From contig NZ_VITA01000010.1 in NCBI RefSeq assembly GCF_007827695.1, positions 62,001-126,000 on the forward strand: a stretch of 64,000 bases of DNA, in the 5' to 3' direction. A program made the translations under genes and the position numbers. Shown piece after piece: positions 1 through 64,000 of this stretch. Each line of letters begins with the position of its first letter. Positions within the stretch are counted from its first letter, which is position 1. The DNA comes from Sinorhizobium medicae (lineage in GTDB: Bacteria > Pseudomonadota > Alphaproteobacteria > Rhizobiales > Rhizobiaceae). The notes under the pieces were generated by a model that was given only the letters and a program-made list of their open reading frames with translations, was not told the origin of the DNA and did no database searches.

Positions 1-1
1 A

Positions 2-442
2 AAGCGTGCCGAGATGATAGCGGCCTGGTCGGCCCTGAATGGGGGGCCGGAGGAGGTGGAACTGGTGGCCATCGGCAGCCCGCACGCCTCCCTTACCGAA
101 TGTCGGGCGCTCGCCGATGCGCTGGACGGCCGCAGACGGCACCCGGATGTCGCCGTGATCGTCACGGCGGGACACGAAGTTATCGCAAAGGCGCAACACG
201 AAGGCACGCTGACGCGGCTCGAAGAAAGCGGCGTGCAGGTGCTGCCCGATCTCTGCTGGTGCTCCATTTCAGAGCCGGTTTTCCCCGCGCGTACCCGTGC
301 CGTGATGACCAATTCCGGCAAATACGCCCATTATGGCCCCGGGCTGTCCGGCCGTGCGGTGCGTTTCGGCAGCCTTGCCGATTGCGTCGCGGTGGCCTTG
401 ACCGGGCGCGTTGCGCCGCGTTTGCCGGATTGGCTTTCATAG
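2..442 (+). CDS. Aconitase X (AcnX) family dehydratase, C-terminal part
   Basis: The reading frame is open to the left window edge, so the gene is cut at its 5' end and only about 146 codons remain. The visible part carries the C-terminal signature of AcnX (DUF521) proteins: GSPHASLTE near the start, a CWCSISEP stretch, and [13 protein letters not shown], followed by the typical short tail. AcnX enzymes are aconitase-superfamily hydro-lyases; the bacterial members that have been studied act as cis-3-hydroxy-L-proline dehydratases. The gene ends 62 bp before a proline-racemase-family gene on the same strand, a pairing that fits hydroxyproline or related imino-acid breakdown. Family assignment is confident; the exact substrate is inferred from family knowledge only. 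Confidence 0.85.
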
Positions 443-504
443 GGCGGATAATAAGCGGGTTTTCACCCGCAGCCGCGCTCGCTTATCGATTCGAGGAGTT
501 TTCG

Positions 505-1533
505 ATGCGTAGTACCAAGACCATTCATGTCATCTCCGCCCATGCCGAGGGAGAGGTGGGCGACGTGATCGTTGGCGGCGTCACGCCGCCGCCGGGCGAT
601 ACGATCTGGGAACAGAGCCGCTGGATCGCGGGCGACCAGACCCTGCGCAATTTCGTCCTGAACGAGCCGCGCGGCGGCGTCTTCCGCCACGTCAATCTGC
701 TGGTGCCGCCGAAGAACCCGGAGGCCGATGCGGCCTTCATCATCATGGAGCCGGAAGATACGCCACCCATGTCGGGATCGAATTCGATCTGCGTTTCCAC
801 CGTGCTGCTCGACAGCGGCATCCTGCCGATGAAGGAGCCGGTGACGGAGATCACGCTAGAGGCACCCGGCGGCCTCGTCCGTGTGCGTGCGGAGTGCCGC
901 GACGGCAAGGCCGAGCGCATCTTCGTGCAGAACCTGCCGAGCTTTGCCGACCGGCTGGACGCGAAGCTGGAGGTCGAAGGTCTGGGTACGCTCACCGTAG
1001 ACGCCGCCTATGGTGGCGACAGCTTCGTCGTCCTGGATGCTGCCGCGATGGGCTTCTCTCTGAAGCCCGACGAGGCGCATGACATCGCCCGGCTTGGCGT
1101 GAGGATCACCAACGCGGCCAACGCCCAGCTTGGCTTTCACCACCCTGAAAACCCCGACTGGCGGCATTTTTCCTTCTGCCTCTTCGCCGGTCCAGTCGAA
1201 CGGACGGCGGAAGGTCTGCGGGCAGGCGCGGCGGTCGCGATCCAGCCTGGAAAGGTCGACCGTTCGCCGACCGGCACGGCGCTCTCGGCGCGCATGGCCG
1301 TCCTGCATGCGCGCGGCGAAATGGGGCTCTCGGACCGTCTGACGGCGGTATCCCTGATAGGGTCGACCTTCTCCGGCCGGATCCTGGGCACGACAGAGGT
1401 CGGCGGCCGCCCCGCGGTGCTGCCGGAAATCTCGGGGCGCGGCTGGATCACCGGCACCCATCAGCACATGCTAGACCCCTCGGACCCATGGCCGGAGGGC
1501 TATCGGCTGAGCGATACATGGGGTGCGCGCTGA
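505..1533 (+). CDS. Proline racemase / hydroxyproline dehydratase family protein with Ser/Thr active-site pair
   Basis: The 342-residue protein has the proline-racemase-superfamily fold signatures: the first active-site loop (PMSGSNSIC, residues 88-96) and the second ([10 protein letters not shown], from residue 252). Proline racemases and 4-hydroxyproline epimerases use a thiol at one or both sites, and trans-3-hydroxyproline dehydratases use Cys/Thr. Here the aligned residues are Ser90 and Thr256, so neither usual cysteine is present. An upstream ATG-less extension in the same frame exists, but ATG 505 follows a GAGGAG-like ribosome site at 492-498 and gives the normal family length. It lies just after the AcnX gene. 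Possible roles are racemisation, epimerisation or dehydration of a hydroxyproline-like compound; the Ser/Thr pair leaves the reaction open. Confidence 0.85.
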
Positions 1534-1610
1534 GCGGACGGCTCTGCGGAAAATGTGCGCGTTTTGTCTCACACGCATTATGATGAATGCGGTTCAGGAG
1601 GGAGAATCGG

Positions 1611-2042
1611 ATGAAGGCACGCATCAAATGGGTCGAAGGCAGGACCTTCGTCGGCGAATCCGGCAGCGGGCACAAGGTCGTGCTCGGCACGGCCACCGGC
1701 CCGGACGGCCCCACACCGGGGCCGAGCCCCATGGAAATGGTGCTGATCGGCACCGGCGGTTGCTCGGCTTTCGACGTGGTCCACATCCTCGAAAAGGGCC
1801 GCGAGGCAATCGAGGATTGCGTCGTCGAGTTGGACGCAGACCGCGCGGAGCAGGACCCGCGCGTTTTCACCCGCATTCACATGCATTTCATCGTCAAAGG
1901 CCGTGGCCTTGCCGCCAAGAAGGTCGAGCGCGCGGTTGCCCTGTCCATCGAAAAATACTGCTCGGCGTCGGCTATGCTCGCAAAGACGGCGACCATCACG
2001 CATGATTTCGAGGTCGTCGATACATCGATCATGGCGGGCTGA
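1611..2042 (+). CDS. OsmC/YhfA-like redox protein
   Basis: The 143-residue protein has the OsmC-family pattern with two conserved cysteines, Cys51 in IGTGGCSAFDV and Cys117 in IEKYCSAS. In this superfamily such a pair forms the peroxidatic thiol centre; YhfA-type members resemble it but their substrate is unknown. A strong AGGAGGGA ribosome site at 1596-1603 favours ATG 1611 over the in-frame ATG at 1587. It is on the same strand as the preceding proline-racemase-like gene with a 77-bp gap, so co-transcription is possible but not proven. Confidence 0.85.
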   Translation: MKARIKWVEGRTFVGESGSGHKVVLGTATGPDGPTPGPSPMEMVLIGTGGCSAFDVVHILEKGREAIEDCVVELDADRAEQDPRVFTRIHMHFIVKGRGLAAKKVERAVALSIEKYCSASAMLAKTATITHDFEVVDTSIMAG

Positions 2043-2253
2043 GAGGGCGCACCGGCCTCTCATCCGCCTGAACTCGATTGCACACGACGCGCTATATCCT
2101 GCAGAAATCTTTTCACCCCCATGTCGGCGTACCGAGACGCCGCTCGTCCTATTGTAGGCGCGGCATAGCCGCAGACGGGAGAATGCCTTGTTTTGACCCG
2201 GCAAGCCTGGCGTTGGGCTGAAAGATGCCACGCCGGATCGCCAGAGCGGAGAC

Positions 2254-3468
2254 ATGAAAATGATCAGTTCGCATTATCGCTGGGTGATCGTTGCTGCAGG
2301 CGGCCTGCTGGGGTGTATTGCAATCGGTGCCATGTTTTCCTTGCCGGTTTTCCTCGTCCCCATCTCGCGCGATACCGGATGGTCGGTGACCGGCATCTCG
2401 AGCGCCATGACCGTGGGTTTCCTTGCCATGGCGCTCGCAAGCATGGTCTGGGGTAGCGCCTCGGATCGCTGGGGGCCGCGCCCGGTCGTGCTCATCGGAT
2501 CGGCGCTCCTTGCTTCCAGCCTGGCTCTTTCGAGTTTCGTGACCTCGCTCATCGCATTTCAGCTCATCTTCGGCGTTTTCGTCGGCGGTGCCTGCGCGGC
2601 GATATTCGCGCCGATGATGGCTTGCGTTACGGGCTGGTTCGATACGCATCGGAGCCTTGCCGTATCGCTGGTATCGGCCGGCATGGGGATGGCGCCCATG
2701 ACCATGTCTCCGCTGGCCGGCTGGCTGATAACGATCTACGACTGGCGCACATCGCTGCAGATCATAGCCGCCATTGCCGCCGTCACGATGATTCCAGCCG
2801 CGATGCTGCTGCGTCGCCCGCCGGTCCTGGAAGATCCGAATGCCGGCCCTGCAAGCGAGGGACAACCGGACATGTCGCTTGGCCAGGCCTTGCGATCGCC
2901 GCAATTCGTCATCTTGCTGCTGACGAACTTCTTCTGCTGCGCCACCCATTCGGGCCCGATTTTCCACACCGTGAGCTATGCCGTGAGCTGCGGTATCCCG
3001 ATGATGGCCGCGGTTTCCATCTACAGCCTCGAGGGGCTGGCGGGGATGGGCGGCCGTGTTGCCTTCGGCATCCTCGGAGACCGCTACGGCGCGAAGCGTA
3101 TTCTCGTATCGGGTCTGCTGCTGCAGGCTTTCGGCGCGCTCGCCTATTTCTTCGTGCGCGACCTCGGCGCTTTTTATGCAGTGGCTGCCTTGTTCGGCTT
3201 TATCTATGCAGGCGTCATGCCGCTTTACGCGGTGATCGCCCGAGAAAACTTCCCGCTGCGTATGATGGGCACCGTAATCGGCGGCACGGCAATGGCCGGC
3301 AGCCTCGGCATGGCGATCGGCCCGGTTGCCGGAGGCGTGATCTACGATGTTTTCGCCAGCTACGGTTGGCTCTATATCGGCGCCTGGGGCATCGGCATCG
3401 GTGCTTTCCTGATCGCGCTGACCTTCAAGCCTTTCCCCAAACGACGGCCGGCAGCGGCGGCCGCTTGA
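2254..3468 (+). CDS. MFS transporter
   Basis: This 404-residue, strongly hydrophobic protein shows about twelve membrane segments and the major-facilitator loop-2/3 motif (GSASDRWGPRP near residues 67-77), with a weaker repeat (GILGDRYGAKR) in the second half. The overall pattern resembles anion or monocarboxylate carriers of the oxalate/formate and CynX-like groups. It lies 211 bp downstream of the OsmC gene on the same strand. The substrate cannot be read from the sequence; the nearby AcnX and proline-racemase-like genes make a hydroxyproline-related acid one possibility. The ATG follows a GAGCGGAGA ribosome site. Confidence 0.85.
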   Translation: MKMISSHYRWVIVAAGGLLGCIAIGAMFSLPVFLVPISRDTGWSVTGISSAMTVGFLAMALASMVWGSASDRWGPRPVVLIGSALLASSLALSSFVTSLIAFQLIFGVFVGGACAAIFAPMMACVTGWFDTHRSLAVSLVSAGMGMAPMTMSPLAGWLITIYDWRTSLQIIAAIAAVTMIPAAMLLRRPPVLEDPNAGPASEGQPDMSLGQALRSPQFVILLLTNFFCCATHSGPIFHTVSYAVSCGIPMMAAVSIYSLEGLAGMGGRVAFGILGDRYGAKRILVSGLLLQAFGALAYFFVRDLGAFYAVAALFGFIYAGVMPLYAVIARENFPLRMMGTVIGGTAMAGSLGMAIGPVAGGVIYDVFASYGWLYIGAWGIGIGAFLIALTFKPFPKRRPAAAAA

Positions 3469-3537
3469 ACCGGCCAGAGGGAAACCGTGCCACGGATTTC
3501 CTCGTCCGCCTCGGCCGGACCGTCCCGGTCGCCGGTG

Positions 3538-3726
3538 TCATCGTGCATTCGGACGCTCGAGCTGCAGCGAAAGCTGCACGCCACCGCGCTTCAAGGGCGG
3601 GAGCGGCATGCCGACCTGAATTCGTCCGAAAGTCTGCCTGCGCCATTCCTGCTCGCGCTCCCGGCGACGTCGCGCTTGAGCGACCGCGGCCATGGCTCGT
3701 TCGATGACTTCCTCTGCATGCGTCAT
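3538..3726 (-). CDS. Small hypothetical protein, Arg/Glu-rich
   Basis: A 62-residue reading frame beginning MTHAEEVIERAMAAVAQ, preceded by a GGAG ribosome site eight bases upstream of the ATG. The middle is a charged, probably helical stretch (ARRRREREQEWRR). The C-terminal half is Pro/Gly/Leu rich. I do not recognise a family. It is the last of three small leftward genes (3538-4165), each with its own good ribosome site, which is the main reason to accept it. Confidence 0.5.
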   Translation of the reverse strand: MTHAEEVIERAMAAVAQARRRREREQEWRRQTFGRIQVGMPLPPLKRGGVQLSLQLERPNAR

Positions 3727-3777
3727 GAGAGAATCTCCAGAATGTTCACTGTATGTTCTCATTCCGATCGGCAAGAG

Positions 3778-3966
3778 TCAAGCTTCGCGCAGAACGCGTG
3801 CCGCCGCCTGTTCCTCCTCCTCGTCCGGCGGCTTCTGCGGCTCGTCGTCGGGGCCTTTGTCGGGTTGCGGCTCGTTCGGTGGCGGGTCTGGAATGCCGAG
3901 CGGAGGAACCGGATTCGGCGGAATTATCCCCGGCCCGGGGCCGGGGCCGATTGGGTCGGGTATCAT
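3778..3966 (-). CDS. Small proline-rich acidic hypothetical protein
   Basis: A 62-residue frame starting MIPDPIGPGPGPG. An AGGGAG ribosome site about eight bases upstream supports this ATG over the longer in-frame start at 4059. The protein is almost entirely Pro, Gly, Asp and Glu, with a PPNPVPPLGIPDPP core and an acidic DEEEEQ stretch near the end, so it should be disordered. No signal peptide or membrane segment is visible. The function is unknown. Low-complexity composition means its coding status rests on the ribosome site and its position between two similar small genes. Confidence 0.5.
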   Translation of the reverse strand: MIPDPIGPGPGPGIIPPNPVPPLGIPDPPPNEPQPDKGPDDEPQKPPDEEEEQAAARVLREA

Positions 3967-3979
3967 TGAGGGTCTCCCT

Positions 3980-4165
3980 TCAACGAGGCTCAGGCGCGTC
4001 TGCGGCCGGTGGCGTGTAGACGACCGTTTCCGTTTCGCTTTCCAGCAGTGCTCCGCCAATCGCCAGGTAGGCGAAGATGGCGCAGATCGCCAGCAGTATG
4101 AGGCCTATCGGAAATGCGGCGGTGGCGCGCCTTTCGGGCATGTTGCTGTTGTCATGGGTCACCAT
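3980..4165 (-). CDS. Small single-pass membrane protein, hypothetical
   Basis: A 61-residue frame with one clear membrane segment (about residues 18-41, FPIGLILLAICAIFAYLAIG) flanked by a basic N-terminus and a short acidic/Pro-rich tail. A GGGAGAG ribosome site sits just upstream of the ATG. It begins a run of three small leftward genes, with only 13 bp between its stop and the next start. No family recognised. The size and shape resemble stress-related small membrane proteins common in rhizobia, but that is only a comparison. Confidence 0.55.
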   Translation of the reverse strand: MVTHDNSNMPERRATAAFPIGLILLAICAIFAYLAIGGALLESETETVVYTPPAADAPEPR

Positions 4166-4329
4166 GATGCTCTCCCGGACATTCCCGCCTTTTCTCCGAA
4201 CAGCGGAAATGTTCTTGCTTCCGCAATCCCGGAGGGAAACCGCTACACAGACTTCCTGGAATTGCTCTGATAATGGGAGAACGAAACCGGCGTTAACCGG
4301 TTCCGGCTACGGGCCACGGAATGAAGGAA

Positions 4330-5187
4330 TCAGTCTCTGTGCATGCCCGCGGCGCCGATGCGGGAGAGCATGTCCGCAAGCGCCGGCCCGTCGATCAACG
4401 GAATCGAAAGGGGGCGAAGTACTGCCGTAACGGCGCGAACGAGATCCGCGTTCGAACCGGAGGGCGTGCCGTCCGGAAGCCGGAGATTGTTCTCGAAACC
4501 GACGCGGACATGTCCGCCGGCGAGCGCCGCGGCGGTTACGCAGGCCGCTTCATGGCGGCCGAACGCGCATACACTCCAGTGGGCGAAAACGGGCATCTCC
4601 GGCGCCAGAAAGGTCAGCAGGTCACGAGGAAGGGACGTCTGTCCCGGCGTGTAGCGGCCAAGCACATAGAGCACCGGAATGTCGTCGCGGGAGAGCAGGC
4701 CCCGGCGGCGCATGTCGGCCAGACGTACCGCTTCCTCAGGACTGTAGAGAATGATCTGCGGCATGACCTCCTGCCGCGCCGCCCAGGACAGGAGATCGGC
4801 AAAAGCCGCCTCGTGCGCCTCGTCCGGCACCAGCTCCCTGAGCGCAAGCGAAGCGGCCTGGGGGCGAACCGACCTCACGACTGCAATCTGTTCGGCCGGC
4901 GAATAGATGCCCAGCGCCTCGCTGGTCATCTGGATCACCAACCGCTTGCCTACAGCCTTGCGGATCGCGGTTATGGCGGCACGATAGGCCTCCGCATCGA
5001 GAAGATGGCTTCCGTCCGCCTTACGCACATGCACATGAATCATCGCGGCGCCGGCTTCCAGGCAGTCGCGCGCAGTCCGCGCAAGCTCCTCCGGTGTCAG
5101 CGGAATGGCGGGATGATCGGCCTTCGTCCGGCGCCCCCCGTTGGGCGCGACCGTGATCGAGACCCCTTGCAAAGCGTCGACGGACAT
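4330..5187 (-). CDS. Beta-keto acid cleavage enzyme (BKACE, DUF849)
   Basis: The 285-residue protein matches the BKACE family, whose founder is 3-keto-5-aminohexanoate cleavage enzyme (Kce). Visible hallmarks are the opening ITVAPNGGRRTKADHP, a HVHVR metal-binding motif near residue 52, a second metal-site motif HWSVCAFGRHE, and GHVRVGFENN near the C-terminus. The family uses a Zn2+ ion to condense a beta-keto acid with acetyl-CoA, giving acetoacetate and a new acyl-CoA. It is transcribed divergently from an RpiR regulator and a class III aminotransferase, which suggests that the keto acid cleaved here arises by transamination. Substrate specificity in this family is broad, so the actual compound is unknown. 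Confidence 0.9.
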   Translation of the reverse strand: MSVDALQGVSITVAPNGGRRTKADHPAIPLTPEELARTARDCLEAGAAMIHVHVRKADGSHLLDAEAYRAAITAIRKAVGKRLVIQMTSEALGIYSPAEQIAVVRSVRPQAASLALRELVPDEAHEAAFADLLSWAARQEVMPQIILYSPEEAVRLADMRRRGLLSRDDIPVLYVLGRYTPGQTSLPRDLLTFLAPEMPVFAHWSVCAFGRHEAACVTAAALAGGHVRVGFENNLRLPDGTPSGSNADLVRAVTAVLRPLSIPLIDGPALADMLSRIGAAGMHRD

Positions 5188-5233
5188 CGCATACCCCGAG
5201 GATTTGATTTAGATGATTCATAATCTTGCATAC

Positions 5234-5249
5234 TGAAACATATGTTGCA
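5234..5249. promoter_or_regulatory. Inverted repeat, probable RpiR operator
   Basis: A 16-bp inverted repeat, TGAAACATATGTTGCA, with one mismatched pair and a perfect 10-bp core AACATATGTT. It lies in the 90-bp gap between the divergent BKACE and RpiR-regulator genes, 29 bp before the regulator's ATG. Position and symmetry suggest binding by the neighbouring RpiR dimer; this is inference. Confidence 0.45.
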
Positions 5250-5277
5250 ATCGCCATGTCGCGTTGTAGAATGAGGC

Positions 5278-6168
5278 ATGGACAAGGGACCGCTCAGCGA
5301 CAGGATCATCACCGCCTTTGACGGCCTTTCCACGCAGTTGCAGACGGCGGCGCGCTATGTCGTCGACCATCCCCGCGAGGTGGCTCTTCTCTCCATGCGC
5401 GAACAGGCGCGCCGGGCGGGGGTGCAGCCCGCGTCGATGACGCGCCTTGCCAAACATCTCGGCTTCGACGGCTATGACGAACTCCGTGACCGCTATGCCG
5501 AAGCCCTCCGGGAGGGCGACAGCGGCTTCGCCGAAAGGGCCGGCGAGCAGGCACGGAGCCAAAAGCTCAAGGGTGATCATGCGCTTGCGGCCGATATGCT
5601 GGGCTCGATCGGAAAGCAGATTTCACGGCTTTCGGAGCCGGCGTCGCTCGACCGTATCGTGGAGGCTGCAACGCGGCTTGCGGGAGCCCGGCGGGTCTAC
5701 TGCCTCGGGTTACGCTCCAGCCATGCGGTCGCCTGGCAGGTCCACTATATTCTCTCGCTGGTCGGAGAAAAGTCGGTGATCCTCGACGGCATCGCCGGAA
5801 CCGGCGCAGATGCCATCGGGCGTGCGGGGGCCGCAGACGTTCTGCTCGTTGCCAGCGTTCTGCCCTATACACGGGCGACGATCGAACTTGCCGAATACGC
5901 CCGGGCCAGCGGCGTTCCCATCGTCGCAGTGACGGACAGCGAAGTGGCCCCGCTTGCGCAGATCGCCGAAGCGATAATCATCGTGCCGACCGAAAGCCCC
6001 TCCTTCCTGCACGCCATGACGCCTGCCTTCGCGATCGCCGAAGTGCTCGGCGCCCTCGTCGCCGGGCGGGGCGGCGAAGCGGCGCTCCAAGCGCTGAAAC
6101 GCTTCGACGGGCAACTGGCCGCACTCGATACCCACCTCCAAACCCGCAACTCCAAGAGAGCGTCATGA
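5278..6168 (+). CDS. RpiR/MurR family transcriptional regulator
   Basis: The 296-residue protein has an N-terminal HTH_6 domain (about residues 1-80, with the SMREQARRAGVQPASMTRLAKHLGF helix-turn-helix region) and a C-terminal SIS domain (about 125-255). Such regulators bind DNA as dimers or tetramers, and SIS domains usually sense phosphorylated sugars. Its stop overlaps the start of the following aminotransferase gene in an ATGA arrangement, so both are one transcription unit, divergent from the BKACE gene. A control role over this small amino/keto acid module is likely. A SIS-type sensor beside amino-acid-type enzymes is somewhat unusual. Confidence 0.9.
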   Translation: MDKGPLSDRIITAFDGLSTQLQTAARYVVDHPREVALLSMREQARRAGVQPASMTRLAKHLGFDGYDELRDRYAEALREGDSGFAERAGEQARSQKLKGDHALAADMLGSIGKQISRLSEPASLDRIVEAATRLAGARRVYCLGLRSSHAVAWQVHYILSLVGEKSVILDGIAGTGADAIGRAGAADVLLVASVLPYTRATIELAEYARASGVPIVAVTDSEVAPLAQIAEAIIIVPTESPSFLHAMTPAFAIAEVLGALVAGRGGEAALQALKRFDGQLAALDTHLQTRNSKRAS

Positions 6169-7508
6169 CCCATCTTCTACACCGTGCCATTCATGCGAAG
6201 CTGCCCGTCGCCGTCCGTGGCGAAGGCGTCCGGCTCTTCGACGCCGAAGGCAGGGCCTATATCGATGCGTCCGGCGGAGCGGCCGTCTCCTGCCTCGGCC
6301 ACGCCCATCCCGATGTGCTTGCAGCGCTCCATGCGCAGCTCGACCGCATGGCCTATGCGCATACCGGCTTCTTTACCACGGAGGCCGCGGAACGGCTTGC
6401 CGACCGGCTCGTCGCCGATGCGCCCGATGGGCTCGATCATGTCTATCTGGTGAGCGGCGGATCGGAAGCCATCGAAGCGGCATTGAAGATGGCGCGGCAG
6501 TATTTCGTGGAGAAGGGCGAGCCGCAGCGCCGGCATATCATTGCCCGACGTCAGAGCTATCACGGCAATACTCTTGGCGCATTGGCCGCCGGGGGCAACG
6601 AATGGCGGCGTGCTCAATTCCGGCCGCTGCTCGTCGAAACCCACCATATCGATCCGTGCTTTGCCTACAGGCTGCAGCAAAGCGGCGAAAGCGACGCGGA
6701 TTATGCCGCGCGTGCGGCGGGACAGCTGGAAGCGAAGATCCTGGAGCTCGGTGCCGATCAGGTGATCGCGTTCGTCGCCGAAACCGTCGTGGGCGCGACC
6801 GCAGGAGCAGTGCCGCCGGTCGCCGACTATCTGAAGCGCGTCCGGGCGATCTGCGACAAATACGGCGTCCTGCTGATCCTTGACGAGGTCATGTGCGGCA
6901 TGGGGCGCACCGGCACGCTGCATGCCTGCGAGCAGGACGGCGTCGTTCCGGATCTCATGACCATCGCCAAGGGCCTCGGCGGCGGTTATCAGCCCGTCGG
7001 CGCTGTGTTGCTGTCGTCCGCAATTTTCCAGGCTTTCGCCGAAGGATCCGGCTTCTTCCAGCATGGGCACACCTATATGGCGCATCCGATGGCTGCGGCG
7101 GCAGGCCTCGCCGTCCAGGAGATCATCCGCCGGGACGGGTTGCTCCAGAACGTCGTCACGATGGGCGACTATCTTGAGACATGCCTCGTCGAGCGGCTCG
7201 GCAACCACCACCATGTCGGCGACATCCGAGGCCGAGGTCTCTTCCGTGCCATCGAGCTTGTCGCCGACAGGGCGGTGAAATTTCCATTCGACCCCGGACT
7301 GAAGCTCAATGGACGGATCAAGAAGGAAGCCATGGCACGAGGTCTGATGGTTTATCCGATGGGCGGCACGATCGACGGGCAGCGGGGGGACCACGTTCTC
7401 CTGGCCCCGCCCTTTATCCTTACCCGTGAAGATGTCGACCAGATCGTCGAGCGCCTCGGCGATGCCGTGGATGCAGCCATAGCCTCACTCTCACGAGCCG
7501 CCGGTTAG
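6165..7508 (+). CDS. Class III (PLP-dependent) aminotransferase
   Basis: A 447-residue subgroup-II (class III) aminotransferase. It shows the glycine-rich PLP phosphate site (SGGSEAIEAALKMARQY), the Asp that contacts the pyridine nitrogen in LILDEVMCGMGRTG, and the PLP-binding lysine in MTIAKGLGGGYQP. The family includes beta-alanine/pyruvate, omega-amino-acid, GABA and diamine transaminases. It is translationally coupled to the RpiR regulator and opposite a BKACE gene. One reading is that it makes a beta- or delta-amino-keto acid that the BKACE then cleaves with acetyl-CoA. The amino donor and acceptor are not determinable from sequence alone. Confidence 0.9.
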   Translation: MTHLLHRAIHAKLPVAVRGEGVRLFDAEGRAYIDASGGAAVSCLGHAHPDVLAALHAQLDRMAYAHTGFFTTEAAERLADRLVADAPDGLDHVYLVSGGSEAIEAALKMARQYFVEKGEPQRRHIIARRQSYHGNTLGALAAGGNEWRRAQFRPLLVETHHIDPCFAYRLQQSGESDADYAARAAGQLEAKILELGADQVIAFVAETVVGATAGAVPPVADYLKRVRAICDKYGVLLILDEVMCGMGRTGTLHACEQDGVVPDLMTIAKGLGGGYQPVGAVLLSSAIFQAFAEGSGFFQHGHTYMAHPMAAAAGLAVQEIIRRDGLLQNVVTMGDYLETCLVERLGNHHHVGDIRGRGLFRAIELVADRAVKFPFDPGLKLNGRIKKEAMARGLMVYPMGGTIDGQRGDHVLLAPPFILTREDVDQIVERLGDAVDAAIASLSRAAG

Positions 7509-7561
7509 AGCGGGATGAAGTGCGCGCGTTCCGGCCTCGGCCCGGTCTGTCGCCGGGCGAT

Positions 7562-7585
7562 TGAAGGCGTGATCTCACGCCTTCA
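7562..7585. terminator. Bidirectional hairpin between convergent genes
   Basis: Two perfect 11-base arms, TGAAGGCGTGA and TCACGCCTTCA, are separated by two bases. They lie between the rightward aminotransferase stop (7508) and the leftward CMD gene, whose TGA stop is inside the right arm (7575-7577). There is no T-run, so termination strength is uncertain. The position between converging genes is typical. Confidence 0.55.
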
Positions 7586-8153
7586 GGTGGGGTTCGCCCA
7601 GCGTATGCATCAGGCGGTTCGCCCAGCCGAAAATCGCGATCGAATGGATCAGGTCGAGGATCTCCAGATCGTCGAGGCCGATTTCGCGAAGATGGTAGAA
7701 CTGGTAGACGCCGACATTGTCCGGATGCGCGGTCAGGTCGGCGCCGAAATTGAACAGTGCCTGCTCGAAATCCGGCAGATCCGCGTCTAGTCCGCGCCTG
7801 TAGATCTCGTCGACCACTTCCGGGCGCTTTTCGAGCTGGATATAGCGGTTGGCATGCACCGAGGCGCAGTAGATGCAGCGGTTGACGAAGGAGGCCGCCA
7901 GGGCGCCAATTTCGCGGCCCCCACGCGACAGGCCGCCTTCGCTGTACATGATGTCGTTGAAAAGCGGCGTGCGCTCGGCGAGCATCTCCGCTTCATTGGC
8001 CAGCACCAGGACATAATTCGAAACCTTGGTGTTGGAGGGTGTCACCTTCAGGGCTTCGAGCTGTTCGGTCGTTGCCTCGTCGAGCTTCACGGGCCTGACA
8101 TAGGGTTGCCAGTCGAGCGGTTCGAGGGTGAATTCGTGTACGGCCTCCGACAT
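7575..8153 (-). CDS. AhpD-like peroxidase-related CMD protein
   Basis: A 192-residue carboxymuconolactone-decarboxylase (CMD) superfamily protein. It has the AhpD-type redox motif NRCIYCASVHANRY with Cys93, Cys96 and His100, so an alkylhydroperoxidase or disulfide-type chemistry is possible. Only one base separates its ATG from the stop of the preceding CMD gene, so the two are surely co-transcribed. The pairing of one CxxC-bearing and one CxxC-lacking CMD protein resembles the Avi_7169/Avi_7170 family pair (recalled from family knowledge). It ends the leftward LysR-ABC-monooxygenase unit, suggesting a role in handling an oxidation product of the imported compound. Confidence 0.85.
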   Translation of the reverse strand: MSEAVHEFTLEPLDWQPYVRPVKLDEATTEQLEALKVTPSNTKVSNYVLVLANEAEMLAERTPLFNDIMYSEGGLSRGGREIGALAASFVNRCIYCASVHANRYIQLEKRPEVVDEIYRRGLDADLPDFEQALFNFGADLTAHPDNVGVYQFYHLREIGLDDLEILDLIHSIAIFGWANRLMHTLGEPHLKA

Positions 8154-8154
8154 G

Positions 8155-8658
8155 TCAGTTGTCCCTCAGCATTTTAACACCGGCCACGACCAGCACCTGA
8201 TAGTTCACGAAGGCGATGAGACCTGCGAGGGTCACGATATCGCGGTCGTCGAGCCCGACGGCGTAGAGCGCTTCGATGTTCGCGCGCGTCGCTTCCCTGG
8301 GCTTGAGCGTCACCAGGTCCACATGTGCAAGGATCGTTGCGAGCCGTTCGTCGCCCTCGGGTACTACACCCGGATCGGCAATCGCCTGGAGGCCGGGTGT
8401 CGATCCCCTCTCTTCCAGCAGCTCCTTGTAGTGCGCCTGGAGCTCAGCCGATCTCCAAAGGCCAGCCATGCGCGCCGCCAGGGCCGCCCGCATGGCAAAA
8501 GAAAAGTTTCCCGGATCCGAGGGGGTAAAGGCGGCTTCATAGCTCGTCTGCGTGAAATGCTTGAGCTTGGCGCGCCGCTCGCGCAGCGCATGAACGGGCG
8601 AGGACGAATCCAGGCCGAGAACTGCGTCGATCACATCGACTTTCGTGGAAACGGTCAT
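8155..8658 (-). CDS. CMD-domain protein without CxxC motif
   Basis: A 167-residue protein starting MTVSTKVDVIDAV. An AAGGA ribosome site places the start at 8658 rather than at the longer in-frame start at 8679. The C-terminal half has the CMD helical pattern (LDDRDIVTLAGLIAFVNYQ), but the catalytic cysteines of AhpD are absent. It is likely a partner of the CxxC-bearing CMD protein directly downstream, with one base between them. It follows the FAD monooxygenase-like gene by 36 bp. The biochemical role of this subfamily is unknown to me. Confidence 0.8.
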   Translation of the reverse strand: MTVSTKVDVIDAVLGLDSSSPVHALRERRAKLKHFTQTSYEAAFTPSDPGNFSFAMRAALAARMAGLWRSAELQAHYKELLEERGSTPGLQAIADPGVVPEGDERLATILAHVDLVTLKPREATRANIEALYAVGLDDRDIVTLAGLIAFVNYQVLVVAGVKMLRDN

Positions 8659-8694
8659 GGCAATCCTTCCGTTTGGCAATACTCGACGAAAAAA

Positions 8695-10161
8695 TCAGGC
8701 GGTTCGGTGCGTGGGCTGCGGGGCATCAGCATCCGTCCACTCCGAACCATCGAGTTCCGGCTTTTCGTAGGCGAGCAGCGCTTCCCAGTGGTAATCGACG
8801 TCGCGGATGAAGAGCGAGGCGGCGATCCCGCGCGCAAGCCAGAGCGCGCCCTCGCTGATCGCCGGAATATCGCCGCTCACCTTGCCGATGCTGATCGAGG
8901 CGCCGTAGTTGAAGCAGTGAATGTCCTTGAGCCAGGGCGCGGTGCCGGGCTCCTTCTCCGTGAAGGAGAAATCGTCATCGAGCCAGGGGAAGCGTCCGAG
9001 GCCGGCATTCTCCTCGCCCGCCGGGGGCGTGTAGCGGTCTTCCCAGCAGGCGATCCTGTCCTGATAGGGCGCGAGCTCATCGCGGCTGAGCGGGTCGACC
9101 GTGAAGCCGGTTCCGAGGATGACGAAGTCGGTCCGGAAGACGCGGCCCTTGGTCGTGGTGAGCACCACCTCGCCGCCTTCCTCGCGCATCGAACGGATCG
9201 AGCAGTCGAAATGAAAGAAAGCGTTGGGGTGGCGGCTGACGCGCAGGGTCGAATTGTGGGGAGCCGGCGTCTGCTGCTTTACCGAATAGTCCATGATCCG
9301 CCAGCGCCACTCCGGGTCGATCCTGGCGAAGCCGGCTGTCACCCCGTATGACCCGATGCCCATCAGCTTGTTGATAGTCGGCATCTCCTTGCGGCGCGCG
9401 AGCAGGCGTACCTCGCCTGCACCGGACTCAAGCGCTTCGGCCGCGTTGTCGACGGCGGAAGCGCCGACGCCGATGACGACGACGCGTTTGCCCTTGAGCG
9501 CGTCGAAATCGATGGGGTCGGCGGAATGCGCCCAGGACGTGTGGCGTTTCATGCCCTTGACGAAATCCGGAATGACCGGCTCGCCCAGGCCCTCGCGGCC
9601 GGTCGCCATGACCAGCTTGCGGGTGATGATGGAAGGCTGGTTGCCGCCGGCGATCTCCAATTCGACGAGCCCGTCATCGCGTGGGCGGATACGGGTGACA
9701 TCCGTGTCGTTCTCGACGGGAATGGAAAGGACCTCGCGGTACCAGTTCAGGTAATCCATCCACATCGGTCGGGGAATGCGGAACAGCGTTTCCCACGCCG
9801 CTTCGCCATGGAGCGCCGTATACCAGGCCCGGAAGGTGAGCGAGGCGATGCCGAGCGCGGGACCAAGGAGGTTCTTCGGCGAGCGCAGGGTTTCCATGCG
9901 GGCAAAGGTGACCCAGGGGCCTTCCTGGCCCTTTCGGGCCCGGTCGACAATCCGGAGGTTGGCAATGCCGGCGCGGGTCAGGGCCAGCCATGCGACCATA
10001 CCGCACATTCCGCCGCCGATAATGACGACGTCGCTTACGGGCTGGCCATCAGCCATCGTGACCGGCTTCGACCAGTTGGCGGCAGGATAATTCAGATAGT
10101 CGAGGTCCTGTTTGACCCTCGCATTCAGTTCCGCGAGCCGCACGTTCCGTTCGTTCGCCAT
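8695..10161 (-). CDS. FAD/NAD(P)-dependent monooxygenase-like oxidoreductase
   Basis: A 488-residue two-dinucleotide-fold flavoprotein. The FAD-binding Rossmann motif IIGGGMCGM lies near residue 48, a second NAD(P)H-binding fold VVVIGVGASAVDNAA lies near residue 232, and the late ILGTGFTVD motif resembles the ATG motif of flavin monooxygenases. The FMO fingerprint FxGxxxH is recognisable but imperfect (FVKGMKRHTSWAHS). It sits between a polyamine-type ABC importer and two CMD proteins in a leftward unit, which suggests it oxidises the imported nitrogen compound, for example by N-hydroxylation. That is inference. Confidence 0.8.
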   Translation of the reverse strand: MANERNVRLAELNARVKQDLDYLNYPAANWSKPVTMADGQPVSDVVIIGGGMCGMVAWLALTRAGIANLRIVDRARKGQEGPWVTFARMETLRSPKNLLGPALGIASLTFRAWYTALHGEAAWETLFRIPRPMWMDYLNWYREVLSIPVENDTDVTRIRPRDDGLVELEIAGGNQPSIITRKLVMATGREGLGEPVIPDFVKGMKRHTSWAHSADPIDFDALKGKRVVVIGVGASAVDNAAEALESGAGEVRLLARRKEMPTINKLMGIGSYGVTAGFARIDPEWRWRIMDYSVKQQTPAPHNSTLRVSRHPNAFFHFDCSIRSMREEGGEVVLTTTKGRVFRTDFVILGTGFTVDPLSRDELAPYQDRIACWEDRYTPPAGEENAGLGRFPWLDDDFSFTEKEPGTAPWLKDIHCFNYGASISIGKVSGDIPAISEGALWLARGIAASLFIRDVDYHWEALLAYEKPELDGSEWTDADAPQPTHRTA

Positions 10162-10239
10162 AATAGTCTTTGCTCCAGAAATTCCGTTTTGGGGCCGCCT
10201 TCGCCGCCGCCCCTCAAAATGATCCGCTCTAATCAGGTG

Positions 10240-11310
10240 TCAGTCGGCCAGAACCACCGCATCACGCTCGCGCCAGCCCACCCAAATCTCGTCCGTCCCG
10301 ATGTGCGACAGCGCCACGGGGTCGAGCTGCAGGTGGAGCTGCGCTCCGTTTTCGAGATCGACGGTGAGCGCGGTATGGGCGCCCTTGAAGACGCGCTGGA
10401 CGATACGGCCTTTCAAGGCGAATCGGTCCTGCGGCTGCTCCGCCAGGCAGTAGAGTGCCTCTGGACGCAGCGCGACGGTCGTCGGGCTATCCTTGGCAGG
10501 CTGCGTTCCGTTGACATCGGCGCGGATAGCGGTTCCGTTCCAGTCGATCGTTGCGACCGTACCATCTACCGAGAGTGCCTTGCCTTCGAGGAAATTGCTC
10601 TGGCCGATGAAATTGGCGACGAAGCGGCTGCGTGGCCGCGAGTAGAGCTCGTTGGGGTCCCCCATCTGCTCGATCCGGCCTTTATTCATCACCACGATGA
10701 CGTCGGACATGGTCAGCGCTTCCTCCTGATCATGAGTCACGAAGATGAAGGTCTTGCCGGTGGTTCGCTGAATGGTCTTCAGTTCGATCTGCATCTGCTG
10801 GCGCAGCTTGGCGTCGAGCGCCGACAGGGGTTCGTCTAGCAGAAGCACGTTCGGGTCGGGAGCAAGAGCGCGCATCAGAGCAACACGCTGCCTTTGACCG
10901 CCCGAAAGCTGGTCGGGCATGCGGCCGGCGAAATCCTCGAGCTTGACGAGGGCGAGCAGTTCCATCGTCCGCTTGTGGATGGCGTCGGAAGACAGTCCCT
11001 TCAGTTCCAGTCCGAAGGCGATGTTGCGGCCGACATTGAGATGCGGAAAGAGAGCATAGTCCTGGAAGACGATGTTGACGTTGCGCCTGTTCGGCGGCAG
11101 ATGCGAGATTGCCTTGCCCTCGAGATAGATCTCGCCTGAGGAGGGCTGCTCGAAACCGCCGAGCATCCTGAGCGTGGTCGACTTACCGCACCCGGAAGGG
11201 CCGAGCAGCGTCACGAACTGGCCGGGTTCTATGGCGAGGTTCAGCCCATCGACCGCGGGCAGGGCGCCATAATATTTGTTGACGTTTTCGAATTGGACCA
11301 CAGGCTGCAT
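10240..11310 (-). CDS. ABC transporter ATP-binding protein, polyamine type
   Basis: A 356-residue PotA-like ATPase with Walker [10 protein letters not shown] (residues 38-46), Q-loop, signature [15 protein letters not shown], Walker B LLLDEPLSALD, switch His in THDQEEAL, and a C-terminal TOBE domain. It energises uptake by the two permeases encoded just upstream; three bases separate its ATG from the preceding stop. Together with the binding protein this forms a spermidine/putrescine-class (CUT1-like POPT) importer. The real ligand is not certain, since this class also takes up opines, phosphonates and other amines. Confidence 0.9.
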   Translation of the reverse strand: MQPVVQFENVNKYYGALPAVDGLNLAIEPGQFVTLLGPSGCGKSTTLRMLGGFEQPSSGEIYLEGKAISHLPPNRRNVNIVFQDYALFPHLNVGRNIAFGLELKGLSSDAIHKRTMELLALVKLEDFAGRMPDQLSGGQRQRVALMRALAPDPNVLLLDEPLSALDAKLRQQMQIELKTIQRTTGKTFIFVTHDQEEALTMSDVIVVMNKGRIEQMGDPNELYSRPRSRFVANFIGQSNFLEGKALSVDGTVATIDWNGTAIRADVNGTQPAKDSPTTVALRPEALYCLAEQPQDRFALKGRIVQRVFKGAHTALTVDLENGAQLHLQLDPVALSHIGTDEIWVGWRERDAVVLAD

Positions 11311-11312
11311 CG

Positions 11313-12107
11313 TCAGTTCCTTGAACGGCGGGTGAGGCGCTCGGCATAGAGGCCGACAGCGGCGGTCACGATCAGCACGATCGTTGCCATGGCATTGATT
11401 TCCGGCGACATGCCGCCCTGTACCTTTGCGAAGATGAGCATAGGCAGCGTGGGCTTGTAGCCGCCGAGAAAGAAGGTACGGACGAAATCGTCTATGCTGG
11501 TGAGCACACAGAAGATCATGCCGCCGAGGAGCGCCGGCATCAGGTAGGGGATCGTGACCCTGAGAAAGGCCACGAAGGGATCGGCACCGAGGTCGCGAGC
11601 GGCGTCGACCAGATTGGCCGGCATGGACCGCAGTCGCGTGAGCACCATGATGACCACGAAAGGCACCGCGTGGACGGAATGCGACAGGATGATCGCCGTC
11701 GTGCCGGTCGGGATGTCAACGGTGCGGATGAAGATCCGCATGGAGATGGCGTTGATGAGGCCAGGAACGACTGCGGGCAGGCATGCGAGCGCGAAGATGA
11801 TCGCCTTGCCCCATATGCCTTCTGTCGTGACCAGAAGCGCAATCCAGACGCCTATGACGGTTGCCGCAGCGGTCGTGGCCAGCGCGATCCCGATCGAATA
11901 GAGCGAGGCCTCGATGAACTGCTTGTCCTGAAGCACCTGGGCATACCAGTTGAGCGTCCAGTCCGTGATCGGAAAGGCGATGAAGCTCGCATCCTTGAAG
12001 CTCATGGCGGTCATCAGCGCCAAAGGTAGCAGGAGATAGACCGCAAACAGCCAGTAGGCAGCGCCGAGCGCGGTCTTGGGGAGATCGGCGAAATAGGGTC
12101 GCATCAT
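11313..12107 (-). CDS. ABC transporter permease, PotC-like
   Basis: A 264-residue inner-membrane protein with about six transmembrane segments. Its binding-protein-dependent permease (EAA) loop reads NLVDAARDLGADPFVAFLRVTIPYLMP near residue 185. It follows the PotB-like gene after 7 bp and precedes the ATPase by 2 bp. It should pair with the PotB-like subunit to form the channel of the polyamine-class importer. Confidence 0.9.
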   Translation of the reverse strand: MMRPYFADLPKTALGAAYWLFAVYLLLPLALMTAMSFKDASFIAFPITDWTLNWYAQVLQDKQFIEASLYSIGIALATTAAATVIGVWIALLVTTEGIWGKAIIFALACLPAVVPGLINAISMRIFIRTVDIPTGTTAIILSHSVHAVPFVVIMVLTRLRSMPANLVDAARDLGADPFVAFLRVTIPYLMPALLGGMIFCVLTSIDDFVRTFFLGGYKPTLPMLIFAKVQGGMSPEINAMATIVLIVTAAVGLYAERLTRRSRN

Positions 12108-12114
12108 TACCTCC

Positions 12115-13098
12115 TCACATCAGCCGGACGGACCGGCCGCCGATCACCCGCATGAACAGGCCGACGGTGGTTAGCGAAACCGCGAGCAGCAGCATGGAGA
12201 AGGCGGCGCCTTCGGGCCATTTGTCGTTCGAGGAGTGAAAGAGGGTCGCGATCACCTCGGGGAAAATGACGGTATTCGGGCCGCCAAGCAGGAGCGGTGC
12301 CGCAAAAACGCCGACCGAGGTCAGGTATACGAGACTGCAGCCAGAGACGATGCCGTCCTTCGACAGCGGCAGGATCACGCGGCGGAAGCGCTGAAAGGGG
12401 CTGGCCCCGAGGTCGGCCGCCGCGTGAACGAGCTGCGTCGGTATCTTCTCGATCGCCGAATAGAGCGGCAGCAGCATATAGAGTGCCAGCAGATAGATGA
12501 CGCCGAAGCTCAGAGAGAAGGAGGTGTAGAGCATCGGGATGGGCCGATCGATGAAGCCGAGTTCGCGCAGCGCGACGTTGACCGCGCCGCGATTGGCCAG
12601 GAGCATGATGACCGAAAAGGTGCGGATGAGCTCTCCCGCCCAGAACGGAATCAAGAGAAGCAGCAGGGCACGCACACGGTTCTTCGGCTGGACGATCTTC
12701 GCGACATAATATGCGACCGGATAGACGACCACCAGCGTCGAGAGCGTGACGACTGCCGCGAAGACGAGGCTGCGGAGGAAGGGCACGAAGTATAGCTGGT
12801 CGGAGAAGAACAGCTTGTAATTGGCCAGCGTGTAGGCGGAGCCTCCATCCGGCGATGGCGGATAGTCTGCCATGAAGCTGATCCGCCCCATCTGGAAGAT
12901 TGGGCCGATGTGCAGCGCTGCGATCCAGAAGAGGGGGACGCCGGCAAGCAGCGCCAGGCGAACAGGGCGGCTGTCGGCAAGCCGGCCGATGGTATGGCGA
13001 TAGAGACCCGAACCGACGGTCTTGCCGATCCAGCCGGCATATCGGGGCACCCGCAGGGGTTCGGCGGTTCGGGTGCGTATTGTCGTCGTATCTACCAT
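12115..13098 (-). CDS. ABC transporter permease, PotB-like
   Basis: A 327-residue permease with a long cytoplasmic N-terminus (about 45 residues), about six membrane segments and the EAA loop QLVHAAADLGASPFQRFRRVILPLSKDG. It is the first membrane component of the importer. It is separated from the binding-protein gene by a 131-bp gap that contains a palindromic repeat (13147-13190), which may limit its expression relative to the binding protein. Confidence 0.9.
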   Translation of the reverse strand: MVDTTTIRTRTAEPLRVPRYAGWIGKTVGSGLYRHTIGRLADSRPVRLALLAGVPLFWIAALHIGPIFQMGRISFMADYPPSPDGGSAYTLANYKLFFSDQLYFVPFLRSLVFAAVVTLSTLVVVYPVAYYVAKIVQPKNRVRALLLLLIPFWAGELIRTFSVIMLLANRGAVNVALRELGFIDRPIPMLYTSFSLSFGVIYLLALYMLLPLYSAIEKIPTQLVHAAADLGASPFQRFRRVILPLSKDGIVSGCSLVYLTSVGVFAAPLLLGGPNTVIFPEVIATLFHSSNDKWPEGAAFSMLLLAVSLTTVGLFMRVIGGRSVRLM

Positions 13099-13146
13099 TG
13101 TGGTTCCAGGCTCAAAAGAAGCTCCTTTTCACGGCCGTCGCCTGCC

Positions 13147-13190
13147 GCATGTCTTTGTTCCTGCATCGGATTCGACGCAAGGAAACATGC
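13147..13190. repeat. Palindromic repeat, RIME-like half-element
   Basis: A long imperfect hairpin with outer arms GCATGT and ACATGC and inner TTCCT/AGGAA arms. It matches the second palindrome of the element at 57822-57924 (shared arms and central ATCGGATnCGA). It lies between the binding-protein and permease genes of the polyamine-type importer, where it could act as a transcript-stabilising or attenuating structure. Confidence 0.6.
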
Positions 13191-13229
13191 AGTGGCGCCG
13201 GCCGTGTCCTTCGGGTCCGAGACGATGGG

Positions 13230-14330
13230 TCAGGCTGCCTTGATCTCGGCGACTGCCTTGTCGACCATCTCGTTTTTCATGTCGCGGTTGACGGAGCTGA
13301 AGAACTGGATGCGCTCGGTCTGTTCCTGCGGCAGGGCCATGGCAGCACGCTCCTTGTCGTTCAGCACCTTGTCCACGCCGCCGAATGCGGAGGCGAAGCC
13401 CGACTGACGGCTCATCGCTGCCCCGATTTCCGGAGAGGAGAGGATGGCGTCGAGGAATGTATAAGCCGCATCCGTATTCGGTCCGTTCTTCACCACGTTG
13501 AAGGAGTAGAGGAAGCCATAGGTCCCCTCCTTCGGAACCGATATCTCGATCGGATGTCCGTCCATGATCAGCTTTGCCGCGGGGCCGGACCAGCTGTGGG
13601 CGACATAGATGTCCTCGTTGACGAACATCTGCTGCACCTCGGAGCCGGCGTCGTAGTACTTGCGGACCATGTCCTTGTTCTGGATCAGGTAGTCGCGTGC
13701 CTTGTTGGTTGCGGCCTGCGCCTCCTCCGGCTTGCCTTCATATGTGACGAAGTCGCCGTCATTACCCTGATAGCGCATGGTGATCTGGAGGAAATCGGAA
13801 ATGATATAAGACGTCAGGCCCTTGTATTCCTTGTCGAACATGATGGCCCAGCTGTCGGAGGCCTTGGTATAGTCCGTATTGCGGGCAAGGCCTTCGAAAC
13901 CGGCAAGCAGCGGCACCCCGTAGACCGAACCGTCGACGGTCAGCTGCGGTGCGCCCTTGTATGCGGGAGCGAGATTGCCCCAGTTCTTCAGCCGGCCGGT
14001 GTCGAGCGGCGAAAGCAGGTTGGAGCCGATGAACTGCGACAGGCGGTGACCGGTGACCGTGACGATGTCCGATGAAGGCGTCGCGCCTTCGGCGGAGAGC
14101 ACGTTATACTGCTTGCCCTGGTCGTCGGTGAGGCGAATGCGCACTTCGATCCCCGTCTCCTTCTGGAACGCGTCGATGAAGGACTGCGGAACGAACTTGT
14201 CATAGGTGGTGATGTTCACGACCTTGGACTGGGCGAATGCCGGGCGGATGATCGCCGGCGCTGCCAGTACGCCGGTCCCGGCAGCCAGAAGCTTCAGCGT
14301 GGAACGGCGGCTTGCGATGAAGTCTTTCAT
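13230..14330 (-). CDS. Periplasmic solute-binding protein, PotD/PotF-like
   Basis: A 366-residue binding protein with an N-terminal Tat-type signal (SRRSTLKLLAAGTGVLAAPA, with the AFA cleavage region near residue 33) and a type-II periplasmic-binding fold typical of spermidine/putrescine receptors. Its ATG overlaps the stop of the LysR gene in an ATGA arrangement, so regulator and receptor are translationally coupled. A Tat signal on the receptor implies cytoplasmic folding before export. The ligand is probably an amine or amino-acid-like compound; polyamine itself is only the family default. Confidence 0.88.
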   Translation of the reverse strand: MKDFIASRRSTLKLLAAGTGVLAAPAIIRPAFAQSKVVNITTYDKFVPQSFIDAFQKETGIEVRIRLTDDQGKQYNVLSAEGATPSSDIVTVTGHRLSQFIGSNLLSPLDTGRLKNWGNLAPAYKGAPQLTVDGSVYGVPLLAGFEGLARNTDYTKASDSWAIMFDKEYKGLTSYIISDFLQITMRYQGNDGDFVTYEGKPEEAQAATNKARDYLIQNKDMVRKYYDAGSEVQQMFVNEDIYVAHSWSGPAAKLIMDGHPIEISVPKEGTYGFLYSFNVVKNGPNTDAAYTFLDAILSSPEIGAAMSRQSGFASAFGGVDKVLNDKERAAMALPQEQTERIQFFSSVNRDMKNEMVDKAVAEIKAA

Positions 14331-15367
14331 GTCATTCTCCTCTTTTGGTTCTGCGTTTTGTTGTTATGCAACGGATAGTCGCGCCAGCGCGCGTCTCGAT
14401 CTGTCTGGTCTTCTCCCAACATCATTTCAGCAGCGCGATTGGCGTGGCGCGGGTCGTGAGCTGTAAATCCCGGTATGCAGGCTGAAGAGACCCGGATGAT
14501 CGCCTGAATCAGTTCGCGCGAGCTGTCGGACAACGGGCGTGCAGCGGCGGAAAGGATCGCCCAAAGGAAGGGGATGTCGACGTCGAGCGGCCGGATCGTG
14601 ACGTCGGTCAGCTTCAAGCCATAGGCCGTCGCGGGCTCGACGATCGCAACGCCGAGCCCCGTCGACGCAATCCTTACCGCATTGACCGAAACGCTGGTCG
14701 CGATGATCCTGGCCGGGCGGATGTTGGCCGCCTCCAGAGCCTTGTCTACGCGGCTTCGCAGCCGGAACGGATTGGCCATCGTAATGATATTGCGTCCGGC
14801 AAGGTCGGCGATCGAAATCACCTCGCGGGCAGTGAGGGGGTCGTCCGGCGCCACCGCGGCGACGCAAGGTGCCTGAAATACACCGTGTACCTCCAGCCCT
14901 GGCTGGTCGGCCGGCAGCGACGTGACGCAGAAATCCGCCGTGCGGGCCAGAACAGATTGAACCGCTGCCTCTGCCGGCAGGCTGCGCAGATGGACCTTTC
15001 GCGGCAAGAGCCTTTCCGGCAACGCCGCCAGCGCCATGGGGATGATGCCGCTCGCGAAAGCCGCGATCGCTACGATCTCGATCGGCTGCGGCTCCTTTTC
15101 GGCGATCGTCCTTGCCCGCTCCCGCAAATGGCCGATGCCGCTGAGGAAGCGTTCGGCTTCCGCGTGGAATGCTATCCCTTTTTCGCTGGGAGCGATCTTC
15201 GGGCCGTTGCGATCGAAGAGCGCGAATCCGACGGAAGTCTCAAGATCCTGGATGAGGCGCGTGACCTGGGACTGGGAACGATCGAGCAGCCGGGCGGCGC
15301 CAGTGATGCTGCCTGCCGACATCACTGCAAGAAACGCCTCGAGCTCCCGTATCTCCATGATGATCAT
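14327..15367 (-). CDS. LysR-family transcriptional regulator
   Basis: A protein of 346 residues (343 if translation begins at the second ATG, 15358), with an N-terminal winged HTH (residues about 5-64, LEAFLAVMSAGSITGAARLLDRSQSQVTRL) and a LysR effector-binding domain. Its C-terminal tail of about 35 residues is longer than usual. It is the first gene of a leftward unit with the ABC importer, monooxygenase and CMD genes. It is divergent from the octopine dehydrogenase-like gene, with a 155-bp intergenic region. LysR regulators usually act from such divergent promoters, so it probably controls both arms. No strong ribosome site distinguishes the two starts. Confidence 0.88.
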   Translation of the reverse strand: MIIMEIRELEAFLAVMSAGSITGAARLLDRSQSQVTRLIQDLETSVGFALFDRNGPKIAPSEKGIAFHAEAERFLSGIGHLRERARTIAEKEPQPIEIVAIAAFASGIIPMALAALPERLLPRKVHLRSLPAEAAVQSVLARTADFCVTSLPADQPGLEVHGVFQAPCVAAVAPDDPLTAREVISIADLAGRNIITMANPFRLRSRVDKALEAANIRPARIIATSVSVNAVRIASTGLGVAIVEPATAYGLKLTDVTIRPLDVDIPFLWAILSAAARPLSDSSRELIQAIIRVSSACIPGFTAHDPRHANRAAEMMLGEDQTDRDARWRDYPLHNNKTQNQKRRMT

Positions 15368-15522
15368 GCGCCCATTGCATCATAACTCTGTCATACTGCA
15401 TAAAACGTATCTTGAGCGCCAGTGACAAAGGACAATTTTTCTTTTCGGTGATAGGCATTGAAAAATATGTGGTTTGAGGCGCCCGGATTCTGGCCCGATG
15501 GACGAAAGGAAGAACGACAACG

Positions 15523-16602
15523 ATGCGTATTGGTATTCTCGGCGCCGGGGCGATCGCCTTCGGCATGGCGGCTTTCCTCGCGGAAGCGGGTCATCACCCG
15601 GTCCTTTGGTCTCCCTCGGGTGCGCGCACGCGTAAACTGGCCGAGGGAGAGCCGCTGACCGCGACGGGCGCCGTCGAGTTTTCCGGCCCGGTTGCGATAG
15701 CTCGCGATGGCCGCGAGGCGGTCGCCGATGTCGATGCGGTCGTCATTGCTCTGCCGGCGAACGGCCATCGAATGGCATTCGATGCGGCGCTGCCGCACCT
15801 GAAGCCGGGCCAGCCCGTCATCGTCAGTTCGCACAGCTCATTCGGCGCGCTTTATCTCTCAAAGAGGCTCGCCGAGCGCGGCGTTTCGCTGCCGATCATC
15901 GTCTGGGGTACAACGCTTCTGACCGGCCGCCAGCAGCCGGATGGCGTAAGCGTATCCGTCAACACGGTCCGTCAGAAGGTCGATGTCGCCACCCTGCCGA
16001 AAGCTGCTGCGGCCGAGGGCGAGGCGCTCTGCAGCGAGCTTTTCGGCGACCGATTCGTCGAGCGCGACGGGCTTCTGGCGATCGCGCTTTCCAATCTCAA
16101 CCCGCAAAACCATCTTGGCATCGCGCTACTCAACCTGACGCGGATGGAGAAGGGCGAGAAATGGGGGCAGGGCGAGCACGTGACCCCGGCCGTCGGGCAG
16201 CTGATCGAAGCGCTCGACGCGGAGCGGCTCAAAATCGCCGAAAGCTTCGGACTGTCGGTACGGACCGTGCGCGAGCACTTCTCCTTGTCCTTCCATGTGC
16301 CGATCGGTTCGGTCTCGGAGATGAACCAGCAGATGCACCTCGAAGGCCGGGGCGGCTTCGGCCCGGCTACGGCCGACAGCCGATACATCTATGAGGACGT
16401 GCCTTTCGGGCTCGTTCCTACCAGTCTGCTCGGGCGGATCGCCGGCCATCCGGCAATTCTCCATGAGGCGGGAACGAGCCTGTTTTCGGCCGCGATGAGC
16501 CGCGACCTTGCCGCCGACAACAATCTGTTGCCGGATCTGGCGCTCGAAAGACTGTCTCCCGGCGCGCTCAGGGAACTTTGCGACCGCGGCTTCACGGCCT
16601 GA
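15523..16602 (+). CDS. Octopine/nopaline dehydrogenase-family NAD(P) oxidoreductase
   Basis: A 359-residue protein with an N-terminal Rossmann motif GILGAGAIAFGMA (residues 4-16) and a C-terminal all-helical domain containing NPQNHLGIALLN and a catalytic His region, as in octopine/nopaline dehydrogenases and related 2-hydroxyacid and ketopantoate-type enzymes. Opine dehydrogenases join or split an amino acid and a keto acid reversibly with NAD(P)H. It is divergent from the LysR regulator of a polyamine-type importer, which suggests a role in making or breaking the imported compound. The start follows a GGAAGAACGAC ribosome site. Confidence 0.8.
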   Translation: MRIGILGAGAIAFGMAAFLAEAGHHPVLWSPSGARTRKLAEGEPLTATGAVEFSGPVAIARDGREAVADVDAVVIALPANGHRMAFDAALPHLKPGQPVIVSSHSSFGALYLSKRLAERGVSLPIIVWGTTLLTGRQQPDGVSVSVNTVRQKVDVATLPKAAAAEGEALCSELFGDRFVERDGLLAIALSNLNPQNHLGIALLNLTRMEKGEKWGQGEHVTPAVGQLIEALDAERLKIAESFGLSVRTVREHFSLSFHVPIGSVSEMNQQMHLEGRGGFGPATADSRYIYEDVPFGLVPTSLLGRIAGHPAILHEAGTSLFSAAMSRDLAADNNLLPDLALERLSPGALRELCDRGFTA

Positions 16603-16622
16603 CCGCAAGAGTCCTGCTCCGT

Positions 16623-17330
16623 CTACCGCACGATCAGAAACGCTCCGCTGGCCAGCGCGAAGATAAGCACGCCCAAGCGCAGGCCGCGGCCGCGAATATG
16701 GTCGTGCGTCAGGCGTGACAGGGCGCTTCCGAGGAGGACCGCCGGTGCGAGGTAGAGAGCGGCCAGAAGCTGGTCCGCTCCGATGCGGCCGGCAATGGCG
16801 AGTATGACCAGCGACATGATTTCCCCCACGAAGAAACACACCGCCACGGTCGCCCGGAGTATCGGGCCCTTGGCGTGCTGGTAGAGGAGAGCGAGCGGTG
16901 GCCCGCCGATGCCGGTCGCCGTTTCGGTTACGCCGGTGAACAAGCCGACACCGAGCGCGCTCGGTCGACCGGGCGCAAAGGGGGGGGCGAAAAGCGCTGC
17001 GGCGGCGGCAATGACCGTAAACCAGCCGACGGCAAGGTCGAGCTGCTGGCTCGACAAGGCGGCGAGCAGCCACACGCCGGCAAAGGTGCCGGCGAACCTG
17101 CCGAGGCTGATCCATTTCGCGCCGGACCAATCGACGGCCGACCGCTCGCGCCAGGCGACGTGGAGATTGAGAGGCAGCATCAAGAGAAGCAGCGTCACCG
17201 GCAGGAGATCGGGCTGCAGGATGCCGACGACCGGCGCCACGATGAGCGCGAAGCCGATGCCGAGAGCACCCTGGATAAATGCCGAGACCAATGTGACCGC
17301 GCTCAAAATCGCAAAAAGGCTGAGTGTCAT
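16623..17330 (-). CDS. TauE/SafE-family anion exporter
   Basis: A 235-residue membrane protein starting MTLSLFAILSAVTLVSAFIQG, with about eight hydrophobic segments and the TauE/SafE hallmarks QGALGIGFALIVAP and GVTETATGIGGPPLALL. The family exports or imports small sulfur or carbon anions such as sulfite, sulfoacetate and taurine-derived products. Its ATG overlaps the stop of the amidohydrolase gene (ATGA), so the two are coupled; the longer upstream extension in this frame is rejected. It could export an acid product of the amidohydrolase reaction. Confidence 0.88.
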   Translation of the reverse strand: MTLSLFAILSAVTLVSAFIQGALGIGFALIVAPVVGILQPDLLPVTLLLLMLPLNLHVAWRERSAVDWSGAKWISLGRFAGTFAGVWLLAALSSQQLDLAVGWFTVIAAAAALFAPPFAPGRPSALGVGLFTGVTETATGIGGPPLALLYQHAKGPILRATVAVCFFVGEIMSLVILAIAGRIGADQLLAALYLAPAVLLGSALSRLTHDHIRGRGLRLGVLIFALASGAFLIVR

Positions 17331-18727
17331 GCGAAATGCCCCAGCGCCCGGTGCTCCGCCGATGGCTTGTGTACGCGCTGGATCGGCGCCCTTGCTATGG
17401 CATCGGCCGTGACCTCGCGCACCTCGGCAAGAAGCGCGCGTGCATCCCATTGGACCGGCCAGCCTTGCCAGAGGCGAAGCATTCCGGCGGTGAAGACGGC
17501 GTCGATCTGGTCGCGGTTGCCGTAGCGCACGAGTTCCCACATGAGATCGTGGGAGGGCGTGAATTCGGGACGGTCGAGATCCACCAGGAGGAAATCGGCC
17601 GCAAGCCCCTCGCGGATCGCGCCGGTCACGCAGCCAAGACCTGCGGCATCCGCCGCCTGGGCTGTTGCCCGGTCGATCCAGAGCCAGCCGCCTCCACAGG
17701 AAGAGTCGCCCGTCGCAAGCCCGAAGCCGGCGCGCTGCAGGCCCTCGGCGGCATCCATGAGGCGGAAACCGTCTGCGCGGGTGCCGTCGGTTCCCAGTCC
17801 GAAGCGGATCCCGAGTGCGGCCATTTGCAGCGCGGGTGCGATGGCATTGCCTTTCCACAAGCTCGCCACCGGATTGTATGCGACCGCCGTATCGCTGTGG
17901 CGCAACAGGTTCAGTTCGTGCGGTGTCACCAGCGTGGAATGGGCGATCAGCACATGCGGGCCGAGTGACCCGAGATGAGCGAGATGCTCCAGCGGACGGC
18001 GGCCGTTTGCAACCAGCGAGCGCTCGACTGCGACGAGGTGTTCGTTGACATGGGTCTGGAATATGACACCCGCTTCCCGCGCCATGCTGGAGACGTCAGC
18101 CAGCATGTGGTCGCTGGCCGCCTCGGGAATGGAAATGGCGAGTGAGGGATGTACGAGCGAATCGCCCTCGAATGCGGCCAGATGTCCGGCCGCATTCCTG
18201 AGGATCGTCGTGCGGTCGGGGACCACCGCGGCTCCGCCGAGATCGTTGCAGATAAGTCCTATGACGCTACGCAAGCCGGTTTCACGCGCCGCCCGTATCA
18301 GCGCGTCCATGTGGCCCGCGGAACGCGTGCCCGCATCGACTGCGGCGGTAAAGCCGCCGCGCAGGCATTCAAGCGCCGCCAGCTTTGCCGAAAGATAGAC
18401 CATCCGTTCATCCAGACTGCCTTCGAGCGGCACCCAGATACGGCGAAAGATCTCGGACGGCTCGCCGAAGACGAGCGACTTCCCCAGGGACTGGGTCAGA
18501 TGGGTATGGGTGTCGATGAAGCCTGGCATCACAAGATGATGCGGCAACTCTATCGGCCTCAGGTCGGGATTCCGGCTGCCGACAAGTCCTGCGGCACCGA
18601 TTTCCGAGAAGCGCCCCTTGCGGACCACTATCCCGATTCCGGATCGAGGGCCTTCCGGCAAGAGGACCTTGCCGGGGTGAAGCAGGAAATCACCGTTGCC
18701 CAGAAACCTGTCGCGCAAATCCGTCAC
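17327..18727 (-). CDS. Amidohydrolase, nucleobase/triazine deaminase type
   Basis: A 466-residue metal-dependent amidohydrolase-superfamily enzyme. Metal and catalytic motifs in order are PGFIDTHTHL (HxH), QTHVNEH (His with catalytic Glu), IAHSTLV (His) and GLGTDGTRAD (Asp). This set matches the subfamily of guanine/8-oxoguanine deaminases, cytosine deaminase-like enzymes and s-triazine hydrolases (TrzN/AtzA), which hydrolyse amino groups on heterocycles. It sits 12 bp after a nucleobase (NCS2) permease and overlaps the exporter gene, so the likely substrate is an imported purine- or pyrimidine-like ring. The substrate is unresolved. Confidence 0.85.
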   Translation of the reverse strand: MTDLRDRFLGNGDFLLHPGKVLLPEGPRSGIGIVVRKGRFSEIGAAGLVGSRNPDLRPIELPHHLVMPGFIDTHTHLTQSLGKSLVFGEPSEIFRRIWVPLEGSLDERMVYLSAKLAALECLRGGFTAAVDAGTRSAGHMDALIRAARETGLRSVIGLICNDLGGAAVVPDRTTILRNAAGHLAAFEGDSLVHPSLAISIPEAASDHMLADVSSMAREAGVIFQTHVNEHLVAVERSLVANGRRPLEHLAHLGSLGPHVLIAHSTLVTPHELNLLRHSDTAVAYNPVASLWKGNAIAPALQMAALGIRFGLGTDGTRADGFRLMDAAEGLQRAGFGLATGDSSCGGGWLWIDRATAQAADAAGLGCVTGAIREGLAADFLLVDLDRPEFTPSHDLMWELVRYGNRDQIDAVFTAGMLRLWQGWPVQWDARALLAEVREVTADAIARAPIQRVHKPSAEHRALGHFA

Positions 18728-18739
18728 TTCTGCATTCCC

Positions 18740-20089
18740 TTAAATTTCAGCCTCGACGCCGGCGGCGGCCTTTTGAGCCGAGCCGGAGGGCATGTGTTGG
18801 AAGAAAGCGTTGACGATCACGGCCGTGATCGTGCCGGCGGCAAGGCCATTGGCGAGGATCATCTGGCTCCACTGCGGAAACTGGCTGTAGACGCCAGGAA
18901 CAAGGATAGGCAGCAGGCCCATGGATAGTGCCGCCGCCAGTGTGAACATCGGGCCATGCTCGCGCAGGTCCACGCGACGCAGGAGATCGATCCCGATGAC
19001 GCCGATGATCGAGAACACGATCACCGCGGTTCCGCCGACGACAGGGCCGGGCAGGGCATTGGCCAGCCGACCGACCGGCGCAAGCAGGGCAATGAGGACC
19101 AGGATCACGCCAGCCATTGCGGTGACGTAACGCGACTTCACGTTGGTCGCCCGGACAATGCCGACGTTTTCGCCGCTGGTGATGATCAGCGATGTTCCGA
19201 ACAGGCCGCCCACAAGCGAGGCGACGGCATCGCCGCGGATGGTCGCTGGCACGATTGCGTGCGCATCGCCGCGACGCCCGACGATCTCGGCAGTGGCGAT
19301 GGTCTGGCCCGTCGCTTCGGCCATCGATATGATGGAAAACACGATGAGCGGGAGGGCGGCAAAGATGTCGAACTTCGGCATCCCGAACGGAAGAAGCGCG
19401 GGCACGGCAATGACCGGTCCGTCGAAGATGCCGGAGAGGTCCATATAGCCGGCTCCAAAGGCGATCATCGAACCTGCTATGAGCCCGAGCATCACCGAAA
19501 TCCGCTGAAACGTGCCTGTAAAAATCCTGGCGAAGATCACCGTCAGGGCGATCGTCGCAAGGGCAAGCCCGACATTCATCGGATCGGCAAAACCCTCGCT
19601 CCCCTGTTTCCCGGTGATCGTACCGCCGTAGATGCGAACGAGGTTCACCGACACGAGCAGGAGCATTGTGCCGACCACGATGGGCGGAAAATAGCGCAGC
19701 AGCCGCCGGAATACCGGCAGCGCCAGGAAATAGAAGCCGGCCGTGAGGATCACCGCGCCGACTGCCGTCTGTATGTCGGTTTGCTGGGCGATAGCGAGAA
19801 AGATCGCAATCGGCGCCCCGCCCGGCACCATGATAAAGGGCAGTCGCGCACCGAAACCCGCCGGGCCGAAGCTCTGCAGGATTGTCCCCAAACCACAGAT
19901 CAGAAATGTCGCGCTGATCAGCGATACCGTAAGCGCATCGGAAAACCCGAGCGCCTTGCTTACGAGAAACACGGCGGTTATCGGTGACGCCGCCATTACC
20001 AGCACATGCTGCAGACCGAACAGGATCAGGCTGCGTGGTGGCAGCGCTTGGTCTGTCGGGTCGATAGAATCGATTTTTTTCCCGGTCAT
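18740..20089 (-). CDS. NCS2 family nucleobase/xanthine permease
   Basis: A 449-residue permease with about 14 membrane segments. It starts MTGKKIDSIDPTDQA, with a GGAGGAG ribosome site supporting ATG 20089 over upstream in-frame codons. The NCS2 motif region reads FSIISMAEATGQTIATAEIVG, with the conserved GLFGTSLIITSGENVGIV stretch after it. Members carry uracil, xanthine, urate or related rings. It heads an operon with an amidohydrolase and a TauE/SafE exporter and is divergent from a LacI regulator. Two palindromes lie in its promoter region. Confidence 0.9.
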   Translation of the reverse strand: MTGKKIDSIDPTDQALPPRSLILFGLQHVLVMAASPITAVFLVSKALGFSDALTVSLISATFLICGLGTILQSFGPAGFGARLPFIMVPGGAPIAIFLAIAQQTDIQTAVGAVILTAGFYFLALPVFRRLLRYFPPIVVGTMLLLVSVNLVRIYGGTITGKQGSEGFADPMNVGLALATIALTVIFARIFTGTFQRISVMLGLIAGSMIAFGAGYMDLSGIFDGPVIAVPALLPFGMPKFDIFAALPLIVFSIISMAEATGQTIATAEIVGRRGDAHAIVPATIRGDAVASLVGGLFGTSLIITSGENVGIVRATNVKSRYVTAMAGVILVLIALLAPVGRLANALPGPVVGGTAVIVFSIIGVIGIDLLRRVDLREHGPMFTLAAALSMGLLPILVPGVYSQFPQWSQMILANGLAAGTITAVIVNAFFQHMPSGSAQKAAAGVEAEI

Positions 20090-20127
20090 TTGATTGATCT
20101 CCTCCACGCCAGCCTCTCTCCCGCCGG

Positions 20128-20149
20128 CTATGCAAATCGTTTTGCATAG
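20128..20149. promoter_or_regulatory. LacI-type operator 1
   Basis: A 22-bp inverted repeat: left arm CTATGCAAATC, right arm GTTTTGCATAG, with one mismatched pair and the central CG typical of LacI-family operators. It lies 39 bp upstream of the NCS2 permease ATG and shares the GCAAA..TTTGC half-sites with the second site at 20177-20190. Confidence 0.7.
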
Positions 20150-20176
20150 TAAGCAATAGCACATTTGTCGCGTTTG

Positions 20177-20190
20177 GCAAATCGATTTGC
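20177..20190. promoter_or_regulatory. LacI-type operator 2
   Basis: A perfect 14-bp palindrome, GCAAATCGATTTGC, with central CG. Its centre is 45 bp from that of operator 1, and it lies 50 bp before the LacI gene's ATG, followed directly by a TATATT box. The spacing could allow one repressor tetramer or two dimers to control both divergent genes. Confidence 0.72.
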
Positions 20191-20239
20191 TATATTCGCG
20201 CGCGGGTGCCACGATCCGGGCGGTGCAGAGTCGAGGTGA

Positions 20240-21238
20240 ATGATGGCAAGATCCACAATCGTTGAGCTGGCGCGGGCGGCAGGCGTATCGCCGACCACGG
20301 TTTCCCACGCCTTCAGCGGACGGCGCTATGTCGACCCGGAGACGAAAGCCAGGATCGTGGCGCTGGCGGACAAAATGGGTTACCGGGCCAATCCGCGGGC
20401 CCGCAGGCTCAGAACCGGCGGGGCAGGGATCATCGCCCTTGCATCGTCGATGCCCTTTGCGATCGCGGCCGGTCCTGCCAGGCTGGGCTTCCTGATGGAG
20501 ATCGCCGCCGCGGCCGCCGTGACGGCCCTTTCGCGGCATCTCGCCCTCTGCCTGGTGCCGCCTCTGGAGCCGGACTCCAACCTTGACGCGCTGGAGGTCG
20601 ATGGTGCCATTATAGTCGAACCCACGTCCGACGACAGGCTGCTGGAATTCTTCTCCGCCCGCGGCGTTCCCGTTGTCTCGATCGGCAGAGCGCCGGGGCG
20701 GGACGACATCCCGTCAGTCGATATCCAAAGCACGGCGACGGCCCGGCTGATGCTGGAGCATCTTGGTGCGAATAACCGTCGCGTCGGCCTGATCACCGGC
20801 GAACAACGGCGAAATTCCTACATCGAAACCGAAGCCGTCTACGCGGCTTTCGCGGCGGAGAACGGCTATACGCCCGTCGCGTTGCGCGTCAACGAAAGCG
20901 GTGGCGAAGGTGAGGCGGCAGCCATTGCCGAAACGCTCCTGCGAGGCAATCCGGATATCGATGCGCTGTGTGTCCCGGTCGACGCATTCGCAACGGGCGT
21001 TCTCACTGCTGCCCGGTCGCTCAACCGTTCCGTTCCTCTCGGGCTGCGTCTCGCGACCCGATATGACGGAATGCGGGCAAAGCTCTCAGTGCCGCAAATG
21101 ACTGCCGTCAACCTGCATCTTGATCAGGTCGCGGAAGCGGCAATCGACCTGCTGATCGCCGTGATGGAAGGCAAGGATCCCGAGCGGCGCCCGATCGCAC
21201 CGCCGCTACTGGTCGTGCGCGAATCCTCGGCGACATGA
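20240..21238 (+). CDS. LacI-family transcriptional regulator
   Basis: A 332-residue LacI/GalR-type regulator with an N-terminal HTH (STIVELARAAGVSPTTVSHAFSGR, residues 5-28), the hinge helix region near ANPRARRLR and a periplasmic-binding-like effector domain. It is divergent from the NCS2 permease-amidohydrolase-exporter operon, and two CG-centred palindromes lie between them, so it most likely represses that operon and itself. LacI members normally sense sugars or nucleobases (PurR); a nucleobase-like effector would fit here. A double ATG at the start leaves a one-codon uncertainty. Confidence 0.92.
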   Translation: MMARSTIVELARAAGVSPTTVSHAFSGRRYVDPETKARIVALADKMGYRANPRARRLRTGGAGIIALASSMPFAIAAGPARLGFLMEIAAAAAVTALSRHLALCLVPPLEPDSNLDALEVDGAIIVEPTSDDRLLEFFSARGVPVVSIGRAPGRDDIPSVDIQSTATARLMLEHLGANNRRVGLITGEQRRNSYIETEAVYAAFAAENGYTPVALRVNESGGEGEAAAIAETLLRGNPDIDALCVPVDAFATGVLTAARSLNRSVPLGLRLATRYDGMRAKLSVPQMTAVNLHLDQVAEAAIDLLIAVMEGKDPERRPIAPPLLVVRESSAT

Positions 21239-21245
21239 CTGCCGT

Positions 21246-23846
21246 TTATTTGCGTGCGGTTCCCCGCAGGCTGGCTCCGCTGCGATCGGCCCTCTTGCGT
21301 GCGAACTGCAGGCCGGCAATGCCTGCAGTCAGAATCAGCGCGATGCTCACCGGGATAGCGGTCGAGGGTTGATCGGCCTTCTTCAGCACTGCGACGACGT
21401 CATAGCCGACATCGAGACCGATGCGCTTGGCATAGGATCCGAAGGCGACATTGCTGATCATCAAACTGTCGCCCGCCGGTGTGACCGTGAGGCCGATCGC
21501 CCGCAGACGCTGCAGCGGTTCGCCGGGTTCGCCGAGCGGCACGTTGACGGTCTTGCGAACGTCGTCACCCATAAGGTCGATGCCTTGAACCACGAAGTTG
21601 ATTCGAGCTTTTGCGGGAGCCTCCTGCACCGTCCTCAGGAACTCGGAAGCCGGCAATTCCTCGTAAGGCGGCGAGATCTGATTGACCCACCAGTCCGGCC
21701 GGAACAGCGAGAAGCAGGCGAGAAGCAGGACCGCGCTCTCCCACAAGCGGCTCTTCGTCACGAACCAGTTCATCGTCGCGGCCGAGAAGAGCAGGATAGC
21801 GGCGAGCGAGATGGCGGCAACCCAGATCGTGTGCGCCCAGGTATCGACGCCGATCAGCAGGATCGCCGGATTGAATATGAAGACGAACGGCAGGATCGCG
21901 GTGCGCAGCGAATAGAGCGCGCCCTGGAAACCGGTCGCGATGGGGTCTTCCTTGGAAATTGCAGCTGCGGCAAATGAGGCCAGCCCCACCGGCGGCGTGA
22001 TATCGGCCATGATGCCGAAATAGAAGACGAAGAGATGCACCGCGATCAGCGGAATGGCGAGGCCCGCCTGCGAGCCGAGCTCGACGACGACCGGCGCCAT
22101 CAGGGTGGCTACCAGAATGTAGTTGGCGGTGGTGGGAATCCCCATGCCCAGCACAAGGCTGATTGCGGCGATGAGAATAAGCATCATGATGACGTTGCCG
22201 CCGGAGATGAATTCGACCAGCTCGGTCATCATCAGGCCGAGGCCTGTCAGCGTGATCGTCCCGACGACGATGCCGGCAGTCGCCGTGGCGACGGCGATGC
22301 CGATCATGTTGCGCGCGCCAAGCGCCAGGCCGTCTACGAGGTCCCATGCAGCGGCGCCGACGGAGCTTGCGAAATCCTCCTTGCGGAAGATCGCCATCAG
22401 CGGCTTGCGGGTGGCGACGATGGCGAGGATCGTCACGGTGGCCCAAAAGGCGGAAAGCCCGGGCGAGAGCTGCTCGACCATGAGGCACCAGAGCAGGACG
22501 GCGATCGGAATGAGGAAGTCGAGGCCGGTTCGCGTTACGTCCCATGCCCGCGGCAGCTCCAGTATCGGCGCGTTGGGGTCGTCGAGCTCCAGATCGGGAT
22601 AGCGCGACGAATACCAGATCGTTGCGATGTAAAGCGCCGCGCCTCCGATTGCGAGCAGCAAGGGTGCGTTTGCCCCGAAGGCCGCCCGTATGCCGAGGAT
22701 CCCGTAATAGAGAAGGCAGACTGCAAGGACGCTGCCGGTGAGCCCTAGGCCCATGCGGATCCACCGCTCGCGCGCCGGAGTCGGACGCTGGGGGATCGGT
22801 TGCATGTCGAGCTTAACGGACTCCAGATGCACCATGTAGAGAAGCGCGATGTAGGAGAAGACGGCCGGCAGCAACGCGTGCTTGACGATCTCCGAATAGG
22901 GGATTCCAACATATTCGACCATGAGAAATGCGGCGGCGCCCATGACCGGCGGCATGATCTGACCGTTTATCGAGGCGCTGGCCTCGATCGCGCCGGCCTT
23001 TACGCCGGAAAGCCCGGTGCGTTTCATCAGTGGAATGGTAAAGATGCCGCCAGAGACGACATTGGACACCGACGAGCCGGAGACGACGCCGTTCAGGGCC
23101 GAGGAGACAACGGCCACCTTGGCGGGGCCGCCGCGCAGGTGTCCGAGCAATGCGATGGAAATCTGCATCATCCAGTTGCCGGCCCCCGCCTTCTCGAGCA
23201 GCGTTCCGAACAGGACAAAGAGGAAGACGAAGCTCGTCGAAACGCCGAGCGCAATGCCGAACACGCCCTCCGTCGTCAGCCATTGGTGATTGATGAATTT
23301 CACCAGGGAGGCGCCGCGATGCTGGATAACGTCCGGCATGTACTGGCCGGCAAAGGTGTAGAAGATGAAGACGCCGGCGACGATCACCATTGGCAGGCCG
23401 AGCGCGCGACGCGTGGCCTCCAGCAGGAGCAGGATGCCGATGGTGCCGGTGACGAGATCGAGTGTCGAAGGTTGGCCCGGTCGTCCGGCCAGATCGCCGT
23501 AGAAGATGAACAGGTAGGCGCCCGCAAAGGCGCCGAGTGCCGCCAGCACCCAGTCGGCGAGCGGCACCCGGTCACGCGGCGAGCTTCTCAGTGCGGGGTA
23601 GGCAAGAAAGGTCAGGAACAGCGCAAAACCGAGATGGATGGCGCGGGCTTCGGTATCGTTCAGGATGCCGAAACCGAAGACGAAGGGCAGTGGGGACGCG
23701 TACCAGAGCTGGAACAGCGACCAGGCGACAGCGGTGCAGAGCAATATCAGCCCCGTCAACCCCTTGGCGTTGCGTCCGCCGGTATCCGCTTCGGCAACCA
23801 GCTGCTCGAGGTCGACATCGACCTTTCGTTCTTGAAGCTCGCTCGT
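21246..23846 (-). CDS. TRAP transporter fused 4TM/12TM permease
   Basis: A fused small and large TRAP permease (about 866 residues with this start) that pairs with the TAXI-type receptor upstream. It has many membrane segments and a C-terminal domain (DUF3394-like, ending near GIAGLQFARKRADRSG). The first conventional start codon is TTG 23759. The same frame, however, continues upstream with VDLEQLVAEADTGGR, a stretch typical of the N-terminus of this family. The only codon placed behind a good ribosome site (GGGGAGGG, 23851-23858) is ACG at 23844-23846. I have used that as the start; it could be a true ACG start, a mutated ATG or a sequence error. The substrate is unknown; TAXI systems often carry dicarboxylates or amino acids. 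Confidence 0.82.
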   Translation of the reverse strand, partial: TSELQERKVDVDLEQLVAEADTGGRNAKGLTGLILLCTAVAWSLFQLWYASPLPFVFGFGILNDTEARAIHLGFALFLTFLAYPALRSSPRDRVPLADWVLAALGAFAGAYLFIFYGDLAGRPGQPSTLDLVTGTIGILLLLEATRRALGLPMVIVAGVFIFYTFAGQYMPDVIQHRGASLVKFINHQWLTTEGVFGIALGVSTSFVFLFVLFGTLLEKAGAGNWMMQISIALLGHLRGGPAKVAVVSSALNGVVSGSSVSNVVSGGIFTIPLMKRTGLSGVKAGAIEASASINGQIMPPVMGAAAFLMVEYVGIPYSEIVKHALLPAVFSYIALLYMVHLESVKLDMQPIPQRPTPARERWIRMGLGLTGSVLAVCLLYYGILGIRAAFGANAPLLLAIGGAALYIATIWYSSRYPDLELDDPNAPILELPRAWDVTRTGLDFLIPIAVLLWCLMVEQLSPGLSAFWATVTILAIVATRKPLMAIFRKEDFASSVGAAAWDLVDGLALGARNMIGIAVATATAGIVVGTITLTGLGLMMTELVEFISGGNVIMMLILIAAISLVLGMGIPTTANYILVATLMAPVVVELGSQAGLAIPLIAVHLFVFYFGIMADITPPVGLASFAAAAISKEDPIATGFQGALYSLRTAILPFVFIFNPAILLIGVDTWAHTIWVAAISLAAILLFSAATMNWFVTKSRLWESAVLLLACFSLFRPDWWVNQISPPYEELPASEFLRTVQEAPAKARINFVVQGIDLMGDDVRKTVNVPLGEPGEPLQRLRAIGLTVTPAGDSLMISNVAFGSYAKRIGLDVGYDVVAVLKKADQPSTAIPVSIALILTAGIAGLQFARKRADRSGASLRGTARK

Positions 23847-23871
23847 GGCACCCTCCCCACATTGAATGTTG

Positions 23872-23897
23872 CCGGCGGACAGCGCTCTGCCCGCCGG
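23872..23897 (-). promoter_or_regulatory. Hairpin between receptor and permease genes
   Basis: Arms CCGGCGG and CCGCCGG enclose a second CAG/CTG stem with a CGCT loop. It sits in the 125-bp gap after the TAXI receptor gene and just before the permease ribosome site. It may protect the receptor part of the transcript or reduce read-through into the permease. Confidence 0.5.
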
Positions 23898-23971
23898 TAG
23901 AATAACGTCCAGGGACCTGTTTACCGGTTTTCGCCCGGACGGGTGTGGCTTAAGCCATTAGCTGGCGAGGC

Positions 23972-24955
23972 TCACTTCAGCCAGCCCTTTTCCTTGTAGT
24001 ATCTTTCCGCGCCGGGGTGCAGCGGCGCCGAGAGGCCATCCTTGATCATCTTGGCGGGATCGAGATTGGCGAAGGCCGGGTGCAGCGACTTGAACTCGTC
24101 GAAGTTCTCGAAAACCGCTTTCGTGAGTTCGTAAACGCTCTCTTCCGGTACATTGGCCGATGTGACCAGCGTGGCAAGAACGCCAAACGTTTCCGTGTCT
24201 TCCGGATTGCCGTTGTAGAGGCCGCCGGGAATGGTCGCCTTTGCATAATAGGGGTTTTCGGCGACCAGTTTGTCGACGACTTCGCCGGTCAGCGGCACCA
24301 GCTTTGCGCCGCATGTGGTCGTCGGATCCTGGATATTGGCCGAGGGATGTCCGACGCCGTAGAAAAAGCCGTCGATCTTGCCGTCGCAAAGCGCCGGCCC
24401 GTGCTCATCGGCCTTGAGCTCGGATGCGAGGGAGAAGTCGGCCAGCGTCCAGCCCATCGCGCCGAGCAGACGTTCCATCGAAGCGCGCGTGCCGGAGCCC
24501 GGATTGCCCACATTGAAGCGCTTGCCCTTGAAATCCTCGAACCTGGTCACGCCGGCATTCGGATGAGCCAGTACGGTGAATGGTTCGGGATGGATCGAGA
24601 ATACCGCTCTGAGGTCGGTATGCGCGCCGCCTTCCTTGAACGATTCCTCGCCCTTCATGGCGTTGTACTGGACGTCGGACTGTGTCGTGCCGAAATCGAG
24701 CTCGCCTTCCTTGATCGTATTCACGTTGAACGCCGATCCACCGGTGGATTCGACCGAACAGCGAATTCCGTGCGTCTTGCGGTCCTTGTTCAGGAGCCGG
24801 CAGATGGCGCCGCCCGCTGCATAATAGACGCCGGTGACGCCGCCAGTGCCGATCGTCACGAATTTCTGCTGCGCCACCGCGCTGCCCGAAAAAAACATCG
24901 CAGCCGAGAGGGCGGCGATCTGCGCTCCTCGCAACGTAATCCGTTCATGTCTCAT
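23972..24955 (-). CDS. TAXI-family TRAP solute-binding protein
   Basis: A 327-residue periplasmic receptor with a Sec-type signal peptide (about 28 residues, ending SGSAVA). It has TAXI-family hallmarks: [24 protein letters not shown] near the start, and [19 protein letters not shown] in the middle. These proteins deliver substrate to fused TRAP permeases such as the one encoded 125 bp downstream. Transport depends on the sodium or proton gradient rather than ATP. The ligand is not evident. No regulator lies next to this pair on the upstream side. Confidence 0.92.
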
Positions 24956-25291
24956 CTATTTCTCCCTTGGTATCTCGCGTGCCGCTGCAGCCGTTCCGAA
25001 TTTTGTGTTTGCAGTGCCACGCGCCTTATCGGACGCGTAAAGGTCGCAGCGGCAGTTTGCATTACACGCAGAAGGGCACGTGCGCGCATGTTACGATCGT
25101 TGCGCTTTATCAAGCAAGGGGGGTATTTGCGTAAATCGGCGTGTTGCCGGATGTCAGCCGATCGGTGGCATTCTCTCGATAGCCGTGGCGAATTTCCGGG
25201 GCAATCTCCCATAATCGGTCCGCCGGAATGCGGCGTTGGGGGAACCAAGGCCATGTCAGGATGTTTCCTCCCATCTAACGGGAGCACCGCC
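24956..25291. other. 336-bp intergenic region with repeat remnant
   Basis: The region between the divergent TAXI receptor and DUF2188-like genes. It holds a short hairpin at 25019-25038 (ACGCG/CGCGT arms) that resembles the first palindrome of the RIME-like element at 57822-57924, so it may be a decayed copy. No convincing coding frame or promoter pair was recognised in the rest. Confidence 0.5.
25019..25038. repeat. Probable RIME-like palindrome remnant
   Basis: Arms ACGCG and CGCGT around a CC-TTATC-GG core, followed by TAAAGGTCGC. This resembles the first palindrome at 57822-57863 (CGCGCGTCTTATCAGA core and AAAGATCGC tail). Short and degenerate, so only a tentative copy. Confidence 0.4.
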
Positions 25292-25651
25292 ATGGCAACA
25301 ATACGATATGAAATTGTAGAGCACGACGGGGGCTGGGCTTACAAAGTGGACGACGTCTTTTCCGAAGCTTTCGCCACTCACGCCGATGCTCTGGCTGCAG
25401 CCGAGATCGCCGCGCGCCATCATGAGCTTCCCGGCTCGACCGAGGAGATCGAGTTTCAGGATACCGACGGCCGGTGGCATGAGCAGGTTGCGTCCGGCTT
25501 CGATCGTCCGCACACCAAGGTCGTTGATACGCCGGAAGAGAGGAATGTCGGGGAGCGCCCAAGCGCCGCCGAACCTCGCAGCTCCCTCCAGACTTTTTTG
25601 TTACTCGCCGGCCTCGGCCTCGCGATCGGATATTTTGTTCGTCGGCATTGA
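25292..25651 (+). CDS. DUF2188-like protein with C-terminal membrane anchor
   Basis: A 119-residue protein starting MATIRYEIVEHDGGWAYKV, behind an AACGGGAG ribosome site. The N-terminal ~55 residues show the DUF2188-type pattern: YxIVxHDGGWAYKV, then FATHADALAAAEIAARHH. The last ~20 residues form one membrane segment (LQTFLLLAGLGLAIGYFVRRH region). It is divergent from the TAXI receptor gene. The function of this family is unknown; such small proteins are common in rhizobia. Longer in-frame extensions to the left run antisense to the receptor gene and are rejected. Confidence 0.65.
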   Translation: MATIRYEIVEHDGGWAYKVDDVFSEAFATHADALAAAEIAARHHELPGSTEEIEFQDTDGRWHEQVASGFDRPHTKVVDTPEERNVGERPSAAEPRSSLQTFLLLAGLGLAIGYFVRRH

Positions 25652-25768
25652 AGCTCGCGGCGCCTTGCCCAAGGAGCTATTCGCGAGCCGCTGAGTGGAA
25701 GACGTGCGCCGTTGATGCCGAGCGCCACTCTCCGCGTGCTCGGTCAATAAGCGCGGCCCGATGCCCTC

Positions 25769-25798
25769 TTGACTCTCGCTGGTATAACAGCTTAACAA
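25769..25798 (+). promoter_or_regulatory. Candidate promoter of nanR
   Basis: A TTGACT -35-like box (25769-25774) and, after 18 bases, a TAACAA -10-like box (25793-25798). Transcription would start at about the nanR ATG (25806). No ribosome site precedes that ATG, and an in-frame stop lies at 25785-25787, so a leaderless message is plausible. Confidence 0.35.
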
Positions 25799-25805
25799 TT
25801 ATACC
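25781..25805. promoter_or_regulatory. Probable NanR operator
   Basis: Perfect 7-bp inverted arms, GGTATAA (25781-25787) and TTATACC (25799-25805), with an 11-bp spacer, ending directly at the nanR start codon and overlapping the candidate -10. E. coli NanR is known to bind GGTATA repeats, so the half-site match supports autoregulation by the adjacent NanR-like protein. Confidence 0.65.
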
Positions 25806-26507
25806 ATGAGCACACTCGCAGTCCGCAAGAAGCTTTCTGATGAAGTCCGGTTGAAGCTGGAGGAGATGATCCGCGACGAGATCTATCCTCTCGATTCCAC
25901 CCTTCCCTCCGAGCGGGATCTGATGGAGCTGTTCGGCGTCGGGCGCCCCTCGATCCGCGAAGCGCTGTATGCGCTGGAGCGCATGGGGCTCGTGAAGATC
26001 AGCACCGGCGAGCGCGCCAAAGTCACGCGCCCGACGCCGGACCATTTCCTGACTTCGCTTGCGGGTGCTGCGCGCATGCTTCTCGGACGCCCGGAGGGTG
26101 TGGCGAACTTCGAACAGGCGCGCTTGTTTCTCGAGGAGGGCTGCGCGCGGCATCTGGCGGCGTATGCCACGGCGGAGCAGATTGCGGCGATCGACGCGGC
26201 GCTTGCTCGCAACGAGGCTGCGATCGGCAAGGCTCGCGCCTTTGCCGCAACCGACGTCGCCTTCCACCGCACGCTGACCCAGATGGTTTCGAACCCGATT
26301 TTCGTCGCGGTACACGACGCGTTTGTCGACTGGCTGATCGGCCAAAGGCCGCTGCCGACCAAACCGGAGATTTCGAACAGAGAGAGTTTCGACGAGCACG
26401 TGGCGATCGTGGAGGCGATCCGAGCACGCGATCCGGAGCATGCCGGACGTGTCATGCGTGAGCACCTGGAGAGTGCCGCGCGCAAATACAGGCAAACGAA
26501 CCCTTAG
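25806..26507 (+). CDS. nanR: NanR-like GntR/FCD transcriptional regulator
   Basis: A 233-residue FadR-subfamily regulator with a winged HTH (residues about 8-75, LPSERDLMELFGVGRPSIREAL) and a C-terminal FCD domain. It closely follows E. coli NanR through RKKLSDEV, GRPSIREAL, GERAKVTRP and the late DWLIGQRP segment. E. coli NanR is released from DNA by sialic acid. Downstream on the same strand come a SiaPQM-type TRAP importer and a NanA-like lyase. Its own promoter carries a GGTATAA/TTATACC inverted repeat. No ribosome site precedes the ATG, suggesting leaderless translation. Confidence 0.85.
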   Translation: MSTLAVRKKLSDEVRLKLEEMIRDEIYPLDSTLPSERDLMELFGVGRPSIREALYALERMGLVKISTGERAKVTRPTPDHFLTSLAGAARMLLGRPEGVANFEQARLFLEEGCARHLAAYATAEQIAAIDAALARNEAAIGKARAFAATDVAFHRTLTQMVSNPIFVAVHDAFVDWLIGQRPLPTKPEISNRESFDEHVAIVEAIRARDPEHAGRVMREHLESAARKYRQTNP

Positions 26508-26606
26508 AGCGCCGTGCCTGCGAATGGACGTGCGGCAGGCGCTTTAATCCATTTGAACCGACGCATCGTGCTTCGCGAAAATCGAAACCGATTTCGGGCC
26601 GATGCG
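26508..26606. repeat. Double-palindrome intergenic repeat
   Basis: Two successive imperfect hairpins. The first has GCGCC/TGCC against GGCAGGCGC arms. The second is nested, with CGCATCG/CGATGCG outside and CGAAAATCG/CGATTTCG inside. The layout resembles rhizobial palindromic intergenic units. It fills the gap between nanR and the siaP-like gene and could act as a partial terminator for nanR. Confidence 0.55.
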
Positions 26607-26633
26607 GGAGGCCTATAAAGGGAGGAGTAGTCG

Positions 26634-27605
26634 ATGAAAAAAGGATTGATTTCGCTCGCGCTTGCGGGGCTGCTCATGGCTTCGCAAGCCATGGCTCAAG
26701 AGGCGCGCACGCTGCGCCTGGGGATGCAAGGCACGGCCGGGGACCCGCAATTCGAGGGTGTCACCGAGGCCGCGCGCATCATCAAGGAAAAGTCCGGCGG
26801 TCGGCTGACGCTGGAAATCTTCCCCAATTCGCAACTCGGCACCTTTACCGAGATGATGGAGCAGGTGACACTCGGCGAACTCGACTTCACGCTCAATCCA
26901 TTCGGGGGCATGGATGCCTGGGTTCCCCGGGCCGTGTTGGCGAGTACTGCCTATGTCGTCGGCGACTTCGAGCATCTTCAAAAGATCATCGCCTCGGACT
27001 GGGGCAAGGGGATCGTCGACGAATTGCGAACCGAGCACAAGTGGCGCATGGTCGACTCCTGGTATTTCGGAACGCGGCACACGACGGCAAAGAAGCCCAT
27101 CGAAAAGCCTGCGGATTTCAACGGCATGAAGCTGCGCGTACCGAATTCCGCGCCGCTTCTGACCTGGGCGAAGGCAATGGGCGCGAGCCCGACCCCGGTC
27201 GCGTTCGCCGAAGTCTATCTGGCGCTCCAGACCAATCAGGTGGATGGTCAGGAAAACCCGCTGCCGATCATCGACTCGATGAAATTCACCGAGGTGCAGA
27301 CCCATGTTTCGTTGACCGGGCATCTGGTGCAGGACCAGGTCGTCCTCATGTCGGAGGATACGTGGAATGCGCTTGATCCCTCCGATCAGAAACTCGTCAT
27401 GGAGGCATTCGAGGCTGGCGGGGCCCTCAACGACAAGCTGGTTGCCAATAAGGAAACGAGTCTCGTCAGCGATTTTCGTGAGCGCGGAATCACCGTGGTC
27501 GAACCCGACAAGGCAGCTTTCCAGGAGGCGATGAAGCCCGTCTATGCCGATCTCGATGCGAGGTTCGGCGCGGGCACGGTACAGACGCTGCTCGATCTCC
27601 GATAA
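26634..27605 (+). CDS. siaP: DctP-type TRAP solute-binding protein, SiaP-like
   Basis: A 323-residue periplasmic receptor with a 21-residue signal peptide (cleavage after ASQAMA). Removing it places arginines at mature positions 127 (FGTRHT) and 147 (MKLRVP) and an asparagine at 187 (GQENPL). These are the same numbers as the residues that hold the carboxylate of sialic acid in H. influenzae SiaP. These three positions are widely shared in DctP proteins, so they show ligand-carboxylate binding more than sialic-acid specificity. The nearby NanR- and NanA-like genes make N-acetylneuraminate or a related nonulosonate the best guess. Start supported by an AAAGGGAGGAG ribosome site. Confidence 0.82.
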   Translation: MKKGLISLALAGLLMASQAMAQEARTLRLGMQGTAGDPQFEGVTEAARIIKEKSGGRLTLEIFPNSQLGTFTEMMEQVTLGELDFTLNPFGGMDAWVPRAVLASTAYVVGDFEHLQKIIASDWGKGIVDELRTEHKWRMVDSWYFGTRHTTAKKPIEKPADFNGMKLRVPNSAPLLTWAKAMGASPTPVAFAEVYLALQTNQVDGQENPLPIIDSMKFTEVQTHVSLTGHLVQDQVVLMSEDTWNALDPSDQKLVMEAFEAGGALNDKLVANKETSLVSDFRERGITVVEPDKAAFQEAMKPVYADLDARFGAGTVQTLLDLR

Positions 27606-27613
27606 ATAGCGAC

Positions 27614-27641
27614 GGCTACAGGTCGGGGCCGACCTGTAGCC
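27614..27641 (+). promoter_or_regulatory. Strong hairpin after siaP
   Basis: Two perfect 13-base arms, GGCTACAGGTCGG and CCGACCTGTAGCC, with two central bases, begin nine bases after the siaP stop and end 58 bp before the siaQ ATG. There is no T-run. It is probably a transcript-stabilising or attenuating structure that favours receptor over permease expression. Confidence 0.65.
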
Positions 27642-27698
27642 AGCCACCCCGCAGGCGCGGCTGGTCGCCACGCCTTCTCCATTCCAGGGAGTTCAACA

Positions 27699-28217
27699 AT
27701 GGCTGCTTCAAGCCGCCGGCGGAGCCTTGCCCACATCGAAGAGACATTGGCTGCGATCCTTCTGGTCTTCGCCTTCGTTGTGATTGCGCTGCAGATCGTC
27801 ACCCGCTTCGTCTTCCGTGATCCGATGTTCTGGACGGAGGAAGCTGCGCGTTATGCCTTCGTGTGGCTCGTGGCGCTCGGGGCCGCCGAGGGCGTCACCT
27901 CACGGACGCACATCACCATGGATATCGTGCCGCGTATGCTCCCGGAGCGCGTACAACTGCTTCTGCGGCTCGTTCTGGATCTCGTGGTGCTCGCCGCGCT
28001 GCTCGTCCTCGTTTACTACGGCATCTTCGGCGCCATGCGTGCCCACAAGGTCATGTCGATCGCCATCGGCGTGCCGGAATCGTGGCTTTACGGCGCCTTG
28101 CCAGTCTTCGGGCTGCTGGCTGCTATCCGGATACTGCTTGTCATGGCGCGGGATGTGCGGCTGCTATTCGACAGCGGCCGCCCGGCCGTCGATGCCCCAT
28201 CCGAAAGGTATCTCTGA
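27699..28217 (+). CDS. siaQ: TRAP transporter small permease (DctQ/SiaQ type)
   Basis: A 172-residue protein with four membrane segments and the DctQ-family pattern VTRFVFRDPMFWTEEAARYAFVWLVALGAA near residues 32-61. An AGGGAG ribosome site precedes the ATG. Its stop overlaps the large permease start (TGATG). It forms the membrane complex with the large subunit and receives substrate from the SiaP-like receptor. Confidence 0.9.
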   Translation: MAASSRRRSLAHIEETLAAILLVFAFVVIALQIVTRFVFRDPMFWTEEAARYAFVWLVALGAAEGVTSRTHITMDIVPRMLPERVQLLLRLVLDLVVLAALLVLVYYGIFGAMRAHKVMSIAIGVPESWLYGALPVFGLLAAIRILLVMARDVRLLFDSGRPAVDAPSERYL

Positions 28218-29497
28218 TGACGACGCTCTTTGGGGGCTGGTTTGCCCTTCTGGTCGCCGGTATGCCGGTCGGCTTTACGCTGATCGTGGCGGCGCTTGCC
28301 TATATGCTCTGGCAGGGAACGGGCCTGAACTTTGCCGGCCAGCGCATGATTGCCGGCCTCAACAGTTTTCCGCTGCTTGCCGTTCCCTTCTTCATTCTCA
28401 CCGCGCAATTGATGAATCTTTCGGGCGTGACCGAGCGCATATTCGCCTTCGCCAAGGCTCTGGTCGGGCATGTCAGGGGCGGGCTCGGCCATGTAAACAT
28501 CATGGCGAGCGTAATGTTCTCCGGCATGTCCGGTTCGGCAGTCGCCGATGCGGCGGGCCTCGGCCAGCTTGAGATCAAGGCGATGCGTGACGCCGGCTAT
28601 GACGAGCAGTTTTCCGGTTCGGTGACCGCCGCATCGGCGATCATAGGTCCGCTGATTCCACCCTCCATTCCCCTCGTGGTTTATGGGGTGATCGCCAATA
28701 CCTCGATAGGCGGCCTTTTCCTGGGCGGCATCGTGCCGGGCCTCCTCTGCGCAATCTCGCTGATGGTCATGGTTTATGTGATCGCCTGGCGCCGGAACTA
28801 CCCGACCGAAGAGCGCTCCAGCCTTCGCCGGATCTGGTCCACCTTCTGGCGTGCGCTGCTTCCGCTCATTACCCCGTTCATCATTATCGGCGGCATCTTT
28901 GCGGGGATATTCTCGCCGACCGAGGCCGCGGTGGTTGCAGCCAGCTATGCTCTCTTCCTCGGGGTCGTGGTCTACCGTGAAATTACCTTCGCCAAACTGG
29001 TGATTGTCTTGCGTGAGACCGTCAGCCATACGGCCGCCGTCGGCCTCCTCATCATGGGGGTGTCGCTGTTCGGCTATGTGATCGCACGGGAGCAGGTGCC
29101 TCAGCACGTCGCCGCGTTCTTCCTTGCGTATGCCGATGACCCGTTGACCTTTCTGATCCTGGTCAATCTCATGCTTCTCGCGCTCGGAACCTTCATAGAG
29201 GCGCTCGCCATCCTGCTTCTCATCGTGCCGGTACTGGTGCCGACCGCGCTTCAGTTCGGGGTGGATCCCGTCCATTTCGGTGTCATGGTCGTGTTCAACC
29301 TGATGATCGGCATTCTGACGCCGCCTATGGGTGTGGCGCTTTTCGTCGTGTCCAAGGTCGCCGATATTCCCTTCGGCCTGCTTGCACGCGGCATCCTGCC
29401 TCTGCTCGTTCCGCTCGTCCTCGTCCTGGTACTGATCACCCTGTTCCCCGCGCTCGTCACCTTCATACCCGACCAGATGCTCGGAGCTGCCCGATGA
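28217..29497 (+). CDS. siaM: TRAP transporter large permease (DctM/SiaM type)
   Basis: A 426-residue membrane protein with about 12 segments and DctM-family signatures: FPLLAVPFFILTAQLMN, ASVMFSGMSGSAVADAAGLGQLEIKAM and IGPLIPPSIPLVVYGV. It is the ion-coupled translocation subunit. The ATG at 28217 shares one base with the siaQ stop, and its own stop overlaps the next gene (ATGA). An in-frame extension further upstream is antisense-free but overlaps siaQ and is rejected. Confidence 0.9.
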   Translation: MTTLFGGWFALLVAGMPVGFTLIVAALAYMLWQGTGLNFAGQRMIAGLNSFPLLAVPFFILTAQLMNLSGVTERIFAFAKALVGHVRGGLGHVNIMASVMFSGMSGSAVADAAGLGQLEIKAMRDAGYDEQFSGSVTAASAIIGPLIPPSIPLVVYGVIANTSIGGLFLGGIVPGLLCAISLMVMVYVIAWRRNYPTEERSSLRRIWSTFWRALLPLITPFIIIGGIFAGIFSPTEAAVVAASYALFLGVVVYREITFAKLVIVLRETVSHTAAVGLLIMGVSLFGYVIAREQVPQHVAAFFLAYADDPLTFLILVNLMLLALGTFIEALAILLLIVPVLVPTALQFGVDPVHFGVMVVFNLMIGILTPPMGVALFVVSKVADIPFGLLARGILPLLVPLVLVLVLITLFPALVTFIPDQMLGAAR

Positions 29498-30429
29498 GCA
29501 TCTGCGCCAAACGGCCTGAAGGCATCTGGGGAGCGGTGCTCCTGCCGATCGACCGACGCGGGGAGATTGAATGGTCCGCCTTGCACGAGCAGCTATCCAC
29601 ACTTCATGAAAGCGGGCTCGAGGGCATATACACAAACGGCACCGCCGGCGAGTTCCACAGCCAGACCGAGCAGGAATTCGATCGGCTGAGCCAATTGGTC
29701 GCCGAGTTCTGCCGTCTCGTCGCTCTGCCCTTCCAGATCGGCGTTTCGCATTCGAATGCCCGAGTTGCGCGCGAACGGCTGGCCCGCATCGCGTCTCTGC
29801 GTCCCGACGCCGCTCAGGTCACTTTGCCCGACTGGTGGGCGCCGAGCTACGAAGAGGCGGAGGCCTTTCTGGCCGGAATGGCGGCAACGGCGCCCGAGGT
29901 TCCGCTGGTCCTCTATAATCCGCCCCATGCCAAGCGCCGGCTGAGCCACGGCGAGATCGCAAAGCTCAGGACTGCGATCCCTACGCTCATCGGCGCCAAG
30001 CTGCCGGGCGGTGATGAATTCTGGTACGAGGAACTTCGGCGCAAACTTCCGGACTTTTCCGTCTTTATTCCCGGGCATTTCATGGCCAGCGGCTGCCTCG
30101 CCGGCGGCCGGGGCTCCTATTCGAATGTCGCCTGTCTGAGCCCCGCCGGCGCTGTCGGCTGGTGGCGTCAGCTTCGCGAAGACCCGGCGGGCGCCCTGGC
30201 GTTCGAGTCGCGCGTCATCGCCTTCATGAACGAGCAGGTCCTGCCGCTTGCAGTACGCTATGGCCTGTCGAATGCCGCGCTCGACAAGGCGCTGGCTGCA
30301 GCCGGCCGCTGGTGTTCCATGGGGCCACACCTGCTCTGGCCCTACAGTTGCGCCCCCGAGGAAGCGGTTGCCGAGCTTGGCGGCGCCGCCCGCCGGCAAT
30401 TGCCCGAACTTTTTTCCATGAACCAGTGA
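29494..30429 (+). CDS. Dihydrodipicolinate synthase/NanA-superfamily aldolase, unassigned
   Basis: A 311-residue class I aldolase of the DapA/NAL superfamily with the Tyr141 motif (LYNPP) and the Schiff-base Lys169 (IGAKLPGG), plus a TNGTAGEF loop at 48-55 in place of GGSTGE. It is translationally coupled to siaM and lies 13 bp before nanA. The carboxylate-binding loop differs from true N-acetylneuraminate lyases, so it may act on another 2-keto-3-deoxy acid or as a lyase for a modified sialic acid. Its role beside nanA is unclear. Confidence 0.8.
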   Translation: MSICAKRPEGIWGAVLLPIDRRGEIEWSALHEQLSTLHESGLEGIYTNGTAGEFHSQTEQEFDRLSQLVAEFCRLVALPFQIGVSHSNARVARERLARIASLRPDAAQVTLPDWWAPSYEEAEAFLAGMAATAPEVPLVLYNPPHAKRRLSHGEIAKLRTAIPTLIGAKLPGGDEFWYEELRRKLPDFSVFIPGHFMASGCLAGGRGSYSNVACLSPAGAVGWWRQLREDPAGALAFESRVIAFMNEQVLPLAVRYGLSNAALDKALAAAGRWCSMGPHLLWPYSCAPEEAVAELGGAARRQLPELFSMNQ

Positions 30430-30442
30430 AAGCGACAAAACG

Positions 30443-31351
30443 ATGCAACTCGAAGGGATCTTTTCAGCCCTCCTCACCCCGTTCTCTGAAGACGAAGCCA
30501 TCGACCGGCAGGCCGTCGGAGCACTCGTCGATTTCCAGGTCGGCCTGGGCATAGATGGGGTCTATGTCGGCGGCAGCTCGGGCGAAGCGATGCTGCAGTC
30601 GCTCGACGAGCGGGCCGACTATCTTTCCGACGTCGCGGCCGCGGGCGCCGGCCGTCTGAAGCTGATCGCTCACATAGGCACGATCGCGACGAAAGATGCG
30701 CTCAGCCTATCGCAGCACGCGGCCAAATCCGGCTATCAGGCGATCTCGGCAATCCCGCCCTTCTATTACGATTTTTCCCGCCCCGAGGTCATGGCGCATT
30801 ACCGCGAGCTGGCAGACGCTTCCGCCTTGCCTCTCATCGTCTATAATTTCCCGGCCCGCACGAGCGGCTTCACTTTGCCCGAACTGGTCGAGCTTCTCTC
30901 GCATCCCAACATCATCGGAATCAAGCACACGTCGAGCGACATGTTCCAGCTCGAACGTCTCCGGAATGCTGCCCCTGATGCAATCGTCTATAACGGTTAC
31001 GACGAAATGTGCCTCGCCGGCTTCGCTATGGGCGCACAGGGCGCGATCGGCACAACCTATAACTTCATGGGCGATGTGTTTGTCTCGCTCAGGGCCTGTG
31101 CAGCGGCGGGGCGGATAGTGGAGGCGCGGCAGCTGCAGGCCATGGCGAACCGCGTGATCCAGGTGCTGATCAAGGTCGGTGTCATGCCGGGGTCGAAGGC
31201 GTTGCTCGGCATTATGGGCATTGCGTCCGGTCGATCGCGGCGCCCCTTCCGCAAGGTCGAAGAGGCGGATCTCGCAGCACTTCGCGAAGCCTTGGCGCCT
31301 GTCCTCGCCTGGCGTGAAAGCGGCAGGGCTGCGAGCGGGCTGACCGGCTGA
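30443..31351 (+). CDS. nanA: N-acetylneuraminate lyase-like aldolase
   Basis: A 302-residue DapA/NAL-superfamily enzyme that follows E. coli NanA closely: GIDGVYVGGSSGEAMLQSL (sugar carboxylate loop), PPFYYDF, Tyr134 in VYNFPA, Schiff-base Lys161 in IKHTSSDMFQLE, YNGYDE with Glu188 at the sugar-tail site, and GTTYNFMGD. NanA splits N-acetylneuraminate into N-acetylmannosamine and pyruvate. It lies at the end of the nanR-siaPQM cluster. No nanK, nanE, nagA or nagB appears in the window, so later steps must be encoded elsewhere or the true substrate is a different nonulosonate. Confidence 0.85.
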   Translation: MQLEGIFSALLTPFSEDEAIDRQAVGALVDFQVGLGIDGVYVGGSSGEAMLQSLDERADYLSDVAAAGAGRLKLIAHIGTIATKDALSLSQHAAKSGYQAISAIPPFYYDFSRPEVMAHYRELADASALPLIVYNFPARTSGFTLPELVELLSHPNIIGIKHTSSDMFQLERLRNAAPDAIVYNGYDEMCLAGFAMGAQGAIGTTYNFMGDVFVSLRACAAAGRIVEARQLQAMANRVIQVLIKVGVMPGSKALLGIMGIASGRSRRPFRKVEEADLAALREALAPVLAWRESGRAASGLTG

Positions 31352-31584
31352 TGTGAACTGTGCCACCCAAAGGCCGCAATCCATGTGCAGCATGGGTCAG
31401 TCCGTTCGCATCCTGCCTTCTTCGCATTCCTCTCACGGCCTTCGTACAGTTTTTCGTCAGCGGCAATCGGGAGCGCACGCGTCGATCTCCAGGATGGGCT
31501 CAGGCGACGTTCGGACACGGAGTTTTGAGTGGACGGGCGGGTTCGGTCCCATAAAGATGCGCGTGAAGACTGTCGAGGCTCGTG

Positions 31585-33516
31585 ATGGAACGCAAACTCG
31601 CAGCAATCGTAGCAGGCGACATCGTCGGCTATACCCGGCTGATGTCCGAGGACGAGTCCTCGACCTATTCCGCATTGCGGGAGGTTTTCAGCGCGCTGAT
31701 CACACCTGCGGTCGAGAAGCACGGCGGCCGAACATTCAAGACCACGGGCGATGGTTTTCTCGCGACGTTTCCGAGCGTCAACGAGGCCCTTGACGCCGCA
31801 ATCGAGATCCAGAACGGATTTGCGGATCGGCCCTTCGACATGCGCCTCGGCATCAATCTCGGTGACGTCATTGAAGTCGATGGCGACATGTTCGGCGACG
31901 GCGTGAATGTCGCGTCGCGGCTAGAAGCCATGGCCGAGCCCGGCGGCATTTTTGTGAGCGAAGCCGTGGTTCGCAGCGCTGACCGGAACCGAAGCAAGCT
32001 CTTCTACAGCATCGGGCGAAGGCAGGCGAAGAACATTCCCGAGCCGCTCGCCGTCTATGCCGTGCGGCTTGGGGCGGATGAGGAAAGCCCCAGCGGCTGG
32101 TTTGGACGGACGGCTCGCGGGCGCCGCGCCGCCTTGCCCTATGCTATCGGAGCCGCAGCATTTGTCCTTATCGCCGCTGCCACCCAGGCGCCTGCGGTGA
32201 GAGCGATCGGCGCGGACATGGTCGATAGCTTCGGACGTCTGACCGGTGCGGAGCTTGCCGATGCAAGGCCGACGGTCGCGGTTCTGCCGTTCGATGATAT
32301 GAGCGGCGGCGCCGATCAGGCCTATTTCGCCGATGGGCTTACGGAAGACATAATCGCCAATCTCGCGAGAAATCGCGAGCTTCAGGTGATCGCCCGCAAT
32401 TCCACCTTCGCCCTTCGCGGCCAGGCCGAGGACATTCGCCGGATCGGCGAAAGGCTTGGCGCCGGCTATGTGGTGGAAGGCAGTGCCCGGCGCGCCGGAG
32501 ACCAGCTCCGCGTCGTGGCGCAGTTGATCGATGCGCGCAGCGGTGCGCATCTGTGGTCGCGCAGTTACGACCGCCGGGTCGAGGACATTTTCTCGGTCCA
32601 GACCGAGCTGACGGCCGAGATCGTGTCGCATCTCGTTTCCTATGTGCGCGAGTCGGAAGTATCGAACGCGGCGGAACAGCCCACCGAGAACCTTCAAGCC
32701 TACGATCTCGTCCTGCAGGCGCGTAACCGTTACAAGCATGGTTCGAAAGACGCCGAGGCGCTGATCGCTTCTCGTGCGTTGCTTCATAGGGCACTCGAAC
32801 TCGATCCTGGCTATGCCGCAGCGCGCGCCAGTCTCGGAATGACCTACATCGTAGACTTCGTGCAGAACCTCACCGGCCGGGCGACCGTGACCGATGTGGA
32901 AACAGGGCTTAGCGAGTCGCGGCAGGCCGTCCGCCTCGATCCGAACCTCGCAGTCGGGTACCAGGTGCTCAGCTTCGGCCTCTCGGCCACCGGGGACTAT
33001 CCCGGCGCCATGCAGGCGGCACAACGCGCGGTCGAGCTCAATCCCAACGATCCGGACAGCCTCATGGCACTGGCCAAGGCGCAGGTCAGATTCGGCAGCT
33101 ATGACGAGGCTGTGCAAAACGCCGAGCGGGCCCGGCGGCTGCATCCGATGGCGCCGGAATACTATACCTATGTGTACGGCCAGGCGCTTTATGCTGCCGG
33201 CCGCCTCGATGAAGCCGATGAGGTCTTGCGCGAATGCCTGATCCGGGCGCCGCGCGAACCGGATTGCCTGCTGATCCAGACGGCCGTCCTGAGCCAGCGT
33301 GGAGACGCCCAGGGGGCGCAGCGCACCATGGCGCGGCTGACCGAAGCAGATCCCGAATTTTCCCTGGCCAGCGAGCGCGCCCTGCGCCGGTTCGGCGACA
33401 CCGCGCTCATGGAGCAATTCCTGTCGCAGCTTTCCGAGGCAAACGCTCCGGACGTTACCAGTGGCTTCGTTCAGCCGCCCCCTCAAGCACGCATTCAGAC
33501 GGCCAACAGTCTGTAA
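31585..33516 (+). CDS. Class III adenylate/guanylate cyclase with TPR repeats
   Basis: A 643-residue protein with an N-terminal class III cyclase domain (residues about 1-165). The two metal-binding aspartates are Asp12 (AGDIVGYTRLM) and Asp56 (TTGDGFLATF). Then come one membrane segment (about 180-205), a TolB-like N-domain (VAVLPFDDMSGG onwards, about 228-350) and several TPR units to the C-terminus. Sinorhizobia carry many such cyclases. cAMP production is the likely activity. The preceding GTG at 31582 is an alternative start, but ATG 31585 is better spaced from GAGG. No partner gene is obvious nearby. Confidence 0.9.
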   Translation: MERKLAAIVAGDIVGYTRLMSEDESSTYSALREVFSALITPAVEKHGGRTFKTTGDGFLATFPSVNEALDAAIEIQNGFADRPFDMRLGINLGDVIEVDGDMFGDGVNVASRLEAMAEPGGIFVSEAVVRSADRNRSKLFYSIGRRQAKNIPEPLAVYAVRLGADEESPSGWFGRTARGRRAALPYAIGAAAFVLIAAATQAPAVRAIGADMVDSFGRLTGAELADARPTVAVLPFDDMSGGADQAYFADGLTEDIIANLARNRELQVIARNSTFALRGQAEDIRRIGERLGAGYVVEGSARRAGDQLRVVAQLIDARSGAHLWSRSYDRRVEDIFSVQTELTAEIVSHLVSYVRESEVSNAAEQPTENLQAYDLVLQARNRYKHGSKDAEALIASRALLHRALELDPGYAAARASLGMTYIVDFVQNLTGRATVTDVETGLSESRQAVRLDPNLAVGYQVLSFGLSATGDYPGAMQAAQRAVELNPNDPDSLMALAKAQVRFGSYDEAVQNAERARRLHPMAPEYYTYVYGQALYAAGRLDEADEVLRECLIRAPREPDCLLIQTAVLSQRGDAQGAQRTMARLTEADPEFSLASERALRRFGDTALMEQFLSQLSEANAPDVTSGFVQPPPQARIQTANSL

Positions 33517-33554
33517 CACTTGCTCCGGCGTCCGCGTTTTTGCTGTCGCACGCG

Positions 33555-33716
33555 TCAGAACACCGCGAGATACCGCAGCAGCGACAATATGCCGATGATG
33601 ATCACGATCGCCTGAACGATCTGCTTGGTGCGCGCATCGAGGGAAAGGCGGTTGACGAGATAGAGAACCAGAATGACGACGAGGAAGGTGATCAGGATGC
33701 TGATCAATACCGACAT
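33555..33716 (-). CDS. Small two-segment membrane protein
   Basis: A 53-residue protein starting MSVLISILITFLVVILVLYLV, with two hydrophobic segments joined by a short polar turn (NRLSLDARTKQ). It looks like the Thivi_2564-type family of tiny membrane proteins. An AAAGGAC ribosome site supports ATG 33716 over the longer in-frame start. Isolated on the minus strand between two rightward genes. Function unknown. Confidence 0.65.
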   Translation of the reverse strand: MSVLISILITFLVVILVLYLVNRLSLDARTKQIVQAIVIIIGILSLLRYLAVF

Positions 33717-33879
33717 GTCTTTTGTCCTTTCGCGGAGGCGTTGTCTGCACTTCAACTATAGGAGGCAGGTCAAAAGACAAGTGGAAGGCGAAAAAAACGT
33801 AGCCTTGTCGTGGTCTTAGGACGGTTGCCTTTTTCCTCTCGTTGCCTATCGTAACCTCTGCAACCAGAGGGAGAGATGC

Positions 33880-34470
33880 ATGAGGGGCGCATCGGCGTTA
33901 ATATTCGGCGGTCTGTTGTTGACGGCACCGGTTTGTGCTGCGCAAACCATTCCCTGGAAAGATGTCAGCGGGTGGAGCGTCCTGATAGATCCTTCCACTG
34001 GCAATGGTTGTTTCATCTCGACGATGTATGAGGACGGCACCATCCTCCGCCTGGGCTTCAATTTCTTCCAAAGCCAGACGAAGATCTACCTGGCACTCGG
34101 AAACAGCGACTGGAAGTCTCTCGAGGTGGGCAAGGATTACCCGGTCCAAATCCAGTTCGACAGAAATCCCGTCTGGAACGCCACTGCCCAGGGGATCGAT
34201 TTTGGCGGCATCAACTTCCTGTCGGTTTCTACCACCGACACGAACTTCGCCGAGGAGTTCAGCCGGAAGCTAGGAATGCGCGCGACCTTCAACGGTCGCG
34301 AGGTAGCGGCCCTTGGCCTTAAGGGTTCGGCACGTGCAGTCACTGAAATGATCAATTGTCAGGAGTCAGTCAATGCTGCCGCCTCGGCACGCAGCACGCC
34401 CCAATCGCCCAAGGACCCATTCGAGGCCGCGCCGGACAAAAAGAGCGCCAACGACCCTTTCGAGCTTTAG
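33880..34470 (+). CDS. Secreted hypothetical protein
   Basis: A 196-residue protein with a signal peptide (about residues 1-20, cleavage after VCAA) and a predicted beta-rich domain (about 22-160) containing two cysteines. The C-terminal tail is low in order and carries two similar short motifs, KDPFEAAPD and NDPFEL. No family recognised with certainty. A GAGGGAGAG ribosome site precedes the ATG. It stands alone between small genes, so context gives no function. Confidence 0.75.
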   Translation: MRGASALIFGGLLLTAPVCAAQTIPWKDVSGWSVLIDPSTGNGCFISTMYEDGTILRLGFNFFQSQTKIYLALGNSDWKSLEVGKDYPVQIQFDRNPVWNATAQGIDFGGINFLSVSTTDTNFAEEFSRKLGMRATFNGREVAALGLKGSARAVTEMINCQESVNAAASARSTPQSPKDPFEAAPDKKSANDPFEL

Positions 34471-34730
34471 GTCGCGTATCGGGGGCATCTCTGTGTTCGT
34501 CACAGGATGAAGCAGCGCCGCGTCTGCGGCGCGAAGGGGTCTTTTCAGCCCAAGGACTTGCTCTGGCTCTGTGAAAAGCAGAGGGCGCTTCAGCATCCTT
34601 GAAACGGTTGGTGCGCCGTGACATGAATGCCTCCTCAGAAGAATGTCGCGGCCTCTGGATTTGCGCGACATCCGCACCAATATGATGTCAGATCATCAAC
34701 AAACCTGCTTTGATCGGAGGGTCAAAGGAA

Positions 34731-34958
34731 ATGTGGTTGCGCTTCTCGGATATCGCCATGGGCGACGACGAAATCTCGATGTTGCGACGCGTTCATGCCT
34801 ATGCCTGCTCCTTCAGGGAATTGGAGCCGGACAGCGAACACGGTGCGGAAGTTGGTAAAATGCTGTTTCACCTCTACCAGAAAGGCGTAAGGAGCGAACT
34901 TGCGCTGATGCAGATGCTGACAGCGGGTGATGGGCCGGCTGCGCCCGAGGCGGGGTAG
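34731..34958 (+). CDS. Small hypothetical protein
   Basis: A 75-residue, charged, probably helical protein starting MWLRFSDIAMGDDEISMLRRV. A GGAGGG site at 34716-34721 favours ATG 34731 over an upstream TTG at 34710. No signal peptide or membrane segment. The preceding 260 bp after the secreted-protein gene show no convincing gene. Function unknown. Confidence 0.55.
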   Translation: MWLRFSDIAMGDDEISMLRRVHAYACSFRELEPDSEHGAEVGKMLFHLYQKGVRSELALMQMLTAGDGPAAPEAG

Positions 34959-35015
34959 CGCGTCAGATTTACCGGCCGCTGTGGCCGCGAGGTGCGGCAG
35001 AGGCGAGTCCCTGGC

Positions 35016-35036
35016 CGCGGGAAGAGTATTCCCGCG
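35016..35036. terminator. Hairpin between converging genes
   Basis: Arms CGCGGGAA and TTCCCGCG with a GAGTA loop. It lies between the rightward small gene (stop 34958) and the leftward dhaL-like gene (stop 35048). It may serve as a bidirectional terminator; there is no clear T-run. Confidence 0.45.
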
Positions 35037-35047
35037 AGGCTTTCGCT

Positions 35048-35686
35048 CTACCGCAGAGTTCGCGCCATGGCGCCGATGATCAGGACGGCCGAGGCGGCGC
35101 CGGGGTCCATGTGGCCGAGCGAGCGTTCTCCAAGCCGGGCCGCACGGCCTTTTGTCGCAACCATGGAACGTGTCGCGTTGGCGCCGTTTTGGGCAGCCGC
35201 TGTGACGTCCGCCCAGAACGCATCGGCGGGCTTGCCGGCAGCGATCGCCTGCGCAGCAGCGTCGGCGGCCGGAAGCCAGACGTCGAGCATGGTCTTGTCG
35301 CCTCGCTGGCCTTTGCCCCGCTCGCGGATGCCGGATGCGATCGACTGGACAAGAAGGGCGCAAGTCCCGAGATCCAGCGCATCGCATCCTTCCAGAGCCT
35401 GCGCCGCCCGGCGGAAGGCCGTGGCGTAAAGCGGACCCGTGGAAGCGCCAACGGCATTCAGGAATGCGCTTGCGGCCGCCGTCATGACGCTGCTCAGCTC
35501 GGCGCTGCTTGCATCCGTTCTCGCAAGTTCGCTGGTCACGGCAGAAAAGCCGATCGCCATGGTGATCCCGTGATCGGCGTCGCCGATCGCGCCGTCAAGC
35601 TCAGACAGGCGATCTCTCTCCGCCCCGATGTCACTGGAGATCGCGTCAAACATTTCGATCAGGCGGCGCACCGCGATTTCCGACAT
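35048..35686 (-). CDS. dhaL: DhaL-type kinase subunit, paired with SorC-DhaK fusion
   Basis: A 212-residue nucleotide-binding subunit of the dihydroxyacetone-kinase family. It keeps the magnesium-binding aspartates in IGDADHG (residues about 34-40), the ASTGPLYATAF stretch, GDKTMLDVWLPA, and GERSLGHMDPGAAS. DhaL supplies the phosphate (from bound ATP/ADP) to substrate held on DhaK. It lies 105 bp after the SorC-DhaK fusion on the same strand and is its natural partner. A GGGAGGA ribosome site gives two possible ATGs (35689 or 35686); spacing favours 35686. Confidence 0.88.
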   Translation of the reverse strand: MSEIAVRRLIEMFDAISSDIGAERDRLSELDGAIGDADHGITMAIGFSAVTSELARTDASSAELSSVMTAAASAFLNAVGASTGPLYATAFRRAAQALEGCDALDLGTCALLVQSIASGIRERGKGQRGDKTMLDVWLPAADAAAQAIAAGKPADAFWADVTAAAQNGANATRSMVATKGRAARLGERSLGHMDPGAASAVLIIGAMARTLR

Positions 35687-35791
35687 CATTTCCTCCCGCG
35701 GCCCTTGGCGCCTAGAAACTCTACCATCTGCAGCGCTCCAGCCCTTTATGACTTGCACGGGGGACCGTTACACATTTTCTCCGGAAACGCC

Positions 35792-37879
35792 CTAGTTGAT
35801 CTTCAGGAATGCCGTTTCGCAAGGGTGATGAAGCAGTTCTGACAGCTCCTGATCGAGATGGAGGATGGTGATCGAAGCACCGACCATATCCAGCGAGGTG
35901 CAGTAGTGTCCGATCCAATTGGCTTCGATCAGAATGTCTTTTGCCGCCAGGCGCTGCTGAACCCGCCGAAACAGGATGTAGAGTTCCATCAGGGGCGTCG
36001 CTCCAAAGGAATTGACGAGCACGGCAACGCGGTCGCCGGGTGCTGCCTTCATCTCGTTGAAGACGCGGTCCATGACGCTGTCGGTTATCTCGTCCGCCGA
36101 TCTGATGCGCTCGCGTGTCACGCCCGGCTCGCCGTGGATTCCCATACCGACCTCCATGTCTTCCGGGCCTATCTCGAAATTGTGCCGGCGCGTCTGCGGC
36201 ATTGCGCCGGGCTCGAGCGCGACCCCCATCGTGTAGGTGCGCAGGTTCGCCTTGCGCGTAACCGCCGCGCAGGCTTCCAGCGAAAGACCACGGTCGCAAG
36301 CCGCGCCGGCGATCTTGAAGATGAAGAAGTTGCCGGCGACGCCGCGTCGGCCTTCGCGGTCCTCGATCGGCGAGGATGCAATGTCGTCGGTCGTCAGGAC
36401 GGTCTGCACGCGAATGCCTTTTTCTTCGGCGATCTCGGCGGCCATCTCGAAATTCATCACGTCGCCGGCGTAATTGCCGTAGACGAAGAGCACACCTGCT
36501 CCACCGGACGCTGCTTCGGCGCATTGTACGATCGGATCGGGCGGCGGCGAGGAAAAGATGTTACCGACGGCAACCGCATCGGCAAGACCCTTGCCTACAT
36601 AGCCGAGGAAGCACGGTTCGTGACCCGTGCCTCCGCCGATGACGAGGCCGACCTTTTCCGGCCGCGGCCCGCTGCGAGCGGCGAGCGCTCGATGCGATCC
36701 GTTGATCGGCTTAAGATATTTCTCGTGCGCTTTGACGACGCCGTCGAGCATCTCTTCGACAACCTCGTTCGGATTGTTGAGGAATTTCTTGACATGGCTG
36801 CGGTAGGTGCTCAGCGTCTGCACGAGTTTTGGACGGTGCGAAAGCCTGCTGTCGAGTGCCGTGCCGCCGTCTGCGCGCAAGATACCGTGACCTGTCGCAG
36901 CGTCCGTGATCAGCACGTTGACATAGCCACCGCGCAACGCCGCCAGCAGCGCCGGAACCTTGTCAAAGCCGCCGGCCACTGCGATGCGCGTGCCGATCCT
37001 GCGAAGCAGGTCAAGGGAGATGCCCACCGTCCGGTGGTCGAGCGGCCCCGCAACCGGGCGGCCGCGCTCGTCGATGAAGCGGCCGGCGACGACGCCGACC
37101 GCGCCGGCCGCGAGATAGTCCTGTAACGAAACCGATTCGAAGAAGCCGCTGGTGTGGATGGTGGAATTCGGCCTAAGCGACGATATGCCGAAGAGCACCC
37201 GGTTTGACCGCGCCAAGGTCGCAAACTGTTCCCGCACAAGGGGTTCGTCCAGAAGCATCTGCAGGAGCTCGGGCGACCTGACCACAGCCGGCGCGGTGAT
37301 ATTGACGCAGCGGGCGGCGATTGCCCGCGCCACGGCAGAGGCGCAAAGTTCCGGCGTATACGGAAAGGACGCCGTGGTGCCTCCTGTCGCCTGAACCACG
37401 GTCATGTCCTGAAGAGACGTGATTCCGGCGTGTTCGCCAACCGAAAGAACGGTGCGGCCCCAGGCGACGGCAAGCGTGTCGCCGGATTTCAGGAGCTTCG
37501 GCAGCGCCTGCGCTCCTGCCGCCCCGAGGCGATCGATCAGCGGACGCGCATTGTCGTCGCTCGGAACCACGAGGCAATCGGTCAGGCCGAAATGCCGCTT
37601 CAGTTCCTGTGCGACCGTGAGCGACGCCAGGCGCGCCGGCTCGATCGAAATGTTGACGATGCCCTTTTCACGGGCGTCGGCCAGATAGCTGTTGACCGTC
37701 GCGCGCGACACACCCATCGCCTCCGCGATCTCGCTTTGCGTCATGCCGTCTTCGTAATAAAGCCAGCAGGCCCAGACATAAGGATCGTCACCGTAACGCA
37801 AGGGGATCGCGTCCGAGCCGTCCATCGTGCCGCCTCGGTTGGCTCCGCCTTTGCGCGGTGAGGGTGTCTTCATCGTCAT
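35792..37879 (-). CDS. SorC-family regulator fused to a DhaK-type kinase subunit
   Basis: A 695-residue fusion. The N-terminal part is a complete SorC/DeoR-like regulator: HTH at about residues 45-72 (MTQSEIAEAMGVSRATVNSYL) and sugar-binding domain to about 360. The C-terminal ~333 residues are a complete DhaK subunit with GTGHEP (substrate His), NYAGD (catalytic Asp) and GIHGEPG, whose His582 should bind the keto group covalently. All catalytic positions are kept, so it may be active. It lies between two dhaL-like genes in an operon with another DhaK and faces a sugar ABC importer. In E. coli, DhaK and DhaL control the regulator DhaR by binding it; here regulator and kinase are one chain. 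The start has a GGGGAAG site; an upstream TTG is less likely. Confidence 0.88.
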   Translation of the reverse strand: MTMKTPSPRKGGANRGGTMDGSDAIPLRYGDDPYVWACWLYYEDGMTQSEIAEAMGVSRATVNSYLADAREKGIVNISIEPARLASLTVAQELKRHFGLTDCLVVPSDDNARPLIDRLGAAGAQALPKLLKSGDTLAVAWGRTVLSVGEHAGITSLQDMTVVQATGGTTASFPYTPELCASAVARAIAARCVNITAPAVVRSPELLQMLLDEPLVREQFATLARSNRVLFGISSLRPNSTIHTSGFFESVSLQDYLAAGAVGVVAGRFIDERGRPVAGPLDHRTVGISLDLLRRIGTRIAVAGGFDKVPALLAALRGGYVNVLITDAATGHGILRADGGTALDSRLSHRPKLVQTLSTYRSHVKKFLNNPNEVVEEMLDGVVKAHEKYLKPINGSHRALAARSGPRPEKVGLVIGGGTGHEPCFLGYVGKGLADAVAVGNIFSSPPPDPIVQCAEAASGGAGVLFVYGNYAGDVMNFEMAAEIAEEKGIRVQTVLTTDDIASSPIEDREGRRGVAGNFFIFKIAGAACDRGLSLEACAAVTRKANLRTYTMGVALEPGAMPQTRRHNFEIGPEDMEVGMGIHGEPGVTRERIRSADEITDSVMDRVFNEMKAAPGDRVAVLVNSFGATPLMELYILFRRVQQRLAAKDILIEANWIGHYCTSLDMVGASITILHLDQELSELLHHPCETAFLKIN

Positions 37880-37993
37880 GCAGTCGTGTACTTCCCCTTG
37901 TTTCGGCCGCGAGGATGGAAGCAACGCCGTGCTTTTGCAATGGGGCGGGAATTGCGCCGATGCTGCCCTGTAGGGGAATTCGCCCTGGGGGCG

Positions 37994-38635
37994 TCAGCGG
38001 AGCCGGGCGCGGGCCCCTCCCGACAACTCCCTCAGGATAATCGCACAGGAGGTCGCGCCCGCGTCGAGCACGCCGAGGGAGCGTTCGCCCAGGCGGCTCG
38101 CCCTGCCTATCTTTGCAACCAGATCGCGGGTCGAATCACGCCCGGCTTCCGCTGCCGCTGTGAGCGCTTCGAGCGCTTCGGCGAAAGACCTGCCGGCGGC
38201 GATCGCCGCGTCGAAAGCTTCGACGGCCGGCACGAAACTGTCGAGCAGTGTCTTGTCGCCGACTTTCGCGGAGCCGATGGATTGGATGCCTTCCAGTCCG
38301 GCGTGAAGCATGCGGCTATAGGCGGTCGCATCGATCGCGTCGACCGCCTCGATCTTCTCGGCGAACTCGGTGAACATCACGCCGTAGAGCGGGCCCATCG
38401 AGCCGCCGATCTCCGTCATCAGCACGGTGCCGAGCGTTTCGAGCGCCTCTGCAAGCGAGGCGTCCTTGTCCTTCAGTCGTTCCGCGGCAAGGCCGAAGCC
38501 CTTGGCCATGTTTACGCCGTGATCGCCGTCACCGATCTTGCCGTCGATCTCACTCAGATAAGCACGGTTTTCGATGATCCGTTCGGCGAGGGCCTGGACG
38601 ATATCGCCGGCTTTTGCATTTTCAAACGTCTGCAT
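37994..38635 (-). CDS. dhaL: DhaL-type kinase subunit
   Basis: A 213-residue DhaL homologue with IGDGDHGVNM (metal-binding aspartates near residues 36-40), GGSMGPLYGVMF, VGDKTLLDSFVPA and GERSLGVLDAGATS. It follows the separate dhaK by 9 bp and precedes the SorC-DhaK fusion by 114 bp. It should form the phosphate-transferring half of the first kinase pair. No DhaM or other phosphotransferase-system gene is present in the window, so direct use of ATP is possible, as in related erythrulose/tetrose kinases. The substrate is unproven. Confidence 0.9.
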   Translation of the reverse strand: MQTFENAKAGDIVQALAERIIENRAYLSEIDGKIGDGDHGVNMAKGFGLAAERLKDKDASLAEALETLGTVLMTEIGGSMGPLYGVMFTEFAEKIEAVDAIDATAYSRMLHAGLEGIQSIGSAKVGDKTLLDSFVPAVEAFDAAIAAGRSFAEALEALTAAAEAGRDSTRDLVAKIGRASRLGERSLGVLDAGATSCAIILRELSGGARARLR

Positions 38636-38644
38636 GGCACTTCC

Positions 38645-39637
38645 TCAGAAAACAGCGGTGCAGCGGACCTCGACATCGAGGAGCGCCTTGAGTTCGTCGT
38701 CGAGCGCCATCACCGTCAGTGTCGCCCCGACCATTTCGAGCGAGGTGAAGTAGTTGCCGACATAGGTCCGGTAAATTTTTAGGCCACGGGCTCTGATCTC
38801 GCGCTCGATCGTATCGTTGAGAATGTAGAGCTCGTTGAGCGGCGTTGCCCCAAGGCCGGAGACGAGCACCGCCACCTCCGTGCCGTCCGGCAGGCCATGA
38901 TCATCCAACACGATCTTGCACATGTCCTTGGCGACCTCGTCCGCGGTCTTCAGCGCCTCGACGCGCAGGCCAGGCTCGCCGTGATGGCCGATGCCGACCT
39001 CCATCGTGCCCGGTTCGATCCGGAAGTTGGGATGGCCGACGGCGGGAAGGGTGCAGGGACCAAGCCCGACGCCGATCGAGCGGCAATTGTCGATCGCCTT
39101 CTGGGCAGTCGCACGGACCTCTTCGAGGGGTGCTCCCGCCGCTGCCTTGGCCCCGCCGATTTTCCACATGAAGATTTCCCCTGCAACGCCGCGGCGTTTT
39201 TCGCGCTCTTCGGGCGGCGCAGAGCAGACGTCGTCATTGGCGACCACCGTCGCGATTTCGATGCCCTCCTTGGCCGCGAGCTTCACGGCCATCTTCACAT
39301 TCATGTTGTCGCCGGCGTAATTGCCGTAGAGGCAGACGACGCCCTCGCCGCCGTTCGCTTCGCGCATGGCGTCGTGGAAGCTCTTGGCCGTAGGCGAAGA
39401 GAAGAGCTCGCCTACGGCGACTGCGTCCAGCATGTTTCTCCCGGTATAGCCGATGAAGGCAGGCTCGTGGCCGGAGCCGCCGCCCGTCACGACGCCCACC
39501 TTGCCGGCGACCGGTGCATTCTTGGCAACGATGACGCGGGGATTTTCGCCGAGGCGGACGATATCGGCATGCGCCTTGACGAAGCCCTTGACGGTGTCTT
39601 CGACGACCTCGTCCGGATTGTTGATGAACCTTTGCAT
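38645..39637 (-). CDS. dhaK: DhaK-type keto-sugar kinase subunit
   Basis: A 330-residue DhaK homologue with all catalytic residues: His57 in GSGHEP, Asp110 in NYAGD and the substrate-binding His219 in GHHGEPG. DhaK binds dihydroxyacetone or related ketoses (for example erythrulose) through a covalent hemiaminal. It heads a leftward operon of dhaK, dhaL, sorC-dhaK fusion and dhaL. A 369-bp gap separates it from the divergent ribose-type ABC importer, suggesting that the imported sugar or polyol is converted to a short ketose for this kinase. An AGAGGAC ribosome site supports the start. Confidence 0.9.
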   Translation of the reverse strand: MQRFINNPDEVVEDTVKGFVKAHADIVRLGENPRVIVAKNAPVAGKVGVVTGGGSGHEPAFIGYTGRNMLDAVAVGELFSSPTAKSFHDAMREANGGEGVVCLYGNYAGDNMNVKMAVKLAAKEGIEIATVVANDDVCSAPPEEREKRRGVAGEIFMWKIGGAKAAAGAPLEEVRATAQKAIDNCRSIGVGLGPCTLPAVGHPNFRIEPGTMEVGIGHHGEPGLRVEALKTADEVAKDMCKIVLDDHGLPDGTEVAVLVSGLGATPLNELYILNDTIEREIRARGLKIYRTYVGNYFTSLEMVGATLTVMALDDELKALLDVEVRCTAVF

Positions 39638-40006
39638 GGAAGTCCTCTTTTGTCCGTGGCTGGCGATTTGCGCCAGCGCAACAGCACGTTGAATCTAACG
39701 ACGTCTCCGGTGCAGACCCGGATCTGCGGCTGGCGGCCCCTTACTCAAAAACGTCCCCCCGGTGCGCATTCGCTCACTCCAGAGCGTCAATTTTCTACAT
39801 AATTCAAACATGGCTCGACAAATGTCAACATTCACGATAGATTGCCCAAAAATTTCGGAGGGAGAAGGCGGTTACTGACCGCGATTCCTCTATGTTTTCC
39901 GGGGCTTGTCGGCCGTGCTCCTTTGGGCGGGTGAAAGCGTGCGGTCAGGAGCGGCTTAAGCCGGTGGGGCGCTGAGTGTCCCGGTAATGGGTTTGGAGAG
40001 GCTGAT
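39638..40006. other. 369-bp divergent control region of dhaK and ABC importer
   Basis: No gene recognised. It is AT-rich around 39780-39840, where a leftward promoter candidate lies, and should hold the binding site of the SorC-DhaK fusion. No clean long palindrome was found by eye. Confidence 0.5.
39800..39828 (-). promoter_or_regulatory. Candidate promoter of the dhaK operon
   Basis: On the minus strand a perfect TTGACA (39828-39823) is followed, after 17-18 bases, by GAATTA or AATTAT, about 165 bp upstream of the dhaK ATG. The -10 match is moderate. Confidence 0.35.
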
Positions 40007-40993
40007 ATGAAGAGCGTGTTCGCCGACCGGCAATTCAACTTCCTTGTGGCGACCAATGTCCTGGTGGTCGCGCTGGCGGTCGTTTTCGCCGGTGACACCT
40101 TTCTCAGCCTCTACAATTTCCAGTCGATGTCCGCGCAGGTGCCGGAGCTTGCCCTGCTGGCTCTCGGCGTGATGCTCGCCATGATTGCGGGAAACGGCGG
40201 CATCGATCTTTCGGGCATTGCTCTCGCCAACCTCGCCGGCGTGGGTTCCTACCTGCTGATGCGCGACTGGGTTTCAGTCGACGAAGTCCCTCTCGCCTTT
40301 TCGTGGCTATTTGCGTTGATTGCACTGCTGATCGGTCTCGCCGGCGGCATGCTGAATGGCGCATTGATCGCGTTTGCAGGGCTTACGCCGATTATCGCCA
40401 CGCTTGGCACACAGCTGTTTTTCACGGGACTCGCCGTCGCGTTCACAAACGGCTCGGCGATCACGCTCGGTTACATCGAGCCGCTCGACAATTTCGGCAA
40501 CACCCCGGTGCTCGGCTTGCCGATGTGCTTCACGCTCTTCGTCGCCATCGCGGTTCTGATCGGCGTGGTGCTGCGTTACACGCCCTTCGGTTTCAAGCTC
40601 TATCTGATGGGCAGCAATGCCAAGGCTGCACGTTACGCCGGCATCCCCCAGCGCCGGATACTTCTTCTGACCTATACCGTCTGCGGGGTGCTTGCTTCCG
40701 TCGCCGGGATCATCATCGCCGCGCGCACATCAAGCGTGAAATGGGACTATGGCAGCTCCTACGTCCTCATCGCCATTCTGATCGTCGTCATGGCAGGTGT
40801 GCGCCCCGATGGCGGATACGGGCGGACGGTCTGCGTCGTCCTTTCCGCTACGGCACTCCAGATGCTGTCGAGCCTGTTCAATTTCCTCGATATCTCGAAT
40901 TTCTTCCGCGACTGCGCCTGGGGCCTGCTCCTGATCGTGTTCCTGGCGACGTCGCGTGTCGATCTGCGCGCATTTATTTCGCCTCGTCGTTGA
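40007..40993 (+). CDS. Ribose-type ABC transporter permease 1
   Basis: A 328-residue permease of the BPD_transp_2 (RbsC) family with about 8-10 membrane segments and motifs GNGGIDLSGIALANLAGVG and GSNAKAARYAGIPQRR. A GGAGAGGC ribosome site precedes the ATG. It opens a four-gene importer operon that is divergent from the DhaK kinase genes. A second permease follows at 43746, so the channel is probably a heterodimer. Confidence 0.9.
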   Translation: MKSVFADRQFNFLVATNVLVVALAVVFAGDTFLSLYNFQSMSAQVPELALLALGVMLAMIAGNGGIDLSGIALANLAGVGSYLLMRDWVSVDEVPLAFSWLFALIALLIGLAGGMLNGALIAFAGLTPIIATLGTQLFFTGLAVAFTNGSAITLGYIEPLDNFGNTPVLGLPMCFTLFVAIAVLIGVVLRYTPFGFKLYLMGSNAKAARYAGIPQRRILLLTYTVCGVLASVAGIIIAARTSSVKWDYGSSYVLIAILIVVMAGVRPDGGYGRTVCVVLSATALQMLSSLFNFLDISNFFRDCAWGLLLIVFLATSRVDLRAFISPRR

Positions 40994-41073
40994 TCGCGAG
41001 GTCCCAAGATCGGCGCAATGCCCCCCGCCGTCAGTTTTTGGTCGGGCAAACAACAAGTGATGAGGAGACACTC

Positions 41074-42075
41074 ATGTCTGTCTACAAGAAGATTGCTACC
41101 TGCACGGTCGCTTTGGGTGCGCTTTGCGCTGCCCAGATTGCCGTCGCGCAGGATGCGCCCCCGGTCGTGACGGTCGTCAAGGTGACCGGCGAAAACTGGT
41201 TCACGCGCATGGAGGAAGGCGTTGTTGCCTACGGCAAGGACAATACGGGCGTTTCGACGAGCCAGATCGGTCCCGCCAAGGCGGACGCCGCCCAGCAGCT
41301 GCGCCTCATAGAAGACCTCGTCGCGAAGAATGTCAGCGCCATCGCTGTCGTGCCGATGGACCCCTCTGCTCTCGAAGGCGTCTTCAAGCGCGCGATGAAC
41401 CGCGGCATCAAGATCGTCACGCACGAAGCCGACAGCTTGAAGAATACGCAGGTCGATATCGAAGCCTTCGACAACAAGGTCTTCGGCGCGCGCTTCAACG
41501 AGAAACTGGCCGAGTGCATGGGCAAGTCCGGCAAGTGGACGTCATTCGTCGGGTCGCTCGGCAGCCTGACGCACGTACAATGGGCTGACGGCGGCGCGGA
41601 GAACGCCAAGAAATATCCGGAAATGGAACTCGTCTCCGAGAAGAACGAGTCCTTCAACGACGCCAACAAGGCCTACGAAAAGGCGCGCGAGATCCTTCGC
41701 AAGTATCCTGACATCAAAGGCTTCCAGGGCGGTTCGGCCATTGACGTCATCGGAATCGGCCGCGCCGTCGAGGAAGCCGGCCTTGTGGGGAAGGTTTGCG
41801 TCGTCGGCCTCGGGCTGCCGAAGGACACCGCCAAGTACCTCGAATCCGGTGCGGTCCAGAGCATTTCCTTCTGGGACCCGAAGGATGCGGGTTATGTGAT
41901 GAACAAGGTTGCTCAGCTCGTGATCGAGGGCAAGGAAATCACCGATGGTATGGATCTCGGAGTCCCGGGCTACAACAAGGTGTCCGTGAAGCAGGGTCCC
42001 GGCGAAGGCATCATCGTCGTCGGCGAAGCCTGGGTTGACGTCGATAAGTCCAACTACAGCCAGTATCCGTTCTGA
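41074..42075 (+). CDS. Periplasmic sugar-binding protein, RbsB/AI-2 type
   Basis: A 333-residue receptor of the type I periplasmic-binding (Peripla_BP_4) family with a signal peptide of about 25 residues (ending AQIAVAQ). It starts at ATG 41074 behind TGAGGAGAC. Such receptors bind ribose, rhamnose, AI-2 and polyols or tetritols. Set in an operon with two permeases and an RbsA-type ATPase and facing DhaK-type kinases, a short polyol or ketose is plausible. A strong hairpin follows its stop. Confidence 0.9.
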   Translation: MSVYKKIATCTVALGALCAAQIAVAQDAPPVVTVVKVTGENWFTRMEEGVVAYGKDNTGVSTSQIGPAKADAAQQLRLIEDLVAKNVSAIAVVPMDPSALEGVFKRAMNRGIKIVTHEADSLKNTQVDIEAFDNKVFGARFNEKLAECMGKSGKWTSFVGSLGSLTHVQWADGGAENAKKYPEMELVSEKNESFNDANKAYEKAREILRKYPDIKGFQGGSAIDVIGIGRAVEEAGLVGKVCVVGLGLPKDTAKYLESGAVQSISFWDPKDAGYVMNKVAQLVIEGKEITDGMDLGVPGYNKVSVKQGPGEGIIVVGEAWVDVDKSNYSQYPF

Positions 42076-42094
42076 TCACACGTCGAACGGATCC

Positions 42095-42137
42095 GCGGCT
42101 GCAGCCGCTTCCGCCGGCAGGGATGGCCCTGCCGGCG
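42095..42137 (+). promoter_or_regulatory. Palindrome and strong hairpin after sugar receptor gene
   Basis: A 14-bp perfect palindrome (GCGGCTGCAGCCGC, 42095-42108) is followed by an 11-bp stem (CGCCGGCAGGG/CCCTGCCGGCG, 42112-42137) with an ATGG loop. They lie between the receptor stop and the ATPase start, as in the sia, thu and TAXI operons. Confidence 0.65.
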
Positions 42138-42157
42138 ACAGACCGTAACTCCGGATC

Positions 42158-43744
42158 ATGCCAATGCAGTCGACTATCATTGCCGAGCAAAAGATGCCCT
42201 CTGTCGAGGCGCAGGGCGGTGGGACGCCCTTCCTGGAAGTTCGCAACCTCGAGAAGCGCTTCGGCGGCGTTCGCGCTCTCAAGGGCGTGAGCTTCACGAT
42301 AGAACGCGGCCGTACCTACCATCTCATGGGCGAGAATGGATGCGGAAAGAGCACGCTCATCAAGATCATCTCGGGCGCCCAGCCGGCCGATGGCGGTGAG
42401 CTTGCGATCAATGGCAAGAAAACCGAAGGCCTGACGCCGATCGGCGCCTTGGCGGCAGGAATCGAGACGGTTTATCAGGATTTGTCGCTTCTTCCCAATC
42501 TGAGTGTAGAGGAAAACGTCGCGCTGACTCAGCAGCTGGTCGCCTCCAACGGCAGGCTTGCGCGTCGTCTCGATCTCAAGGTTCTGCGGGAAACGTCGAT
42601 CCGTGCGCTGAAGGAGGTCGGCCTGCCGACGGAGCCCGCCTTTCTTTCGACGCCGGTCGAAGAACTACCCATCGCGACGCGTCAGCTCATTGCCATTGCT
42701 CGCGCTATCGCTTCCGATGCCGGTCTGGTCATTATGGATGAGCCGACGACCGCATTGACGCGGCGCGAAGTTGATAACCTCATTCGCGTCGTTCACGGCC
42801 TGCATGCCAAAGGCGTGTCGGTCCTTTTCGTGACGCACAAGCTCGACGAGTGCAAGGCCATCGGTGGGCAGGCAATCATCATGCGCGACGGCCTCAAGGT
42901 CGCCGAATGCGACGTTTCCACCCAATCGAAGAGCGAACTTGGCTTCTGGATGACGGGCAAGAAGTTGGACGAGACGCGTTATCGCGTCGACGCGCACGGG
43001 GACGAGACGCTGCTTTCGGTCGAGCAACTCGGGGGGAGCGGCTTCGACAATGTCAGCTTCGCGGTTGCCAAGGGCGAGATATTCGGGATCACGGGACTGC
43101 TGGATTCCGGGCGGAACGAGCTTGCGCTTTCGCTGGCCGGCGTAGAACCGGCGCGGCGCGGCTCCGTCCTGATGGGCGGCAAAGCGGCAGACCTGTCTTC
43201 TCCGGCCTCGGCAATTGCGGCCGGCATCGGCTATGTCCCGGAGGATCGCCTGTCGGAAGGGCTTTTTCTTGGAAAATCCATCCGCGAAAACATCGTCATG
43301 GCGGTCCTCGACCGGCTCCGGGGCGCATTCGGTCTGCTGGACAGCCGCCGGGCGAGGGCACTGGCGCAGAAGACCGTCGACGATCTGCAGGTCGCGACGC
43401 CGGATATCGACAATCCCGTCACGTCTCTCTCGGGGGGCAACCAGCAGAGGGTTCTGATCGGCCGCTGGCTGACCATCGAGCCGAGCCTGCTCATCCTGCA
43501 CGGCCCGACCGTCGGTGTCGATGTCGGGTCGAAGGACACGATTTTTCGCATCATCCAGCGTCTTGCCGGAGATGGGATGAGCGTCATTATCATCAGCGAC
43601 GACCTGCCCGAGCTCCTACAGAACTGCGATCGCGTCATGGTCATGCGCAAGGGCCGGGTCGCCGATGTCTTCACGGCTGAAGGGCTTGAGGAAGACGTAA
43701 TCTACAAATCGATGATGGCCGAAGCCGGCCAAGGAGTTCAATAA
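42158..43744 (+). CDS. Sugar ABC transporter ATP-binding protein, RbsA type
   Basis: A 528-residue tandem ATPase. The first domain has Walker A GENGCGKST and Walker B VIMDEPTTALT, but a weak signature (LPIATRQLIAIARA). The second has a degenerate Walker A (GLLDSGRNELA) and a clear LSGGNQQRVLIGRWL. That asymmetry is normal for RbsA-like proteins. It powers the importer with the two permeases. A second ATG at 42164 is an alternative start. The gene ends 1 bp before the second permease. Confidence 0.92.
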   Translation: MPMQSTIIAEQKMPSVEAQGGGTPFLEVRNLEKRFGGVRALKGVSFTIERGRTYHLMGENGCGKSTLIKIISGAQPADGGELAINGKKTEGLTPIGALAAGIETVYQDLSLLPNLSVEENVALTQQLVASNGRLARRLDLKVLRETSIRALKEVGLPTEPAFLSTPVEELPIATRQLIAIARAIASDAGLVIMDEPTTALTRREVDNLIRVVHGLHAKGVSVLFVTHKLDECKAIGGQAIIMRDGLKVAECDVSTQSKSELGFWMTGKKLDETRYRVDAHGDETLLSVEQLGGSGFDNVSFAVAKGEIFGITGLLDSGRNELALSLAGVEPARRGSVLMGGKAADLSSPASAIAAGIGYVPEDRLSEGLFLGKSIRENIVMAVLDRLRGAFGLLDSRRARALAQKTVDDLQVATPDIDNPVTSLSGGNQQRVLIGRWLTIEPSLLILHGPTVGVDVGSKDTIFRIIQRLAGDGMSVIIISDDLPELLQNCDRVMVMRKGRVADVFTAEGLEEDVIYKSMMAEAGQGVQ

Positions 43745-43745
43745 C

Positions 43746-44774
43746 ATGGCCAATGCCGCAGCGACCGTCGCGGGAATGCGGGATGTCCCCGCCGCAATCC
43801 GGATCATGCGCTGGTTCATCCGCCATCCTCCGGCCGTCACCTTCCTTCTGGTCGTCATCCTCTGCATCGTCGTGGGCACGATCAATCCCGGGTTCTGGCA
43901 GGTGTCCAACCTGTTCGATATGGCGCGCTCCACCGTGGTGCGCGGCCTTTTCGCGCTTGGCGTTCTCGTGGTTCTGGCATCCGGCGGGCTCGATGTGTCC
44001 TTTACCGCCATTGCCGCACTCGTGATGTATGTGATCACCATGCTGGTCACGAATTACGCGCCGGATCTGTCCATCTGGCCCATTCTCGGCATCGCCGCCG
44101 CCAGCGGCGCCATCCTCGGCATCTGCAACGGCTTGCTGGTCCACGCATTGCAGGCGCCTTCGCTGATCGTGACGATCGGCACGCAATATGCGATCCGCGG
44201 CTTCCTGCTGACGTTCATCGGAACCGCGCTGTTCATGAACATTCCCGAGTCCATGGACGCGTTCGGGAAGCTTGCGCTTCTGCGATATGAAGGAGCGAAT
44301 GGTGCGGTTGCGACATTGCCGGCCTATTTCCTCGTTCTGGTCGTCGCCGCATCCGTCACCTGGTACATCCTCAACCGCACCCTGATCGGTCGGGCGCTCT
44401 ATGCGGTGGGGGGAAACGCCGGCATCGCCTCGCGGCTCGGATACAATCTGCGCACCGTGCATGTGTTCGTCTTCGCCTATGCAGGCCTACTGGCTGGAAT
44501 TGCTGGCATCATGCACGTTTCGAGCAATCGCCTCGCAAATCCGTTCGATCTGGCGGGGTCGGAACTGGACGTCATCGCTGCGGTCATCCTCGGTGGCGCG
44601 CGCATAACCGGGGGCTCGGGTACGGTGCTTGGAACGTTGCTCGGCGTGTTGCTAATCACGCTCGTCAACAACGTGCTGATCCTCGTCGGCATCCCAAGCA
44701 CCCTTCAACTCGCGATCATAGGGCTCTTCATTTTGGCAGCCGGTGCCATGTTCTCCATCAGGCCGAAAAGCTGA
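43746..44774 (+). CDS. Ribose-type ABC transporter permease 2
   Basis: A 342-residue RbsC-family permease with about 8-10 membrane segments and motifs VLVVLASGGLDVSFTAIAAL and GGNAGIASRLGYNLR, then the late GGARITGGSGTVLGTLLGVLLI. It lies one base after the ATPase stop. With permease 1 it should form a heterodimeric channel. The operon ends here; the next gene is convergent. Confidence 0.9.
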   Translation: MANAAATVAGMRDVPAAIRIMRWFIRHPPAVTFLLVVILCIVVGTINPGFWQVSNLFDMARSTVVRGLFALGVLVVLASGGLDVSFTAIAALVMYVITMLVTNYAPDLSIWPILGIAAASGAILGICNGLLVHALQAPSLIVTIGTQYAIRGFLLTFIGTALFMNIPESMDAFGKLALLRYEGANGAVATLPAYFLVLVVAASVTWYILNRTLIGRALYAVGGNAGIASRLGYNLRTVHVFVFAYAGLLAGIAGIMHVSSNRLANPFDLAGSELDVIAAVILGGARITGGSGTVLGTLLGVLLITLVNNVLILVGIPSTLQLAIIGLFILAAGAMFSIRPKS

Positions 44775-44790
44775 GAACTGACCGGCAGCG

Positions 44791-46005
44791 TCACGGACGG
44801 GCGTCCAGCCATGCCTTCACGCCCCGCGCGGCCGCGCGACCCGTGGCAAAGCAAGCTGTAAGGAGATAGCCGCCCGTTGGCGCTTCCCAGTCGAGCATCT
44901 CGCCGGCGACGAAGAGGCCGGGTACGGCCTTCACCATATAGCGTTCATCGACGCCGTCCAGGCGGACACCGCCGGCCGACGAGATCGCCTCCGCGATCGG
45001 CCGCGCCGCAAGCACTGGAACGGGCAAGGCCTTGATAAGTGCAGCAAGTTGCTCCGGAGCTATCCTGGTTGCCTCCTGCGAGAGCTCGCGCAGCAATGCC
45101 GCCTTCACACCGTCGAGCCCGGCGCCCTTACGCAGGCGGTTGGAGAGGCTCGCCTTGCGATCCTGCCGGGCGAGATCCCGCGCGAGCCTTTCGGCCGTTC
45201 TGCCTGGCGCAAGGTCGAGCATGAGGGAGGCTTTTCCGTCCTGCTCCAGCCGGTCGCGCAGGCAAGCCGCGTGGGCATAGACGAGGCTGCCTTCGATGCC
45301 GTGGCGGCTCATCACGAATTCACCCGGGATGGTCCCGGCGCCGGATGTGGCGGTAACTGCTTTCAGCGCCTGACCGGCAAAACGCTCACGGAAGGCCCCG
45401 CTCCATGCGACGTCGAACCCGCAATTGGCGGGGCGGAGATCCCTGATCGGTACGCCTCTTGCCCGCAGCAGGGGCACCCAGGCAGCGTCGGATCCGAGCC
45501 GGGGCCAACTCGCGCCGCCGAGCGCCATGAGAGCCGCGTCGCAACGCACGAGCGTCCTGCCCTCCGGCGTGTCGAAAACATAACCGTCCTCGGCAAAGCC
45601 CGACCAGCGATGGCGGGTGAGGAGCCGGACGCCTTGCGCCTCCAGCCGCCGAAGCCATGCGCGCAGCAGCGGCGAAGCCTTCATGGCTCTCGGAAAGACG
45701 CGCCCGGAGGAGCCGACAAACGTTTCCGCGCCAAGTTCATCCGCCCAGGCGCGAACGTCTTTCGGAGCAAAAGCGTCGAGCGCCGGTTGCAGCCTTGCGG
45801 ACGCATCGGCGAACCGCTGCATAAAAGCCTTGCTGTGTTCGGAGTGCGTGATGTTGAGGCCGGACTTGCCCGCGAGCAGGAATTTGCGCGCCGCGCTCGG
45901 CATCGCCTCGTAGATCGTCACCGCGTGGCCGGAGCGTGACAGGATTTCCGCCGCCATCAGGCCGGCGGGGCCGCCGCCGATAATCGCAATTTCACTACTC
46001 TGCAT
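44791..46005 (-). CDS. HI0933-family FAD-dependent oxidoreductase
   Basis: A 404-residue flavoprotein with the N-terminal FAD motif IIGGGPAGLMAAEIL and the family stretch KFLLAGKSGLNITHSE, then ALGGASWPRLGSDAAW and the C-terminal second FAD-contact GLFVAGEMLDWEAPTGGYLLTAC. This is the BaiN/HI0933 group (TIGR03862-like). The physiological substrate is unknown. It is convergent with the sugar importer and separate from the TRAP operon that follows, so context is not informative. Confidence 0.88.
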   Translation of the reverse strand: MQSSEIAIIGGGPAGLMAAEILSRSGHAVTIYEAMPSAARKFLLAGKSGLNITHSEHSKAFMQRFADASARLQPALDAFAPKDVRAWADELGAETFVGSSGRVFPRAMKASPLLRAWLRRLEAQGVRLLTRHRWSGFAEDGYVFDTPEGRTLVRCDAALMALGGASWPRLGSDAAWVPLLRARGVPIRDLRPANCGFDVAWSGAFRERFAGQALKAVTATSGAGTIPGEFVMSRHGIEGSLVYAHAACLRDRLEQDGKASLMLDLAPGRTAERLARDLARQDRKASLSNRLRKGAGLDGVKAALLRELSQEATRIAPEQLAALIKALPVPVLAARPIAEAISSAGGVRLDGVDERYMVKAVPGLFVAGEMLDWEAPTGGYLLTACFATGRAAARGVKAWLDARP

Positions 46006-46019
46006 CCGCTACGTCCAAT

Positions 46020-46051
46020 GATCACGGGCACTCTTGATCACGGGCACTCTT
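46020..46051. repeat. Two tandem 16-bp repeats
   Basis: The unit GATCACGGGCACTCTT occurs twice in direct succession, 14 bp upstream of the flavoprotein start. The repeat is exact and probably arose by slippage; it lies where it could affect the flavoprotein promoter. Confidence 0.85.
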
Positions 46052-46087
46052 GGCGCGTGCGACGATAAGGTGCAAGCAGATAAAATA

Positions 46088-46117
46088 CAGCCGGCCACGG
46101 AGAGCCGTAGCCGGCTG
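46088..46117 (-). terminator. Rho-independent terminator of the TRAP operon
   Basis: CAGCCGGC-c-ACGG paired with CCGT-a-GCCGGCTG around an AGAG loop. Read leftward it is followed by the T-rich stretch TATTTTATCT. It sits 21 bp after the stop of the DctP-type receptor gene, the last gene of the leftward TRAP operon. Confidence 0.75.
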
Positions 46118-46137
46118 GCGCTGAACTGATCGAAAAG

Positions 46138-47133
46138 TCAGAGGGTTGCGCCGACTTTGCGCAACTCGGCGAGAACCGGTGCCTTCGGCAGCCAGATCTT
46201 GTCGTATTCAGCGATGATGCGGCTGGCGTCGGCGACGGTGATATCCTTGATCGGAATGCCTGCCCCGGCAAATTTTTCGAGGAGCGCCGGCTCGTTGGCG
46301 ACCGTTGCATCGATCTGTTCATCAAGGGCTGCCTTGGTGAGACGCGTGATGATTTCGCGGTCGGCGGCGGAAAGGGTCTGCCAGGCGCGGCCCGAGGCAA
46401 GCGCGACGCAGGGCATGAAGATGGCATTCATCTTCAGCATGGTCTTCGAAACCTTGTCGAAGCGCTGGTTCCAGGAGAAGTCGAGGTCCGCCTCCAGACC
46501 GTCCACCTGGCCGTTCGACATAGCGTCGAAAACCGCAGGTGTCGGGATGGGCGTCGGTGCGGCGCCGAGGAGCTGGTAGAAATCCCGGTAGGCCGGCGTC
46601 GTATTGATGCGCAACTTCATACCGTTGATGTCGTCAAGGCCGGCGATCTCCCTGGCCGAGAAGACGACGCGCATGGTGGTTATGCCCCATGCAAGGCCGA
46701 CCGTGCCGGTCTCGGCCGGCAGAACATCGAGGAGCTTCATAGCGAGCGGCTCGCGTACGAGTTTTGCGACCTTGGCGGTCGAATCCACCACCCAGGGCGC
46801 GTTGATCGCGGCGATCGCCGGAATGCGCGAGCCGAGTTCGGCGGTCATGATCCAGCCGAGATCGAGCGCGCCGCTCTGCATCTGCTGCAGCATGGCCGCT
46901 TCGTTTCCGAGCTGGCCGGCGGGGAAGACCGAGAGCGAAAGGCGGCCGTTCGTTTCAGCCTTGAGACCTTCACCCACCTTGAGAGCGGCGTTGTTCCACG
47001 GGTGCCCGGGCGGCGTGACGATACCAAGGCGAAGCGTACGCGTTTCCTGTGCGCGAACGAGCGATGGCGTAGCGAGCGAGAGTGCTGTGCCGGCGGCGAT
47101 GCCGCCAAGGAAAGTTCTGCGGGAAACTGTCAT
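46138..47133 (-). CDS. DctP-type TRAP solute-binding protein with Tat signal
   Basis: A 331-residue receptor that starts MTVSRRTFLGGIAAG, a twin-arginine signal, with cleavage near SLVRAQE. A GAGGATC ribosome site supports ATG 47133 over the upstream extension. DctP hallmarks include the arginine in NGMKLRINTTP and the GQVDGLEADLDFSW region. Ligand is probably a carboxylate. It is the last gene of dctQ-dctM-dctP, an order opposite to the sia cluster. Confidence 0.9.
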   Translation of the reverse strand: MTVSRRTFLGGIAAGTALSLATPSLVRAQETRTLRLGIVTPPGHPWNNAALKVGEGLKAETNGRLSLSVFPAGQLGNEAAMLQQMQSGALDLGWIMTAELGSRIPAIAAINAPWVVDSTAKVAKLVREPLAMKLLDVLPAETGTVGLAWGITTMRVVFSAREIAGLDDINGMKLRINTTPAYRDFYQLLGAAPTPIPTPAVFDAMSNGQVDGLEADLDFSWNQRFDKVSKTMLKMNAIFMPCVALASGRAWQTLSAADREIITRLTKAALDEQIDATVANEPALLEKFAGAGIPIKDITVADASRIIAEYDKIWLPKAPVLAELRKVGATL

Positions 47134-47162
47134 GGAAGATCCTCTGGTTGGTTCGTTTTGAT

Positions 47163-48428
47163 TTACCGGACGAAGAAGGTGGAAAGTGACGGAATGAGCG
47201 AGAGAAGCACGAGCATTAGGCAGGAAACGAAGAAGAACGGCAGTGTGACCAGGAACATCTTGCCGGGCTTGGCACCGGTGACCGCTGCGGCGACGAAGAA
47301 GCAAAGTCCGACGGGCGGCGAGAGGAAGCCGAGAACGAGGTTGACGACGACGACGACGCCGAAATGGATGGGGTCGATGCCGTAAACCTCGGTGGCGATC
47401 GGCAGGAGGATGGGCACCGTCATGATGAGACCGGGCGCGCCGTCGATCACCGTGCCGATGATGAGCAGGATGATATTGACGAGCAGCATGAAGGTGACCG
47501 GATCCGATGCGACGGTCTGGACCCAGCCGGCTACCTGCTGCGGCACCATTCCGTAGACGAGTACCCAGGAAAAGACCGCGGCCGCCGCCACGAGGAAGAG
47601 GACCACCGCCGAGTAGATGCCGGCCCGCAGCATCATCCGCGGAAGGTCGGCGAATCTGAGTTCGCCGATCCAGAAGCGGCCGACGAGCACTGCTGCGACC
47701 GCTCCGACCGCAGCGGCCTCCGTCGCATTGGCAAGGCCGGACAGAACGGAGCCGACGATGACGAAGGGTATGAGAAGCGTCGGCAACGCGTCCAGCACGA
47801 TCCGGACACGATCCTTGAGCTTCATACGTTCGCCGCGCGGATAGTTGTAGACGAGTCCCATCGCCGCGATGACGAGGCAGAATGCTACCGTCAGCAGGAC
47901 GCCGGGCACAATTCCGGCGGCCAGCATATCGCTGACCGGAACCTGCGCCAGCACGCTGTAGACGACGAACATGATGGACGGGGGAATGATGGGGCCGAGC
48001 ATGCCCGCATAGGCCGTAATTCCGGCGGCGAAGGTCTTGTCATAGCCCTTCTTTTCCATCTCCGGCACCATCATCTGCGCCATGACCGCGACCTGCGCCG
48101 TCGCCGAACCGAGAATGGAGGCAACGAACATGTTCGCCAGCAGGTTGACATAGGCGAGGCCGCCGCGCATGGCGCCGACAAAAGCCATGGTCATGTCGAT
48201 TATACGGCGCGTGATTCCGCCACCGTTCATGATCTCGCCGATCAGCACGAAGAGCGGAATGGAAATCAGGCCGTAATTGTCGACGCCGCCGAAAAGTTGC
48301 GTCGGAAAGCTCTGGAAGAGCAGGGGATTCCCAGATGCCAAAATGTAGACGATGCTGCCGAGGCAAAGGCAGACCCCTATCGGAACGCCGACGAGCATGA
48401 AGGCAAGGAAGGCGGCGGTGGTGAGCAT
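47163..48428 (-). CDS. TRAP transporter large permease (DctM)
   Basis: A 421-residue DctM protein with about 12 membrane segments; motifs ISIPLFVLIGEIMNGGGITRR, NMFVASILGSATAQVAVMAQMMVPEM and LGPIIPPSIMFVVYSV. It starts at ATG 48428, which shares one base with the dctQ stop; the longer upstream frame overlaps dctQ and is rejected. The receptor gene follows after 29 bp. Confidence 0.9.
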   Translation of the reverse strand: MLTTAAFLAFMLVGVPIGVCLCLGSIVYILASGNPLLFQSFPTQLFGGVDNYGLISIPLFVLIGEIMNGGGITRRIIDMTMAFVGAMRGGLAYVNLLANMFVASILGSATAQVAVMAQMMVPEMEKKGYDKTFAAGITAYAGMLGPIIPPSIMFVVYSVLAQVPVSDMLAAGIVPGVLLTVAFCLVIAAMGLVYNYPRGERMKLKDRVRIVLDALPTLLIPFVIVGSVLSGLANATEAAAVGAVAAVLVGRFWIGELRFADLPRMMLRAGIYSAVVLFLVAAAAVFSWVLVYGMVPQQVAGWVQTVASDPVTFMLLVNIILLIIGTVIDGAPGLIMTVPILLPIATEVYGIDPIHFGVVVVVNLVLGFLSPPVGLCFFVAAAVTGAKPGKMFLVTLPFFFVSCLMLVLLSLIPSLSTFFVR

Positions 48429-49033
48429 CAGTTCACTCCCTCGGCGCTGGAGAGTTCGCGTCGCTTTTGCTGCGGCGACAGACCGAGGTCTTCGACGAGA
48501 TTGGCGGCGCAGTGAACCGTCATGGTGACGGCGAAGAGGGGGATGACGAGGCTGATCGCCCAGATAGGCCAGTTCAGCGTCTGGCTGCGCTCGGTATAGA
48601 GGAAATTGAAGCTCTCGGCGGCGAAAGCTTTCGTATCGAAGCCGGCGCGGAAAATTCCGACCGGGTCCATCCACAGCCAGCAGAAGGCTGCGAGCGCCAG
48701 TGCAAACAGGAGGACGAGCAGTGTCGAACCCGCCCTCATCCAGCGCGCAGCAGCAGGCGGCAGGTAATCCGTCAGCAGCGTCACGGAAAAATCGAGCCTG
48801 AGGCGCGTCAGCGCCGAGCCTCCGATGAAGGCGAGCCAAACCATGGCATATACGGCCGATTCATCGACCCAGTAGAGCGGGTGTCCGCTGTAGCGGGTCA
48901 CGACATTGAGCAGGATGAGTGCGAGAAGCACGCCCATCAGGCCGGCGACTACGAGCTTCTCGAGCGAGAGCAAAGCTTCGGAGAGTGCGATGATGGCGCG
49001 CGCATAAAGCGGCGGCTCAACTGACTGGTTCAT
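48428..49033 (-). CDS. TRAP transporter small permease (DctQ)
   Basis: A 201-residue four-segment membrane protein with the DctQ pattern VVTRYSGHPLYWVDESAVYAMVWLAFIGGSALTRLRLDFSV reduced to its core YWVDESAVYAMVWLAF. It is the first gene of the leftward TRAP operon and lies opposite a GntR regulator. A GGGAGCAG ribosome site precedes the ATG. The loop between segments 3 and 4 is longer than in the other DctQ of this window. Confidence 0.88.
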   Translation of the reverse strand: MNQSVEPPLYARAIIALSEALLSLEKLVVAGLMGVLLALILLNVVTRYSGHPLYWVDESAVYAMVWLAFIGGSALTRLRLDFSVTLLTDYLPPAAARWMRAGSTLLVLLFALALAAFCWLWMDPVGIFRAGFDTKAFAAESFNFLYTERSQTLNWPIWAISLVIPLFAVTMTVHCAANLVEDLGLSPQQKRRELSSAEGVN

Positions 49034-49051
49034 GGACTGCTCCCTGGTTTC

Positions 49052-49073
49052 TGTATAAAGTAGATTTTATACA
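49052..49073. promoter_or_regulatory. Probable GntR operator overlapping leftward promoter
   Basis: Perfect 8-bp inverted arms TGTATAAA and TTTATACA with a 6-bp spacer, between divergent dctQ and gntR. On the minus strand a TTGACT box (49086-49081) and, 18 bases later, TACTTT (49062-49057) form a promoter candidate. Its -10 and part of its spacer are covered by the repeat, as expected for repression. Confidence 0.65.
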
Positions 49074-49121
49074 TTCTGCGAGTCAATATCATTTCTGACG
49101 GTCTTCCTGTAGCGAGCGTTC

Positions 49122-49811
49122 ATGGCCTCACATCTGAAACATCGCACCCTCTCAGGCGCACTCATCGAGGAAATACGGCAGGCGATCCTGTCGGGCCGAT
49201 ACCCGGCCGGCAGTCAATTGCGCCAGGATGCGCTGGCTGAAACCTATGGCGTCAGCCGCATTCCCGTGCGCGAGGTTCTCTTTCAACTCGAGGCTGAAGG
49301 TCTGGTCAGGATCGTGCCGCAGAAGGGAGCCATCGTCTCCGAACTGTCGCTTGCCGAAATCGACGACGTCTTCGAACTGCGCGCTCTCCTCGAACCGCGG
49401 CTCCTGCGAAAATCGGCGCCTCTTCTCGACGGCGACGATTTTGCGCGCCTGGACGAGGCTCAGAACCGCTTTCTTAAAGCCACGACGGCGGGCGAAATTG
49501 ATTCATACGGTCAGCTCAATGCCGAACTGCACATGGTACTGTACCGGCGTGCCGACATGCCGCGAACGCAGCAGATCGTCGCCTCGCTGCTACAGACGAG
49601 CGACCGTTACACGCGCGTCCAGCTATCGAGCGTCGCAGCGATGACCCGGGCGATGGAAGAACATGCCGAGCTGATCCGCCTTTGCCGGGCAGGCGCCTTC
49701 GAAGAGGCGTCCGCTTTCCTGGTTTTCCACCTCAAGGCAGTCCACGAAGACCTGCTGTTCCGGCTGAACGGTCGCGAGGATGCCCCGGCGATGGAGGGTG
49801 GAGCAGGATGA
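49122..49811 (+). CDS. GntR/FCD-family transcriptional regulator
   Basis: A 229-residue regulator with an N-terminal winged HTH (residues about 5-70, SQLRQDALAETYGVSRIPVREVLFQL) and a C-terminal FCD ligand-binding domain. It is divergent from the DctQMP importer and very probably represses it in the absence of substrate, through the inverted repeat at 49052-49073. FCD regulators usually sense carboxylic acids. Its ATG has only a weak ribosome site. Confidence 0.9.
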   Translation: MASHLKHRTLSGALIEEIRQAILSGRYPAGSQLRQDALAETYGVSRIPVREVLFQLEAEGLVRIVPQKGAIVSELSLAEIDDVFELRALLEPRLLRKSAPLLDGDDFARLDEAQNRFLKATTAGEIDSYGQLNAELHMVLYRRADMPRTQQIVASLLQTSDRYTRVQLSSVAAMTRAMEEHAELIRLCRAGAFEEASAFLVFHLKAVHEDLLFRLNGREDAPAMEGGAG

Positions 49812-49875
49812 GGAAAAGTGTGCACGATTTTCCGGCCGCTTCCGCCTCTCGACCACTGTGACCCATAGCTCCGGT

Positions 49876-50898
49876 CTACTGCGCGGCCTCGGCCGCCGGG
49901 CCTGTCGATTCGCGTAAAATGAGTTCGACAGGCCAGAGTTCGTGAATTTCCGAGGCCGGCCGGCCGGCGAGCAGCTGAAGGGTTAGGTCGGCGAGGCGAG
50001 CGCCGGCAGCGCGCAGGGACGAACGGCTGGTCGAGAGAGACGGGGCCATGTTGTCGGCCGTGAGGTAGGGAAAGACGTCGTCATGGGCGATTACCGAGAT
50101 GTCGCGCCCGACGACGAGGTCTAAGGAACGTACGGCCCGGTAGACACCGAGTGCCGTCATCATCGAGCCGGCGACGAAGGCTGTCGGACGGGGGGATTGC
50201 TCGAGGAGCGAACGGGCGAAGCGGAAGCCGATCTCGTCGGTGAACTGGCCGTGTGCGACAAGGCGTGGATCGAAGGGAATCCCACGCTGCTCCAACGCCT
50301 CACGGTAGCCCTTATCCCGGTGAAGCGTGAAGGTGAGACCGTCGCGGCCGTTGATCAGTGCGATGCGTCTGTGTCCGAGATCGAGCAGATGCGAGGTGGC
50401 GCGGCGTATGGCGCCTTCATTATCGATATCGAGCCAGGCATGCGGCACATTGGTCTCCGAACGGCCATGCACCAGAAAGGGAATGCCGAGCTTGTGGAGC
50501 AGCAGGATTCGCTCGTCGTTCGGTTTCGGCGAATGGACGATGACGGCGTCAACCCGTCCGCTGGTCGCCAGGCGGCTATAGAGCTGGATCTCGGCTTTCG
50601 TGTCCTGAACCGCAACGGGGCTCACGAGAATGTCGATATCCTCGCTGTCCAGCCGTTCGGCCATGCCGCTCATGAATTCGCAGAACTGGAATTCGTTGCG
50701 GCCCATCACGACGCCGATCGCCCCGGCGCGGCCCGTGACGAGGCGCACCGCGTTGATATTCGGCCGGTATCCCAGCCGCACGGCCTCCTCGGCAACGCGC
50801 TTACGGGTCTTCTCGCTGACTTCCGGATAGCCGCTCAGAGCACGGCTTACCGTCGTTGGAGAGAGCCCCAACTGTTTGGCGAATTCCTTGAGCTTCAC
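49876..50898 (-). CDS. thuR: LacI-family regulator of the thu operon
   Basis: A 340-residue LacI/GalR regulator with an HTH at residues 1-22 (MKLKEFAKQLGLSPTTVSRA) and an effector domain. It is divergent from the trehalose/maltose importer genes, the position of ThuR in S. meliloti, so assignment rests on gene order together with family. It should respond to trehalose, maltose, sucrose or a derivative. The 474-bp gap to thuE contains a CG-centred half-palindrome (51119-51128) that might be its operator. A better site was not found by eye. Confidence 0.85.
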   Translation of the reverse strand: MKLKEFAKQLGLSPTTVSRALSGYPEVSEKTRKRVAEEAVRLGYRPNINAVRLVTGRAGAIGVVMGRNEFQFCEFMSGMAERLDSEDIDILVSPVAVQDTKAEIQLYSRLATSGRVDAVIVHSPKPNDERILLLHKLGIPFLVHGRSETNVPHAWLDIDNEGAIRRATSHLLDLGHRRIALINGRDGLTFTLHRDKGYREALEQRGIPFDPRLVAHGQFTDEIGFRFARSLLEQSPRPTAFVAGSMMTALGVYRAVRSLDLVVGRDISVIAHDDVFPYLTADNMAPSLSTSRSSLRAAGARLADLTLQLLAGRPASEIHELWPVELILRESTGPAAEAAQ

Positions 50899-51372
50899 TG
50901 TTCTTTCCCTGGGCCCCTTCTGCGCGTCGCCCGGCGTTGCTTCCGAAGCAAGTCACGCAGCAATCCGAGATGCCGCATACGCCCTTCCTTTGGCATCGAG
51001 TCGATGCGCAGCGCTGCGGACACCAGCGCGGAACTATAGCGGGTTCGCCGACGGCCACAATCCATGCATCGCTTCGGCGGACGGGCGGGCGCGATCGAGA
51101 TAGCTGGCATCATGAACCAAATCGTTTTAAATTCCTGTGGATGACTTTTTCCAAGTCGCCTTGCCGAGCGAAACCGGTTGCCGATCAAGTGCGACGGCTT
51201 TGAGTATAACTACTGGAATATAAATAGAAAAGTTCGAGATGGCTATTCCGATTACTTCCGATGCAACCGTATCTTGACAGTCCATTTGGGTTCTGACAGC
51301 TTCTGCGCACCCAAACCGTTTTCGATTTTTTCGAGGAGCATGCGAAACCGGAGGGGAGTTTTGGAGGGACCA
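50899..51372. other. 474-bp control region between thuR and thuE
   Basis: No gene recognised. It contains an imperfect LacI-type core AAATCGTTTT (51119-51128), a TTGACA box at 51274-51279 without a clear -10, an AT-rich stretch at about 51200-51240, and the thuE ribosome site TTGGAGGGA just before 51373. The long leader may carry further regulation. Confidence 0.5.
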
Positions 51373-52644
51373 ATGGACGTGAAGCCTTTTATCAGGACGC
51401 TGATTTCCTGTGCCGCTATCGTCGGTGCAATCGATGTTGCTGCCGCCGCCGAATTGTCGATGGCGGCCAATTCGACCGGTAAGAATCTGAGCTTTCTGCG
51501 CGAGCAGATCGCCAGGTTCGAGAAGGAGACGGGCCATAAGGTCAATCTGGTGACGATGCCGGCGTCGAGCAGCGAGCAGTTCAGCCAATACCGGCTCTGG
51601 CTCGCGGCCGGCAACAAGGACGTCGACGTCTACCAGACGGATGTCATCTGGGCTCCACAGCTCGCCGAGCAGTTCGTAGACCTGACCGAGGCCACGAAGG
51701 ACGTCGTCGCCGACCATTTCCCCTCGATCATTCAGTCACAGACCGTCAACGGCAAGTTGGTGGCCTTGCCCTTCTATACCGATGCGCCGGCGCTCTATTA
51801 CCGCAAGGACCTGCTCGACAAATACGGCAAGGCGCCGCCGAAGACCTGGGATGAAATGGCAGCGACGGCCAAGGAAATTCAGGAAAAGGAGCGTGCTGCC
51901 GGCAATGCCGATATCTGGGGCTTCGTTTTCCAGGGCAATGCCTATGAAGGGCTCACCTGCAACGCACTCGAGTGGATCAAGTCCTCGGGCGGTGGCCAGA
52001 TCGTCGAGCCCGATGGCACGATCTCCGTCAATAATGAGAAGGCGGCCGCGGCCGTGGAACGTGTCAAGGAATGGATCGGCACGATCGCGCCCAAGGGCGT
52101 GCTTGCCTATCAGGAAGAGGAATCGCGCGGGGTCTGGCAGACCGGCAATGCGGTCTTCATGCGTAACTGGCCCTATGCCTATGCGCTCGGTAACGGCGAC
52201 GACAGTGCCGTCAAGGGCAAATTCGAAGTGGCCCCGTTGCCGGCCGCCGCCGATGGCGAGAAGCCATCTTCCACCCTCGGTGGATGGAATCTCGCGGTCT
52301 CGAAATATTCCGACGAGCAGGAGGCGGCGATTGCGTTTGTCAAATTCCTCGGGTCAGCCGAGACGCAGAAGGTGCGCGCGATCGAGCTCTCGAACCTGCC
52401 GACGATCGCTGCACTTTACGATGATCCGGAAATCGCGGCCGCTCAGCCGTTCATGCCGCACTGGAAGCCTATCTTCGAGAGCGCCGTGCCGCGCCCCTCG
52501 GCAGTGGCCAAGGTGAAGTATAACGAGGTTTCGTCCAAGTTCTGGAGCGCCGTGCACAACACGCTTTCGGGCAACGGAACGGCCGCGGAGAACCTGGAAC
52601 TTCTCGAAGTCGAACTGACCGAACTCAAGGGTGACTCCTGGTAA
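51373..52644 (+). CDS. thuE: Trehalose/maltose ABC transporter substrate-binding protein
   Basis: A 423-residue CUT1-type sugar receptor with a signal peptide of about 26 residues (ending VAAAAE), starting at ATG 51373 behind TTGGAGGGA. The order binding protein, two permeases, ATPase, ThuA, ThuB matches thuEFGKAB of S. meliloti, where the system takes up trehalose, maltose and sucrose. An in-frame extension to 51178 is rejected for lack of a signal sequence. A 12-bp perfect hairpin follows the stop. Confidence 0.92.
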   Translation: MDVKPFIRTLISCAAIVGAIDVAAAAELSMAANSTGKNLSFLREQIARFEKETGHKVNLVTMPASSSEQFSQYRLWLAAGNKDVDVYQTDVIWAPQLAEQFVDLTEATKDVVADHFPSIIQSQTVNGKLVALPFYTDAPALYYRKDLLDKYGKAPPKTWDEMAATAKEIQEKERAAGNADIWGFVFQGNAYEGLTCNALEWIKSSGGGQIVEPDGTISVNNEKAAAAVERVKEWIGTIAPKGVLAYQEEESRGVWQTGNAVFMRNWPYAYALGNGDDSAVKGKFEVAPLPAAADGEKPSSTLGGWNLAVSKYSDEQEAAIAFVKFLGSAETQKVRAIELSNLPTIAALYDDPEIAAAQPFMPHWKPIFESAVPRPSAVAKVKYNEVSSKFWSAVHNTLSGNGTAAENLELLEVELTELKGDSW

Positions 52645-52655
52645 GAATCCGCAGC

Positions 52656-52682
52656 GCCCGGATGGCACCCTGCCATCCGGGC
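52656..52682 (+). promoter_or_regulatory. Perfect hairpin after thuE
   Basis: A 12-bp perfect stem (GCCCGGATGGCA/TGCCATCCGGGC) with a CCC loop begins 11 bp after the thuE stop and ends 50 bp before thuF. There is no T-run. It probably raises thuE relative to thuFGK by stabilising the upstream message or by partial termination. Confidence 0.7.
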
Positions 52683-52732
52683 CAAGGTCAACGGCGCGGG
52701 CGAGGGCCTGCGCCAATCGGTAGGTTCACGTC

Positions 52733-53719
52733 ATGACTGATCTCTCGCTCGCCGATCGGCCGGCTGCGCTTGCGCATGGCGCCAGGATAGGCTCGGACCT
52801 GCAGGCGCAACGTGTCCGTTCGGCCTGGCTGTTTCTCGCGCCTACTTTTCTCGTTCTGGCGCTCGTGGCCGGCTGGCCGCTCATCAGAACCATCTACTTC
52901 AGTTTCACGAATGCCTCGCTGACCAACCTGTCGGATGCCGAATTCGTCGGTTTCGCCAATTATTTCTCATGGATCACCCTGAAGAGCGGTCGCACCATTT
53001 ACAGGGGTCTGCTCGCGGATCCCGCCTGGTGGAATGCGGTCTGGAACACGCTCAAGTTCACGGTTCTTTCCGTCAGCATCGAAACGGCGCTGGGTCTCAT
53101 CGTTGCCCTGGTTCTCAACGCACAGTTCCCAGGCCGCGGACTTGTCCGGGCGGCGATTCTTATTCCCTGGGCTATCCCGACGATCGTGTCAGCCAAAATG
53201 TGGGCATGGATGCTCAACGATCAGTTCGGCATCCTCAACGACATGCTGCTCGGTCTCGGCCTGATCGGCGAGAAGATCGCCTGGACCGCAAGCCCCGATA
53301 CCGCCATGATCGCCGTGCTGATCGTGGACGTCTGGAAGACGACCCCCTTTATGGCGCTCCTGATCCTGGCCGGGCTGCAAATGGTGCCGGGCGATATCTA
53401 CGAGGCCGCGAAAATCGATGGCGTGCATCCAGTGCGCGTGTTCTGGCGGGTTACCCTGCCGCTGATCCGCCCGGCGCTGATGGTTGCGGTCATCTTCCGC
53501 ATGCTCGACGCGCTGCGCATTTTCGACCTTATCTACGTTCTGACGCCGAACAACGCGCAGACGAAGACCATGTCGGTCATGGCCCGCGAAAACCTCTTCG
53601 ATTTCGACAAGTTCGCCTACGGCGCGGCGGCCTCGACCATGTTGTTCCTGATCATCGCCACGATCACGATCCTGTACATGTGGCTCGGCCGCCTCAATCT
53701 GAGCGGAGGAGAACGCTGA
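52733..53719 (+). CDS. thuF: Trehalose/maltose ABC transporter permease
   Basis: A 328-residue MalF-type permease with about six membrane segments after a cytoplasmic N-terminus and the EAA loop GDIYEAAKIDGVHPVRVFWRVTLPLIRPAL. Its stop overlaps the start of thuG (TGATG). It forms the channel with ThuG. Third-level specificity comes from the ThuE receptor. Confidence 0.92.
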   Translation: MTDLSLADRPAALAHGARIGSDLQAQRVRSAWLFLAPTFLVLALVAGWPLIRTIYFSFTNASLTNLSDAEFVGFANYFSWITLKSGRTIYRGLLADPAWWNAVWNTLKFTVLSVSIETALGLIVALVLNAQFPGRGLVRAAILIPWAIPTIVSAKMWAWMLNDQFGILNDMLLGLGLIGEKIAWTASPDTAMIAVLIVDVWKTTPFMALLILAGLQMVPGDIYEAAKIDGVHPVRVFWRVTLPLIRPALMVAVIFRMLDALRIFDLIYVLTPNNAQTKTMSVMARENLFDFDKFAYGAAASTMLFLIIATITILYMWLGRLNLSGGER

Positions 53720-54549
53720 TGGTCGTTACGCTTGTAAAACGGACCGCGTTCTACGCGCTCGTTGCCGTCATCATCCTGATTGCCGTCTTTCCATTCTACT
53801 ACGCGATCCTGACGAGCTTGAAGTCCGGCACGGCGCTGTTTCGCATCGACTACTGGCCGACCGATTTCTCGCTCGCGAACTATGCCGACATCTTTTCGCA
53901 CGGCACATTCGTGCGCAATCTCGGCAATTCGCTCCTCGTCGCCACGCTCGTGGTCGCCATATCGCTCCTTCTCGCCGTTACCGCGGCCTATGCGCTTGCC
54001 CGGGTGCGCTTCCGCGGCCGGGGGCTGCTTTTGCTGACGATCCTGTCCGTTTCCATGTTCCCGCAGATCGCCGTGCTTGCAGGCCTCTTCGAACTCATCC
54101 GCTTCGTCGGGATCTTCAACACGCCGCTTGCGCTCATATTTTCCTACATGATCTTCACACTGCCCTTCACGGTCTGGGTGCTGACTACCTTCATGCGGGA
54201 CCTGCCGATCGAGATCGAGGAGGCGGCAATCGTCGACGGCGCTTCTCCCTGGGTGGTGATCACGCGCGTCTTCATGCCACTGATGTGGCCGGCGCTGGTG
54301 ACGACCGGCCTTCTCGCCTTCATTGCGGCGTGGAACGAGTTCCTCTTTGCGCTGACATTCACGTCGTCCAACACGCAGCGCACCGTGCCGGTTGCGATTG
54401 CGCTGCTCTCCGGGGGCAGCCAGTTCGAGATTCCCTGGGGCAACATCATGGCAGCGTCCGTGATCGTCACGGTGCCCCTCGTGGTGCTCGTGCTCATCTT
54501 TCAGCGGCGGATCATTTCCGGCCTCACCGCAGGCGGCGTCAAAGGATAG
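53719..54549 (+). CDS. thuG: Trehalose/maltose ABC transporter permease
   Basis: A 276-residue MalG-type permease with six membrane segments and the EAA loop IEIEEAAIVDGASPWVVITRVFMPLM. It starts at ATG 53719, sharing one base with the thuF stop; the longer frame within thuF is rejected. It precedes the ATPase by 9 bp. Confidence 0.92.
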   Translation: MVVTLVKRTAFYALVAVIILIAVFPFYYAILTSLKSGTALFRIDYWPTDFSLANYADIFSHGTFVRNLGNSLLVATLVVAISLLLAVTAAYALARVRFRGRGLLLLTILSVSMFPQIAVLAGLFELIRFVGIFNTPLALIFSYMIFTLPFTVWVLTTFMRDLPIEIEEAAIVDGASPWVVITRVFMPLMWPALVTTGLLAFIAAWNEFLFALTFTSSNTQRTVPVAIALLSGGSQFEIPWGNIMAASVIVTVPLVVLVLIFQRRIISGLTAGGVKG

Positions 54550-54558
54550 GAGAATAAG

Positions 54559-55587
54559 ATGGCAGAGCTTCAATTGCGCGATATCCGCAAGTCCTTCGGC
54601 GCCTTCGATGTGATCAAGGGCGTCAGCATGGACATCAAGTCGGGCGAGTTCATGGTCTTCGTCGGCCCTTCCGGCTGCGGCAAGTCCACGCTCTTGAGAC
54701 TGATCGCGGGGCTTGAGGAAATCACCTCCGGAACTCTCTCTTTCGATGGTCAGATCGTCAACCAACTGACGCCATCGCGCCGCGGCATTGCCATGGTGTT
54801 CCAGTCCTATGCGCTCTACCCGCATATGACGGTTTACGAGAACATGGCATTTGGCATGCAGCTTGCCGGCAAAGATAAGCAGCAGTGCCGCAAACGGGTC
54901 GAGACCGCGGCGGAAATGCTGCAGCTGACGCCCTATCTCGAGCGACTGCCGCGGCAGCTCTCGGGTGGGCAGAGGCAGCGCGTGGCGATCGGCCGGGCGA
55001 TCGTACGAGACCCGAAGGTCTTTCTTTTCGACGAGCCGCTTTCAAATCTCGACGCGGCGCTGCGTGTCGCCACCCGACTCGAAATCGCCAAGCTTCACCG
55101 CAGCATGCACAAGACGACGATGATCTATGTTACCCACGACCAGGTCGAAGCAATGACGCTCGCCGACCGGATCTGTGTCCTGAGGGACGGTCTCGTAGAG
55201 CAGATAGGCACGCCGCTGGAGCTCTACGAGACGCCGAACTCGGTCTTCGTCGCCGGTTTTATCGGTTCGCCGAAAATGAACTTCCTGTCGGGTGCCTTCG
55301 CGGAGCCGTACAAGGCAGACACGATCGGCGTCCGCGCGGAGCATCTTGAAATCGATGGAGAGAGAGGTGAGTGGAGCGGCACCGTGATCCATTCGGAAAT
55401 GCTCGGCTCCGACAGCTATATCTATCTCGACATAGGCGCTGGCGAACCGGTGATCGTCCGCGAGAGCGGGATTGCGAAGCACCAGCCCGGAGAGCGGATC
55501 ACGATATCCCCTGCCGCCGGGCAGGTTCATCGCTTCGATGCAGGCGGCCGGGCGACCGGACGGATCGAAATGCGGGGTGCGGCCTGA
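54559..55587 (+). CDS. thuK: Trehalose/maltose ABC transporter ATP-binding protein
   Basis: A 342-residue MalK-type ATPase. Walker [10 protein letters not shown] lies at residues 36-44; then Q-loop QSYALYPHM, signature [15 protein letters not shown], Walker [12 protein letters not shown] and [11 protein letters not shown]-terminal TOBE domain follows. It completes the ThuEFGK importer. A 330-bp gap with a palindromic repeat separates it from thuA. Confidence 0.93.
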
Positions 55588-55917
55588 CGAGTTTCATAAT
55601 TGCGTGTCGCCCAAAACTGCGCACGGTTTTGGGATAAAGACATGCATGGAAGACCTAAAGCGCGTCGTATGAGTTCGATTGAGTGCAGCACGCTTCAGAT
55701 TGGAGCCATGTGAATACACTCGGGCCGCAGATTGATCGGCCCGCGAAAGCCTAGAAGCTATGTCTGGTCCGGAGGATTTCGGATCATTCCCAAGCCTCAA
55801 ACGTTAGGGCAGGAAATGGCGGGTCCCCGTGGGGTTTACCCGGCCCGGCTCCGTGCCCGCAGACTCAAATCACGGACAGCTGGCATCCGGCAGCGGGTGC
55901 CCCAAACCACGAGGAGA
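55588..55917. other. 330-bp gap between thuK and thuA
   Basis: No gene recognised. It contains the palindromic repeat at 55610-55633 and its conserved-looking flank to about 55690. The rest shows no clear promoter; the thuA ribosome site GAGGAG lies at its end. The repeat may partly uncouple thuAB from the importer genes. Confidence 0.5.
55610..55633. repeat. Palindromic intergenic repeat
   Basis: Arms CCCAAAAC and GTTTTGGG around TGCGCACG, flanked by CGTGTCG and ATAAAGACATGCATG. This looks like a common rhizobial intergenic palindrome, recalled as such but not verified here. Confidence 0.6.
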
Positions 55918-56709
55918 ATGAACTTGTCTATCAATGCCATCGTGTGGGGTGAGAATATCCACGAGCAGACGAATGCGGTGGTTCGGGAGATCTATCCCGA
56001 GGGCATGCACAACACGATCGCCGCCGCGCTCAATTCCGACCCGGGGATCAATGCGACGACGGCGACATTGCAGGAGCCCGAGCACGGGCTGAGCGAGGCG
56101 CGGCTTGCCGCAGCCGATGTTCTCCTGTGGTGGGGCCACAAGGATCATGGGGCGGTCGACGACGCTATCGTCGAGCGCGTAGCCAAACGCGTTTGGGAGG
56201 GAATGGGCCTCATCGTTCTTCATTCCGGCCACTTCTCCAAGGTTTTCAAGCGGCTGATGGGCACGCCATGCGCGCTGAAATGGCGTGAGGCGGGAGAGCG
56301 CGAGCGCGTCTGGGTCGTCAACCCGCGACACCCGATTGCCGAGGGCCTGGGCGAAAACTTCGTGATCGAGAATGAAGAAATGTATGGCGAGCAATTCTCG
56401 GTGCCGGAGCCGTTGGAGACGGTCTTCATCTCCTGGTTTGCCGGCGGCGAGGTATTTCGCTCAGGGCTGACCTGGCGGCGCGGCGCGGGCAATATCTTCT
56501 ATTTCCGCCCCGGACATGAAACCTATCCCACCTATCACGATGCGACCGTGCACAAGGTGCTGCGGAACGCGGTGAAATGGGCATACAACCCGCAGGGCAC
56601 GTATAAGGCCATCCACGACGCACCCAACGTCCCGGTGGAGAAGGCGCTGGAGCCGATCGTCGAGCGCGGCCCGAGACTGCACAAGGCCGGCGAAGCCGGA
56701 TATCGGTAA
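55918..56709 (+). CDS. thuA: ThuA trehalose/disaccharide utilisation protein
   Basis: A 263-residue ThuA-family protein (flavodoxin/glutamine-amidotransferase-like fold) starting [17 protein letters not shown] at ATG 55918 behind GAGGAG. Characteristic stretches are [13 protein letters not shown] and [16 protein letters not shown]. In S. meliloti ThuA acts with ThuB in the breakdown of trehalose and related disaccharides via 3-keto derivatives. An in-frame extension upstream is inside the intergenic repeat and rejected. The thuB start follows after 11 bp. Confidence 0.92.
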
Positions 56710-56720
56710 AGGGGTCTCCC

Positions 56721-57803
56721 ATGCGTTTGCTTATTCTCGGAACCGGCGGCATGGCCAACAGTCATGCGAAAGCCTTTGCTGAGATCGAAGGCGTCGAAAT
56801 GGTCGGCGCAGTCGACGTCGACCCGTCCCGTGCCCGGGCCTTCGCTTCCACGCACGGCATCGAACGTACTTTCACATCCCTCGACGAGGCGATTGCCTGG
56901 GGAGAGTTCGATGCGGCGACGAACGTGACGCCCGACAAGGCCCATCACCCCACGACGCTTGCCCTCATCGCAGCCGGCAAGCATGTGCTTTGCGAAAAGC
57001 CGCTGGCCGAAAATTACGAGAAGGCCGCCGAGATGGCGGCCGCGGCCGAGCGCGCCGGCCTCGTCACCATGGTCAATCTCACCTACCGCAATGTCGCACC
57101 GCTGCAGAAGGCGCGCGAACTGGTCGTCGCCGGCGAAATCGGCCTGGTGCGCCATCTCGAAGCCTCCTATCTCCAAAGCTGGCTGGTGTCGAAGGCTTGG
57201 GGCGACTGGGCGAGCGAGTCCAAATGGCTGTGGCGCCTCTCCACGAAACATGGCTCGAATGGCGTGCTCGGCGATGTCGGCATACACATTCTCGACTTTG
57301 CCGGCTATGGGGCAAACAGCTCGGTCGAAAGGGTCTTTGCGCGCCTGAAGGCCTTCGACAAAGCCCCGGGCAACCGGTTAGGCGAATACGATCTCGATGC
57401 CAATGACAGCTTTGCCATGACGGCCGAATTTGAAAACGGTGCGATGGCGGTGATCCACGCGAGCCGTTGGGCGACAGGCCATCTGAACGAGCTGAGGCTC
57501 AGGTTGCACGGGGACAAAGGTGCGCTGGAGGTCATCCATACGCCGGACGGTTCGAGCCTGCGCGCCTGCCTGGGCGCCGACGTTGAAAAGGCAGTGTGGA
57601 GGACAGTCGATGCCGGCACCGTGCCGACCAACTACCAGCGCTTCGTCGAGGCGGTGAAGGCCGGCCGAACCGTCGAGCCGGGTTTCCGCCATGCCGCTGA
57701 CCTGCAGAAGGTGCTGGATCTCGCCATAGAGACCGAACGTGAACGCCGCGAACTCGGTGTTCCTGACATCGACGCGGTCGTGCAGGAGCGCGCGGTGGGA
57801 TAA
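56721..57803 (+). CDS. thuB: ThuB, Gfo/Idh/MocA-family dehydrogenase
   Basis: A 360-residue oxidoreductase with the N-terminal Rossmann motif LILGTGGMANSHAKAF and the family lysine motif GKHVLCEKPLAENYEKA. Then comes the mixed alpha/beta substrate domain with DVGIHILDFAGY. It should oxidise the C3 hydroxyl of a disaccharide with NAD(P) together with ThuA. It ends the thu operon; a RIME-like element lies directly downstream. Confidence 0.92.
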   Translation: MRLLILGTGGMANSHAKAFAEIEGVEMVGAVDVDPSRARAFASTHGIERTFTSLDEAIAWGEFDAATNVTPDKAHHPTTLALIAAGKHVLCEKPLAENYEKAAEMAAAAERAGLVTMVNLTYRNVAPLQKARELVVAGEIGLVRHLEASYLQSWLVSKAWGDWASESKWLWRLSTKHGSNGVLGDVGIHILDFAGYGANSSVERVFARLKAFDKAPGNRLGEYDLDANDSFAMTAEFENGAMAVIHASRWATGHLNELRLRLHGDKGALEVIHTPDGSSLRACLGADVEKAVWRTVDAGTVPTNYQRFVEAVKAGRTVEPGFRHAADLQKVLDLAIETERERRELGVPDIDAVVQERAVG

Positions 57804-57821
57804 TGCGACGCGGCATACATT

Positions 57822-57924
57822 ACAGCGCGCCGCGCGTCTTATCAGACCCACAAAGATCGCTGTAGCACTTTGATCTGCTGCATGTTTTTGTCCTTCAATC
57901 GGATCCGATTAAGGAAACATGCAG
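57822..57924. repeat. RIME-like mosaic element with two palindromes
   Basis: About 103 bp made of two long palindromes. The first (57822-57863) has outer arms ACAGCG/CGCTGT. The second (57878-57924) has arms CTGCATG/CATGCAG, then TCCTT/AAGGA, around a central ATCGGATCCGAT. Size and design match the RIME1 class of rhizobial intergenic elements. It follows thuB by 18 bp and may serve as its terminator. Confidence 0.75.
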
Positions 57925-58051
57925 TAGGGCGGGATGCGGGCGCGAAACCGCGCACTCATCCCGCTCCAAGGCGCGCCGCATCTGAGAGATACGGCGCGTT
58001 TCCTGTTTCCGAGTCCTCTATTCCGAAGCGCTCGGCCTTCGGGAAAATGCA

Positions 58052-58408
58052 TCAGGCGTGCGAGTGGTGCCGGAAATCCCAGACCGCCCAGGCCGCGATT
58101 GCGGCAACGAGCACGCCGAGAATGACATGGGTCCACATCGCATTCACATTTCCCGTGAAGCCAAGCAGCCAGGGAGAAACGATGAGCCACAGGCCGATCA
58201 CCATATTGGCCCATTCCTCCCATTCGGCGAAAGCCGAAAGGGTCGCGACCGCAAGGGCGCCGAGCACGATGCCGGCGATCCATGCATTCCAGGTCGGCAC
58301 TGAATCGGCCGCAAAGCCGATGACCCAGGGAGAAACGAACAGGCACGCCGCCAGGACCAGATTCGCCCAATCCTGGCTTCTTTTTCCTGCCATCAGAGTG
58401 TTGGGCAT
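58052..58408 (-). CDS. SPW-repeat membrane protein
   Basis: A 118-residue protein starting MPNTLMAGKRSQDWAN, with four membrane segments and two SPW repeats: FVSPWVIGF and IVSPWLLGF, each preceded by WAN. A GGAGG ribosome site supports ATG 58408 over the upstream GTG. SPW proteins are widespread small membrane proteins with no established function. It is not obviously linked to its neighbours. Confidence 0.88.
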   Translation of the reverse strand: MPNTLMAGKRSQDWANLVLAACLFVSPWVIGFAADSVPTWNAWIAGIVLGALAVATLSAFAEWEEWANMVIGLWLIVSPWLLGFTGNVNAMWTHVILGVLVAAIAAWAVWDFRHHSHA

Positions 58409-58834
58409 GACAACCTCCACCTATGAAGCCTGACAAAGCGTCATTACCCGCGTGCAGCTTACGCAATTCCGTCCGCTTCAGATCGCACGTGTCTGTAACG
58501 CTTTGAATTGCTGCCGAAATTTTACTCCTGAATCGAACGGGTTTCAAGGAAACGCGAAACGCGCCGTAATTGCGCCCAAGACCGGCAGCTCTCTGCCAGC
58601 GGCCGTCGCCTGGTTATGTTTCCCCTTGGTCCAACTTCTCTCGACCCGCACTTCGGCGGATAATCCGAGGGGCTCTCATCAGGGCGGGTGCTTCTCTCAA
58701 TCAACCCGATGGGGCAGGAGCCGGCTGCGAAACGCGAGTTTGGAACCGGTCTGCAGAAGCGCTGCTTCTATGAAATCTCAGAACTCCAAACCGGCAGAAG
58801 CCGCGCGAGTTGGAACGTATAAGAGGAGCAAGGC
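58409..58834. other. 426-bp region upstream of the sulfatase gene
   Basis: It holds a degenerate RIME-like remnant at about 58492-58555. The sulfatase ribosome site AGAGGAGCAAGGC is at its right end. No further gene or clear promoter was recognised. Confidence 0.5.
58492..58555. repeat. Degenerate RIME-like element
   Basis: CTGTAACGCTTTGAATTGCT followed by an ACTCCTGAATCG... GTTTCAAGGAAAC pattern. It parallels CTGTAGCACTTTGATCTGCT and the TCCTT/AAGGA arms of the element at 57822-57924, with several differences. Confidence 0.5.
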
Positions 58835-60493
58835 ATGAGCTTTCCAGATGCTGACAAGCGCAAAAATGCGCAGGGTTCAATCTCCATAGACCGCCGAAGC
58901 CTTTTGCTGGGAGGCACCATCCTTGCGGCTGCCGCTGCAGCGAACGGAGCCGTGGCCGTCGGCAGCGCGAAGGCTCAGGAGCAATCTTCGGCAGGTAGCG
59001 GCAAGACTCCGAACATCCTGGTCATCTTCGGCGACGACATCGGCATTCCGCAAATCAGCGCCTACACCATGGGCCTGATGGGCTATCGCACGCCGAACAT
59101 CGATCGTATCGCCGCCGAGGGCGCGATCTTCACCGATGCCTATGGCCAGCAGAGCTGCACCGCAGGGCGCGCTTCCTTCATACTCGGCCAGGAGCCGTTC
59201 CGCACGGGGCTGCTGACGATCGGCATGCCCGGCGATCCGCACGGCATTCAGGACTGGATGCCGACCATCGCCGACGTCATGAAGTCGAAGGGATATGCAA
59301 CCGGCCAGTTCGGCAAGAATCACCTGGGCGACCGCGACGAGCACCTGCCGACGAACCATGGCTTCGACGAGTTCTTCGGCAACCTCTACCACCTGAATGC
59401 CGAAGAGGAGCCGGAAGGCTACTTCTATCCGAAGGACGAGGAATTCCGGAAGAATTTCGGGCCGCGCGGCGTGATCAAGTCCAGCGCGGACGGAAAGATC
59501 GAGGATACCGGAGCGCTCAACACCAAACGGATGGAGACGGTCGACGAAGAGTTCCTCGCGGCAGCGAAGGATTTTATCGATCGCCAAGCGAAGGCCGACA
59601 AGCCGTTCTTCTGCTGGTTCAACTCGACACGCATGCACGTGTTTACCCACCTGAAGCCGGAATCCATGGGCAAGACCGGTAAGGGCATCCACGCCGACGG
59701 CATGGTGGAGCATGACGGCCATGTCGGTCAGCTGCTGCAGCAGCTCGACGACCTCGGCATCACGGAAAACACGATCGTGCTCTACACGACCGACAACGGT
59801 GCCGAGCTCGCTTTGTGGCCGGATGGCGCGATGACCATGTTCCATGGCGAAAAGGGAACGACGTGGGAAGGTGGCTTCCGCATTCCCATGATGGTGCGCT
59901 GGCCCGGCGTGGTGAAGCCGGGCACGCAAATCAACGACCCCGTGACGCTGATGGACTGGATGCCGACCTTCGCCACCGCCGCCGGAATCCCTGATGTCAA
60001 GGAGGAGATGAAGACGGGCTTCAAGTCCGGCGACAAGACCTTCAAGGTCCATCTCGACGGTTATGACTTGACCGCGCTCCTTAAGGGTGAGGCCGAGGAG
60101 CCGCCTCGCGAAGCAGTCTACTACTTCGACCAGGGCGGCAATCTGAATGCCATAAGGTGGAATGACTGGAAGCTCAGCTTCGCAGTCAACAGCGAAGGCA
60201 ACATCGCCACCGCCACGCGCGAGACGCCGAGTTGGGCCAATATCGCCAATCTGAGAATGGACCCTTATGAACGGGGGACGAAAGAAGGCGGAGGGGCCAT
60301 GGAGTTCATAGCCCGAAACATGTGGCTCCTGGTGCCGATCCAGAGCAAGATCAAGGAGTTCTTCCAGGATTTTGACCAGTACCCCTACCAGCCCGGCAGC
60401 ACGCTCAACGCCAGCGGCATAAACTACAACCTGTTGCAGCAGCAGGCTGCGCTGAAGCGGCTCGGCGACCTGGAGCGTCTCGCGCCGCGCTGA
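58835..60493 (+). CDS. Tat-exported arylsulfatase-type sulfatase
   Basis: A 552-residue sulfatase. A twin-arginine signal (DRRSLLLGGTILAAA) is followed by the first metal-binding block (ILVIFGDDIG) and the formylglycine motif SCTAGRAS, in which the Cys must be converted to formylglycine for activity. Later blocks include GKNHLGD and the second metal block YTTDNGAE. It should hydrolyse sulfate esters in the periplasm. No formylglycine-generating enzyme lies in the window. The start has an AGAGGAGCAAGG site. A hairpin terminator follows. Organic substrate unknown. Confidence 0.9.
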   Translation: MSFPDADKRKNAQGSISIDRRSLLLGGTILAAAAAANGAVAVGSAKAQEQSSAGSGKTPNILVIFGDDIGIPQISAYTMGLMGYRTPNIDRIAAEGAIFTDAYGQQSCTAGRASFILGQEPFRTGLLTIGMPGDPHGIQDWMPTIADVMKSKGYATGQFGKNHLGDRDEHLPTNHGFDEFFGNLYHLNAEEEPEGYFYPKDEEFRKNFGPRGVIKSSADGKIEDTGALNTKRMETVDEEFLAAAKDFIDRQAKADKPFFCWFNSTRMHVFTHLKPESMGKTGKGIHADGMVEHDGHVGQLLQQLDDLGITENTIVLYTTDNGAELALWPDGAMTMFHGEKGTTWEGGFRIPMMVRWPGVVKPGTQINDPVTLMDWMPTFATAAGIPDVKEEMKTGFKSGDKTFKVHLDGYDLTALLKGEAEEPPREAVYYFDQGGNLNAIRWNDWKLSFAVNSEGNIATATRETPSWANIANLRMDPYERGTKEGGGAMEFIARNMWLLVPIQSKIKEFFQDFDQYPYQPGSTLNASGINYNLLQQQAALKRLGDLERLAPR

Positions 60494-60546
60494 TGCTGGT
60501 TGCAAGTTCCGATTTCGTTGGAACGCAATCAGATATCGTTCTGACG

Positions 60547-60570
60547 AAAGGCGGGGGAAGTCCCGCCTTT
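60547..60570 (+). terminator. Rho-independent-like terminator of the sulfatase gene
   Basis: A 9-bp perfect stem (AAAGGCGGG/CCCGCCTTT) with a GGAAGT loop, 54 bp after the sulfatase stop; the descending arm ends in TTT. Confidence 0.7.
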
Positions 60571-60664
60571 CTGATCTGTGCATTTGCACGTAGGCGCGGG
60601 CGCAGGCGGAAAGCCGATACGGTTTCCGCATCCGGTTCTGAAGGCGGTCAACTTTCGTGCGGAG

Positions 60665-62633
60665 CTATTGCTGTTCGGGTGAGGCCGCCAACAGCGAGGC
60701 CTCGGGAGACCGCACGAAGCCTGTGTATCGTTCGAACTGGAACAGAACGTCGTTGATGATCTGGCCGTCCGTCATTCCCATGATGTCATAGCCGCGACTG
60801 CCATCCGAAAAGAAGGTTCGCGCCTCGTAACGCACATCGGCGTTGGTCGCCTCCAATGCGGTGAAGGCGGGAAGCTTGTGTTCGGACATCTGAACCCCAT
60901 AGACGAAATCGCGGTGGCTTTCTGCAGGCGCCGTGAGCGTCAGTGTTCCCGTTCGGGCATCGCGGGCAACGGAAGCCGGCCGCGAGCGGTACGTCAGCTC
61001 CCTGGCCACCGCTTCGAGGGGCGGAAGGACGGAAGCCTGCATGAACGACTCCACGGCCGGCTTGTCCGGGGTGCTGAGCGTCATCGCCAGGCGGCGTTGC
61101 CATGTTACGCCGGACGCGGGATAGGCCCGTGCCCGACTGAACCGGGCGAGCGTGTGCGGGCAAGATCGGCCCTCATCCCGACGAACAGCGACCGTACAAG
61201 TACGAGCATCACCAGGCTGAATGGCAGTGCCGTGGAGATGGTGGCGGATTGCAGGGCCGTAAGCCCTCCGGTGGACAACAGAACGGCGGCCACGATGCCG
61301 CTGAGGGCACACCAGAAAACCCGCTGAAGGGCGGGAGTGGCCGTTTTGCCGCCCGCCGCTATCGTATCGATCACCAAGGCGCCGGAATCGCAGGAGGTGA
61401 CGAAGAATATGCTGACGAGCAGAACCGCGAGTGTCGAGGTCACCGCCGACAATGGCAGATATTCGAAGAACTGAAAAAGGGCGATCGATAGGTCCGCCTT
61501 CACGGCACATGCCAGCTCGCCGTTGGCGATCGTCGTGTCGACGTAAATCGCCGTGTTTCCGAAAACGGTCATCCACAGGAACGTGAAAATGGCCGGTACG
61601 AAGAGAACGGCGGTGACGAACTCTCTCACAGTACGTCCGCGGGATATCCGCGCGATGAACATGCCGACGAAGGGCGACCAGGAAATCCACCAGGCCCAGT
61701 AGTATCGATCCACGGGCGCGGTTCGTAGGCATAGATGTTGAACGTCCGCAAGAGCAGGCTGTCGAGATAGAGGCCGATATTCTGGACGAGATCTCGCATC
61801 AGCGTAGCGGTCGGCCCGACCACGAGCACGAAAATCATCAGCATCACCGCGAGAAAGAGGTTCACCTCGCTGAGAATGCGGACGCCCTTGTCGACGCCGG
61901 TAACGACCGAGATAGTCGCTATTGCCGTGACGGTGGTGACGAGCAGAAGCTGGACATATATCGATTGGGGGACGCCCAGCAGGTAGTTCGGGCCCGAAGT
62001 TATCTGAAGGACACCGGATCAGAGCGAGGTCGCAAGCCCGAACAAGGTCCCGCAGATCGCAAAGACATCCACGATATGCCGGATAGGCCCGTGAATGCGC
62101 TCCTTGAGCAGCGGCTAAAGCCCCGATCGGACCGTGAGGGGTAGATTGTAGCGGTAACCGAAATAGGCCAGGGACAGTCCGACCACTGAATATATTGCCC
62201 AGGCGTGTACGCCCCAATGGAAGAAGGTTACGCTCATCGCCTCACGCTGGGCAGCGATGGTCAAGGGTTCGGCCTCGGGTGGAGAGGCGAAATGCGTCAT
62301 CGGCTCGCCGACGGCAAAGTACATGAGCCCGATGCCCATGCCGGCGGCGAACAGCATGGCGATCCAGGACAGGTAGCGGAACTCGGGTTCGGAATCCTCC
62401 GGCCCGAGCTTCAATTCGTTATAGCGGCTAAATGCCATGAAAATCATCGAAAACAGGAAGATGGCCACTGCGAGCAGATAGAGCCAGCCGAAACCGGAGA
62501 GGATCGTCGCCTGGATCCCGCTGAAAATGGATTCAGCTCTCTTGGGCGCAACCACCCCGATTGCGCCGAAAAGGGCGATGACGGTCACCGACCCGGCGAA
62601 TACCGGAAAATTCACTGTGAAACGCTGGGCCAA
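60665..62633 (-). pseudogene. betT: Decayed BetT-like BCCT choline transporter
   Basis: Fragments in three frames add up to one BCCT transporter. The N-terminal part matches BetT ([39 protein letters not shown]), and the end carries the BetT-type cytoplasmic domain ([20 protein letters not shown]). Lesions: a TAG at 62115-62117, a TGA at 62019-62021 in the same frame, a frameshift at about 61703-61707 inside the conserved PWIDxWTLFYWAWW block (several residues lost), and a second frameshift at about 61125-61150 before the C-terminal domain. The start would be TTG 62633 behind GGGAGG. The intact form would import choline by sodium or proton coupling. Inactive as read. Confidence 0.88.
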
Positions 62634-62753
62634 ATGCCACCTCCCGACAAGGTCTGCGCGTGAAAACGGGATTGGGAAAAGAACGCCCGATCACGGCCGA
62701 TTCCCGGCCCGGTATCATAACACGGGCTCACAAGTCGGCTTTCATCCTTCGCG

Positions 62754-64000
62754 TCACGGCATAGTCGGGTTGAGGGGAAGCAAGGCCGGCTTGCGGCCGG
62801 GCGCTTCCGTTTCCTGCATCAACCAGGCTTCCCGAGCCTTCTTCAGGCCGGGCAGAAGCAAGCCTGCTCCTAACGGCTGGGATGCTTGCTGAGAAGCGTA
62901 ACGCGTTCTCTGCCAGGCCTGGTAAACCTGCTTGGTCTCGGCATCCGCGAAGCGCCCAAGCCAAAGTTCGAGCGGCATCGCTCCCGCTTTGCGCGACCAA
63001 GCGTCGAGCGCGCGCGCGATCGCGTCGTCTCGGCCGCTTTTGCACGCCTGCTCCACTTGCCGGAAAAAAGCCGGCTCCGACTGCCGCTCTCTCGAGCGGC
63101 GCTCTTGCCACCAGGCTTCCAGCCGGGACAATCCGTTGGCGGCAACCCAAAGCGAGGAGGCGGTGAGAAGCACGATCCCCCCGATCAGAGCCAGGTGCAG
63201 CCAGTCGAAGGCATCGCGTTGCGGCTCCGGCGCGGGGGGCGCAAGAGCAGGGGAGAGGGCGGCCGCCGCTGAAACCGTCACGCTGACCGCGGGAGCCGTG
63301 GCCGACTGGGTCTTCGCCGAAGCCGGGTCGAACCAGCTAACGGTCACGGCAGGCAGAACATAATTGCCGGCGTCTTGGAAGAGATAGCTTGCAACGTCCT
63401 TGCGGAGGCCCGCGATCGACTGGCCGTTGCGGTCCGTCTCTTCCGAAAGTGAAGGATCCTGCCGGTAGAGGCGGACACCCTGAGGAGCCGTAAAGTCCGG
63501 TTCGGGGATCATCATGGCGCGAAGCCCTTCGGCCCGCACCGTGACCGTGCGAACCATCGTATCGCCAGCCTTCAACTGCGCCGGATCCTGATCCAGTTCC
63601 TGGCTGACGCTGACTTTTGCCGCAACGATACCGGGACTATCGCCGGCGGTGCCCGGCGCGCTTCGAACTGTGAAGCGAAGCGGCGGAAACGTGACCTCGC
63701 CCCGGGTGGCCTGAGGGGGGACCGCTGCATAGCCGAAGGTGATCGGGACGGGGGGCAAGGTAAAATCGCCGGCCGCCTGCGGTACTATTATGTAGGTGCG
63801 CCGAATGCCGGAATAGGGCGTTCCGTCGATCGTTTCGTTGAGGTTCAGTGCCCTTCCGTCGTCAAGCGTCACTATCGCGCCTGGAATATCGATTGCGGGG
63901 AATTGAGGCGATTGCAGGAAGTAGTTCGGGACGAGGACGTCGACGTCTACAAGGATTTGCTGGCCGGCATAGAGCGTTCCCTGCGACTGCAGCGCTGCCC
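62754..64000 (-). CDS. batD: BatD-like protein, C-terminal part
   Basis: The frame stays open to the right window edge, so the N-terminus is missing; about 415 residues are visible. Features are repeated beta-rich segments (VDVDVLVPNYFL near the edge, then GIRRTYIIVPQAAGDFTLPPV), a later second beta-domain, one membrane segment (WLHLALIGGIVLLTASSLWVA) and a cytoplasmic helical tail. This is the pattern of BatD/oxygen-tolerance proteins, which normally lie with batA, batB and a MoxR ATPase; those would be outside the window to the right. Confidence 0.8.
   Translation of the reverse strand, partial: AALQSQGTLYAGQQILVDVDVLVPNYFLQSPQFPAIDIPGAIVTLDDGRALNLNETIDGTPYSGIRRTYIIVPQAAGDFTLPPVPITFGYAAVPPQATRGEVTFPPLRFTVRSAPGTAGDSPGIVAAKVSVSQELDQDPAQLKAGDTMVRTVTVRAEGLRAMMIPEPDFTAPQGVRLYRQDPSLSEETDRNGQSIAGLRKDVASYLFQDAGNYVLPAVTVSWFDPASAKTQSATAPAVSVTVSAAAALSPALAPPAPEPQRDAFDWLHLALIGGIVLLTASSLWVAANGLSRLEAWWQERRSRERQSEPAFFRQVEQACKSGRDDAIARALDAWSRKAGAMPLELWLGRFADAETKQVYQAWQRTRYASQQASQPLGAGLLLPGLKKAREAWLMQETEAPGRKPALLPLNPTMP

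Follow-up and report, generated by a model that had tools for sequence, protein, structure and literature searches.

A SorC-type regulator joined to a complete DhaK subunit in alphaproteobacteria, with an operator-like site beside its operon

In many plant-associated soil bacteria, a single protein seems to combine a transcriptional switch with one half of a sugar kinase. We describe such a protein, a SorC::DhaK fusion, from a 64,000-nucleotide stretch of Sinorhizobium medicae DNA that was analyzed as a whole (the window), where it is encoded at 35792-37879 on the minus strand. Judging from its sequence and from an operator-like site that accompanies it, the fusion is very probably the regulator of its own operon, and we favor, with moderate confidence, a bifunctional repressor-kinase, or trigger enzyme, by which the operon would be turned on when the kinase product is made.

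The fusion protein and its two halves

The gene encodes 695 amino acids from ATG 37879, which makes the histidine of the GIHGEPG motif residue 582 (His582), and its frame is open to TTG 37924; counted from that first possible start, the ORF (37924-35792, minus strand) has 710 amino acids. On this longer ORF, Pfam models match an HTH-like region at 55-87, the Sugar-bind domain PF04198 at 101-349 (193.7 bits, cut-off 27) and the Dak1 domain PF02733 at 394-705 (386 bits, cut-off 31.4; model positions 1-312/313), that is, the full-length HTH and effector-domain arrangement of the SorC/DeoR family and a DhaK domain across its whole length. In coordinates of the window, all on the minus strand, these are an HTH region of SorC/DeoR type at approximately 37640-37804 (HTH-like Pfam matches and alignment with LsrR, DeoR and SorC), the SorC sugar-binding (effector) domain at 36878-37624, a variable linker at 36791-36877 and the DhaK domain at 35795-36790. 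The closest solved proteins to the N-terminal half are LsrR, DeoR and SorC, aligned full-length over HTH and effector domain, and the closest to the C-terminal half is E. coli DhaK. An AlphaFold model built from 14 fusions is mediocre (pLDDT 66.6, pTM 0.46); Foldseek searches with it return the same two folds, matching DhaK and SorC/DeoR/LsrR structures, and by their titles the matches include a DhaR(N)-DhaK complex and DhaQ co-activator structures. The sequence-only reading had placed a SorC regulator and a complete DhaK in one chain; Pfam and the nearest structures bear this out, and the motifs it named (GTGHEP, NYAGD and GIHGEPG, the last with His582) are all present, so that sensor, regulator and a kinase subunit that looks catalytically competent would be one molecule.

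A scan of named genomes, with a query that ran across the joint, gave 380 relatives, of which the best 80 were examined. The frame is open in all 80 of these best 80 of 380 matches, which rules out a chance joint or the sequencing error that the same reading had raised as a counter-explanation; because the query spanned the joint, the count establishes that the joint exists but does not give the frequency of separately encoded halves. Translation of a separate DhaK from a start codon inside the gene, at the joint, is ruled out as a general feature: the codon preceding KKFLN is GTG in 13 of 81 readable genes (of 82; L087 has no match), and no single position near the joint combines a start codon and a Shine-Dalgarno-like sequence in more than 2 of the 82 genes.

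We compared residues across 95 fusions, comprising the 80 loci just described (best 80 of 380), 13 loci from a scan of the order, the window and S. meliloti 1021. Equivalents of DhaK His56, Asp109 and His218, which we take to be the numbering of the catalytic positions and presumably the residues for covalent ketose binding and transfer, are present in 95/95. The effector-domain Lys that aligns with what we take to be the phosphosugar-site Lys of LsrR is likewise invariant (95/95), and the effector-site Asp of LsrR and DeoR is replaced by V, A, I or E in every fusion, a point that we count against our best explanation. This loss is not specific to the fusion, since most of the nearest unfused SorC relatives also lack the Asp. 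The Lys of DeoR that presumably forms a Schiff base has no counterpart either, the aligned position being Thr.

As a dihydroxyacetone kinase, the DhaK half scores 377.3 bits with the NCBIfam equivalog TIGR02363, under the cut-off of 406.25, and it matches the DhaQ model TIGR02362 more weakly (200.8 bits, under the cut-off of 413.25). Both halves are under strong purifying selection and the linker is relaxed: comparison of the window with S. meliloti gives dN/dS values of 0.02 for the HTH, 0.03 for the effector domain, 0.31 for the linker and 0.06 for DhaK, and against Sinorhizobium sp. A49 the values are 0.03, 0.08, 0.20 and 0.08, respectively. The linker has 23-30 residues in 92 of the 95 fusions and was not measurable in the other three. 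At the level of sequence, both halves of this candidate trigger enzyme are intact and under selection.

Gene module, distribution and origin

In the window, the fusion is the third gene of a minus-strand series formed by dhaK1 (38645-39637; Pfam), a separate DhaK of another clade, dhaL1 (37994-38635; TIGR02365, 178.5 bits), the fusion and its adjoining partner dhaL2 (35048-35758; TIGR02365, 182 bits, cut-off 138.3). Diverging from it on the plus strand is an importer (40007-44774), assigned from profile matches and gene order, with permease 1 (40007-40993), a Peripla_BP_4 substrate-binding protein (41074-42075), an ATPase of sugar ABC type (42158-43744) and permease 2 (43746-44774). The module is conserved: dhaK1 and dhaL1 precede the fusion in 80/80 loci (best 80 of 380), and the expected DhaL partner, a second dhaL, adjoins it in 79 of those 80, the 80th ending at a contig edge; all 79 of these dhaL2 proteins carry an IGDxDHG motif. 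An importer accompanies the fusion, by set criteria, in 74 of the best 80 of 380 loci, and its type varies (the window type occurs in 4/80); L120 and L145, among the six loci without a qualifying importer, have importer genes that missed the criteria. The order of genes varies as well, dhaL2 lying upstream of the fusion in L054-L058 (five loci of the order scan, from two families) and in L181 and L183, two of four loci fetched later. In L053 and L182, the fusion and dhaL2 occur without dhaK1/dhaL1, and the fusion is the sole DhaK found within about 20 kb.

Elsewhere in the window, a protein at 30443-31351 scores 376 bits as an N-acetylneuraminate lyase, above the curated cut-off of 281, and adjoins a second DapA-like protein; in an S. 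medicae relative, this region is followed by a TRAP transporter for sialic acid. The product of 31582-33516 combines an adenylate/guanylate cyclase domain with TPR repeats, an architecture that is ordinary in rhizobia.

The named genomes with intact fusions (80/80 of the best 80 of 380 matches, from a query across the joint that favoured fused copies) belong to Sinorhizobium/Ensifer, Rhizobium, Shinella, Mesorhizobium, Phyllobacterium, Ochrobactrum-type Brucella and others. Among 297 genomes of the order, at least 13 besides the window's own carry a full-length, stop-free fusion, a lower bound given that at most three candidates were scored per genome. A scan of 385 genomes of the class gave no further full-length match at E 1e-100, one genome (G311) matching with a separate DhaK alone, and 398 genomes of the phylum added four fusions, two from the same family and two (G946 and G952) from another order of the class, which rules out a fusion limited to one order.

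We built quick maximum-likelihood trees from 35 fusions (20 of the 80 named-genome loci, the 13 order loci, the window and S. meliloti 1021) and unfused relatives. Fused sequences fall on one side of a branch in both trees (SH-aLRT 90 for SorC and 79 for DhaK), and long branches are present, a pattern that would fit a single origin of the fusion, if not prove it strongly. The dhaK1 proteins form a separate clade (support 99), and tandem duplication of dhaK1 is therefore not supported as the source of the fused half. The fusion may instead have derived from adjoining sorC and dhaK genes. Such a pair is found in L038, from another family, where sorC (7419-8456) is followed, in the same order as in the fusion, by a dhaK that runs from 8553 to past the contig end; 96 bases separate the two genes, which are in frame and have a start each, with GGGAGG ahead of the dhaK start. 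L038 looks like the pre-fusion state, later fission being an alternative. The loci can be set out as a series from the neighboring genes of L038, through the fusion with one dhaL in L053 and L182, to the four-gene module. The open frames around three further DhaK matches (G150:C1:366327, G121:C2:167859 and G198:C1:2331060) span 924-946 codons, more than a DhaK-DhaL protein takes up; a third domain is possible, or the frame may simply be long.

An operator-like site beside the fusion

When the sequence between the importer and dhaK1 in the window is aligned with its counterparts in four relatives (two from S. meliloti, plus L081 and L143), one strongly conserved block stands out in the footprint, TTGACATTTGTC with a second half about 21 bp further. 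The sequence-only reading had pointed to 39638-40006 as the DNA that the protein would bind, and this region does contain a predicted bipartite site, TTGACATTTGTCGAGCCATGTTTGAATTATGTAGA, at 39794-39828 on the minus strand (half-sites about 21 bp apart; score 40.6), 174 bp before dhaK1 and 196 bp before the importer. The layout derived from this one divergent promoter is TTGACATTTGTCGA-N7-TYGAATATTGTCAA, and the exact 12-mer TTGACATTTGTC has a single occurrence in the window's own 6.53-Mb genome.

Among the best 80 of 380 loci, 55 contain the 11-mer TGACATTTGTC without mismatch, with 60 matches where about 0.7 are expected, and up to 300 shuffled versions of it reach a mean of 0.27 loci and a maximum of 8. 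The exact 11-mer is found in 7 of the 13 order loci, in two of them (L056 and L058) away from module promoters, and in none of the controls, which comprise 12 unfused-SorC loci, 13 with a DhaK not fused to SorC and 2 with SorC beside a DhaK-DhaL gene. When up to one mismatch is allowed, 72/80 loci (best 80 of 380) have it in the stretch that precedes the importer or dhaK1.

We further scored all loci with a 35-column matrix (threshold 15 or more; each named-genome locus scored without itself). Sites at threshold are present in 94 of 99 fusion loci, counts that are not independent because five of the 99 (the window, L004, L066, L081 and L143) helped define the motif and leaving one out keeps its close relatives; they divide into 78/80 named-genome loci (best 80 of 380), 10/13 order loci, 2/2 Sinorhizobium and 4/4 later-fetched loci, the last, retrieved after the motif had been defined, scoring 52.3, 24.0, 25.3 and 16.6. 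None of the 27 controls (0/12, 0/13 and 0/2) reaches the threshold, the highest scoring 12.7, and the maximum over 40 shuffles is 7.7. When the site is also required to lie at most 600 bases ahead of, or 40 past, the estimated start of a module gene (neighboring importer, kinase, dehydrogenase, isomerase or fusion), 93/99 loci qualify (78/80 of the best 80 of 380, 9/13, 2/2 and 4/4).

The two failing named-genome loci, L083 and L124, are ones in which the examined stretch starts inside the operon. Three of the 13 order loci (L050, L054 and L058) lack a site above 12.5; the best sites of the first two are weak (10.2 and 10.6) yet upstream of the importer, that of L058 falls inside a permease gene, and the site of 15 or more in L056 is near no known module gene. 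Exact matches near 4390-4400 in L093, L107 and L114 also sit in a permease gene; these are probably coding coincidences shared by descent and were kept in the matrix. In L038, the exact 11-mer stands at the start of sorC with a two-part score of 14.4, just below the threshold of 15, and in L053 and L182, too, the operator-like site is at the SorC start, L038 having the weaker form.

The site thus tracks the fusion even where genes are rearranged, and the rearranged contexts and other-order loci carry most weight for the operator, which was assigned to the fusion by co-occurrence alone. That the site co-occurs with the fusion and sits upstream of module genes is what argues for a regulator of its own operon. 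The putative bipartite operator at a promoter adds, from sequence alone, a further trait of the SorC/DeoR family.

Mechanism, alternatives and substrate

As a repressor-kinase, the fusion would act as a SorC-type tetramer that occupies the two half-sites before the importer and the dhaK operon and represses. On entry of substrate, its DhaK half with DhaL2, and DhaK1 with DhaL1, would phosphorylate a small ketose, which may be dihydroxyacetone but is more likely a C4 sugar such as erythrulose; the resulting ketose phosphate would then bind the SorC effector domain, the DNA would be released and the operon would be switched on. In the available text of PMC11229326, SorC proteins are tetramers on two half-operators, a picture that the ~21-bp two-part layout would fit by analogy, their known effectors are phosphosugars, DHAP among them, and DHAP dissociates CggR, of the SorC family, from its operator and induces transcription in vitro, so that a DhaK product is a proven kind of SorC effector. 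Because a ligand domain, with the phosphosugar-site Lys in place, is already part of the SorC half, and known SorC effectors are phosphosugars, product sensing is the simpler reading. It would also work without fusion, and our best explanation therefore leaves the joining of the halves unexplained.

PutA and NadR are trigger enzymes in which a single chain both works in metabolism and represses by binding DNA; their families and pathways are unrelated to those of the fusion. Kinase subunits or their paralogues partner the regulator of their own operon in E. coli (DhaR-DhaK-DhaL) and L. lactis (DhaS-DhaQ), but through separate proteins and with regulators of other families, whereas here the regulator is SorC and the chain is one. 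The fusion is homologous to the SorC/DeoR repressors (LsrR, DeoR and SorC, with CggR in a sister subfamily) over HTH and effector domain and shares with them the phosphosugar-site Lys and a bipartite, here predicted, operator; it differs in its extra complete enzyme subunit at the C terminus and, from LsrR and DeoR, in the replaced effector-site Asp, as do its nearest unfused relatives. With E. coli DhaK and the ATP-type kinase of C. freundii it has in common the whole domain, all catalytic residues and an adjoining dhaL, and, unlike them, its DhaK is covalently joined to a DNA-binding regulator. BzdR, as described in the available part of PMC3602430, similarly consists of a regulator, a linker and a C-terminal kinase-derived half (HTH plus shikimate-kinase-like), but its inactive kinase half is the effector domain, whereas the fusion keeps the catalytic residues and has a separate effector domain.

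Annotated relatives already bear the NCBI name "bifunctional sugar-binding transcriptional regulator/dihydroxyacetone kinase subunit DhaK," which describes the architecture and carries neither operator nor mechanism. Among titles and abstract openings of the open-access literature, we recognized no paper describing a SorC::DhaK fusion, and the available portions of PMC10117765 and PMC12780249 contain nothing on it. What is new is the combination of a whole SorC repressor, a DhaK with all catalytic residues and an operator-like site. If our reading is true, the repressor of a sugar operon carries an intact kinase subunit in a large group of alphaproteobacteria from soil and plants. The question of why an enzyme becomes joined to a regulator could then be put to a compact natural case, for which L038 is a candidate split relative, L053 and L182 offer simpler versions of the fusion, and the DNA site is defined. 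It would also supply a ready-made sensor for small ketoses or ketose phosphates.

Possible, if unlikely, is that the DhaK half is the sensor, a ketose held covalently on His582 changing the SorC half and DhaL2 resetting it by phosphorylation and release. All residues for covalent binding and transfer (their roles presumed) are retained, and DhaK-class proteins do contact regulators, as the titles of the DhaR(N)-DhaK and DhaQ structures matched by the model indicate; the SorC half, however, owns an effector domain with an invariant phosphosugar-site Lys, the DhaK half scores 377 bits as kinase DhaK versus 201 as DhaQ (both under cut-offs), and cross-talk would have to pass a variable linker. 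That linker, under relaxed selection, would suit two jobs without cross-talk, the fusion fixing the dose of repressor and kinase while the SorC half reads the bulk phosphosugar pool, and so would the split arrangement of L038 with its form of the same site; this is conceivable but improbable, as the joint persists over several families, a hint at some benefit of the covalent link, although the query spanning the joint biased the scan toward fused copies, and one ancient fusion could also persist by inertia. We also regard as quite doubtful a flux-gated repressor, one chain that would read both the ketose bound to the DhaK His and the ketose phosphate in the SorC domain, with DhaL2-dependent turnover of substrate to product setting DNA binding; if true, the cell would measure kinase flux at the operator, beyond metabolite level. 

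In practice, the DhaK half could be non-catalytic and, like DhaQ or the kinase-like half of BzdR, act as an additional domain for oligomerization or ligand binding, given that a complete second DhaK/DhaL pair adjoins in 80/80 loci (best 80 of 380) and that, in the available part of PMC3602430, the kinase-like half of BzdR lost its activity in becoming a regulator. This is very improbable: the three residues H, D and H stand in 95/95 fusions, the second dhaL is retained alongside, and no DhaK other than the fusion, with its dhaL, was found within about 20 kb in L053 and L182. It is highly unlikely that the conserved site is another regulator's or a promoter element (TTGACA looks like a -35 box), the fusion regulating elsewhere or not at all, as 0/27 controls reach threshold, the two other nearby regulators that were sought, a GntR (14/95 loci) and a DeoR-type (4/95), are not conserved, and the site stays with the fusion where promoters are rearranged and, in L038, L053 and L182, marks the start of SorC.

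For the favoured repressor-kinase, several observations bear on the substrate. Both DhaK proteins of the window score under the dihydroxyacetone-kinase equivalog cut-off (TIGR02363; 353.2 bits versus 406.25 for DhaK1), and the ketose may therefore not be dihydroxyacetone. A dehydrogenase like that of L093, which itself belongs to the NCBIfam GolD/DthD family (404.9 bits, cut-off 286; one protein scanned), lies directly before dhaK1 in 69/80 loci (best 80 of 380). By gene order, the window has no such dehydrogenase between importer and kinases, a lack that we count against our explanation, so Sinorhizobium may import the ketose itself. RpiB-like proteins occur in 10/95 fusion loci, and that of L049 scores 238.7, just under the cut-off of 240 for D-erythrulose-4-phosphate isomerase. 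Our guess is a C4 polyol or ketose (threitol to erythrulose), for which the threitol pathway reportedly present in M. smegmatis offers a comparison.

Two variants of the module were also seen. In L149 and L150, the window-type importer and dhaK1/dhaL1 occur with an unfused SorC, and a PfkB kinase and a fuculose-phosphate-aldolase-like protein replace the fusion. In L141 and L046-L048, the module is flanked by two different sugar ABC importers, matching the two DhaK/DhaL pairs, perhaps for two related substrates.
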